The notes beneath the pieces are model-generated. The model had not been told where the DNA came from, made no database searches, and saw nothing but the letters and a program-made list of their open reading frames with translations. A stretch of 37,253 nt of DNA from Syntrophobacterales bacterium (GTDB taxonomy: Bacteria > Desulfobacterota > Syntrophia > Syntrophales > UBA8958), in NCBI GenBank assembly GCA_018056545.1, contig JAGPFL010000009.1, positions 1-37,253 on the forward strand. The letters are read 5' to 3'. The stretch's first letter is position 1; each line of letters begins with the position of its first letter. This document shows, in pieces, positions 1 to 37,253 of this stretch. The translations under genes were made by a program, and so were the position numbers.

Positions 1-312
1 GATTTCATCACCAGCGTGGGTCATCTCACGGGCGGAAATTCCCGCCAGGAGGCGGGGCTCCTGGGCAACGGCCCCGTCGCCGTCGTCACCAATGCCGGTG
101 TCTTCGATGTCGAAGCAACCAGCAAACGGATGCGGGTCCAGTCCCTGCAACCCGGCGTCAATTTCGAGCTGGCCCAGCTCTGCACGGGTTTCGAGCTGCT
201 GAAACCGGAAGGAGAGATCCCTGTTACCCCGGCGCCGCCGCCTGACGTCCTGAAAATTCTCCGGACCCAGGTGGATCCCCACGGCGTCTTTACCAGCATC
301 CCCGGAATGTGA
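1..312 (+). CDS. CoA-transferase family I subunit beta (C-terminal part)
   Basis: The reading frame is open from the first base and ends at 312, so this is the last 103 residues of a gene whose start lies outside the window. The segment VVTNAGVFDVEATSKRM and the following LQPGVNFELAQ stretch resemble the C-terminal end of glutaconate/3-oxoacid CoA-transferase beta subunits, which move CoA between an acyl-CoA and an acid in the cytoplasm. The alpha subunit would be expected just upstream. In a fatty- or aromatic-acid-degrading anaerobe it would fit beta-oxidation-type metabolism, as does the thiolase at the other edge. The substrate cannot be read from this fragment. Family assignment is fairly sure; the exact activity is not. 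Confidence 0.8.
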   Translation, partial: DFITSVGHLTGGNSRQEAGLLGNGPVAVVTNAGVFDVEATSKRMRVQSLQPGVNFELAQLCTGFELLKPEGEIPVTPAPPPDVLKILRTQVDPHGVFTSIPGM

Positions 313-340
313 AAAACATTCTCCATTCTTCCCACCTGCA

Positions 341-370
341 GGAGGCGGCGACTGAATCGGCGCCGTCTCC
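341..370 (+). terminator. Hairpin after the CoA-transferase gene
   Basis: GGAGGCGGCG (341-350) pairs with CGCCGTCTCC (361-370) through ten base pairs including one G-U, with a ten-base loop. It lies 29 bases after the stop codon. The downstream TGTCCTTTCC is only weakly T-rich, so termination is likely but not certain. Confidence 0.5.
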
Positions 371-491
371 TGTCCTTTCCACCGACGGCTTTTCCCGATA
401 GCCCCGCCGTCAAAGCCATCCAACTTGACAGGCGGAAAGCTTCTCCGTATAGTTCCCTCCACGCCACGCCGAAGAAGGGGAGTGCGCTCAG

Positions 492-2291
492 ATGTTTTTG
501 CCCGTAACGCCGGAAGAGGTCCACGCCCTGGGCTGGACGGCCCTCGATGTCATCCTCGTCACCGGCGACAGCTACCTCGACAGCCCGCATGTAGGCGTTG
601 CCGTTATCGGCAAATGGCTCCTCGCCGCCGGTTATCGCGTCGGCGTTATTCCCCAGCCCGCTACCGCCACCGGGGCGGACATCATGCGGCTCGGCGAGCC
701 GGAACTCTTCTGGGGCGTCACCGGCGGTTGCGTGGATTCTCTGATCGCCAACCGCACCGCCTCGGGAAAACGGCGCCGCACCGACGATTTCACCGCCGGG
801 GGGATCAACAACCGCCGCCCCGACCGGGCGGTAATTGTCTACACAAACCTGATCCGTCGTCATTTTCCCAAGACCAAACCCATTGTCCTGGGAGGCGTCG
901 AGGCCAGCCTCCGGCGGCTGTCCCACTACGATTTCTGGTCGGATGCCATCCGGAAATCCATCATGATGGACGCCAAGGCAGATGTCATCGTCTACGGAAT
1001 GGGGGAAAGGGCTGTCCGGGAGCTTGCCGCCGCTTTCCGTGCCGGCGGGGATATCGCCGACATCCGGGGCATCTGCTATGCCGCGGCGGAAAAGAAGCCG
1101 GGCTATCTCGAACTCCCCTCCTGGGAGGAAACGGCGGCCGACCCGGCGGCCCTGGAAAAGATGTTCCTCACCTTCTACGGCAATCAGGACAGCCAGACGG
1201 CCCGGGGCCTCTGTCAGCGGCAGGACTCCCGTTGGCTCATCCACAATCCGCCCGCGGCGCCGCTCACGGAGACGGAAATGGACGAGGTTTACGGCCTGGA
1301 ATTCGCCCGGGACGCCCATCCGTGCCATAAAGGCGACGGCGCCGTCCGGGCCCTGGAAACGATCCGCTTCTCCATCACCACCCACCGGGGATGTTACGGG
1401 GAATGCCACTTCTGCGCCATCGCCGTCCACGAGGGGCGAACGGTCAGCTTCCGGAGCGAGGAGTCCATTCTGCGGGAGGCAGGCCGCATCGCCGCCCTTC
1501 CCGACTTCAAGGGATACCTCCATGATGTGGGGGGTCCCACGGCAAACATGTACGGATTCGAATGCCGGAAGAAACTGTCCCGGGGGGCGTGTTCGGACCG
1601 GCGCTGCCTCTATCCCGCCGTCTGCGAAAATCTCCGTCCCGACCACCGGCGACAACTTTCCCTGCTGCGGAGAATCCGGGCCCTCCCCGGCGTCAAACAG
1701 GCGGTAGTCGCCTCGGGAATCCGCTACGACTTGCTCCTGGCAGACGAAAAGCACGGCATTCCCTATCTCCGGGAAATCGTCCGCCATCACGTCTCAGGGA
1801 GGTTGCGAATCGCTCCCGAGCATTGTGTCCTCAAGGTGCTTCGGCACATGGGTAAGCCGGGGGTCGAGCCCCTCCTGACCTTTCGCGATCTCTTTTATAA
1901 GTTCAACAGGGAGACGGGGAAAAGGCAGTTCCTCTCCCCTTACTTCATCGCCGCTCATCCCGGCTGCACCGAGGCGGACATGAAGTCCCTGCGCCTTTTC
2001 GCCGAACGGGAGTTGAGTCTACCGACCGATCAGGTTCAGCTCTTCACTCCCGCCCCGACCACCATCTCCACCCTGATGTACGCCACCGGCCGCGATCCCT
2101 TCACCTCCCGGCGCCTCTTTGTGGAAAGGACCGCCGCGGGCCGACAGCGACAGAAACAGATTTTGGTTGTCAAAAAAGACCCGTTAAAGTATGGCCGTCA
2201 CACGGAGTCGACAATGAAAAAGGAGGGACAACCATGGCCAAAGACAAGGACGTCAAGAAAGAAACCAAAAAGAAACCCGCCAAAACGCTGA
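492..2291 (+). CDS. YgiQ family radical SAM protein
   Basis: A 599-residue protein of the YgiQ (UPF0313) family of radical SAM enzymes, whose reaction is unknown. The 4Fe-4S ligands are visible as C301-x3-C305-x2-C308 in GCYGECHFCAIAVHEGR. The N-terminal half holds the family domain (DVILVTGDSYLDSPHVGVAVIG near residues 18-40 and LGGVEASLRRLSHYDFW near 134-150) and the C-terminal half the partner domain (RIAPEHCVLKVLRHMGKPG). E. coli YgiQ is longer, about 740 residues; the shortening is at the C-terminus. The last 19 codons overlap a separate small ORF that starts at 2234 in another frame, so the true tail of YgiQ is basic and probably dispensable. The gene stands alone on the plus strand and converges on the arn operon. 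Confidence 0.92.
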   Translation: MFLPVTPEEVHALGWTALDVILVTGDSYLDSPHVGVAVIGKWLLAAGYRVGVIPQPATATGADIMRLGEPELFWGVTGGCVDSLIANRTASGKRRRTDDFTAGGINNRRPDRAVIVYTNLIRRHFPKTKPIVLGGVEASLRRLSHYDFWSDAIRKSIMMDAKADVIVYGMGERAVRELAAAFRAGGDIADIRGICYAAAEKKPGYLELPSWEETAADPAALEKMFLTFYGNQDSQTARGLCQRQDSRWLIHNPPAAPLTETEMDEVYGLEFARDAHPCHKGDGAVRALETIRFSITTHRGCYGECHFCAIAVHEGRTVSFRSEESILREAGRIAALPDFKGYLHDVGGPTANMYGFECRKKLSRGACSDRRCLYPAVCENLRPDHRRQLSLLRRIRALPGVKQAVVASGIRYDLLLADEKHGIPYLREIVRHHVSGRLRIAPEHCVLKVLRHMGKPGVEPLLTFRDLFYKFNRETGKRQFLSPYFIAAHPGCTEADMKSLRLFAERELSLPTDQVQLFTPAPTTISTLMYATGRDPFTSRRLFVERTAAGRQRQKQILVVKKDPLKYGRHTESTMKKEGQPWPKTRTSRKKPKRNPPKR

Positions 2292-2332
2292 AGGAAAAAA
2301 AGGAGGCCAAACGGCAGAAAAAGGCTTCTTGA
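2234..2332 (+). CDS. Small lysine-rich protein (32 aa)
   Basis: An ATG at 2234 is preceded at good spacing by the strong ribosome-binding site AAAGGAGGG (2219-2227), inside the 3' end of the ygiQ-like gene but in another frame. The product has 32 residues, begins MAKDKDVKKETKKKPAKTLK and ends with KRQKKAS; about 40 per cent of residues are lysine. It overlaps the upstream gene by 58 bases, which suggests translational coupling. The amino-acid pattern is far more orderly in this frame than in the overlapping YgiQ tail. Function is unknown; such short Lys-rich proteins may bind nucleic acid, but that is a guess. It could also be a chance ORF, though the ribosome-binding site argues against this. 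Confidence 0.6.
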   Translation: MAKDKDVKKETKKKPAKTLKEKKEAKRQKKAS

Positions 2333-2377
2333 AGGGGTTTCGGTCCCTCACGGCTCATCAGGGGATACCGGCCGGGT

Positions 2378-3238
2378 TCAGACGGCACAGGGGGTGGCGC
2401 GTCCCGGCAGGAGACCCAGGGCGAATTTTCGGACGGGAAGGTTTGTCGCAGCCAGCTCCCGGTGTATCTCGCCCAGCGTCCGGCATTCATAGGCACGGTC
2501 CTTTATTGCCTCCATAAGATCGAGAAAAGCCCGGTTCCAGATTCCTCCCTCCACCTCGGCGTGGACGGGCAGGACATGGAGGCCGCCATGGTCCAGGGCG
2601 GCCAGGATGACCTCCCCGGCGCGCTCCACCCCCAATTCCTCGAAACAGGGCAGATCGGACGGTATTTCGGGGATATGAACACCCGCATGGCAAAACGGTT
2701 CCCGGGCCCGGGTGCAGCTCAGGTATTGAAACCCGCAGGCAGCGGCAATCCGCAGCGCCCGGTCGTCAATGAGCCAGGCGGGGGCGCCGAACGATGTGGC
2801 TTTCCCTCCCGTCAAATCCTGAAAGGCCCGCAAACCCTTGTCAAACCAGTCCTGGATCCATGCCTCCGACCGCCGGGGAAGACCGTCCTGCCAGCGGCGG
2901 TGGTCCCAGGCGTGAAACTGCACCTCGTGACCCTCCGCGGCGATCCGGCGTACCAGTTCGGGAAAGGACAAGGCGATGAAAGGGGACGGCAGCAGGGTCC
3001 CATAAAGGGCCGTTTTGAAGCCGTAGAGGCCGGGGGCGTTGGTGCGGAGCATCTTCCCGAGAAAACGGGGATTCCGGAGAAGCTGCAGGATCGCCAATCC
3101 CGAGGCGTCGGGCCCCACGCTCAGGTAGAAGGTTCCTTTTACCCCGAGTTGTGCCAGGCTCTCCAGGAGGCGGGGAACCCCCTTCTGCATCCCCGCGTAG
3201 GTGTCAACATCGATCTTCAGGCCCAGGATCCGTTTCAT
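2378..3238 (-). CDS. arnD: 4-deoxy-4-formamido-L-arabinose-phosphoundecaprenol deformylase
   Basis: A 286-residue polysaccharide deacetylase (NodB) family protein matching ArnD, which removes the formyl group from undecaprenyl-phosphate-L-Ara4FN on the cytoplasmic membrane before the sugar is transferred to lipid A. The N-terminal KIDVDT (residues 8-13) carries the catalytic/metal aspartates, and HAWDH (109-113) the metal-binding histidines; LLPSPFIALSFPELVRR resembles the ArnD-specific region. The length is close to E. coli ArnD. It is the last gene of the arn operon and its start overlaps the end of the ArnA dehydrogenase gene by 35 bases, so the two are probably translationally coupled. 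It converges on the ygiQ-like gene. Confidence 0.88.
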   Translation of the reverse strand: MKRILGLKIDVDTYAGMQKGVPRLLESLAQLGVKGTFYLSVGPDASGLAILQLLRNPRFLGKMLRTNAPGLYGFKTALYGTLLPSPFIALSFPELVRRIAAEGHEVQFHAWDHRRWQDGLPRRSEAWIQDWFDKGLRAFQDLTGGKATSFGAPAWLIDDRALRIAAACGFQYLSCTRAREPFCHAGVHIPEIPSDLPCFEELGVERAGEVILAALDHGGLHVLPVHAEVEGGIWNRAFLDLMEAIKDRAYECRTLGEIHRELAATNLPVRKFALGLLPGRATPCAV

Positions 3239-4250
3239 TTTCTTCGAGGAAGGAGTAAATCGTTCTGGTCAGGGAGGTCTCCAGGTCGATCCGCGGTTCC
3301 CAGTCCAGGAGCTTCCTGGCCTTGGCGATGCTCGGCTTGCGGGTGTAGATGTCCTGATAGCCCCGGCCGTAGTATTCCACCGCCGGAACCTCGACGATCT
3401 CGGAATAGCTTTCGTCCCGATTGTGACGCGGATGGGTCATGAAGATTTTTTTCATCAGATGGGCCAGCTCCGTCACGGAGCACTCGTTGGCCGGGTTGCC
3501 GATATTGATGATCTCGTTCCGACAGCGGTTGTCCCGGTTCTCCAGGATCTTCATGAGGGCGGCGATCCCGTCGTCCACATAGGTGAAGCATCGTTTCTGG
3601 TGCCCCCCGTCCACCAGGGTTATCGGCCGCCTCATAAGGAGCTCGGCAATGAATTGGGTTACCACCCGGGAGCTGCCCTCCTTGGCGGCATAAAGGGAAT
3701 CGAGCCGGGGACCGATCCAGTTGAAGGGGCGGAAGAGGGTGAATTCCAGGTGTCCCCGGGTGCCGTAGGCGTAGATCACCCGATCCAGAAGCTGCTTGCA
3801 ACAGGAGTAGATCCACCGTTCCTTCTGGATGGGCCCGACGACCAGGTAGCTTTCGTCCTCGCTGAATTCGGGGTCGGGGCAGGCGCCGTAAACCTCGGAA
3901 GTGGATGGGAAAACGACCCTTTTGCGGTACTTGACGCATTGCTTGATGATGTTGAGGTTCATCTCGAAATCGAGGTTGTAAACCCCGATGGGATCCTCGA
4001 CGTAAAGTTTCGGCGTGGCGATGGCCACCAGAGGCATCACGACGTCGCACTTCTTGACATGATATTCTATCCACTCCCTGTTGATGGCGATATCGCCCTC
4101 GAGAAACTGGAAACGCGGATTGCACAGGGCGCGACCGAGGCGATCGTCGCTGAGATCCATACCGTAAACCCGCCAGTCCGTAGTCTCCAGGATACAATTG
4201 GTCAGGTGGTGACCGATGAACCCGTTGACGCCCAAAATAAGTATCTTCAT
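3204..4250 (-). CDS. arnA: UDP-glucuronate decarboxylase (ArnA dehydrogenase half)
   Basis: A 348-residue short-chain dehydrogenase/epimerase-type protein equivalent to the C-terminal half of E. coli ArnA, which oxidatively decarboxylates UDP-glucuronate to UDP-4-keto-pentose. The Rossmann motif GVNGFIGHHL lies at residues 8-17. The catalytic region shows PSTSEVYG and the YxxxK motif as YSCCK. I chose the ATG at 4250 because AAGGAAG precedes it and the Rossmann strand begins at once; the frame stays open 17 codons further upstream without a good ribosome site. In enterobacteria this domain is fused to the formyltransferase; here the two are separate genes 182 bases apart. It could alternatively be a UDP-xylose synthase, but the arn neighbours decide for ArnA. 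Confidence 0.88.
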   Translation of the reverse strand: MKILILGVNGFIGHHLTNCILETTDWRVYGMDLSDDRLGRALCNPRFQFLEGDIAINREWIEYHVKKCDVVMPLVAIATPKLYVEDPIGVYNLDFEMNLNIIKQCVKYRKRVVFPSTSEVYGACPDPEFSEDESYLVVGPIQKERWIYSCCKQLLDRVIYAYGTRGHLEFTLFRPFNWIGPRLDSLYAAKEGSSRVVTQFIAELLMRRPITLVDGGHQKRCFTYVDDGIAALMKILENRDNRCRNEIINIGNPANECSVTELAHLMKKIFMTHPRHNRDESYSEIVEVPAVEYYGRGYQDIYTRKPSIAKARKLLDWEPRIDLETSLTRTIYSFLEENETDPGPEDRC

Positions 4251-4432
4251 CTTCCTTTGGCTCCCCAAGATCCCTTTCGCTTGGAATCTTGATTGTCTCA
4301 AGTTACGTTATCAAAAAACCTCGCAAGTATTGCATATTTCAATCTTTCTATGTCCCCGCCCTCGGAGGTTAAGATTTACGGAAACGACTGCGTCGCCGGG
4401 GAAAGGCTTTTCCCCTCCCCCCTAACCATCCG

Positions 4433-5530
4433 TCAGACGAGAATTGTTCGGTCCCGCCGGCGGAAATAGGCCCCGATCTCCTCTCCTTTCATCCTCCGGC
4501 CGACGATTTCGATGTCCAGGAGACGAAGACGGCCCTCACCGGTTTGGACACAAACCCGCCCCTCGTCATCGGCGAACGCCAGTCCCGGCTGGGTGCCCGC
4601 GCTCCCCACATGTTCCTCCCCTCTTTCACCGTTGGAGTCCGCGGCGAAAAGGTTTCTCTTCCCGATGACGTCATCTCCGGAAGGATCGTCGGCCAGCCGT
4701 CCCCGGGAGAGGATTTTTTCCGGTGATACCGCCGGCATCGTCTCCGGCGCCACTCCTTCACCCGCCGAAGGCGGCTCCGCCTCTTCCGGCAGTCCCCACC
4801 AGATCATCATCTTCTCCCCCTCGGGCAGAAAGGTGAAGGCCCCGGGATAGGGATCGGTGACGGCGCGGATGAGATTGTAGATCCGCCGGGCCGGCCATGT
4901 CCAGTCAATGCGTCCGTCCGCCGGTTTCCGGCCCCCGAAATAGGTGGCGCGGGCGGCGTCCTGGGGAATGCGGGGCGCCCTCCCCTTCCGGATCAGGGGC
5001 AGGACTTCGTCGAGAAGGATCGCGGCCTCCCGGCACAGCTTGCCATACAGAGTGAACGCCGTATCCGTAAAATCTATCTCCACGGCCCGCTGTCCGACTA
5101 TGTCCCCGGCGTCGGGTTTGGCGGTCATGTAATGCAGGGTGACCCCCGTTCTTTCTTCCCCGTTCACCAGCACCCAGTTTACCGGGACACGTCCCCGATA
5201 AGCCGGGAGGAGGGAACCATGGAGATTGAAAGCCCCGGCACGGGGAATCGCCAGGATCTCATTCCCGAGCAACTTACGGTAATAAAAGGAGAATATCGCT
5301 TCCGGCGCCAGGGAGGCGATCCTTGCCACCCATTCCGGGCCATTGACATCTTCGGGGCAGTTCACCGGGATGTGCCGCTCCTGTGCCCAGGAGACCACGG
5401 AGGCAAACCAGCATTTTTCATCCGGATCGTCGGCATGGGAAAACACGGCCAGGATGTCGAACCCCGCACGTTTCAGGGCCTCCAAACCGGCGATGCCCAT
5501 GTTGTGGTAAGCGAAGGCAACGGCTCTCAC
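4433..5530 (-). CDS. arnA: UDP-L-Ara4N formyltransferase (ArnA N-terminal half), with insertion
   Basis: A 365-residue protein equivalent to the formyltransferase half of ArnA, which uses N10-formyltetrahydrofolate to formylate UDP-L-Ara4N in the cytoplasm. The catalytic residues N102, H104 and D140 fall at the same positions as in E. coli ArnA, in FNLHGSLLPAYRGR and KPDAGDI. The C-terminal OB-like domain is interrupted between IWWGLPEE and FADDEGRV by roughly 60 residues rich in G, A, S, E and D that look disordered. The start codon is GTG at 5530; its GTGA overlaps the arnC stop by four bases, so the genes are coupled. Assignment is firm from the catalytic residues plus context. Confidence 0.88.
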   Translation of the reverse strand: MRAVAFAYHNMGIAGLEALKRAGFDILAVFSHADDPDEKCWFASVVSWAQERHIPVNCPEDVNGPEWVARIASLAPEAIFSFYYRKLLGNEILAIPRAGAFNLHGSLLPAYRGRVPVNWVLVNGEERTGVTLHYMTAKPDAGDIVGQRAVEIDFTDTAFTLYGKLCREAAILLDEVLPLIRKGRAPRIPQDAARATYFGGRKPADGRIDWTWPARRIYNLIRAVTDPYPGAFTFLPEGEKMMIWWGLPEEAEPPSAGEGVAPETMPAVSPEKILSRGRLADDPSGDDVIGKRNLFAADSNGERGEEHVGSAGTQPGLAFADDEGRVCVQTGEGRLRLLDIEIVGRRMKGEEIGAYFRRRDRTILV

Positions 5531-6549
5531 GACCCGCTCCGGTCCCGGCCTTCGTGGATGCGTTCGATGACGTATTCCGGACGTTTCCGGACCTCCCGGT
5601 AAATCCGGCCGATGTATTCGCCGATGACGCCCAGGGCGAAAAACTGGAGCCCCACGAAGACAAAGAGGACGGCGAAGAGGGTGAAGACCCCCTGGGCCGC
5701 CCAGAGGGCACCGTAAGCCAGCCGGGCCACGGCAAGGAAAATGCCGAAAAAGACCCCCAGGACGGACATGAATATGCCGCCGTACATGAGCATCTTCATG
5801 GGGAAATCGGAAAAGGAGGCCACCAGGTCGAACTGAAGGTTGATAAGCTTTCTCAGGGGATAGTTGGATTTGCCGCCATGGCGTTCTTCATGGGCCACCT
5901 CGATCTCCGTGACCTTTTTGGCGAATACCGTCGCCAAGGCCGGGATGAAGGTGGCGTGTTCATGGCACTCCCGCATCCGTTCCACGACGGCACGACGGTA
6001 GGCCCGGAGCATGCAACCCCAGTCCGTCATGTGGACGCCGGTGATGCGCCGGGCCACGATATTGATCAGTCGCGAGGCACCGAGGCGGAAGGCCGAATCC
6101 TGACGCTGCCGGCGGATCGTCCCGACGACGTCATACCCTCCTTTTTCCATCTCCGCCACCAGGCGGGGAATCTCTTCCGGGGGATTCTGGAGATCCGCAT
6201 CGAGGGTGACGACAATCTCGCCCCGGACCAGGGAAAACCCCGCCATAATGGCGGCATGCTGGCCGTAGTTCCTGGTGAGTTCCACTACCCGCAGCCCGCC
6301 GATCTCACCGGCCAGGCGCTTGAGGATTTCCAGGGAACGGTCCCGGCTGCCGTCATCGATCATGATGATCTCGTACGGCCTCCCTATGGACCGCAGCACA
6401 GGAACCAGGCGCCCGGTCAGGGCCTCCAGGTTCTCCTCCTCGTTGTAAACGGGGATAACCACCGATATGAAAACAGGTTCAACTGCGCTCACAGGTGTCT
6501 CGTTCCGGTAAATATCTTTGGTCGCGAGGATTTTCTGCCCCACTGTCAA
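5527..6549 (-). CDS. arnC: Undecaprenyl-phosphate 4-deoxy-4-formamido-L-arabinose transferase
   Basis: A GT2-type glycosyltransferase of up to 340 residues that moves L-Ara4FN from UDP to undecaprenyl phosphate at the inner membrane. The catalytic domain shows VVIPVYNEEENLEAL (about 30-44), DDGSRD (65-70) and the metal-binding DAD of LDADLQNPPEEIP (about 116-128). Two membrane helices lie near 245-270 and 278-305, as in ArnC. Related DPM1-like transferases have the same plan; the arn operon decides the substrate. The start is uncertain: the frame opens with TTG at 6549 and I see no strong ribosome-binding site there, and the conserved domain begins only near residue 27. Confidence 0.85.
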   Translation of the reverse strand: MTVGQKILATKDIYRNETPVSAVEPVFISVVIPVYNEEENLEALTGRLVPVLRSIGRPYEIIMIDDGSRDRSLEILKRLAGEIGGLRVVELTRNYGQHAAIMAGFSLVRGEIVVTLDADLQNPPEEIPRLVAEMEKGGYDVVGTIRRQRQDSAFRLGASRLINIVARRITGVHMTDWGCMLRAYRRAVVERMRECHEHATFIPALATVFAKKVTEIEVAHEERHGGKSNYPLRKLINLQFDLVASFSDFPMKMLMYGGIFMSVLGVFFGIFLAVARLAYGALWAAQGVFTLFAVLFVFVGLQFFALGVIGEYIGRIYREVRKRPEYVIERIHEGRDRSGS

Positions 6550-6703
6550 TAATACTGGTCATTCGGAGGATATCCCGATCCCCGATTGACCGCGCTCTCA
6601 TACAGACACATTTTTTCCAATTAGGCAAGCCTTTATCCCCCTTACGGCGCCGTAGGTCGGCGATTCCCCTTACGGCAGATCCGGCGTTTTAGAAACGTTG
6701 CCG
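6550..6703. other. arnC-arnB intergenic region with palindrome
   Basis: No gene seen. The 12-base perfect palindrome TACGGCGCCGTA lies at 6645-6656, and CCCCTTACGGC recurs a little further on (6665-6675). On the minus strand this follows arnB and could fold into a hairpin that lowers expression of the distal arn genes, but there is no T-run. Confidence 0.35.
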
Positions 6704-7852
6704 TCAGGCCCTCATGATCTCCCGCACGGCGTCACAGACATAGTCCACGTCGCTGTCGGCCATGCCCGGGTACAGGGGCAGGGAGACGATCCGGTCGGCG
6801 GCCCGCTCCGTTTCCGGCAATTGCGCCGAGTAATCCCCGAAGCGCTCCCGCACATAGCGCAGGCGATGGGTGACGGGGAAATGGAGCCCATAACCGATGT
6901 TGAACTCGGACAGTCCCGCCAGGAAACGCTCCCGGCTCAGGGATACGATCTTCACGACAAAGAGGTGCCAGGCGTGGATGTGCGGATAAGGGGGAGAACC
7001 CGGCAGTTCGAGGCCGGCGATATTGCGTAGTCCTGTAAGATAACGGCCGGCCAGTTCGGCCCGCCGCCGGTTGAGAACCTGCCATTTCGCCATCTGCGCT
7101 ACCCCCACGGCCGCCAGGAGGTCGGGAAGATTGTACTTGTAGCCCGGCTCCTGAATGTCGTAATCCGGGTTGCCGCCCTTGCCGTAACGTTTCCAGGCAT
7201 CCCGCTCGATCCCATGGAACCGCAGGAGGCGCAGCCGCTTTTCCACCTCCCCGTCGTGGAGGGTGATCATTCCCCCCTCGCCGCTGGTAACGTTCTTTAT
7301 GGGATGAAAGGAGAAGACCGCGGGATAGCCGCTGCCTCCCGCATGAACCCCCCGGCAGTAAGTGCCGACGGCATGGGCCGCATCTTCGATCACCGTGATC
7401 CCGTACCTTTTGGCGATCTCCCCGATCCGGTCCATGTCCGCCGGGGCGCCGGCGAAATGAACCGGAATGATCGCCCGAGTCCGGGGGGTGATCAAATCTT
7501 CCAGGAGTTCCGGATTCATGTTCAAGGTTGAATAGTCGATGTCGATGAAAACCGGGCGGGCGCCGCGCAGGGTGATCATGTTCACCGTGGAGGCAAAGGT
7601 AAGGGAAGGCGTGATAACCTCGTCCCCCGGACCGATCCCCATGGCCGTGAGGAGCAGTTGCATCGCCGCGGTTCCCGAGGTAAAGGAAACGGCGTGGGGC
7701 GCCGTGGTCAATTCGCAAAGGGACCTCTCGAAGGCCCGGCAGATGGGTCCGGTGGTGATCCACCCGGACTGGAGGCAGCGGGTGACCGCCTCGATCTCCT
7801 CCGTCCCGAGGGACGGCTTGCTCAAGGGCAAAAAATCCGTTCGTATTTTCAT
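6704..7852 (-). CDS. arnB: UDP-4-amino-4-deoxy-L-arabinose aminotransferase
   Basis: A 382-residue DegT/DnrJ/EryC1-family PLP enzyme that transfers an amino group from glutamate to the UDP-4-keto-pentose made by the ArnA dehydrogenase. The PLP lysine is K186 in FHPIKNVTSGEGG, matching K188 of the Salmonella/E. coli enzymes; EDAAHAVGT (about 156-164) carries the cofactor-ring aspartate and TSGTAAMQL (58-66) the phosphate-binding loop. Length agrees with ArnB (about 380). I start at the ATG at 7852, preceded by GGGGAAAGGG; a TTG one codon upstream is also open. It is the first gene of the operon; its promoter should be in 7853-8022. Confidence 0.9.
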   Translation of the reverse strand: MKIRTDFLPLSKPSLGTEEIEAVTRCLQSGWITTGPICRAFERSLCELTTAPHAVSFTSGTAAMQLLLTAMGIGPGDEVITPSLTFASTVNMITLRGARPVFIDIDYSTLNMNPELLEDLITPRTRAIIPVHFAGAPADMDRIGEIAKRYGITVIEDAAHAVGTYCRGVHAGGSGYPAVFSFHPIKNVTSGEGGMITLHDGEVEKRLRLLRFHGIERDAWKRYGKGGNPDYDIQEPGYKYNLPDLLAAVGVAQMAKWQVLNRRRAELAGRYLTGLRNIAGLELPGSPPYPHIHAWHLFVVKIVSLSRERFLAGLSEFNIGYGLHFPVTHRLRYVRERFGDYSAQLPETERAADRIVSLPLYPGMADSDVDYVCDAVREIMRA

Positions 7853-8022
7853 CAATAACTACCCTTTCCCCCATCTGGCGATTTTGGGCACTTCTAAACC
7901 GGATCGGCGCCGGCGTCAACGATTATCTTGATCCCGACGGGCCGTAGGAAGCAGATCTGATCGTCGGTATTGATCGTTTCAGGAGACGAACGGGGAATGT
8001 TATGGACCATCAGGGGCAAGTA

Positions 8023-8109
8023 TTAGCCGTGCTCAGCGACCGTGACGACCGGCATCAGCTCGATATCCTGACCGATAAAGTGGCGATTGTTCCCTCCCTT
8101 GCTTTTCAT
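8023..8109 (-). CDS. Possible small ORF coupled to the CDF transporter (28 aa)
   Basis: The stop codon of the CDF gene is entwined with an ATG (TGATG at 8107-8111 on the minus strand), opening a 28-residue ORF that begins MKSKGGNNRHF and ends with VAEHG. This arrangement is typical of translational coupling. I do not recognise the product, and a short ORF of this kind can be chance; it may also be the remnant of a longer gene. It lies in the 256-base gap before arnB, which must also contain the arn promoter. Confidence 0.25.
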   Translation of the reverse strand: MKSKGGNNRHFIGQDIELMPVVTVAEHG

Positions 8110-9011
8110 CAATTACAATGGTGGCAGTGTTCCATCTTCCCCGCCGCGTCGGGGAGGAGTTGGAGGGTGGTGTGGTTGATCCCGTATTTGTGGAGGAGCA
8201 GCTCCTGGGCGGCGCGGATGATCGTTTCGTTGTCCGCCCCCTCTGCGGTCCGGAGATGGGCGGACAGGAGCTTTTGCGCCCCGCCGGACCGCCAGATGTG
8301 GAGATCGCGTACCGCCGTTACCGATGGGATCGCCGACAGATCGTCAAAAACCTCTCCATAGTCAATATCGGGCGGGACGGCATCAAGGAGGGATGAGACG
8401 GTCTGCCGGACGATCTTGTAGATCTCCCGGGCAATGACGAGGCAGATGGCGAGAGAGAGGAGGGGGTCAACGAGGGACCATCCCATAAGCATGATCACCA
8501 GGGCGCCGATGATCACCGCGAGGGAAAAAAGGGCGTCCTGAAGGGAATGGAGCCAGGCGCTTTTCATATTGAAGTTCCGCGCCGAGATCTTCTGCAGGAG
8601 CAAGGTGGCCGCTCCGTTGCCCACAAAGGCCACTACGGCGACCCAGAGCATCTCCCGTCCGGGGATCTCCGGCGGTGCCAGGAGCCGCTTAAGGGATTCC
8701 CAGAAAACGAAGGCGATGACCACGGACAGGACGATGCTGTTGACAAAGGCGGCGATAAATTCCATCTTGCGGTAGCCGTACGTCTTGACCTTATTCGCGG
8801 GACGGCGGGCGACCCCCTCCGCCCAGTAGCTGAAGCCCATGGCGGCGATGTCGCTGAGATTATGGACGGCATCGGAGATGAGGGCCATACTCTGGATGAT
8901 CAGGCCGCAGATCATCTCGAAGACGACGATCCCGCCGTTGATCGCCATGGCGAAAGCCAGGTTCTTCAGCGACGCCGGCGGTTCATGATCGTGATGGTGG
9001 TTGTGTTCCAA
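8109..9011 (-). CDS. Cation diffusion facilitator (Zn/Cd/Co exporter)
   Basis: A 300-residue CDF-family (CzcD/ZitB-like) inner-membrane metal/proton antiporter. Six membrane helices can be placed. The metal-site residues are visible in helix 2 (SDAVHNLSD, HxxxD) and helix 5 (HSLQD, HxxxD), the pattern of zinc/cadmium-type CDFs. Both ends carry extra metal ligands: HNHHHDHE at residues 3-10 and HCHHC at the C-terminus. Translation appears to begin at TTG 9011, preceded by AAGGTGAAGGA; no better start is present. An AT-rich dyad lies 33 bases upstream of the start. It sits opposite the MarR/permease unit and may share metal control with it, which is inference. Metal specificity cannot be read from sequence. 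Confidence 0.88.
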   Translation of the reverse strand: MEHNHHHDHEPPASLKNLAFAMAINGGIVVFEMICGLIIQSMALISDAVHNLSDIAAMGFSYWAEGVARRPANKVKTYGYRKMEFIAAFVNSIVLSVVIAFVFWESLKRLLAPPEIPGREMLWVAVVAFVGNGAATLLLQKISARNFNMKSAWLHSLQDALFSLAVIIGALVIMLMGWSLVDPLLSLAICLVIAREIYKIVRQTVSSLLDAVPPDIDYGEVFDDLSAIPSVTAVRDLHIWRSGGAQKLLSAHLRTAEGADNETIIRAAQELLLHKYGINHTTLQLLPDAAGKMEHCHHCN

Positions 9012-9043
9012 AGTCCTTCACCTTTTGCAGGATATGTTACCTC

Positions 9044-9061
9044 TGATTATTTTATAAATCA
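9044..9061. promoter_or_regulatory. AT-rich dyad upstream of the CDF gene
   Basis: TGATT (9044-9048) and AATCA (9057-9061) form an inverted repeat around ATTTTATA. It is AT-rich in a GC-rich region and lies directly upstream of the CDF ribosome-binding site, where a promoter or a metal-responsive repressor site would be. Function is inferred. Confidence 0.35.
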
Positions 9062-9063
9062 AT

Positions 9064-9270
9064 TCATTTAGTTGTGTCGACGCGCCGTCCGGCGAAGATC
9101 AGGTACAGGGAAGTCAGGAGAAAGAGCGTCACCAACACCCCTACCGCCGGTCCCCCGATAACGCCCACATCGCCTTTCTTCACCTCCGCAGCGAGCACTA
9201 CGGGCTCATCGGTCAAGGTGGAGCGAACCCCCTTGACTTCCACCTCATCTCCGTTGGCAATTAGGGGAAA
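9064..9270 (-). pseudogene. Decayed remnant related to the 11220-11687 periplasmic protein
   Basis: On the minus strand the frame from 9270 to the TGA at 9064 encodes about 68 residues with no plausible start; a TAA at 9271-9273 closes it upstream. The segment GDEVEVKGVRSTL followed by VVLAAEVKKGD closely parallels GDKVEVKGARVDF and IIAAEVKKGD in the intact protein at 11220-11687. After this homologous part comes a hydrophobic stretch, VGVLVTLFLLTSLYLIFAG, that could be a C-terminal membrane anchor ending in RRVDTTK. It appears to be the 3' end of a relative of the downstream gene that has lost its 5' half. A start at an unusual codon cannot be excluded. Confidence 0.6.
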
Positions 9271-9299
9271 TTATCCATCCGCATAATTCATCAAATTTT

Positions 9300-9318
9300 T
9301 AGTTGTCATTATCAACTA
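9300..9318. promoter_or_regulatory. Palindromic operator of the MarR regulator
   Basis: TAGTTG (9300-9305) and CAACTA (9313-9318) are a perfect inverted repeat around TCATTAT. The TTG-N7-CAA core is the usual form of MarR/SlyA operators. It lies 75 bases before the MarR start codon and probably mediates autoregulation and control of the permease gene. Confidence 0.6.
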
Positions 9319-9393
9319 ACAATGAAATAAGGCAGCCACAGATTCCCATGGCGCTACGTCGAATAATTGGGAAATGTAAGGGAGGATGGGTTG

Positions 9394-9894
9394 ATGGACG
9401 AACAGGCCCGACAGCTTGCCGGAATGATTGAAAATATGATGTATTGTTTCGGGACGCGAAGCCTGGACGGGGAATGCTGCGAAAACATTTCCCATGGCGA
9501 ATTTCGCGCTCTGCATACGGCATTGCACCAACGTGCCTGTAGTATGCAGGATATCGCAAAGAAAGCGTTGGTCACAAAAAGCGGGGCCACCCGCATTGTC
9601 CATCGCTTGGAAGAGAAGGGGCTGGTCCGTCGAGAGCAGGATCAAAATGACGGGCGGTTCTGTTGCGTAACATTGACCCAAGCGGGCAATTCGCTCCTGA
9701 ACCGGATCGAGGACCAACTAACGAACAAGATGCGGGCGATTCTGGCGACGATGGACCCGGCCATGCGCGAGATACTCATCATCAGCCTGGGGGCTTTTCT
9801 CCAGGCCGCACAGGGGCAAACGACCGCCGGGGACAAACGGCCGGAGGCGGATTTGACCAAGGAGCGAAAGAATCGGCTGACCGATAACGGTTGA
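9394..9894 (+). CDS. MarR family transcriptional regulator
   Basis: A 166-residue winged-helix regulator. The recognition-helix region reads SMQDIAKKALVTKSGATRIV and is followed by HRLEEKGLVRREQDQNDGRF, the MarR wing with its DxR-type loop. The N-terminal part has a CC pair (GECCENISHGEF), which might sense thiol-reactive agents or metals, as in some MarR proteins; that is inference. I chose the ATG at 9394, preceded at nine bases by GGAGG; a TTG at 9367 is in frame but has no ribosome site. The gene lies immediately upstream of, and probably in one operon with, the metal permease at 10000, and a palindromic operator lies upstream at 9300-9318. Likely ligand: the ion exported by the permease. 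Confidence 0.85.
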   Translation: MDEQARQLAGMIENMMYCFGTRSLDGECCENISHGEFRALHTALHQRACSMQDIAKKALVTKSGATRIVHRLEEKGLVRREQDQNDGRFCCVTLTQAGNSLLNRIEDQLTNKMRAILATMDPAMREILIISLGAFLQAAQGQTTAGDKRPEADLTKERKNRLTDNG

Positions 9895-9999
9895 TAGATT
9901 CAACCATCTTTGAAATGGCACATTCATCCGAAAGACGCCGCAGAACCGGACATAGTCAGAGAAGCAAGAAGTCAAAGGATGAACCCAAGAGGAGGAGTA

Positions 10000-11121
10000 A
10001 TGCTTGCGATGAATAATCTTGCTGCCGCCGGCAAATTTTTTTTCGTGATTGCCGGAGAGCTTTTTCTCATTTTTATTGCCGTATCTTTTCTTGTCGGCAT
10101 ACTGACGGAATATCTCCCCCCCTCCCGCATCCGTGATTTTCTATCCAATAAACTGACCTGGGTACAATACATCCTCGGGGCGGGTTTGGGCGCCCTCACC
10201 CCTTTCTGTTCCTGTTCCACCGTTCCCATCACCGCCGGATTGCTCAAGGGCGGCGTCCCCTTCGGCCCTACCATGGCCTTTCTTTTTTCCTCGCCGGTGC
10301 TGAACCCGATCATTATCGCCCTGCTGTTCTCCCTATTCGGCTATAAGGTTACGGCGGTTTATATTGTTATCACCTTCTTCGGTTCCATGGCCGCCGCGGC
10401 CCTGATGTCGAAACTCGGAATGGAGAACCAAGTCAAACCGCTGGTGGATATGCAGCCGTCTTGTTGCGCCGGAGAACCAATGCCGGTCACCCCCCCGGTG
10501 TTGGTTCCGCCGACAGCCGCCGGTTGTTGCGCCGCCGACAGCGGTAAGCAGACCCTACCCTTGCTGACCTTCCCCGTCCTGCCGTCCTCCGGCGCCTGCT
10601 GCGCCGAGACCCCGGCAAGGACTATGGAACAGACGGCGGCATCATCATGTTGTGCCGCCGACCTCTCCGCGGACAACGGGGCAATAGGTTTGGAGCGGAC
10701 GTCATTCAAGGATAACTTGCAAAGGGCCTCAGCCGCGGCGGCAGCTACCTTCAAGGGGGTGTTCTGGTATCTGCTTCTCGGCGCCGCCATCGGCGCTTTC
10801 ATCTACGGTTTTTTTCCTCAAGACGTGGTGGTCAGATGGGCGGGCCCTGACAATCCCTGGTCCATACCCATCGCCGCGCTGATCGGCGTACCCATGTACA
10901 TCCGGGCGGAAACGGTGATTCCCATCAGCGCCGCCCTGGTGGGGAAGGGCATGGGCGTAGGCACGGTGCTGGCCCTCGTCATCGGCGGAGCCGGGGCGAG
11001 CATCCCGGAGATGATTATCCTCGCGGCCATGTTCAAGAAGAAACTGATTATCGCCTTTATGCTGAACGTCTTCCTTGTCGCTATCGCCGCAGGTTATGTT
11101 GTGGATTTCATAATTTATTAA
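10000..11121 (+). CDS. Permease, SO_0444-type Cu/Zn efflux family, Cys-rich loop
   Basis: A 373-residue inner-membrane permease of the DUF318 superfamily that includes ArsP. The first half carries FCSCSTVPI with C70 and C72, the conserved site of the superfamily. Two membrane blocks (about 12-140 and 255-373) are joined by a loop of about 115 residues holding four CC pairs at 155-156, 176-177, 200-201 and 217-218, mostly as CCA. This plan matches my recollection of the SO_0444 family of Cu/Zn exporters, whose loop is also cysteine-rich; ArsP-like organoarsenical export is the alternative. I chose the ATG at 10000 after AGAGGAGGAG; an ATG at 10009 is equally compatible. The preceding MarR gene is its likely regulator. 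Confidence 0.75.
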   Translation: MLAMNNLAAAGKFFFVIAGELFLIFIAVSFLVGILTEYLPPSRIRDFLSNKLTWVQYILGAGLGALTPFCSCSTVPITAGLLKGGVPFGPTMAFLFSSPVLNPIIIALLFSLFGYKVTAVYIVITFFGSMAAAALMSKLGMENQVKPLVDMQPSCCAGEPMPVTPPVLVPPTAAGCCAADSGKQTLPLLTFPVLPSSGACCAETPARTMEQTAASSCCAADLSADNGAIGLERTSFKDNLQRASAAAAATFKGVFWYLLLGAAIGAFIYGFFPQDVVVRWAGPDNPWSIPIAALIGVPMYIRAETVIPISAALVGKGMGVGTVLALVIGGAGASIPEMIILAAMFKKKLIIAFMLNVFLVAIAAGYVVDFIIY

Positions 11122-11168
11122 GATTTTGAATGTCCGGATAAGCGGGAAGAGATGGTCTGTAGTGGAAA

Positions 11169-11206
11169 CAGTGAAGGGCGGCTCTCGGCGGCGCCGCCCT
11201 TCACTG
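11169..11206. terminator. Bidirectional terminator hairpin
   Basis: CAGTGAAGGGCGGC (11169-11182) and GCCGCCCTTCACTG (11193-11206) are perfect 14-base inverted repeats around a ten-base loop. The hairpin lies between two convergent genes, the permease and the small periplasmic protein, and probably stops transcription from both sides, although T-runs are weak. Confidence 0.75.
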
Positions 11207-11219
11207 CTCTCAAGATCGG

Positions 11220-11687
11220 TTACCTTTTCCATCCCCAGCCGGACCAAACGGGGACACCGGCGGCGTCGCGCAGGACGAGGGTCTTATCCCCTTTCTTCAC
11301 CTCTGCGGCAATGATCGCGGGTTTCCCGAAGAAGTCGACCCGCGCCCCTTTAACCTCCACCTTGTCGCCCTTGACAATCTTCTCGTCGAGGCGTTCCAGG
11401 TACCAGGTCGGCCCGAGATGGACGCTGACGGTTTCCTTTTCCGTTTTGACCACCAGAGCGATCCCTTGATTCATGCGTTTCATGGGCACCGTCTGTTCCA
11501 GGGCGATCACCTCACCGGCGATGGTCTCCACCTTGGCGGGGTCGTACATCCCCTGGTAGGGAGTGCCCATGCCCCAGCCGCCGCTGCCGCGGCCGCCCCA
11601 CTTCCCCGGCCCGGCCAGGGCCAAAGAGGCGGTCAATACCAATGCCGTGACGATCATCAAAGCTGCCAACCATCCTTTTGCCTTCAT
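11220..11687 (-). CDS. Putative periplasmic protein with signal peptide
   Basis: A 155-residue protein with a clear signal peptide (hydrophobic ALMIVTALVLTASLALA at about 9-23, cut near ALA-GP). A Gly/Trp-rich segment follows (KWGGRGSGGWGMG), then a domain of short strands: VETIAGEVIAL, then IALVVKTEKETVSVHLGP and KGDKVEVKGARVDFFGKP. This resembles small OB-fold or DUF5666-like periplasmic domains, but I cannot name a function. The start is supported by AAAGGAG upstream of ATG 11687. The same KVEVKG...AAEVKKGD motif occurs in the gene remnant at 9064-9270. Its position beside metal export and disulfide genes hints at an envelope-stress or metal role. Confidence 0.7.
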   Translation of the reverse strand: MKAKGWLAALMIVTALVLTASLALAGPGKWGGRGSGGWGMGTPYQGMYDPAKVETIAGEVIALEQTVPMKRMNQGIALVVKTEKETVSVHLGPTWYLERLDEKIVKGDKVEVKGARVDFFGKPAIIAAEVKKGDKTLVLRDAAGVPVWSGWGWKR

Positions 11688-11905
11688 TTTCCTTCTCCTT
11701 TCTTGAAACCAGTCATGGATTACCGATCGAGATAGATCAATAGGTTCCTCTCTTTTTTCATGTGGGTAACTTGAGATCGAGTTTACCTCCTATGAGGCAG
11801 ATCATGGTAATCAGCCTAAATTTCCATACGCGCCGCCGGTAAACTCGCTCTACACCACAGCTCCTCTGCATAACTTTTGAAGAAATTATCAATAAAGGTA
11901 TTTTC

Positions 11906-11925
11906 AAAAAGGTGATGGCGTCACC
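11906..11925 (-). terminator. Rho-independent terminator of the disulfide operon
   Basis: On the minus strand GGTGA-CGCCA-TCACC is followed directly by TTTTT (the A-run at 11906-11910). It lies 18 bases after the stop of the DsbA-like gene and ends the operon read from 14193. The rest of the 11688-11942 gap shows no gene. Confidence 0.65.
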
Positions 11926-11942
11926 ATTCTTAACTAATTGGT

Positions 11943-12560
11943 TTATCTACGTCGTTTCAGGGCCTGGTCGAGCTCCGTTAGGCCTCTCTTTATATCCTTG
12001 TCCCCGACATATTTCCTGACGTCCTGAGGAGTATAGACGAAAACGAAGGTCGGCGTACCCCGCACTTGGTATTTCTTGATCAGTCCGTTGTATTGAGCCA
12101 GGACCGGCTGCACATCAAAAGGCGTGAGGGAAATCTGCTCGGCCTGGAGGGCATTGACCAATTGCGGCTCCGTGATGGCGCCGAAACGAGACGCCTTGTC
12201 GAAAAGCACCTTTCTTGCTTGGAGGACCTCCCGGTAGGATTTGGCGGCCTTCACGGCATAAAGAAAATATTTTGCGTAGAGGGGAGTAAGTTTGTAGATG
12301 GGCATATCGACGAAACTCACCTGGACCCCCCGTTCGGAGATCAATTTCTGCACCCTTCCATCCAACTCCTTTTCCAGATTCTGACAGGGTTGGCAAAAGT
12401 AATCGGAAAATATGAACAGATGATACCGGCCGGAACCATAGGTGGGAACGAGATCATGTTCTCCACCGGGGGCGGCCGCCGCCGGCGCAGCGCTCGTCAG
12501 GGCCGCCCAGAGGCAAACCAGGAGGGCGAAAACGGGCAAATTAGACTTGGGGAGTTTCAC
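11943..12560 (-). CDS. DsbA-like periplasmic thiol oxidoreductase (paralogue 1)
   Basis: A 205-residue secreted thioredoxin-fold protein of the DsbA family, which oxidises or isomerises cysteines of exported proteins. It has a signal peptide (FALLVCLWAALTSAAPAAAA), the active site FCQPC (C56, C59), a helical insertion and the cis-proline loop RGTPTFVFV near 167. It begins at GTG 12560 after GAAGAG. It is the last gene of an operon with a rhodanese, a VKOR homologue and a second DsbA-like protein of the same plan (13606-14193). The shared YAKYFLYA/YARYFLYA segment shows the two are paralogues. VKOR probably reoxidises one or both. Confidence 0.85.
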   Translation of the reverse strand: MKLPKSNLPVFALLVCLWAALTSAAPAAAAPGGEHDLVPTYGSGRYHLFIFSDYFCQPCQNLEKELDGRVQKLISERGVQVSFVDMPIYKLTPLYAKYFLYAVKAAKSYREVLQARKVLFDKASRFGAITEPQLVNALQAEQISLTPFDVQPVLAQYNGLIKKYQVRGTPTFVFVYTPQDVRKYVGDKDIKRGLTELDQALKRRR

Positions 12561-12600
12561 GATGATCTCTTCAACCTCTCAATAATGTTTTTTTTCAGGA

Positions 12601-13050
12601 TTAAGGTCTTGTGTTGTTGATAAAGGCCTTGGCCCGGTCGCCGCGCAGATGCTCAGCCAGCCCGAGAAGCCCTTCAACCAGGTAGCGGGAGCGGTAGCCC
12701 TTTAACGTCAGATAGGTCCTGGCGATCTCGGCCCGGTCGTAGTGGGGGCAGACGGTGACGATCAGTTTCCCTTTGTCCAGCTCTTTAAGCCGGTCCGGCA
12801 GTTCGTTGATGGGAATGCTCTTGATGAAGCCGAAGCGCCAGGCCTGTTGTTCCTCGGGGAAACGGATATCGACGATCTGCGCCTGTCCCTGTCGGTATAG
12901 TTCCAGCATCTCGGGGATGCCGATCTTCATGGTGCTCCGTTCCCGATAGTCAAAGGAACGAAGATAATCGTCGAAGTTCACCGGCTCCCCCGCCAGAGCG
13001 GAAGCGGCAATAAGGATACATGCCAGCAAAGTGGTCCAAAACAATTTCAT
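12601..13050 (-). CDS. Periplasmic rhodanese-like protein
   Basis: A 149-residue exported single-domain rhodanese homologue. The signal peptide is FWTTLLACILIAASALA, and the rhodanese fold shows QIVDIRFPEEQQAWRFG (D61) and the active loop VCPHYDRAEIA with C101 and R106 in C-x4-R spacing. Rhodanese domains carry sulfur as a cysteine persulfide; in this disulfide-forming operon it may handle sulfane sulfur or act as a thiol-redox partner, which is inference. I chose the ATG at 13050, preceded by AAGGAG seven bases upstream; the frame opens six codons earlier without a good site. Confidence 0.8.
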   Translation of the reverse strand: MKLFWTTLLACILIAASALAGEPVNFDDYLRSFDYRERSTMKIGIPEMLELYRQGQAQIVDIRFPEEQQAWRFGFIKSIPINELPDRLKELDKGKLIVTVCPHYDRAEIARTYLTLKGYRSRYLVEGLLGLAEHLRGDRAKAFINNTRP

Positions 13051-13128
13051 ATCCTTGCTCCTTGCCAATCAAGATCGAAACAACGTTTTGATATGAGGGG
13101 AGACTGATAACTTCCCCACCATTTATTC

Positions 13129-13563
13129 TCAATAATACAGAGGCAGGATCGAGCCTTTGAAAAAAAGCCAAAAGGCTCCGATTCCGGCGGCGAAGGCGGC
13201 CATGGCGAGGTACTTGTGCATCCGCGGCAAGTTTACAGCGAAAAGGGCCAGGACACAGAGGCCGAAGACCAGGCAGAAGGGGCAGTAGGTGTCGTTGACG
13301 ATCTGGAAACGGACGAGGAGAATCTCGCCGCCCATCGCCCCGGCCAGCAGCACCGTCCGCAGATGATTGGTAGGCACGGAAAAGCGCGTCTTGTCCAGAA
13401 GGAGCATCGCCAGTAAGGCAACCATGAACAGGATGCCCACGATCTTCAGATCGATCCCTAAAAAAGTTCCCCGGAGGGAAGAACAGGAGGTATCGCACAC
13501 CTCATAAAAGATCAACAGCCCGATGCCGACGACGGGGATGGCGATATTCATCCCTTTACGCAT
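13129..13563 (-). CDS. VKOR family quinone-dependent disulfide oxidase
   Basis: A 144-residue membrane protein with four to five helices matching the vitamin K epoxide reductase family. It has the loop pair C23-x3-C27-S (CDTSCSS) and the quinone-proximal CPFC (C94, C97) at the start of a later helix. Bacterial VKOR replaces DsbB: it takes electrons from DsbA and gives them to quinone. The neighbours, two DsbA-like proteins, fit this exactly. I start at the ATG at 13563, with AAAGGGG six to nine bases upstream; an in-frame ATG five codons earlier (13578) has no site of its own. It is shorter than many VKOR proteins but keeps all four cysteines. Confidence 0.82.
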   Translation of the reverse strand: MRKGMNIAIPVVGIGLLIFYEVCDTSCSSLRGTFLGIDLKIVGILFMVALLAMLLLDKTRFSVPTNHLRTVLLAGAMGGEILLVRFQIVNDTYCPFCLVFGLCVLALFAVNLPRMHKYLAMAAFAAGIGAFWLFFKGSILPLYY

Positions 13564-13605
13564 GGTTTCCCCTTTCATGGCGTTTGTTCTTCTCCATACC
13601 TAAAA

Positions 13606-14193
13606 CTATGGCTGCAAGCCCTTCAGGGCCTTGACGATGTCCGGAGCCCCGATATATTTATCTTTCTTCCCCCCCCGGATAATGACGCAACTCGGCGTCG
13701 CGTCGATGTGGTCTTCCTTGATCAAAGCGTTGTAACGGTCCAGGATGGACTTGGGCTCGAATTCTCGCCAGGGGATGCCTTTGGCCTTGAATATCTCCTC
13801 CAAACGTTCCTTCGTGGTGAAATGACGATTCTCCGCCGCCTCGTTGAGCACGTTCCGGACACGTAAGGCCTGTTGATAATTGTTGTTCCCGTTCAGGGCG
13901 TAGAGGAAATAACGGGCGTAAAGGGCGCTGTAGCGGTAGAAAGGGGTATCCACCAGGGTCAGGGTGATGACGTTTCTTTTGAGCAGATCCTTCAAGAGGG
14001 GCTCCACCTGGGGCTCCATCCCCCGGCAGGGGGGACAGAAGTAGTCCGTATAGACCCGCACGTGAATCGGTCCGGTTCCATAGGTGGGAAAAGGCTCACC
14101 TAAGGCCGGGACGACTCCGCCCGTTAGTGCCCATATTTCGATTAGGGCGATAAACATGACCGATATACAACCTGCACCAAATTTCATCTCCAT
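13606..14193 (-). CDS. DsbA-like periplasmic thiol oxidoreductase (paralogue 2)
   Basis: A 195-residue exported DsbA-family protein, first gene of the disulfide operon. The signal segment is ISVMFIALIEIWALTGGVVPALG; the active site is FCPPC (C53, C56) and the cis-proline loop ATPSCVI lies near 163. An extra cysteine directly after the cis-proline serine (C in SCVI) is unusual and could affect redox behaviour. I chose the ATG at 14193, ten bases after AGGAG; ATG 14187 is also possible, and the frame opens at a TTG at 14214. It resembles the protein at 11943-12560 along its length, so this is a duplication within one operon. Confidence 0.83.
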   Translation of the reverse strand: MEMKFGAGCISVMFIALIEIWALTGGVVPALGEPFPTYGTGPIHVRVYTDYFCPPCRGMEPQVEPLLKDLLKRNVITLTLVDTPFYRYSALYARYFLYALNGNNNYQQALRVRNVLNEAAENRHFTTKERLEEIFKAKGIPWREFEPKSILDRYNALIKEDHIDATPSCVIIRGGKKDKYIGAPDIVKALKGLQP

Positions 14194-14256
14194 ATTATCG
14201 AATCTCCTGCGCAAACTACCCTTCCTTACCCGTGTTTATGCAATAAGACAGTGCCA

Positions 14257-15036
14257 TCATCCCTTGAGTTTGGCGTAGAGCCCCGTGAGCTTTGCCCGGT
14301 AGATCTGCCGGATGGTCGCTTCGTCTTCGCCCAGGGGCTTCACGGGGATCAAATCCATGACCTCCCCCGGGGTTCGTTTCGCTTGGTAGAGGGTCTTCAC
14401 GGCCCCCTTGACCATCTTGACCAGGGCCTTTTCCGTCTCCCCGGCCGTCAGGCCGAAGGACAGGCCGAGTTCCTTCAATGCCTCCCACTGGAACCACAGA
14501 TAGGTGGGTCCCATAGCTGTGAGGATAGCGTAAGCCTCCAGCTTTTCCTCAGCTACCTCCGGGCAGTCGCCGAGGATCTCGAAGAATTTCCGGATTTTCT
14601 TCTTCTCGTCAGTGGTGAAGGCCGAGGAGAAGACGACGGGATTGTAGCCTTTGTTGATCACCGACGGGGCATTAGGGATCATCCGGACGATCCGGTCGAA
14701 ACCGCCCAAACCGGCAGACAAATGGGCCAGGGAAATCTTGGGGGCCAGAGATACAACCACGGCATCTTCTTGTATATGCCCCTTGAGGCCCGCCAAGGCC
14801 GCCGACACCGCCGGGGGATGGAGGGCGATAAAGACCAGCGCCGCCCCCGCGGGGCCTTCGACATCGCCGGTGCTCCCTTTGACGAACGGGAAACGTTCCG
14901 TCAATTTAGCCAGGATTTCGGGATTTGTTTCGCTGACAAAAATACACTCCGGCAGGTTATCCTTCCGTGCCAATCCTTCCAGAATGATGCCGGTGATCCT
15001 ACCGCCGCCGATGAAACCCAAAGATTTGATCTTCAT
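14257..15036 (-). CDS. proC: Pyrroline-5-carboxylate reductase-like protein
   Basis: A 259-residue protein of the ProC family, which reduces pyrroline-5-carboxylate to proline with NAD(P)H in the cytoplasm. The Rossmann motif LGFIGGGRITGIILEGL lies at the N-terminus, and RMIPNAPSVINKGYNP corresponds to the conserved MPN-P region that ends the cofactor domain. The C-terminal helical dimerisation domain shows AILTAMGPTYLWFQWEAL, where ProC usually has the AxxGSGPAY motif; the match is loose. It starts at ATG 15036 after GGGGGAGG. Because the active-site signature departs from ProC, it could be a paralogue acting on another imine. The gene stands between the disulfide operon and the MoxR/CoxE pair. 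Confidence 0.7.
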   Translation of the reverse strand: MKIKSLGFIGGGRITGIILEGLARKDNLPECIFVSETNPEILAKLTERFPFVKGSTGDVEGPAGAALVFIALHPPAVSAALAGLKGHIQEDAVVVSLAPKISLAHLSAGLGGFDRIVRMIPNAPSVINKGYNPVVFSSAFTTDEKKKIRKFFEILGDCPEVAEEKLEAYAILTAMGPTYLWFQWEALKELGLSFGLTAGETEKALVKMVKGAVKTLYQAKRTPGEVMDLIPVKPLGEDEATIRQIYRAKLTGLYAKLKG

Positions 15037-15199
15037 TTCTTACCTCCCCCTTATGGTCTGTTACCAACCCTGCTTTTAACCCTGCCCGTGGGCATCATAA
15101 CATTTCTCCGTCAACATGAGCATGCAGACAGGGCGGTCCGAAGGCATTGATTTTAAACCGGCTTCGCAGCTCTTCGCCGCACAAGCGTTCATATCATCG

Positions 15200-16699
15200 T
15201 TATAGATTGCTGTAAAGGGATACAGTGAAAAGATCGGAAACGAAAGCGGTAAGCTCCTGGAGATTGTTGCAGGGACGAAGCTCGTGAATATAGGGACGAT
15301 ATGCCCCGATATCGCTGTCCCCGTCTCCCCAGAGGATCTCCGGTTCCGGATTCAACCAGACGATACGCCGGCATTTTTCTCCGAGCCGGCCGAGGATGTC
15401 CGCCCGGGGGGAAAGAAAGTTGTTTCTGCCGTCGCCAAGGATGATGAGGGTCGTCCGGCGGTCCAGGACATGGGAGAATTTATCGAGGAATTCGGCGAGG
15501 GCCCGGCCGTAATCGGATATCTCCGGATCTGAATCGTCGGCAACCTTTCCTTCGTCGCCGCCGTAAACGGCGCTGCGGGGGTGGTGGAGCTGATAGGAGG
15601 CCATGATCTCGTCGATGGCCGCCATGGTTTCCCGGCGGGTAAAGGTGTCACTCACCGGGGCGACGCGGGCGATAAAGACGAAGCTTTGAACCTGCCGGAA
15701 GCAATCCTGAAGGGAATAGAGGATGTTGAGCATGAAGGGGACAGCGGCCCATACGGAATAGGAAACGTCGCAAAGGGCGACGATCTTCGGCTTTTGGGGG
15801 AGGCGGCGGCGCCGGAAAAGCTTCATCGGCACACCGTCGTAGCGGACGGCATTGCGGAGGGTGCGCCGGATATCGACGACGCCTTTCTTGCCCGCCCGGT
15901 TGCGGCGGGTAATCCGGTCCTTGTATTTCATGGCCAGACGGGAGATGACGGCGTGCACCGCCTTTGCCTCCGCCGCGCTGAGGTGCTGAAAGGGGATCTC
16001 TCCCAGATTGGCGGGACCGCGACGTCCCTTACCGGTGGGAAAATGGAAGGGAACGATGGGGCGGGCGCCCTCCGACGCCGTCGGTCCTTCACCGGTGGGC
16101 GGGCCACCGTCGAGGAGATACTCTTGAAGATAGAAGCGCAGAGATTCCTCACCGGCGGGAAATTCTTTAGTGAGGAGTTCCCGGAGACGGGCCTCCATCC
16201 TTGTCCGCCGGGCATACGCCAGGGAAGCCTCCTCGCCGGACGCGACAGGGAGGAGATTGACCTCAGGGATGTCCAGGTCTGATGCTTGCAGTTTGAGAAG
16301 CAGATCGAGATAACGAAGGGGATCACGGGCCAGAATGTTCAACAGCTCTTCGGCGTCCGTTCCCTCCGCACCGCCGTCACCGTATATGTCTCGTATCTCC
16401 AGCAGGTTTTCCCGCGCTGCCGGGGTGCTTCGCCGAGTGCCCATGTTCGGGAGGCGGTGGAAGAAGAAGTCGTAAAGTTTGGCGAAGGTATCGCCGTCCC
16501 GGTGGTTCTTGAGAAAATTGGCTTTGAGGACCGTCAGGAATTGCCCCTCTGCGTCAAGGTCTATCCGGTCCATCTGCTCCACAGCATCAATTACCTCCGC
16601 AGGGGAAACGGGAATGCCCGCCGCCCGGCAGATCCGGGCGAACTGGATGATGTTCGTGACCATATTCCTGTTGTTTTTGATGGCGAGGTCGCCCCTCAT
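15200..16699 (-). CDS. CoxE-like VWA domain protein
   Basis: A 499-residue protein of the CoxE/VWA family. The N-terminal half is mainly helical (TNIIQFARICRAAGIPVSP). The C-terminal half is a von Willebrand A domain with the MIDAS motif DVSYS near residue 311 and further conserved parts YGRALAEFLDKF and TLIILGDGRNN. CoxE-type proteins work with a MoxR AAA ATPase to mature or insert metals into partner enzymes, best known for CO dehydrogenase. The MoxR gene lies directly upstream, 33 bases away. No molybdenum enzyme is encoded nearby, so the client is unknown. The ATG at 16699 has only a weak ribosome site; MVTNIIQF, 12 codons in, is an alternative. Confidence 0.83.
   Translation of the reverse strand: MRGDLAIKNNRNMVTNIIQFARICRAAGIPVSPAEVIDAVEQMDRIDLDAEGQFLTVLKANFLKNHRDGDTFAKLYDFFFHRLPNMGTRRSTPAARENLLEIRDIYGDGGAEGTDAEELLNILARDPLRYLDLLLKLQASDLDIPEVNLLPVASGEEASLAYARRTRMEARLRELLTKEFPAGEESLRFYLQEYLLDGGPPTGEGPTASEGARPIVPFHFPTGKGRRGPANLGEIPFQHLSAAEAKAVHAVISRLAMKYKDRITRRNRAGKKGVVDIRRTLRNAVRYDGVPMKLFRRRRLPQKPKIVALCDVSYSVWAAVPFMLNILYSLQDCFRQVQSFVFIARVAPVSDTFTRRETMAAIDEIMASYQLHHPRSAVYGGDEGKVADDSDPEISDYGRALAEFLDKFSHVLDRRTTLIILGDGRNNFLSPRADILGRLGEKCRRIVWLNPEPEILWGDGDSDIGAYRPYIHELRPCNNLQELTAFVSDLFTVSLYSNL
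15206..15226. repeat. Short repeat, copy 1
   Basis: ATTGCTGTAAAGGGATA and the following NAGT recur at 19854-19874 with one mismatch in 21 bases. This copy covers the last codons of the VWA gene; the other is intergenic. Significance is doubtful. Confidence 0.4.
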
Positions 16700-16732
16700 T
16701 ACCGATTTCTCACCCCCCGGCGACAGTCGACA

Positions 16733-17641
16733 TTATGATTGTTTTGACCGGAGGCGTTCCTTTACCTGCTCGATATCGGAGCGGTGCTTGCAGAGGACGT
16801 TCAACGTTCCTATTATGAGCTCCATGGGAATCTCCGTCGCCTGGAGAGCCAGAAGGGAGCGGGTCCAGTCCAGGGTCTCGGAGATGCAGGGCTTCTTTTT
16901 CAGGTCGAGGCTGCGGATGTCCGTCACAATGCCTACGATCTTTTCTACCAGACGCTCGTCGATGCCGGGAACTTTACGGACCACGATTTCTCTTTCCCGC
17001 TCCGGGGAGGGATAGTCAATGTAGAGATACAGGCAACGGCGCTTCAGGGTGTCACTCATTTCCCGGGCGCTGTTGGAGGTGAGGACGACAAAGGGGATGT
17101 GCAGCGCCGTCTTCGTCCCTAACTCGGGGATGGAAAGCTGATAGTCGCTCAACAGTTCGAGGAGAAAGGCCTCGAATTCCGGATCCGACTTATCGACTTC
17201 ATCGATGAGAAGGACGACGGGTTCCGGAGCGGTGATCGCCTTGAGAAGGGGCCGGGGCTGGATGAAATGATCCGAGAAGAAGGCGTTTTCCTGGGCGGCG
17301 ATCTTCTGCACGGCGGCGGCCAGGGTGTCATCGACGGCAAAGATGTCGTGGATCTTCTCCTTGAGCATCTGAGTATAGAGCAGTTGTTTTCCGTATTCCC
17401 ATTCGTAGAGGGCCTTGGCCTCGTCGATGCCTTCATAGCACTGGAGGCGGATCAACTCCCGTCCCAGGGCGCGGGCCACAGTTTTTGCCAGTTCCGTCTT
17501 TCCCACACCTGCCGGACCCTCAACGAGCAAGGGCTTCCCTGTGGCACCCGCCAAGAAAACCACCGTGGCGATCTCCGGGGAGCTGATATAGCCGTGCCGT
17601 TCCAGCGCCACCGCCGTTTTCTCGATACTTTCAAAATTCAT
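16733..17641 (-). CDS. MoxR family AAA+ ATPase
   Basis: A 302-residue MoxR-type AAA+ ATPase. The Walker A motif is GPAGVGKTE (42-50), Walker B LLIDEVDK (about 143-150) and sensor 1 the VVLTSNS segment; LKRRCLYLYIDYPSPERE holds the arginine-finger region typical of the family. These ATPases act as chaperones in the cytoplasm, paired with VWA proteins to assemble or activate metalloenzymes. It is the first gene of a two-gene unit with the CoxE-like protein. Upstream (17642-17829) no gene is seen, so its promoter probably lies there. Confidence 0.9.
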   Translation of the reverse strand: MNFESIEKTAVALERHGYISSPEIATVVFLAGATGKPLLVEGPAGVGKTELAKTVARALGRELIRLQCYEGIDEAKALYEWEYGKQLLYTQMLKEKIHDIFAVDDTLAAAVQKIAAQENAFFSDHFIQPRPLLKAITAPEPVVLLIDEVDKSDPEFEAFLLELLSDYQLSIPELGTKTALHIPFVVLTSNSAREMSDTLKRRCLYLYIDYPSPEREREIVVRKVPGIDERLVEKIVGIVTDIRSLDLKKKPCISETLDWTRSLLALQATEIPMELIIGTLNVLCKHRSDIEQVKERLRSKQS

Positions 17642-17829
17642 TATCGTTGTCCCTCGCCGGTCTATTCCCTTTAAAAGGGATTTTTCGAATTACATAGTAT
17701 TGCTCAATCAGAATATAGACCATCGACCTTCGTGTCAATAAGAAAAGGTCCGGAGAATCGGATAGGGAAAACCGATTATCTCCATATGCCATTAAAACCC
17801 TGTCATCGTCCGTCATGTCCTCCTATAGG

Positions 17830-18567
17830 CTAACCGATGAGCGTGTAAATCTTGTAGGCCGTCATGACGACGATGAGGATGCCGAAGCCCTGCTTGATCC
17901 GGCCGCCGGGGACATAGAGGCTGGTGAGCCGGGCTCCGAGAAAGGAGCATGCGGCCCCCACGAGGAGGAGCGCAATCGTAAGCTGGAAATCGAAGCGTGC
18001 CGTAGTCAGATGGGGAATCAGGGACGAAAAGGAAGGGGGAGTGACGGCAAAGGCGTTGATCCCCGCCGCCTTCTTGGGGTCGAAACCAACGAGGATCAAG
18101 GTCGGCATAAGGAGAAAACCGGGACCGACGCCCAATAGACCGCTCAAGACGGAAATAGGGATGGCCAGCATCAGGGCCAGCTTGAAATTCTCTGTCCCCG
18201 GCCGGGCCTGGACGGGGCGGAAGAGCCGGTAGGCGAGATAGATCACCGAGATGAGGTAGGCAATCCAAACAATCATAACCGGCGTATAGAGGACCAGCCA
18301 GGCGCCGAAGGGGGCGGAGATGGTGGTGACGACGGCCAAGGTGACGGCCTTCCGCCAGTCCACGTAGCCGCTTTTGGCGAAGCCGAAAACGGCAAAGAGG
18401 GCGGTAATGCCGTTGAGGAGCAGACTAAGGGGCTGGACCTGGTGGACAAGATCGGGAAGGAAAAAGGCCAGGAAGGGTACGGCGGCAAAGGCGACGCCCA
18501 GACCGAGCATCCCCGAGGCTACGGAGAGGACGCCCAATCCGGCGACCATGATGAGCGTGGGACTCAT
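17830..18567 (-). CDS. TauE/SafE (TSUP) family transporter
   Basis: A 245-residue polytopic membrane protein of the TSUP family, whose members export or import sulfite, thiosulfate, sulfoacetate or related organosulfur ions. About eight hydrophobic segments are visible; GLLGVGPGFLLMPTLILVGF and the N-terminal GMLGLGVAFAAVPFLAFFL form the two pseudo-repeat signatures, with GINAF close after the second. GGAGGTGG precedes the ATG at 18567. It is last in a unit with thioredoxin and CcdA, so a link to reduced sulfur handling is likely. Confidence 0.85.
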   Translation of the reverse strand: MSPTLIMVAGLGVLSVASGMLGLGVAFAAVPFLAFFLPDLVHQVQPLSLLLNGITALFAVFGFAKSGYVDWRKAVTLAVVTTISAPFGAWLVLYTPVMIVWIAYLISVIYLAYRLFRPVQARPGTENFKLALMLAIPISVLSGLLGVGPGFLLMPTLILVGFDPKKAAGINAFAVTPPSFSSLIPHLTTARFDFQLTIALLLVGAACSFLGARLTSLYVPGGRIKQGFGILIVVMTAYKIYTLIG

Positions 18568-18597
18568 AGAACCACCTCCGGTGTATACAAAAGATGA

Positions 18598-19305
18598 TCA
18601 GCTTCCGAAAAAAGGATTCCCGATAAAATAAATCGCGAGGAGGATTATCACTCCTCCCGCTCCTTTGCGAAACCAGTCGCCGGCCCGTTGCCAGGCCTGG
18701 CTTTCGATCATTTTGCCCACCAGGGCCGCCGAAGTCCCCGCCGCCAGGATGGGTAGGCTGTGGCCCACGGCAAAGAGGGTAATGAGCATCAGCCCCATGG
18801 CGACCTGCTGCTGAATGGTGATGATCGCCAATATCGGGGCGATGAATCCGAAGGTGCAGGATCCGGAAAGAATCCCGTAAGTCAGTCCAAGTAAAAAGGC
18901 CCCGCTGCGCCCCTGCAGATTGAGGCGTTGGAGGATGCCGCCGCCGGATATGGAACAGGCCTGGACGCCGAACATCCCCAGGGCGACCCAGAGGAGCACC
19001 AGACCCACCAGGATCTGCCAGTATGGCCCTACATCTCCCAGCATCCGGCCCAGCAGGGCGCAGATTATCCCCACCGCCGCGATGGACAGAAACAGGCCGC
19101 CACTGAACAGGACTGCGTACAGCCCGGCCCGGCGAGGCGCCAGGACTTCCCGCTGCCCGGCCACATACGCCACCATGAGGGGAATGGAGGCGAGATGGCA
19201 GGGACTGAACAGGACGCTGATCATCCCCCAGAAGAAGCTTCCTGTGGCGGCCAGGAGGGGCGACCCCGTCAGCCATTGATTTACCGTAAGGAAAAAGGTT
19301 TCCAC
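18598..19305 (-). CDS. CcdA/DsbD-type thiol transmembrane transporter
   Basis: A 235-residue membrane protein of the CcdA (DsbD beta-domain) family that passes reducing equivalents from cytoplasmic thioredoxin to the periplasm. Six helices can be placed; the paired transmembrane cysteines are in LFSPCHLASIPLM (early helix) and GSCTFGFIAPILA (fourth helix). It begins with GTG at 19305; AGGGG overlaps the stop codon of the thioredoxin gene nine bases upstream, so the pair is tightly coupled. The exported thioredoxin is the natural electron acceptor. An extra cysteine lies in GVQACSISGGG. Confidence 0.85.
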   Translation of the reverse strand: METFFLTVNQWLTGSPLLAATGSFFWGMISVLFSPCHLASIPLMVAYVAGQREVLAPRRAGLYAVLFSGGLFLSIAAVGIICALLGRMLGDVGPYWQILVGLVLLWVALGMFGVQACSISGGGILQRLNLQGRSGAFLLGLTYGILSGSCTFGFIAPILAIITIQQQVAMGLMLITLFAVGHSLPILAAGTSAALVGKMIESQAWQRAGDWFRKGAGGVIILLAIYFIGNPFFGS

Positions 19306-19314
19306 TTTGTACCC

Positions 19315-19689
19315 CTATTTCACGCCCAGCTTCTGGAGGACGGCGACGATGGCCTCCTCGCTCATGAAGCCTTCATGGCGATATACTTCCTCACCTTTCT
19401 TGTTGAAGAATATCTGTGTGGGGATAGCGCGGATGCCGAAGCGACGGGCCGGTTGGGGATCCACCCAGACGTCGAGAAAGACGATGGCCGCCTTGCCGGC
19501 GTAACGTTTCTCCAATTTCTGGAGGATCGGCGCCATCATCTTGCAGGGGATGCACCGACTCGCCCCCAGATCCACCATGGTGACCATCCCCTTTACCGGA
19601 ACAGCCTTGGCCGGTTCGCCGGCCGCGCCGGCGCCGACCGTGGACAAAAACAAAAATATCAACAGTAGACAAAGAGCATTTCTTTTCAC
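19315..19689 (-). CDS. Exported thioredoxin-family protein
   Basis: A 124-residue thioredoxin-fold protein with a signal peptide (LCLLLIFLFLSTVGAGAAG) and the active site SRCIPCKMM; the cis-proline is in IRAIPTQIFF and the C-terminal helix is EEAIVAVLQKLG. It should act in the periplasm, reduced by the CcdA homologue encoded nine bases downstream. The predicted start is GTG at 19689 with GAGGTGG ten bases upstream. A long inverted repeat at 19773-19804 lies upstream and may regulate this three-gene unit. Confidence 0.86.
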   Translation of the reverse strand: MKRNALCLLLIFLFLSTVGAGAAGEPAKAVPVKGMVTMVDLGASRCIPCKMMAPILQKLEKRYAGKAAIVFLDVWVDPQPARRFGIRAIPTQIFFNKKGEEVYRHEGFMSEEAIVAVLQKLGVK

Positions 19690-19772
19690 CTAAAAATCCA
19701 CCTCTAAAAGCATGATTTCCTTACATTTCGTAAAGAGTGACTCTCCAATGGGGTACAGGAGAACGGGCAGAT

Positions 19773-19804
19773 CGTCATAATTTCACCGGCGGATCGTTAT
19801 GACG
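19773..19804. promoter_or_regulatory. Inverted repeat upstream of the trx-ccdA-tauE unit
   Basis: CGTCATAA (19773-19780) and TTATGACG (19797-19804) are perfect inverted repeats 16 bases apart, in the 265-base gap between the DGC gene and the thioredoxin gene. Spacing of about three helical turns between half-site centres suits a dimeric regulator. Nothing else is recognisable in this gap except a short repeat at 19854. Confidence 0.45.
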
Positions 19805-19853
19805 CCTGTTGATAAAGGGACAGGGCATGGCGGGCTTACTATCACTTTTATGC

Positions 19854-19874
19854 ATTGCTGTAAAGGGATATAGT
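19854..19874. repeat. Short repeat, copy 2
   Basis: Second copy of the 21-base element at 15206-15226 (20 of 21 identical), here between genes. No transposon-like features accompany it. Confidence 0.4.
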
Positions 19875-19954
19875 TTTACAACAAGACGGAAGGGAAATAT
19901 TCTTCCGGTTATGTTTACCGGTGGGGCATTATGCATCTCTATTAAACGGCTCGA

Positions 19955-20359
19955 TCAACCGCAACAGCTCGAAGTGGTTTTTAATCTGGGAACAGGAGAT
20001 GGGGATGACTCGCCGCATATTTCCCGTAACGCACGACGTGCCTTCTCGAGATCTTCAGACGCGATTTCTCCCCCGATGGATTTTTCAATCCCCAATTCCG
20101 TCAGGACCAGATACTTTTTCAGGGGCACCTCCGACTGTTCGAACATCAGCCGGCCGCAGCCGATGGAACAACCATCGATTAAAATGGTATCGTTTTCGGT
20201 GGCCGATCTAATAAAGCCGCGGCGACGGGCGCCGATCCCCGCCAGACAGAAGGGGTTTCCGTAACCCTCCCGCACCAGTTCCAGGGCCAAGATATTGGTC
20301 ATCTGCCCCACATTGGCGGCCCCGCAACAGGCCATAATCAGTGTTGAGGAATTTTTCAT
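19955..20359 (-). CDS. DGC-domain putative zinc-binding protein
   Basis: A 134-residue protein of the DGC family, named after its invariant residues, here DGCSIGCGRLMF near 62-73. The N-terminal MACCGAANVGQMTN and the C-terminal SSCCG add further cysteines, so eight or more possible metal ligands are present. The biochemical role of the family is not established; metal binding is predicted. Its ATG overlaps the ArsR stop by four bases (ATGA), so it is co-translated with the regulator and may bind the same metal or metalloid, perhaps as a chaperone. The function is inference. Confidence 0.8.
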   Translation of the reverse strand: MKNSSTLIMACCGAANVGQMTNILALELVREGYGNPFCLAGIGARRRGFIRSATENDTILIDGCSIGCGRLMFEQSEVPLKKYLVLTELGIEKSIGGEIASEDLEKARRALREICGESSPSPVPRLKTTSSCCG

Positions 20360-20703
20360 GGTTTCGCTCTAATCTCCTCCCTTGAAACAGCAGGGGTCTT
20401 TTCCATCAGGTCGCGGATCTCCCGGTCATCGCCGAGCCAATGTTTTAGGTTCCCCAGGATCGTCGCCGCATAAGGGCTTTTATTGCCGTCGGCCAATGAA
20501 TAATTGACCCACAGGCCATCCTTCTTGAAGGTTACCAGCCCCGCTTCTTCCAGCACCTTGAGATGTTTGGATACCGTAGGCTGGGCAATACCTAAAAGCG
20601 CCTGTATTTCACAAACACAAAGCACCCTTGCTTGCAGAATCTTGAGTAATTTAACGCGGTTCGGGTCCGAGACGGCCTTCATGACCTTGATGAAGTCTTT
20701 CAT
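20356..20703 (-). CDS. arsR: ArsR family metalloregulator
   Basis: A 115-residue ArsR/SmtB winged-helix repressor. The metal-binding motif of the alpha-3 helix, ELCVCDL in classical ArsR, appears as VLCVCEIQ; the recognition helix is AQPTVSKHLKVLEEAGLV. The two cysteines predict As(III)/Sb(III) sensing. AGGGG precedes the ATG at 20703, and a dyad (20715-20738) lies immediately upstream as its probable operator. It heads a two-gene unit with the DGC protein. It may also control the Acr3 and permease genes farther upstream, though these lie behind a separate promoter. Confidence 0.9.
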   Translation of the reverse strand: MKDFIKVMKAVSDPNRVKLLKILQARVLCVCEIQALLGIAQPTVSKHLKVLEEAGLVTFKKDGLWVNYSLADGNKSPYAATILGNLKHWLGDDREIRDLMEKTPAVSREEIRAKP

Positions 20704-20714
20704 CGATAGTACCC

Positions 20715-20738
20715 CTATATTCTTTTATGTAGATATAG
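20715..20738. promoter_or_regulatory. Probable ArsR operator
   Basis: CTATAT (20715-20720) and ATATAG (20733-20738) form a dyad with 12 bases between, 12 bases before the arsR start. ArsR boxes are AT-rich dyads of this size overlapping the promoter. A GC hairpin (AGCCGG/CCGGCT, 20737-20755) abuts it and may terminate the upstream usp transcript. Confidence 0.55.
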
Positions 20739-20775
20739 CCGGAGGTCTCCCGGCTGTCAAGGATTTAAATATTTT

Positions 20776-21666
20776 CTAATCGCGGGGGATGACCAACACC
20801 GGTCGGACATGGTGCTGGGCGACTGCCTCCGTCACACTTCCTAACAATGCCTCTTTGATGTTGCTTCTCCCATGAGAGGCAAGAACGATCAGGGTGACAT
20901 TTTCCGCAGCGGCGATCTTGTTGATTTCCACAAATGGGATGCCCGTCTCGATCCGGGAACGGACGGAATAACCGACAAAGGAGAGCTGCCTTTTCAATTC
21001 CGCCAATCGTTCCTCATCGATGCGGTTGAACGCCGCCATTTTATCCATAAGGTATGGAAAAAGCCGCCGGGTGTCCTGGACATGGAGGAGGATCACCTCC
21101 TTCTCTCCCCCCTGTCGACGGTTTTTCAAAAGCCGGAAGGCCCGGAGGGCGTTCTCCGAAAAATCCGTCGGATAGAGGATCTTGGCACAGATGTCCCGGG
21201 CAAAGAAATGGGGGTTTGCCTCCACTTTCTCCTCCGGGTCATGGAAACGGGCGATAAGCAGGGGGGTGGCTGTTTGCCGTAGGACACGCTGGGTAACGCT
21301 GCCCAGGAGGGCGCCACGGATATAACTGCGCCCGTGCGCCCCCATAACAATGAGGGACGCAGCCAGTTCTTGAGCGACATTGATTATTTCCTGATCCGTA
21401 GCACCTATTTCCACCCGGTATGTCGTCTTGACCTCATGCCGGGCGGCAAGTTCTTCCGCTATGTTACACAGCCTTTTTTCGGCATCGCTCTTCAATTTTG
21501 ACAATAATTTTTCATCCCCGTCCATCCAGCGGACGGCCTTAATGGGATTGATCACATGGAGCAAAACCGCCGCTTCCATACCTACACGCTTCAAATCAGG
21601 GAGGCGATGGACAATCCGTTCCGCATGGCGGGAGAAATCGAGGGGGAATAAAATTTTTCTGAACAT
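20776..21666 (-). CDS. Universal stress protein with two Usp domains
   Basis: A 296-residue protein made of two tandem Usp domains (about 1-145 and 155-296). Each ends with the nucleotide-binding signature: GAHGRSYIRGALLGSVT in the first and ASHGRSNIKEALLGSVT in the second, both of the G-x2-G-x9-G(S/T) ATP-binding type. Tandem Usp proteins are common in anaerobes and respond to stress, but the molecular role is usually unknown. It lies between Acr3 and ArsR on the same strand with 164 bases upstream, so it may belong to the arsenic-response unit. Confidence 0.9.
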   Translation of the reverse strand: MFRKILFPLDFSRHAERIVHRLPDLKRVGMEAAVLLHVINPIKAVRWMDGDEKLLSKLKSDAEKRLCNIAEELAARHEVKTTYRVEIGATDQEIINVAQELAASLIVMGAHGRSYIRGALLGSVTQRVLRQTATPLLIARFHDPEEKVEANPHFFARDICAKILYPTDFSENALRAFRLLKNRRQGGEKEVILLHVQDTRRLFPYLMDKMAAFNRIDEERLAELKRQLSFVGYSVRSRIETGIPFVEINKIAAAENVTLIVLASHGRSNIKEALLGSVTEAVAQHHVRPVLVIPRD

Positions 21667-21739
21667 CGTCTGGCTTCTTCCCTCAGATAATATTTGGAGA
21701 GCGTTGAAACCATTTGGAATTCATTCGCAAAGGGTGATT

Positions 21740-21830
21740 CTCTCCCCTCCCGATAAGCACCGAATTCCCAGATCCCCCCGGCGCTCTCCTTCGAGGGGAT
21801 GGCCGGGGTGGGGGCGGGTTAATATGGGGG
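21740..21830. repeat. C-rich intergenic element
   Basis: The stretch between usp and acr3 is strongly pyrimidine/purine biased (CCCCTCCCG, GATCCCCCCGG, GGGGTGGGGGCGGG) and can fold into imperfect hairpins. It resembles dispersed intergenic repeats known in many Gram-negative genomes, and the element after the permease at 24650-24687 has a similar character. No second full copy occurs in this window. Confidence 0.3.
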
Positions 21831-22946
21831 CTATTTTCTGCGCCTCTTTTTTTGTGCCGCCGCTGTTGCAGGGACCATCCGCCTGATTGGGACCTCTTCT
21901 TTAGCTTCACCGAAGAGCCGTGCCCGGGAGCGGCGGGCCGCCCAGACGAGGACGAGCATGACGGGTACCTCGATAAGCGGGCCGATGACTGTGGCCAGGG
22001 CCACGGCAGGATTGAAGGCCGTAATGGCAATGGCAATGGCGATCTCGAAATCCCGCCCCGTGGAGTTGAAGGCCACGGCAACGGCATCCTTATAGTTCAG
22101 GCCCAGCTTCCAACTCACCAGATAGACAACGGCGAACATAACCCAGAAAAAAATCGTCATGGGCACGGCCATGTGGACGATCAGCATGGGGTTTTCCAGT
22201 ATCAGATCGCCCTTCAGGGCAAACATGACAATGAGGGTAAAGAGGAGCCCGATGATGGACAGGGAATCCAAATAGGTCTTGAAATGCTTGAATCCTTCCT
22301 CGCCCAGCCTGCCCACGGCGATACGCCGGGTGAGAAAACCGGCGACGAGGGGGATGCCGAGATAGAGAAGGACGCTCTCCCCGACAACAAGGACGTCGAA
22401 GGAGACGTCGCCCAGAAGCAGTTTTGCATACACCGGGATCAGGAGCATCTGGCAGATCGAATTGATGGCCACCAGCACAATGGCCAGGGCGTTGTTGCCC
22501 AAAGACAGGAATGTGAAGACGATAACCATGGCGATACAGGGTGCCAGGCCATACAAAACGAGGCCGATGTAGAGATCGGGATAGGCGGACAGAAAGATCT
22601 TCGCCAACAGGAGCATGAAGAACGGCGCGACAAGATAGTTGAAGACCAGAACAATGATCAACTGTTTCGGCGAGGCGGCGGCCTTACCGAGATCCTCGAT
22701 CTTCACGTTCGTCATGGCGGGATAGATCATCAAAAAAAGGCCGATCACCACGCCGAGGGCGAGGCTGTTGGCCAGGGTGAACTGATAGGTCCCTGAAAAG
22801 ATGGCCTTGATGGCATCAATGGGGGGCGTCAGGGCAAAGTTCGAAATGCCGTACAACTTGCCGATGGCAATGCCCACGGCCATGCTGACGACAACAAATA
22901 CGGGTAGAAAACGAAAATCCTGCACTTTCTCCAAATACTTCCTCAT
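21831..22946 (-). CDS. acr3: Arsenite efflux transporter Acr3
   Basis: A 371-residue ten-helix membrane protein of the Acr3 family (bile acid/arsenite/riboflavin superfamily), which expels arsenite using the membrane potential. Characteristic parts are YPAMTNVKIEDLG (75-87), GLAPCIAMV containing the essential cysteine (C137) and FNSTGRDFEIAIAIAI in a late helix with its conserved glutamate. The basic tail QKKRRRK is cytoplasmic. AAAGGAG precedes ATG 22946. It is downstream of a selenoprotein and three thioredoxin-like genes, unlike common ars operons, which suggests coupling of efflux to thiol/selenol chemistry. Family assignment is firm. Confidence 0.92.
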   Translation of the reverse strand: MRKYLEKVQDFRFLPVFVVVSMAVGIAIGKLYGISNFALTPPIDAIKAIFSGTYQFTLANSLALGVVIGLFLMIYPAMTNVKIEDLGKAAASPKQLIIVLVFNYLVAPFFMLLLAKIFLSAYPDLYIGLVLYGLAPCIAMVIVFTFLSLGNNALAIVLVAINSICQMLLIPVYAKLLLGDVSFDVLVVGESVLLYLGIPLVAGFLTRRIAVGRLGEEGFKHFKTYLDSLSIIGLLFTLIVMFALKGDLILENPMLIVHMAVPMTIFFWVMFAVVYLVSWKLGLNYKDAVAVAFNSTGRDFEIAIAIAITAFNPAVALATVIGPLIEVPVMLVLVWAARRSRARLFGEAKEEVPIRRMVPATAAAQKKRRRK

Positions 22947-23010
22947 TGTTAAAAAATACTCCTTTTCAATTGATAGGAGAACCTTATCCCCTTTGTTTTA
23001 CATCAATTTG

Positions 23011-23034
23011 CCGGGCCCCTCAACGAGGGGCCGG
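23011..23034 (-). terminator. Hairpin between the selenoprotein gene and acr3
   Basis: CCGG-CCCCTC pairs with GAGGGG-CCGG around AAC, with one bulged G. It starts ten bases after the selenoprotein stop. There is no T-run on the minus strand, so it may attenuate or protect the transcript rather than end it. Confidence 0.45.
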
Positions 23035-23043
23035 ATTCACCGG

Positions 23044-23289
23044 TCAAGTGCCGCCAAAAAGGGGAACAGCGCCCCGCAGAGTTGCTTCGCCTTGGAAGCC
23101 GACGGTCACCCTGCCTCCGTCCACGATTACTGGAACCTGCCGTTTGCCGCCCGACAGGGCCAGCATCTCCGCCAGTTTGGCAGGATCTTCGTCGACATTA
23201 AAATAGATCGCCCTGTCCCCGTAGGCCGCCCGAGCCTGGTTGCAGAAGGGTCAGGTGTCTGTTCCGTAAATAATAATCTTTGGCTCCAT
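23044..23289 (-). CDS. Glutaredoxin-like selenoprotein (Uxx-star type), in-frame TGA
   Basis: From ATG 23289 to TGA 23044 the minus strand reads an 81-residue protein interrupted by a single in-frame TGA at codon 13 (23251-23253). The sequence around it is IIIYGTDT-U-PFCNQARAAYG, so the TGA replaces the first cysteine of a glutaredoxin CPFC, giving UxxC. Downstream homology continues without a break: RAIYFNVDEDPAKLAEML, then SGGKRQVPVIVDGGRVTVGF with the cis-proline VPV. This matches the small glutaredoxin-fold group called Uxx-star (seleno)proteins as I recall it. AAGGAG seven bases upstream gives a strong start. A hairpin suitable as a bacterial SECIS begins 13 bases after the TGA. Selenocysteine would act as the nucleophile, probably in the cytoplasm. 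Alternative: a nonsense-mutated Cys homologue. Confidence 0.87.
23223..23237 (-). promoter_or_regulatory. Candidate SECIS hairpin
   Basis: AGGC and GCCT pair around the seven-base loop TCGGGCG, which contains the guanines expected in a bacterial SECIS apical loop. The loop begins 17 bases after the in-frame TGA, inside the usual window. An extra CC/GG pairing below a bulge can lengthen the stem. Folding was judged by eye only. Confidence 0.45.
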
Positions 23290-23307
23290 AACCACGCTCC
23301 TTGAATC

Positions 23308-23403
23308 TCAAGTCACAGAGGGTGATATATTCTTCGGATCAATCAAGGCATACTCAACGACCTCTTGAAGATCGGCCACTTCGACCATCTCAATGCCGTC
23401 CAC
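23308..23403 (-). CDS. Possible small ORF or gene remnant upstream of the selenoprotein
   Basis: A frame from GTG 23403 to TGA 23308 encodes 31 residues beginning MDGIEMVEVADLQEVVEYAL and ending with NISPSVT. AAGGAG lies 12 bases before the GTG. The frame is also open further upstream (RSLGFKEQALPVDGIEMVEV), where it looks a little like the C-terminal end of Lon- or RadA-type P-loop proteins, so it may be the decayed tail of a lost gene. The stop is 18 bases before the selenoprotein start, so the two could be co-translated. I do not recognise it with confidence. Confidence 0.3.
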   Translation of the reverse strand: MDGIEMVEVADLQEVVEYALIDPKNISPSVT

Positions 23404-23461
23404 GGGTAAGGCCTGCTCCTTGAAACCGAGCGATCGTTTGGGGCTCCACCCGGAACGGATA

Positions 23462-23698
23462 CTAATTCTTTTTAAGCCAGGAAATGATTTCCGCCTTGGT
23501 CGGGATCTTTCCTGCGCACTTTACCTGCTCGTCGATAATCAGGGCCGGGGTGGAAAAAACGCCGTAGGTGGCGAATTTTTTTATATCTTTTATCTTTTCC
23601 AGGGTCGCATCCATCTTCAACTCTTCCAAGGCCTCTTTCACCACGTTCTCTACAGCGTTACACCTGGCACAACCGGGGCCCAAAACTTTGATATTCAT
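23462..23698 (-). CDS. Small thioredoxin-like protein (CARC)
   Basis: A 78-residue protein of the minimal thioredoxin/glutaredoxin type known from archaea and anaerobes (MTH895/TM0996-like). The active site is GPGCARC (C10, C13), preceded by a first strand; the cis-proline is in VFSTPALIIDEQV and the chain ends with the helix KAEIISWLKK. It lacks a signal peptide and is cytoplasmic. AAGGAGG eight to ten bases before ATG 23698 supports the start. It is the third of three consecutive thioredoxin-like genes downstream of a permease; such proteins often accompany this permease family. Substrate unknown. Confidence 0.88.
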   Translation of the reverse strand: MNIKVLGPGCARCNAVENVVKEALEELKMDATLEKIKDIKKFATYGVFSTPALIIDEQVKCAGKIPTKAEIISWLKKN

Positions 23699-23732
23699 AT
23701 CAATTTCCTCCTTAAATCCGTTTTTGCTTTGT

Positions 23733-23757
23733 CGCGCCCGGGGCTATCCCGGGCGCG
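23733..23757 (-). promoter_or_regulatory. Very strong intergenic hairpin between two thioredoxin genes
   Basis: CGCGCCCGGG (23733-23742) and CCCGGGCGCG (23748-23757) are perfect ten-base inverted repeats around a five-base loop. It lies two bases after one thioredoxin gene and 35 bases before the start of the next. There is no T-run on the transcribed strand, so a role in RNA stability or partial termination is more likely than full stop. Confidence 0.6.
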
Positions 23758-23759
23758 GG

Positions 23760-23999
23760 TTATTTCTCCGCAACGATGATCGCCTTAAGCTCTTCTACCG
23801 AAGGAATCTTCCCTGCAACCACTATTACCCCGTCGATAATCACCGCGGGGGTAACCCTTACTCCCAGGTCCCGAAACCTCCTCACATCGAATTCATGGGA
23901 GATATCCGCGTCGATTCCCAATACCGCGCACGCATCCGTTACATTCTTTTCCGTTACATGACATCTTCCGCACCCTGGTCCGGCCACGACGATCTTCAT
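23760..23999 (-). CDS. Small thioredoxin-like protein (CGRC)
   Basis: A 79-residue minimal thioredoxin-fold protein, paralogous to its neighbours: GPGCGRCHV (C10, C13) after the first strand, cis-proline in VRVTPAVIIDGVI and C-terminal helix VEELKAIIVAEK. A histidine directly follows the CxxC motif. GAGGAGG precedes ATG 23999. It is cytoplasmic by lack of signal peptide. It differs enough from the CARC protein (23462-23698) to suggest an old duplication with separate partners. Its role in the permease cluster is inferred only from position. Confidence 0.88.
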   Translation of the reverse strand: MKIVVAGPGCGRCHVTEKNVTDACAVLGIDADISHEFDVRRFRDLGVRVTPAVIIDGVIVVAGKIPSVEELKAIIVAEK

Positions 24000-24073
24000 T
24001 TTTCTGCCTCCTCAGAGGACAATAAAGCCTCATGCTGTAAACAAGTTCATCATGAAGCCAAGGAGTATTGCCT

Positions 24074-24574
24074 TCAAGACCTGGCGGTTTCCGCCTCCCG
24101 GAGCCACGCCTTGATCTGTTGCCGTGTCGGGGTGGTGCCTACGGAAACGACCTTGCCGTTGACGATCAGGGCCGGTGTCCCCATGACCCCGTAGCGGGCA
24201 ATAGCCCGGAGGTCGTCAACGTGGATCAACTCCCCGGGAAGCTGCAAGTCCGCCAGGGCCTCCCGGACGTCTCTTTCCAACTGGGTGCAGCGGGCGCAGC
24301 CCGGTCCCAGGACGATAATCTGCAGGCCCGTCAGCGGTTCCTCTGCAACCTCCTGCCCTAGAAACCTCCGGAATTCCCTGGTGAGGGCTGTTCCGTAAGA
24401 CCCTTCGGCCCGTCGGGGTATATAATTGCACTGCCCGGTCCGGCGCAGGATTTCCCTGGCGATTTCCTCATCGGAGCCTCCGGCAAAATCCGCAGCCATC
24501 TCCTCCATAATTTTCTGAAGCCCCACAATGCCCACCAGGTTGCCGTTTACCCGGATTTGTTTAATGTCAGCCAT
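24074..24574 (-). CDS. Thioredoxin-like protein with an N-terminal helical domain (CARC)
   Basis: A 166-residue two-domain protein. Residues 85-160 are a minimal thioredoxin (GPGCARCTQLE with C93 and C96; cis-proline in VMGTPALIVNGKV). Residues 1-80 form a separate domain that begins IKQIRVNGNLVGIVGLQKIM and continues with YIPRRAEGSYGTALTREFRR; I have seen this N-terminal part fused to such thioredoxins in anaerobes, but know no function. The N-terminal domain could recruit a partner such as the permease encoded upstream. No strong ribosome site precedes ATG 24574. It lies 136 bases after the permease gene. Confidence 0.85.
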   Translation of the reverse strand: MADIKQIRVNGNLVGIVGLQKIMEEMAADFAGGSDEEIAREILRRTGQCNYIPRRAEGSYGTALTREFRRFLGQEVAEEPLTGLQIIVLGPGCARCTQLERDVREALADLQLPGELIHVDDLRAIARYGVMGTPALIVNGKVVSVGTTPTRQQIKAWLREAETARS

Positions 24575-24662
24575 AAATTTTATCTATCACATTCCCCAGG
24601 CTTTTTCATCAGATGTGATTACTCGTGCTCCTCGTCTGGATAATTTAGTCCTCCCCCATCCC

Positions 24663-24687
24663 CACCCTACCCTTGAAAGGGAGGGTG
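24663..24687 (-). terminator. Hairpin after the CSC permease gene
   Basis: CACCCTACCCTT and AAGGGAGGGTG pair with one bulged A around a two-base gap. It begins 23 bases after the permease stop codon. The T-run is on the wrong side for the minus strand, so read-through to the thioredoxin genes is likely; it may also be a member of a dispersed C/G-rich repeat. Confidence 0.4.
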
Positions 24688-24710
24688 AGTAAAAAGGCGT
24701 TGTGATCTTT

Positions 24711-25760
24711 CTACATGATGAAATTGCCGAAGAACCAACCGACAAGCGTCCCGAGGATAACTATAGATATTACATAAACAATGGCCTTCTTGACTCCGAA
24801 GACGCGGCCGATGGCGATCCAGTTCGGCAGGCTCAAGCCCGGACCGGTGAGGAGGAGGGTCAGGGCGGGCCCCTTGCCCATTCCGAGTTTCATCAGGGTA
24901 TCGACAAACGGCGCCTCGGTCATCGTCGCGAAATAACTGATCGCCCCGATCATCGTCGCCAGAAATGACGCCATGAGGCCGTTACCCCCAAGCCAGCTCT
25001 GGATCCACTCCTCAGGGAGGAGCTTGCCGATGACGCCGACCAGAAATACGCCCAAAAGCAGCAGGGGGAAGATGATCTTGACGAACCACCAGCTCTCCCG
25101 GAGCCAGCCGGCGATTTCGTCCCTGCCGAGGGCCTTGACGGCATAAACGGCCAAAACCGCCGTAGCCAAACCCCAGATGATGATCTTCTGCCCGTAGGGT
25201 CCCGTCTGCCCGATGTAATTGGGAAGCAACAGGGAAAAAAGGATGAGGAGCATCAGAATCAGATGGGGCCGCTTCACGATGCCTTCCCGTTCTTCACCGC
25301 TCTGAAAGGCGCCGACGGTTTCCCTTTTTTCCTTGCCGAAGAAGAAGGTCATGATGCCCCCAACGATAAAAGCCATAAGGAGAGCGGCGACAACCCGGTA
25401 AACGACGATGTCGTACCCGAGGATGTTGCCCGTATAGATCAGGGAGAGGATGTTGGCCGACGGCGCCACCCAGAGGACGATGAAGGCCACGCCCACGGCG
25501 GCGCCGCTGTAGTAAAGGCCGCTGGAGACGGGGATCACCGTGCAGGAACAGGCAGCGACAAAGAAACTGGCAACGCTGGCCATAGAGAACGATTTGAGTT
25601 TGTCGGCTTTTTCTCCCAGAACGGTAAGAATGGCCTGCTGGTTGATGAAGGCCACCATCGCTCCGGCCAGCAGAAACGCCGGCACCAGGCAGGTCAGAAC
25701 ATGTGTGGCCACGTAGTCTTTAATTGCCAGCAATCCGGCGACGATCAATGATTCGATCAT
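24711..25760 (-). CDS. ArsP/UPF0718-type permease
   Basis: A 349-residue permease with about eight to ten membrane helices, member of the DUF318 superfamily. FVAACSCTVIPVSSGLY (C71, C73) is the characteristic cysteine site, followed by WVAPSANILSLIYTG; the second half repeats the fold with AISYFATMTEAPFVDTLM and TGPGLSLPNWIAIGR. ArsP, which exports trivalent organoarsenicals, belongs here, but so do other metal exporters. Unlike the permease at 10000 it has no cysteine-rich loop. AAGGAG eight bases before ATG 25760 and a strong promoter at 25878-25905 mark it as the first gene of the thioredoxin-selenoprotein-Acr3 cluster. Confidence 0.87.
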   Translation of the reverse strand: MIESLIVAGLLAIKDYVATHVLTCLVPAFLLAGAMVAFINQQAILTVLGEKADKLKSFSMASVASFFVAACSCTVIPVSSGLYYSGAAVGVAFIVLWVAPSANILSLIYTGNILGYDIVVYRVVAALLMAFIVGGIMTFFFGKEKRETVGAFQSGEEREGIVKRPHLILMLLILFSLLLPNYIGQTGPYGQKIIIWGLATAVLAVYAVKALGRDEIAGWLRESWWFVKIIFPLLLLGVFLVGVIGKLLPEEWIQSWLGGNGLMASFLATMIGAISYFATMTEAPFVDTLMKLGMGKGPALTLLLTGPGLSLPNWIAIGRVFGVKKAIVYVISIVILGTLVGWFFGNFIM

Positions 25761-25800
25761 CTAAACATCTCCTTTCCCCGCTAATATTTCGAATGCTATT

Positions 25801-25848
25801 GCCAAGATGAATCTCGACCCTGACTGCCACCCGGAAGCATATCTTGGC
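25801..25848. promoter_or_regulatory. Leader inverted repeat upstream of the permease operon
   Basis: GCCAAGAT (25801-25808) and ATCTTGGC (25841-25848) are perfect inverted repeats 32 bases apart, between the promoter and the permease start. They could form a leader stem-loop or two regulator half-sites. Confidence 0.4.
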
Positions 25849-25877
25849 GGCGCTTTTGATTCATATTTCCGTATGGC

Positions 25878-25905
25878 AATATATACATCTGGACAATCTT
25901 GTCAA
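25878..25905 (-). promoter_or_regulatory. Sigma-70-type promoter of the permease operon
   Basis: On the minus strand TTGACA (25900-25905) and TATATT (25878-25883) are separated by 16 bases, an almost perfect housekeeping promoter, 118 bases before the permease start. CATA-N6-TATG at 25862-25875 overlaps the region just downstream and is a possible repressor dyad. Confidence 0.65.
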
Positions 25906-25949
25906 GAGATAAATGGTGGTGTCTTGTCAAAAAAGTTCAAAGATCACTA

Positions 25950-26170
25950 TAAAGCCCCCAAAAACTGGACGGGGTAATAAGGTGCCTGTTGGGCTGCCAG
26001 AATCGAGAAGGAGGAGGAGAAGGATGGCAAAGAACATGCGGAAGAGTCATGATGCGGCATTTAAGGTGAGGGTTGCCTTGGAGGCTATAAGGGGAGAGAA
26101 GACCATGGCCCAAATCTCCAGCGAGTATGGTCTGCATACGAGTCAGATTCGCCAATGGAGGCAGAAGCTG
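25950..26170 (+). mobile_element. IS3-family element remnant (5' end only)
   Basis: The sequence from GCCCCCAAAAACTGGAC onwards and the following orfA start resemble the left end of IS3-type elements, in which a C-rich terminal repeat with AAAA-TGGAC precedes the first transposase gene. Homology stops at about 26170, in the middle of orfA. No orfB, no right end and no flanking direct repeat are visible. The exact left boundary is uncertain. Confidence 0.55.
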
Positions 26171-26284
26171 GACTGCCATTTTTTCGTGATGAATCATTAT
26201 AAGATTGACAAAGGCCAAAAAAACAGTAAAAGGGACGACCAAATATTAAAGACACCATTAATTAATTGGTGGCAGAAGCGATAG
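26024..26284 (+). pseudogene. Truncated IS3-type transposase OrfA
   Basis: An ATG at 26024 behind AGGAGGAG opens a protein whose first 49 residues are the helix-turn-helix part of IS3-family OrfA: SHDAAFKVRVALEAIRGEKT and SEYGLHTSQIRQWRQKL. After residue 49 the sequence changes abruptly to an unrelated lysine- and asparagine-rich run to the stop at 26284, so the element was cut at about 26170 by a deletion or rearrangement. The usual OrfA has about 100 residues plus a frameshift into OrfB. It marks a rearrangement point between the arsenic block and the cell-wall gene pair. Confidence 0.75.
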
Positions 26285-26323
26285 CCAGCGCCTCTGTTCA
26301 GAACGTGAGGAAGCAAGCTAACC

Positions 26324-27571
26324 ATGGTGGAAAAAAATTATAGAATAGGCAACACGATTATCAGATACAAGAGAAAGAACCCGAAGTCGTGGTGGATCCT
26401 GTCTCTTCTTGCCGTATTAGTCATCCTTGTCCTGGTGAATGTTGTTACCCTCTACCTGCTAAAAGAAAATGCCGCAGACAATCATAAGTTGAGGGAAACC
26501 ATTGAGGGATTCAGCAATACCGTTGGTATGATTGATGAGGCCCTCCGTAACGGCGATTATCAGAAGGTCTTCCGTAGCATAACGCAAGCGAAGAAACAGC
26601 TTGCCGACCTATCACCCACGGTCGCGAAGACAAAGCAGATGCCGGCGGCACCTCTTTTAGAACTGGCAAAGGTTACGCAACTCAAGGCCTCGGATCATCC
26701 CTCCACGCCCGTTGCCCCGCCGTCCAAACCGGAAGGCATACCTAAGGCCTTCGTCCTGGCCCCAGAGGGTGAACATCTGATCCTCTGCGAAAAAGAAAGA
26801 AAAACGTTGTCCGTTTACCTTTCCGAGAAGGACCGTTTCACGCTGCTGAAGCATTACCCCTGTGTCGTCGGGGCAAACAACCACGAGAAAAAGCGTCCTA
26901 ACGATTTCGCCACGCCGGTGGGCACCTATTTCACCATCCGTTTCACTCCGGGTCGGTCGCTACCGGACATTTACGGCTACGGTGCCTTCGTCCTCAACTA
27001 CCCCAACTACCTGGACCATAGGGCAGGCAAGAAGGGCGGCGGCATCTGGATCCACGGCCATAGTCCAGGGAAGACCATAGGAAACGACATACCGGACAGC
27101 AAGGGATGTATCGTCATCAGTAACGACGCCATGAAGGAACTGGCCGCCACAATCAAGGCCGAGGGCACATCGGTGGTCATCGTTGACAAGGCCCTGTACG
27201 TGAACGGGCAAGAGCACAACCCTGTGCGGAAGGAAGTGAAGGATTTCATGAACTCCTGGTGCCGGGCTTGGGAGAGTATGAACGTAGACAGATTCATGAG
27301 TCACTACGCTCCGGAATTTGTGAACAGTGAAGGCATGGGTTACAAGTCCTACAAGAATCAAAAGGAGAAGGTCAACAGGGGCAAGAAGTACATCCACGTT
27401 AAAACGGATCAAATGGCCGTTGTTATCCCCCAGGAGAGCGAGGGAAAGACGGCGGTTGTGCGTTTCGTCCAGCGTTACCAGTCCAGCAATTTCAACAGCG
27501 ATTCCAAAAAGATATTCTATCTGAGCAAAGGACAAAAAGGATGGCAGATCATAGGCGAATCTACGTTTTAG
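26324..27571 (+). CDS. YkuD-domain L,D-peptidase with NTF2-like domain (Csd6/Pgp2-like)
   Basis: A 415-residue membrane-anchored periplasmic protein. A single helix (WWILSLLAVLVILVLVNVV, about 23-41) is followed by a coiled stretch (50-100), a YkuD catalytic domain (about 142-290) with H244/H246 and C262 in IWIHGHSP and DSKGCIVIS, and a C-terminal NTF2-like domain (about 305-415; FMNSWCRAWESMNVDRFMSH). The YkuD plus NTF2-like plan is that of Csd6 of Helicobacter and Pgp2 of Campylobacter, which act as L,D-carboxypeptidases trimming tetrapeptides to tripeptides and are needed for helical shape. The ATG at 26324 follows GAGGAAG. It overlaps the next gene by 31 bases. Transpeptidase activity cannot be excluded. 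Confidence 0.82.
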   Translation: MVEKNYRIGNTIIRYKRKNPKSWWILSLLAVLVILVLVNVVTLYLLKENAADNHKLRETIEGFSNTVGMIDEALRNGDYQKVFRSITQAKKQLADLSPTVAKTKQMPAAPLLELAKVTQLKASDHPSTPVAPPSKPEGIPKAFVLAPEGEHLILCEKERKTLSVYLSEKDRFTLLKHYPCVVGANNHEKKRPNDFATPVGTYFTIRFTPGRSLPDIYGYGAFVLNYPNYLDHRAGKKGGGIWIHGHSPGKTIGNDIPDSKGCIVISNDAMKELAATIKAEGTSVVIVDKALYVNGQEHNPVRKEVKDFMNSWCRAWESMNVDRFMSHYAPEFVNSEGMGYKSYKNQKEKVNRGKKYIHVKTDQMAVVIPQESEGKTAVVRFVQRYQSSNFNSDSKKIFYLSKGQKGWQIIGESTF

Positions 27572-28461
27572 CCGCTGTTGTCCTGCTTTCCTGCCTCGTT
27601 ATCGTGTTTAGCTTTTCCCCTTTGCCTGACAACCCAAACCAGGTGTCCGGTGGTGAGAAGAAATACGTAAACTTCCAAGGCACACCACAGGAATTGGCAA
27701 TCTACGTGCTCTCCGGCAAAGAGAAGGGACCCACGGTGCTCATCGTCGCCGGCATCCATGGTGATGAAAGGGGCGGTTATCTTGCCGTGGAACGTTACAG
27801 GAACATCAAGGTAAACAGAGGCACCCTCATCCTGATCCCACGCCTCAATACCTTTGCTATCGCCAAAGGCACTCGCCGCGGCATCAGTGGCGACATGAAC
27901 CGCCTCTTTCATCTACCCGACAACACCAAGGCGACGGCAGACTCCAAGGTGGTGAATGTGATCAAATCCTACATCAAGCAGGCTGATTATGTATTGAATC
28001 TCCACCAGGGCACCGGCTTCTATTACCCCCGGTGGATCTCCAAAAAGAGAAACCCTCTGAACTGGGGCCAGTGCAACATCATCGATGCCCCTACCTTTGA
28101 CCTGCCCAACGGCGAAAAGTTGGAGCTGGCCCGCTTCGCCGGGAGGGTCGCCTCGCTCTCCAACGGGAAAATCAACGATAAGCAATATCATTTTCATGTA
28201 AACAACACCAATACGGCCACCGCTCACTCCCGTCACAAGGAGCAGCGCCGATCCCTCACCTACTATGCCCTCTACAAGGCCCACAAGATGGCCCTGGCCA
28301 TCGAAGCCACAAAGAGCTGTTCCCTACCCCAAGCCGTCTCCTTTCTTACGATCGCCGTCAACGCCGTTCTGGGCGATGTAGGCATACAGGCCGAGGGCCT
28401 CCCGTCCACGGATCTCCGTCCCATCGGGGAGGAACTGAAAAGCAAAGGTTTTGCTGGGTGA
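27541..28461 (+). CDS. M14/M99-type carboxypeptidase (Csd4/Pgp1-like)
   Basis: A 306-residue exported zinc carboxypeptidase. After a membrane segment (VLAAVVLLSCLVIVFSF, 9-25) the metal site is H73-x2-E76 in GIHGDERGG with the third ligand H155 in LNLHQGTGF; E255 in LAIEATKS is the likely catalytic base. This resembles Csd4 of Helicobacter and Pgp1 of Campylobacter, which cut the terminal residue from peptidoglycan tripeptides. Those proteins have about 440-460 residues with extra C-terminal domains that are lacking here; a coding-like stretch in another frame directly after the stop (to about 28557) may be a leftover. The start ATG lies 31 bases inside the preceding Csd6-like gene, so the pair is coupled. 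Confidence 0.8.
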   Translation: MADHRRIYVLAAVVLLSCLVIVFSFSPLPDNPNQVSGGEKKYVNFQGTPQELAIYVLSGKEKGPTVLIVAGIHGDERGGYLAVERYRNIKVNRGTLILIPRLNTFAIAKGTRRGISGDMNRLFHLPDNTKATADSKVVNVIKSYIKQADYVLNLHQGTGFYYPRWISKKRNPLNWGQCNIIDAPTFDLPNGEKLELARFAGRVASLSNGKINDKQYHFHVNNTNTATAHSRHKEQRRSLTYYALYKAHKMALAIEATKSCSLPQAVSFLTIAVNAVLGDVGIQAEGLPSTDLRPIGEELKSKGFAG

Positions 28462-28590
28462 TCCTGCCAAGCGGGAGAACCGTGAGCTACGTCTCGAGTT
28501 CGAGGAGACCTACTATCAGAGTCAGAACACCGCGGCCATGGTGGTCGGACTCTGTTAAGATTTCCCCATTTCAATCGCCATTGGCACCGA

Positions 28591-30768
28591 TTATCCCGGC
28601 AGGGCCAGCAAGTAAAACTTGCTGTTGTTCCAAACCATGCGGGCCTCCGGGAAAGACCGTCGCAGGGTTGTCACATTGCTCTTCCCTTCCGTAACGGCAA
28701 ATGAAACACAACCAGAGAGAGACTCTTTCGCAAACGACGCCCCCCATGCCTGATAGCCGTCTCTCTCCCCGCGCACCGGCGTTTGTTTTTCCGATGGGGG
28801 CAGCGCCACCCTGCCTATCGATCGCGATTCCGGCCCATCCGCCGGCGGCGATACCCTCGACGGTTTTTCTCCGGTTTCCGCCCCCCGGCGGCAGGAGCCG
28901 ACAGCACGGATAAACTCTTCCTCGGTGGGAAATAACTCTGCCCGTTCCCGGGGCGAAATTCGATCCGCCCCGAATTTCAGTTCGCCCAGATCCTCTACGA
29001 TGGGGGTCTTCCTTCCCGTGTAGAAATCAAGGCCATACATGGTCAGGCGATACTGGTAAAGAACGGCCCCGGCGGGGACATGTTCCCGGACGGCCCGCAC
29101 CACGTCCAATGCCGATTTGCCCGGTGTCAGGTAGTGAGAGAGGGAAGGGAGTAAGCTGAGGAGATAAATGGCGAAAAGCAGATAAAGGGAAGCAAACCAG
29201 CCCCTTTTTCCCTGCCGGCGGATCCTTTCGGGGATAAAAAGGATTGCCGCCGCAGCCAGGAGGGGAAGGGAGAGCCACAGCCAGTTCCCCCGTGGGGGGC
29301 CGAGCTCCCGGTATTCCGGCACGAAGAGGGGAACGAACACCACGGCACCCAGGGAGAGCGATAGGAGCACCGCCGGGACTAAGGTCCATGATGGCAGCTT
29401 AACTGTTCCCATACTGTCTGCAGGGCCGACGATACCTTCCCCGGCCTCGCGGCCGGCGGGAAAACTATCATAACATTGAAAGAGGCGTCCCAAGATCACG
29501 GCAAACGGTAAAACCGCCGGGGCAATGTAAGACGCCAGTTTCGACGATGAAAGGGAAAAGAAAAGGAGGATGAATCCCGACCAGACGATGAACAGACGTG
29601 ATTCCTCCCGGGAGAACATACGGTTCGGTTGGTGCCCGCCGGTGTCCGGTCCCGGCGTATCTGACGGCACTGCCTCATCAACACCGTACTGTCCCGAAGC
29701 TGTGTTTCTGGTCCGCCGCCACCCCGCCCAGGCCGGGACAAGGTAGGCCCACCAGGGGGTAATCCCCAGGAGAATCACCGGCAAATAATACCAGAAGGGC
29801 TCGACTCGTTCGTGGATCTTTGTCGTATAACGAAGAAAATGCTCGTGGATGAAAAAGAACCAGAAGAAATCGGGATTGGCCCGCTGCACCATCACCAGCC
29901 ATAATCCCACGGGCAGGGAGAAGATCAGGACCCCCCGCAGGGAAAGGAGGCGTCCGATATCCCGCCATCGCCGGGACCAGAGAAGCCACAGGACAATCAC
30001 GGTGGGAGGGAATATCGCCCCGATTACCCCTTTGGTAAGAAAGGCAAGGGCACAGGCGGCGTAAAAAAGATCCCGCCATTTCCTGTTCCCGACATCACCA
30101 AACGCTCCTTTCCTCAATGGGACGCTTGCATCCCCTCCCCTTCCTTCAATGTCGCCTTTGACGCCGTCGGAACTACTGTCGAAGCTTCTCTCCGTCGGGA
30201 CCGGCCCTGCCTCCCTTCGCAGGGGGGTAAAAAAGCGGTAGCCGCACCAGATGGCCAGGCACAGAAAGAACGTCAAGGGCATATCGAGGATATTGATCCG
30301 GCCCAGGGCAAAGGGGAGGAGACTCACCGACAGGACGGCGGCACTGTAAATTCCCACCCTTCGCCCATAAAGGAAAGCGCCCATGTTGAAGACCAGGAGA
30401 ATGCCTCCCCAGGCACATAGACCGGCGAAGAGCCGGGCCGCAAAGGCATTTTCCCCAAAGACCTTGAAAAACGCCGCCGTCACCCAGTAGGCCAGGGGTG
30501 GTTTTTCCAGATAAGCCACTCCCTTGAGATGAGGGGTTACATAATCCCCGGTCAAATTCATATATTGGGGAATCAGGGCGTAGCGCGTCTCGTCGGGTTC
30601 CATGAGGGGCATGACGGGGAGGGAGACAACAAAGAGGACCAGTGGGAGGAGGAACAGGACGAAAAAGGGGCTTAGAATCCATGCCGTCCAGCGGCTTTCC
30701 ACGCCAGCTGCCGGGGATGGCCGCCCCGGCGGTCGCAGCAGAGAGACGTCGTCATTACACTTCATCAT
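28591..30768 (-). CDS. arnT: ArnT-like lipid A aminoarabinose transferase (GT83), with insertions
   Basis: A 725-residue polytopic membrane glycosyltransferase of the PMT/ArnT group, which moves a lipid-linked sugar to a periplasmic acceptor, here presumably L-Ara4N to lipid A. The catalytic first loop contains MEPDETRYALIPQYM with the acidic pair and then GVAYLEKPPLAYWVTAAFF. E. coli ArnT has about 550 residues; the excess lies in several hydrophilic inserts near residues 185-225, 360-395, 430-455 and 655-700. Distance from the arn operon (21 kb) leaves the donor sugar to inference; a different lipid-linked sugar is possible. The next gene upstream encodes a GT9 transferase, consistent with LPS work. 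Confidence 0.8.
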   Translation of the reverse strand: MMKCNDDVSLLRPPGRPSPAAGVESRWTAWILSPFFVLFLLPLVLFVVSLPVMPLMEPDETRYALIPQYMNLTGDYVTPHLKGVAYLEKPPLAYWVTAAFFKVFGENAFAARLFAGLCAWGGILLVFNMGAFLYGRRVGIYSAAVLSVSLLPFALGRINILDMPLTFFLCLAIWCGYRFFTPLRREAGPVPTERSFDSSSDGVKGDIEGRGGDASVPLRKGAFGDVGNRKWRDLFYAACALAFLTKGVIGAIFPPTVIVLWLLWSRRWRDIGRLLSLRGVLIFSLPVGLWLVMVQRANPDFFWFFFIHEHFLRYTTKIHERVEPFWYYLPVILLGITPWWAYLVPAWAGWRRTRNTASGQYGVDEAVPSDTPGPDTGGHQPNRMFSREESRLFIVWSGFILLFFSLSSSKLASYIAPAVLPFAVILGRLFQCYDSFPAGREAGEGIVGPADSMGTVKLPSWTLVPAVLLSLSLGAVVFVPLFVPEYRELGPPRGNWLWLSLPLLAAAAILFIPERIRRQGKRGWFASLYLLFAIYLLSLLPSLSHYLTPGKSALDVVRAVREHVPAGAVLYQYRLTMYGLDFYTGRKTPIVEDLGELKFGADRISPRERAELFPTEEEFIRAVGSCRRGAETGEKPSRVSPPADGPESRSIGRVALPPSEKQTPVRGERDGYQAWGASFAKESLSGCVSFAVTEGKSNVTTLRRSFPEARMVWNNSKFYLLALPG

Positions 30769-30851
30769 CAGCAGTTCAAAAATCGTTTTCGCATCTGGTC
30801 GGCTTCTATACGAGTCACACTGTTTCAGGGGTTCGGCGGTGCTCCTGTCGC

Positions 30852-32261
30852 TTATCCCCCTTCGCCGATTTCGTCCCTACCGGGACACCCGGCAGAGGGT
30901 CGTTTTGCCGCCAGGGCGGCGGCGACCTTGGCGTAAACTTCCTCCACCGTTATAGATTGCATGCAGAGATTGTTGACGCAGGGAGAGAAACGATGGTTGA
31001 ACACGTTGACACAGGGGCTGCAGGCCAGACGGGGCTGGATCACGTCAAAGCGGCCGCCGATGGCCCCGAAGAGGGCCGGGGTCTCCGGGCCGTACATGAC
31101 AATGCTGTGGATGGGCGTCAGGGAGGCGAAATGGCCTGGTCCGCTGTCGTTTGTCACCAAGACGTCGGCCATACTGTAGAGGACGAGCAGTTCTCGAAGA
31201 GTCGTCTTCCCCGCCAGGGAGGCCACTCGGGGCGACAACCCCACGGTGGTTTCGTGTCCGGCCCTATCACCTCTTGTTCCGTCCGTCGCCGGCGGGAGCG
31301 ATGGCACCGGAGTCACGGTGGTTTCCTCCACCTCGTACGCCGGGTCATGCTTTCCTTCCCGGCCTTCTCTTCCCTCTTGCCGCAGCGCTTCCCCGATCCG
31401 GCGGCTTAACGCCTCCGCCGCTTCCCGTTCCGAAGGAGCCCCGGTGATGACGATGGCGGCATCGGGATGACGCGCCAGGATCACCCTTCCCAGTTCTTCG
31501 AAACGTTCCGTCGGCCATTTGCGCAGGGGGAGCATGTCGCTGGCGTTGGGATTGAGCAGAACGACCGACCCCTTTTCCCAATCCGGGAGCTCTTGTCGCA
31601 ACAATTCGCGAACCCGCCGGCGCTCCCGCTCCTCCGGCACAAAGACCGGCAGGACCTCGGTAAAGTCCCGGACGTCCAACTTCATCATGGGCAGGTCATC
31701 GGGATCGGCCGTCAGGGCCGCCACGAGGAGGTGGTAGAATTTCGCCGTATGGAGATAGGGGTTGTATTGCACCCGGTGGGTGAGGAGATCGCCCCGGTAG
31801 GGGGCCTCGCTGGTAAAGCGGTGGAGACCCACCCGGCGCCGCGCTCCCGTGAGAAAGGCGAGAATCGCCGACGCCCGGGCGAAGAATTCCATGTCCACCG
31901 TGGCGTCGATCTGCAGATGCCAAACCTCTTTGAGCATGTGCCAGACGTCCCAGAGAAAGACCCCGAAGGTCTGATGGCGGATGGGAAAGACGTTCTCCGG
32001 GGGCACCAGATCCAGGATGTCGAGAATCGGGCGGTTTTCCTCGAAAACGCAGAAATAGACGTTCTCCCGGCCCACCATCTCCACGGCCCGTTTCAGGGCG
32101 CTGTAGGCCAGAACCGTCGCCCCCTGCTCGATGAGTTTGAGGAAGAGGATCTTCCGCACCGGCTTCGCGGTGTTGTCCTGTCCCTTCCCCAGGGCATCCC
32201 CGAGGCGGCGCACCCCTGTGAGGACGAAACAGGCCAAACGCCCCATCCAAATATCGATCAT
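30852..32261 (-). CDS. Glycosyltransferase family 9 (heptosyltransferase-like)
   Basis: A GT9 protein of about 469 residues, the family of LPS-core heptosyltransferases working on the cytoplasmic face. The C-terminal nucleotide-sugar site shows VTNDSGPGHFASL and YGPETPALFG; VLLNPNASDMLPLRKWP is the domain linker region. Between RRIGEALR and SLAGKTTLREL lies a foreign-looking insert of about 55 residues in which ETTV occurs twice. A cysteine cluster (CSPCVNVFNHRFSPC) near the C-terminus may bind metal. I chose ATG 32261; a TTG at 32282, behind GGGGG, is in frame and also possible. It lies 83 bases upstream of arnT and is probably co-transcribed with it. Confidence 0.82.
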   Translation of the reverse strand: MIDIWMGRLACFVLTGVRRLGDALGKGQDNTAKPVRKILFLKLIEQGATVLAYSALKRAVEMVGRENVYFCVFEENRPILDILDLVPPENVFPIRHQTFGVFLWDVWHMLKEVWHLQIDATVDMEFFARASAILAFLTGARRRVGLHRFTSEAPYRGDLLTHRVQYNPYLHTAKFYHLLVAALTADPDDLPMMKLDVRDFTEVLPVFVPEERERRRVRELLRQELPDWEKGSVVLLNPNASDMLPLRKWPTERFEELGRVILARHPDAAIVITGAPSEREAAEALSRRIGEALRQEGREGREGKHDPAYEVEETTVTPVPSLPPATDGTRGDRAGHETTVGLSPRVASLAGKTTLRELLVLYSMADVLVTNDSGPGHFASLTPIHSIVMYGPETPALFGAIGGRFDVIQPRLACSPCVNVFNHRFSPCVNNLCMQSITVEEVYAKVAAALAAKRPSAGCPGRDEIGEGG

Positions 32262-32510
32262 CCTAATCGTTTCCGGATTCAATAATCACAATCCCCCGTG
32301 AAAAGTCATTCTGCCTTAACCAGAAATCGACGGCACTGTCAAACTATGATTTTTCCCAAGCCCGGTCAGGACGGCATCCGGCTTTTTGTCTTTCTTGTTA
32401 ACATGGTTTTTGTGCACTATCTATATACTGATGACGTCTTACCGACGGCGCCGCTTGCGTTCACCGGTTTTTTATGCCATGGAAAACGAAACAAAACGGA
32501 GGAGACCACC

Positions 32511-32861
32511 ATGAAGATCACTCACTACGAGGATATCGAGGCCCGGCATTTCGACACCGAGGCGGCCCGGGCCCTCTCCGGGCGGGTGCTCATCGGCAAG
32601 GCCGACGGCGCCGACCATTTCTGCATGCGTCTGTTCGAATTTCAGCCGGGGGGATACTCGCCGCGTCACACCCATCCCTGGGAACATGAGATCTTCTTCC
32701 ATGCCGGTCAGGGAGAGGTCTTCGCCAACGGCGCCTGGACGTCCGTCCAGGCCGGCTGTGCCGTCTTCGTGCCCCCGGGCGTGGAGCACCAGGTCAGAAA
32801 CACCGGGGCGGATAAACTGATCATGATCTGCCTGGTTCCCCCGGCGGCACCGGAACTTTGA
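32511..32861 (+). CDS. Cupin-domain protein
   Basis: A 116-residue single-domain cupin. Motif 1 is HTHPWEHEIFFHAGQGEVFANG (shown here by HTHPWEHE and the glycine of GQGE) and motif 2 is VPPGVEHQVRN; together they supply three histidines and a glutamate for a metal ion. Small cupins of this kind act as dioxygenases, isomerases or sensors; no substrate can be read. GGAGGAG six bases before the ATG at 32511 makes the start firm although the frame is open from 32298. The 228-base gap upstream separates it from the divergent GT9 gene and must hold both promoters. Confidence 0.85.
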   Translation: MKITHYEDIEARHFDTEAARALSGRVLIGKADGADHFCMRLFEFQPGGYSPRHTHPWEHEIFFHAGQGEVFANGAWTSVQAGCAVFVPPGVEHQVRNTGADKLIMICLVPPAAPEL

Positions 32862-32998
32862 ACCGGCTCTCCCCGGGAAATAAGCAGGCATCCCCGGACA
32901 ATCCCAGAGGTTTTCCGCGATAACGGAGAGGTAAATCAGTTATATGGCATAAATGTTGTTGATTCAATGATTTCAAATACTTGATGAGGATTTTTCCG

Positions 32999-33484
32999 AT
33001 GAAAACAAAACAGTGGGACAAGGCTCCGGAGATGCAGATCGACCCCGGCAAATTGTATCAGGTAACCATGGAAACCAGCCAGGGGGATATAGAATTGGAA
33101 CTCTATCCCCAATACGCACCGAAGACCGTCAACAACTTCGTCTTCCTGATCCGGGAAGGATACTATGACGGCGTAACCTTTCACCGGGTGATCAAAAATT
33201 TCGTCATCCAGGGAGGCGACCCGACGGGAACGGGCCGCGGCGGACCCGGTTATCAGTTCGCAGACGAATTCCGGGGCAACCCCCTGAAACACGAAACCGG
33301 CGTGATTTCCATGGCCAATGCCGGCCCGGGGACCAACGGCAGCCAATTCTTCATCACCCACTCCCCTCAGCCCCATCTGGACGGACACCATACCGTATTC
33401 GGCAAGGTGGTCCGGGGACAGGAGGTGGTCAACGCCATCAAGCCGGGGGACTGGATGGAGAAGGTGACGGTCCGGGAGGCCTGA
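32999..33484 (+). CDS. Peptidyl-prolyl cis-trans isomerase, cyclophilin type
   Basis: A 161-residue cytoplasmic cyclophilin that speeds proline isomerisation in folding proteins. The catalytic core reads [19 protein letters not shown] with the arginine of FHRV, and [20 protein letters not shown], where a histidine/leucine pair stands in place of the usual tryptophan, as in many bacterial forms. No signal peptide is seen. I chose ATG 32999, nine bases after GAGGA; upstream TTG 32981 and ATG 32984 are in frame but lack a site. A short hairpin (33535-33549) after the stop could terminate it. Confidence 0.9.
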
Positions 33485-33534
33485 TTCCGGGCACAAAGGA
33501 AGGGTGTCTGTCCCACCGAGTTTCCAACCACCAA

Positions 33535-33549
33535 GCCCGTTTGACGGGC
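33535..33549 (+). terminator. Short hairpin after the cyclophilin gene
   Basis: GCCCGT-TTG-ACGGGC is a perfect six-base stem 50 bases after the stop codon. It lacks a T-run, so termination is uncertain. Confidence 0.4.
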
Positions 33550-33554
33550 ACGAC

Positions 33555-33571
33555 GATAAATGTAATTTATC
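33555..33571. promoter_or_regulatory. Palindrome upstream of the OYE-family gene
   Basis: GATAAAT (33555-33561) and ATTTATC (33565-33571) form a perfect 17-base dyad, AT-rich against the GC-rich background, about 100 bases before the flavin oxidoreductase start. It suits a dimeric repressor. A five-codon ORF behind AAGGAG follows at 33580 and is probably chance. Confidence 0.5.
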
Positions 33572-33673
33572 AAGGAGTTATGGACATTTCAATGTAAAAG
33601 ACAGGAGATATTTGGTTCTCCACGACTTTTATCCGTACTCCGGCATGAGGAAAACATACGGGGAAAGGACGAT

Positions 33674-34786
33674 ATGAAAGCATTATTTTCCATAAGCGCC
33701 ATCAACACCCTGGAGTTGAAGAATCGCTTTGTCCGTTCGGCCACCTGGGAGGGCATGGCGGACGAAGAGGGCCGCCCCCGGCCGCAATATCTGGAAACCA
33801 TGACCGCCCTGGCCCGGGGAGGTGTGGGACTGATCATCACGGGCCACGCCTTCGTCAGTCCCGAAGGGCGGGCCACGCCGTGGCAGTTGGCTATCGATCG
33901 CGACGATTGCCTGACGGGGCTGCAGGAGATAACCGCCGCCGTCCACGCCGCGGGGGGCAAGATCGCGGTCCAGCTTGCCCACGCGGGATTCTTTGCCGCC
34001 GCAGGCATTTCCGGCCGGGACCGTCTGGTCGTTTCCCGGCGGGAAAGCCAGGATCCTTCTCCCCAGAAGGAAATAGACAAAAGGGACGTGCAGGAACTCA
34101 TCGGCGCCTATGCCGCGGCCGCCGGGCGGGCCCGGAAAGCGGGCTTCGACGGCGTCCAGCTCCACATGGCCCACGGCTATCTTTTGAGCCAGTTCCTTTC
34201 GCCGGCCTTCAATCGCCGCAACGACGCTTATGGAGGAGACATCTACAAACGCAGCCGGATTCACCGGGATATCTGCGGGGCCATCCGGGACACCGTGGGA
34301 AAGGATTTCCCCTTGCTGATCAAGCTCAACGCCCAGGATTTCATCGAAAACGGCCTCACCGTCCCGGAGTCGGCCACCGCGGCGCGGCTCATGGTGGAGG
34401 CGGGCGTGGACGCCGTGGAGCTGAGCGGCGGAATGATCATCAGCGGGCGCCTTTCGCCCAGCCGGACAAAAATCAATGCCCCGGAGAAAGAGGCCTATTT
34501 CCGGGAGGAGGCCCGATGGCTGCGGGAAACCGTCCCGGTGCCGCTGCTCCTCGTAGGAGGCAACCGTTCCTATGAAGTCGCCGCCCAACTGGTGGCCGAT
34601 GGGGTCGCCGACTACATATCCCTGAGCCGCCCCCTGATCCGGGAACCGGAGCTCATCCGTCGCTGGCAGGAGGGGGACCGCAAGCCCGCCGCCTGCATCT
34701 CCGACAATCTCTGTTTCGCCCCGGCCTTCGAGGGAAAGGGGATCTACTGCGTCACCCGGGAAAGGGAACTGGCCAAAGGAAAGTGA
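33674..34786 (+). CDS. NADH:flavin oxidoreductase (Old Yellow Enzyme family)
   Basis: A 370-residue FMN-containing TIM-barrel protein. The family marks are LKNRFVRSATWEGMA at the start, QLAHAG (about 97-102), the substrate-binding stretch VQLHMAHGYLLSQFLSPAFN and RNDAYGGD, and the FMN phosphate site VGGNRS and ISLSRPLI near the end. It lacks the C-terminal Fe-S and FAD domains of 2,4-dienoyl-CoA reductase, so it reduces activated double bonds alone, or is one subunit. Two cysteines near the C-terminus (NLCFAPAFEGKGIYC) are like the remnants of the Fe-S-binding region of larger members. GGGGAAAGGA precedes ATG 33674. It is a single gene with its own palindrome upstream. Confidence 0.88.
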   Translation: MKALFSISAINTLELKNRFVRSATWEGMADEEGRPRPQYLETMTALARGGVGLIITGHAFVSPEGRATPWQLAIDRDDCLTGLQEITAAVHAAGGKIAVQLAHAGFFAAAGISGRDRLVVSRRESQDPSPQKEIDKRDVQELIGAYAAAAGRARKAGFDGVQLHMAHGYLLSQFLSPAFNRRNDAYGGDIYKRSRIHRDICGAIRDTVGKDFPLLIKLNAQDFIENGLTVPESATAARLMVEAGVDAVELSGGMIISGRLSPSRTKINAPEKEAYFREEARWLRETVPVPLLLVGGNRSYEVAAQLVADGVADYISLSRPLIREPELIRRWQEGDRKPAACISDNLCFAPAFEGKGIYCVTRERELAKGK

Positions 34787-34837
34787 ATCGGTTCATGCCC
34801 GTCGCCCGGATCAATGGATAACATGAGCAGAAAGCGC

Positions 34838-36562
34838 TCAGGCAGACGCGGCGGCGGTGAACTCCGCTGCCGGCAACAACCGCCATTTCCCTCCGCCCCG
34901 AAGCTCGAGCACCCGGTCATGATACTTAACCAGGCTGGAACGATGGCCGACGCTGACATAGGTCGTACCCGCGTCCTGCAACAGACGGTAGAGCTTTTCT
35001 TCGTTGGCCGCATCCAGGGCGCTGGTCGCCTCGTCGAGTACGGCATAGCGGGGCCGGGACAGGAGCAGCCGGGCGAAGGCAAGGCGCTGTTGTTCTCCCA
35101 GGGAGAGCAAATGGCTCCAGTCCAAAACCGCATCGAAACCGCCGACCCTATCGGGAAGATCGGCGAGATTCACCCTTTCCAAAATTGCCCGCAGTTCTTC
35201 CTCCGTCGCCTCCCGGTCGAGATGGGGATAGAGAAGCTGCTCCCTCAGTGATCCCAGAACCATGTAGGGACGCTGGGGAAGAAAAAGCATCTCCGCCAGC
35301 GGGGGACGGGCAATGACGCCTTCTCCGGCGTTCCATAGCCCGGCGATGGCCCGGAGGACGGAGCTCTTCCCCGCCCCGCTGGGACCGGCGATAAGCAGGT
35401 TGCCGCCCGGGGGGACTTCCGCCGTGGCATTTTTCAGGAGCACCTGCTCACGATTGGGGGTCTGGAGGGTGACGTTCTCCAGGGCGATGCGCGCCTCCTC
35501 CCGGGAAAGGATGGCAGCGGTCAATAACGGGACACCGCCGGCAGGTGGTACCGCCGGTTTGTCGATGGCGGCGGCGAAGGTCTCCAGACGGGTGATGCCC
35601 GCCGCGAAGTTGCTCAACTGCTCGAACTGGGAAACGATGATGGAAAGCGCCCCCAAAACCTGGACAAAAGCGCTTTCCGCCTGGGTGATGACCCCGAATT
35701 TGATTTGCCCGGAGAAGTATAGCGGGGCCATGATCACCACGGGCAACACGAGGATCAGATATTCGTAGCCCTTCGTGAAAAACTCCAGGTTCCGCTCCCA
35801 GCCGATGAGCATGCGGAGATTGCCGATAACCTCCCGCAACCGCCCCTGAACCTGATCTTGTTCCCTCCCTTCCCCGCGGTAAAAGGCGATGGATTCGGCG
35901 TTGTCCCGGATATGCACCAGACCGTAACGAAAGTCCGCCTCCCGGCGTAACTGTTGAAAATTCAAGTGAATCAATCTCTTGCCGAAGAACATCGTCACCA
36001 CCGTTCCCAGGGTGGCATAGGCCACCAGGACCAGCACCAGGGTAACGGAGATACTCCAGAGAATCCCGATGAAGGAGATCAACTGAACCAGGGAGAAGAA
36101 TATTATGGAAAGGAAACCAAGACTGGTGACGGTGAACGAAGAGATATCCTGGGAGATACGCTGATCGGGGTTATCGATGACCTTATCGTCGTTGATATGG
36201 TAATAGGCGCGATTCGTAAAATACCGCGACAGAAAGTGGCTGGTCAGCCAGAGGCGCCAGTTGACCCCGAGTTTCTTCCGGATAAAGGAGTAAAAGACGC
36301 TGACCGGGGTGGCCAGGACAAAGACGCCCAGATAGATAAGGAGGGTGCGGTTGAACTCCGGAAGATTCTTCTCCGCCAGGGCCGTCATGAAATCCCGGCC
36401 TACAAAGTTCAGGACCACATTCAGGATCGTAAAGCCGAAAAGCAGCAGGAGGAGCAACGCCAGCACCCCCCGGGCCTGCCACTTCTCATTGGAAAACCAG
36501 TACAGTCGGGCGATCTCCCAAAAACGCCGCCACAAGTGCCGATCGAAAATATTAGTGTTCAA
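34838..36562 (-). CDS. ABC transporter with fused membrane and ATPase domains (YddA/SbmA-like)
   Basis: A 574-residue half-transporter. The N-terminal membrane domain (about 1-330, six helices) is of the ABC_membrane_2 type shared by YddA, SbmA/BacA and peroxisomal ABCD proteins; NPDQRISQDISSF is the characteristic intracellular motif. The ATPase domain has Walker A GPSGAGKSS (about 392-400), signature LSLGEQQRLAFARLL and Walker B YAVLDEATSALD. It would act as a homodimer in the inner membrane; cargo could be a lipid, acyl-CoA, peptide or cobalamin-like molecule. Start is TTG 36562, supported by GGAGGA just upstream. A hairpin at 36586-36603 lies in its leader. Confidence 0.87.
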   Translation of the reverse strand: MNTNIFDRHLWRRFWEIARLYWFSNEKWQARGVLALLLLLLFGFTILNVVLNFVGRDFMTALAEKNLPEFNRTLLIYLGVFVLATPVSVFYSFIRKKLGVNWRLWLTSHFLSRYFTNRAYYHINDDKVIDNPDQRISQDISSFTVTSLGFLSIIFFSLVQLISFIGILWSISVTLVLVLVAYATLGTVVTMFFGKRLIHLNFQQLRREADFRYGLVHIRDNAESIAFYRGEGREQDQVQGRLREVIGNLRMLIGWERNLEFFTKGYEYLILVLPVVIMAPLYFSGQIKFGVITQAESAFVQVLGALSIIVSQFEQLSNFAAGITRLETFAAAIDKPAVPPAGGVPLLTAAILSREEARIALENVTLQTPNREQVLLKNATAEVPPGGNLLIAGPSGAGKSSVLRAIAGLWNAGEGVIARPPLAEMLFLPQRPYMVLGSLREQLLYPHLDREATEEELRAILERVNLADLPDRVGGFDAVLDWSHLLSLGEQQRLAFARLLLSRPRYAVLDEATSALDAANEEKLYRLLQDAGTTYVSVGHRSSLVKYHDRVLELRGGGKWRLLPAAEFTAAASA

Positions 36563-36585
36563 TGGTTCCTCCCCCGTCCACTACC

Positions 36586-36603
36586 GGCCATCTTTCGATG
36601 GCC
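36586..36603 (-). promoter_or_regulatory. Leader hairpin of the ABC transporter gene
   Basis: GGCCATC and GATGGCC form a perfect seven-base stem with a four-base loop, 23 bases before the TTG start and next to the ribosome site. It could influence translation. The remainder of the 299-base gap to the thiolase terminator shows no gene. Confidence 0.4.
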
Positions 36604-36797
36604 AGGTGATGAGTTCATCCCGCAAAGGGTTCGTAGTGGTGATTGTGCCAAACGCATCAGTCGAATATTACCGACCCTGCGTCCGCCCGCCGCCAATCAG
36701 TACAATAAATATCATGAAATTCCAAATCCATTATTCTGATGGTGATAGATAACGACCCCGTATATTTTTCTCTTCTTGGACAATATAGCCGGATAGG

Positions 36798-36827
36798 AAG
36801 GCCCTCCCCGAAATTGGGGAGGGCCTT
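36798..36827 (-). terminator. Terminator hairpin of the thiolase gene
   Basis: AAGGCCCTCCCC (36798-36809) and GGGGAGGGCCTT (36816-36827) are perfect 12-base inverted repeats with a six-base loop, 34 bases after the thiolase stop. The stem is strong though the T-tail is short. Confidence 0.7.
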
Positions 36828-36861
36828 TAAGGAGGGGGTAGGTGTTAATTGAAACTATGGT

Positions 36862-37253
36862 TTACAGCATCTCGTATATGGCCGCGGCACCCATGCCGCC
36901 GCCGATGCACATGGAAACGATCCCGCGTTTCGCGTTCCGGCGTTTCAGCTCGTGAAGCAACTGCGCCGTCAGTTTGGCCCCCGTGCAGCCCAACGGGTGA
37001 CCCAGGGCGATCGCCCCGCCGTTGGGGTTGATATCCCCGGCCCAGTAACGATCCTCAATCCCCACCGCCCGGCAGGAATAAATCGCCTGGGAGGCAAAGG
37101 CCTCGTTGATCTCAAATACGTCGATGTCCTTCGTCGTCAAACCCGCCATCTTGAGAACCTTCGGAATCGCATAGGCCGGACCAACTCCCATCTCCTCCGC
37201 CTTGCATCCCGCCACCGCATAATAAGAAAGCTTCGCCAAAGGCTTCAACCCCA
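36862..37253 (-). CDS. Acetyl-CoA acetyltransferase (thiolase), C-terminal part
   Basis: The frame runs off the window edge, so only the last 130 residues are present. They contain the thiolase signatures FEINEAFASQA, the catalytic histidine in NPNGGAIALGHPLGCTGA and the catalytic cysteine in MCIGGGMGAA near the end. The enzyme joins or splits acetyl-CoA units in beta-oxidation or polyhydroxyalkanoate/butyrate metabolism in the cytoplasm. The CoA-transferase fragment at the other edge of the window fits the same kind of metabolism. Whether it is acetoacetyl-CoA or long-chain thiolase cannot be told from this part. Confidence 0.9.
   Translation of the reverse strand, partial: GLKPLAKLSYYAVAGCKAEEMGVGPAYAIPKVLKMAGLTTKDIDVFEINEAFASQAIYSCRAVGIEDRYWAGDINPNGGAIALGHPLGCTGAKLTAQLLHELKRRNAKRGIVSMCIGGGMGAAAIYEML

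Follow-up and report, generated by a model that had tools for sequence, protein, structure and literature searches.

The gene described here lies on the minus strand of a 37,253-nucleotide stretch of DNA from a Syntrophobacterales bacterium (the whole of which we term the window), between genes related to those of arsenic resistance (Table 1). Immediately upstream of it are three ArsE-type thioredoxin-like genes in tandem (23462-24574, minus strand), and directly downstream is a gene for an Acr3-like arsenite exporter. The product of the latter is divergent, scoring below the TIGR00832 cut-off of 282.8 bits and above that of SBF. The initial annotation placed the gene between thioredoxin-like genes and acr3, and the flanking genes agree with this, with the qualification that the exporter reaches only 256.5 bits against this profile. 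The examined part of the window yielded no arsC-like gene. Two further observations concern the same neighborhood. Between the target gene and the tandem, at about 23308-23460 (minus strand), there is an open frame of ~50 codons (IRSGWSPKRSLGF...) with no Pfam match, which resembles the remaining 3' end of a gene since lost. Downstream of the ArsR gene, at 17830-20359 on the same strand, there are genes for a DGC-domain protein, a thioredoxin and a TauE/SafE permease, along with a probable DsbD/CcdA-type membrane gene, whose tested ORF has no Pfam match.

Table 1. Coordinates of the selenoprotein gene, its internal features and its neighbors in the window.
Feature	Coordinates	Strand	Evidence or remark
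ArsP_1-type permease	24711..25760	-	PF03773, 232.9 bits
ArsE-type thioredoxin-like protein with N-terminal extension	24074..24574	-	TIGR00412, 87 bits (cut-off 62)
Second thioredoxin-like protein (Thioredoxin_3), like its ArsE-type neighbors	23760..23999	-	PF13192, 73.6 bits
Third, ArsE-type thioredoxin-like protein	23462..23698	-	TIGR00412, 102.7 bits
Ribosome-binding site AAGGAG	23297..23302	-	Sequence; upstream of the ATG at 23289
UXX-star family 1 gene, long form	23020..23289	-	89 residues, predicted Sec at 13 and 82; NF041114, homologues, codon table
Predicted first Sec codon, TGA	23251..23253	-	Residue 13, in U-P-F-C
SECIS-like hairpin 1, AGGCT(CGGGC)GGCCT	23223..23237	-	14-28 bases past the first TGA; five pairs, five-base loop
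13-residue insert, residues 66-78	23056..23094	-	Alignment; long clade only, before GGTU; model confidence low at 68-77
Predicted second Sec codon, TGA	23044..23046	-	Residue 82, in G-G-T-U
SECIS-like hairpin 2, GGCCCCTC(GTT)GAGGGGCC	23014..23032	-	Loop begins 20 bases past the second TGA
Apparent true stop, TGA	23020..23022	-	Where loop and stem of hairpin 2 meet; place and identity differ among relatives
Acr3-like arsenite exporter	21831..22946	-	TIGR00832, 256.5 bits (below cut-off); SBF above cut-off
ArsR/SmtB-type regulator	20356..20703	-	NF033788, 88 bits (cut-off 55)

When TGA is translated as selenocysteine, the frame reads MEPKIIIYGTDTUPFCNQARAAYGDRAIYFNVDEDPAKLAEMLALSGGKRQVPVIVDGGRVTVGFQGEATLRGAVPLFGGTU, followed by PVNPAPR and a TGA. 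In profile searches this readthrough protein matches NF041114, the UXX-star selenoprotein family 1, with 89.9 bits (cut-off 72; 9.2e-26), the broader NF041212 with 75.6 bits (cut-off 66) and the Pfam Glutaredoxin domain PF00462 with 40.3 bits (cut-off 22.9; 3.7e-10). The matches to NF041114 and the Pfam domain are far above chance. Those to UXX-star families 2 (NF041211) and 3 (NF047338) reach 50.9 and 51.9 bits against cut-offs of 100 and 97. The fold of an AlphaFold model built with 48 homologues (mean pLDDT 78) is that of a glutaredoxin, as are the best solved structural relatives. The NF041114 profile, with 70 positions, seems to end just ahead of the C-terminal Sec. A search of plasmids returned a single match, a Pseudomonas glutaredoxin, and Rfam at its gathering thresholds gave no match within the window. 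The ATG start with its strong ribosome site, the glutaredoxin-like frame with Sec in place of the first cysteine of CPFC and the membership in the Uxx-star group had all been proposed in the initial annotation and stand; the ATG is at 23289 on the minus strand, and the ribosome site is AAGGAG at 23302-23297. Its product of 81 residues with a single TGA needs correction, with codon 82 as the predicted second Sec codon and a frame that extends to the TGA at 23022-23020.

A set of 78 homologues gathered from 155 genomes of the same order has TGA at site 13 in 61 sequences and TGT or TGC in 14, the site being cut or shifted in three. A tree for which both active-site columns were masked indicates at least six exchanges between Sec and Cys at this site. 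All five pairs of hairpin 1 form in 52 of the 58 distinct sequences with Sec as opposed to 3 of the 14 with Cys (Fisher test p=1.1e-6, uncorrected for relatedness); sliding the partner strand by 1-3 bases reduces the count to zero, while re-dealing the partners among the sequences yields at most 43. Among the Cys forms that retain the hairpin are two from congeners of the window organism (L069 and L073), as would be expected of recent Sec-to-Cys changes. When the RNA around codon 13 was folded as a single sequence, no signal emerged (z from 0.08 to 1.0), and the recognition of this hairpin therefore required comparison across homologues. Accordingly, the SECIS element that had been placed 13-31 bases after the TGA gains support from comparison, at 14-28 bases, and none from single-sequence folding.

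The TGA at codon 82 is present in all 75 homologues that were scored and, by eye, in two more outside that set (L089 and L116). It is followed by a U-x-x-stop arrangement in 57 homologues, in which the stop is TGA in 29, TAA in 23 and TAG in five; the short forms defined below likewise use all three kinds of stop after the C-terminal Sec. The second codon past codon 82 encodes valine in 68 of the 75, with third bases distributed as G27, A24, C15 and T2, and the first encodes glycine in 42 (C16, G13, A9, T4); as judged from these codons, selection at the protein level acts on translation beyond codon 82. Among the homologues a hairpin whose small loop contains G begins ~17-22 bases past this TGA. 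Over 73 distinct sequences its mean stem score is 16.3 versus 7.1 (sd 0.35) in shuffles, and compensated changes are seen in L015 and L017. Three homologues (L058, L060 and L061) have Cys at site 13, retain the TGA at 82 and end with TAA or TAG two residues on. We interpret codon 82 as a second Sec codon, conserved more strongly than codon 13. In those matching loci from 395 genomes of the phylum that were read, there is no homologue with Cys at site 82, every GGxU-ending member having a TGA, and the site is thus without the classical Cys/Sec pair. The name 'UXX-star', which had earlier been tied to the U-PFC motif, probably derives instead from the U-x-x-stop at the C-terminus. In the branch of the window the tail after U82 has grown to PVNPAPR, whereas other long forms keep U-x-x-stop. 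Since relatives terminate elsewhere, with TAA, TAG or TGA, the terminal TGA of the window gene behaves as a true stop. Codon 90 was also considered as a third Sec site and rejected because its place and identity vary among relatives.

The genome of the window organism (G000; 82% complete, 130 contigs) has one strong match for tRNA-Sec with the anticodon TCA. Its SelD (L134, on contig C73) is itself a selenoprotein with an in-frame TGA in the motif AGUACK. There are two SelB-like genes, on contigs C92 (L136) and C61 (L137), which are 41% identical and the second of which begins at a contig end. A fragment-like second SelB match over or near the cut-off occurs also in a congener (G148), suggesting that members of the genus may often have two SelB genes. 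Thus, the sel genes, which the initial annotation had singled out as a check on its reading, are represented by tRNA-Sec, selB and selD, with selA not found in this 82%-complete assembly. As selA is present in each of the seven congeneric genomes (and in 137 of the 155 of the order), its absence is probably due to a gap in the assembly.

Two readings would deny one or the other TGA its role as a Sec codon. The gene might be a pseudogene, with the TGA at codon 13 having arisen by nonsense mutation: it does have an in-frame TGA, and homologues elsewhere seem damaged, one by loss of the frame ahead of the C-terminal Sec (L067) and one by an in-frame TAA (L089). We assign this practically no weight, as the conservation of the TGA, the frame and the hairpin across many genera is decisive against it, and the Sec machinery is present in the genome. 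In addition, ten close relatives (70-89% identity) retain both TGAs and the reading frame, bearing out the initial view that this is not a decaying gene. If only codon 13 specified Sec, the TGA at codon 82 would be an ordinary stop and the hairpin after it a terminator or a chance structure. TGA being a common stop codon and the lack of any Cys homologue at site 82 would sit well with this. However, an ordinary stop does not agree with a TGA that is invariant while the later stop varies freely among the three codons, nor with a valine at +2 whose third position is free. The hairpin, too, is conserved at a fixed distance, is not called as a terminator, has no T run and in some relatives closely precedes the next gene. 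We accordingly regard this reading as very improbable, and it is highly probable, from the comparisons among homologues, that both UGAs encode Sec.

A single branch with support 100/100 separates the long forms (28 rows) from the short forms (45 rows) in a tree from which the insert, the tail and the active-site columns were excluded. The fourth position of the active-site motif is C in most long forms (UPFC or CPFC), which also carry the 13-residue insert ahead of GGTU, and T in the short forms. The genome of the window organism carries one of each, the long form of the window (L051) and a short form (L072). The latter paralogue, at 4940-5152 (plus strand) of that locus on contig C41, reads UPFT...GGTUGV-stop and has two Sec codons. 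One long-form genome (G073) consists of a single closed contig, and may hence come from a cultured strain; in its protein, CPFC...GGGU, the first site is occupied by Cys and the C-terminal Sec is retained.

The genomic contexts of the two clades differ. An Acr3-type gene is found no more than ~6 kb away in 18 of the 23 long-form genomes as against one of 50 short-form loci (Fisher test p=1e-11, with related loci counted as independent), and L075, the sole 'short' locus with Acr3 nearby, is grouped by the tree with the long forms. Beside the long forms, Acr3 may be on either side and is on the same strand; in five relatives it scores 446-462 bits against the cut-off of 282.8. For the same 23 genomes and 50 loci, an ArsP_1 permease is nearby in 15 versus two (related loci again counted as independent), ArsE-type thioredoxins in 11 versus none and ArsR in ten versus one. 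The genes adjoining the long form include arsC-like ones in eight of the 23; near three of the five relatives there are phosphatase-type genes whose best match is arsC_pI258, below its cut-off. The 50 short-form loci have as neighbors genes for cNMP-binding proteins (25), pyruvoyl-dependent arginine decarboxylase (21) and rubrerythrin (15), as at L072, L073 and L100. The core claim of the initial annotation, a hidden Uxx-star selenoprotein within an arsenic-resistance block, is supported.

We propose that tRNA-Sec and SelB would decode each UGA, guided in each case by its own hairpin with a loop starting 19-20 bases downstream. The product would be an 89-residue glutaredoxin-fold protein with U13 in the U-P-F-C active site and U82 in the C-terminal G-G-T-U. 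Working alongside the ArsE-type thioredoxins, the Acr3-like exporter and the ArsP-type permease, the protein might then use its two selenols (U13, U82) and one thiol (C16) to bind As(III), or another metalloid like it, or to reduce it, ahead of export. Taken whole, this proposal, which covers both the two-Sec long-form protein and its action on the metalloid, has, in our estimate, a probability of about 0.7. A role with arsenic or a metalloid, to which the genome context lends support and for which selenol chemistry would be the presumed basis, is likely in its own right.

An alternative has the two-Sec protein serve as a dedicated electron donor for an arsenate reductase or another enzyme of the operon, without binding arsenic itself. 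The glutaredoxin fold, the arsC-like genes that adjoin some long forms and the frequent thioredoxin-like neighbors are in line with this. On the other hand, no arsC-like neighbor of the window copy was identified, and a plain glutaredoxin needs no second Sec at its C-terminus. We see it as a serious possibility, albeit with the balance tilting against it. The protein could also serve in general redox chemistry or in defence against peroxide, its place in the arsenic block being accidental or owed to co-regulation only. The short paralogue near rubrerythrin and cNMP-binding genes would be compatible with such a function, but the recurrence of Acr3 beside the long clade, in the same orientation on one side or the other, makes this improbable. 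Of the versions in which arsenic is bound, one would make the long clade a selenium-based arsenic carrier: a site of two selenolates and one thiolate would hold As(III) and pass arsenite to Acr3, while the short paralogue with T16 would have two ligands and another task. The idea is attractive in that the two Sec sites are joined by C16 in the long clade; nevertheless, we consider such a carrier rather unlikely. A three-ligand site of U13, C16 and U82 is, taken by itself, similarly doubtful. Model confidence is low in the stretch before U82, and a contact of this residue with the active site is thus putative.

We found no established function for the UXX-star family. The presence of a clade tied to Acr3 beside a sister clade that is not so tied offers a direct test of the purpose of the family's selenocysteines, with arsenic as the candidate substrate. 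The neighborhood of the short forms, with its cNMP-binding, arginine decarboxylase and rubrerythrin genes, constitutes a second setting of UXX-star family 1. There is also a lesson for gene prediction: annotation programs would break or overlook such a gene, and the recovery of one hidden Sec codon may still leave the protein truncated at another.

The closest parallels are found in several known selenoprotein systems. Structures of the Grx1 type of Clostridium sp. OhILAs / C. oremlandii (cGrx1, 7c10, 7c12) are among the best solved matches to the window protein, with which they share the glutaredoxin fold and a Sec (or Cys) as the first residue of the active-site motif. That protein has one Sec only and, to our knowledge, lacks the C-terminal GGxU motif. 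UXX-star families 2 and 3 comprise related glutaredoxin-like (seleno)proteins, although the window protein scores below their cut-offs. As regards metal or metalloid handling, a link has been drawn for the Sao selenoproteins and the SaoE efflux transporter (Haft and Gwadz, 2023, as relayed in PMC13188914). These selenoproteins belong to families other than that of the window protein, and the ArsP_1 permease of the window is only weakly similar to SaoE (108.8 bits versus a cut-off of 325). The nearest relative is UXX-star family 1 itself, NF041114, which appears as 'distant Grx-like protein 1' in PMC9312934 and PMC13188914. Table 1 of the latter gives its motif as UxxT with the number 2 in what appears to be the Sec-count column, and the double-Sec nature of the family is therefore not new. 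With this family the window protein has in common the curated score, a Sec in a Grx-type motif and another near the C-terminus. It differs in having UxxC in place of the listed UxxT, a 13-residue insert before GGTU, the tail PVNPAPR where the family has two residues and a stop, and an arsenic-operon context. By its motif, insert, tail and context the window protein seems to be a new form within this known family, and the arsenic-linked clade to which it belongs looks new as well.
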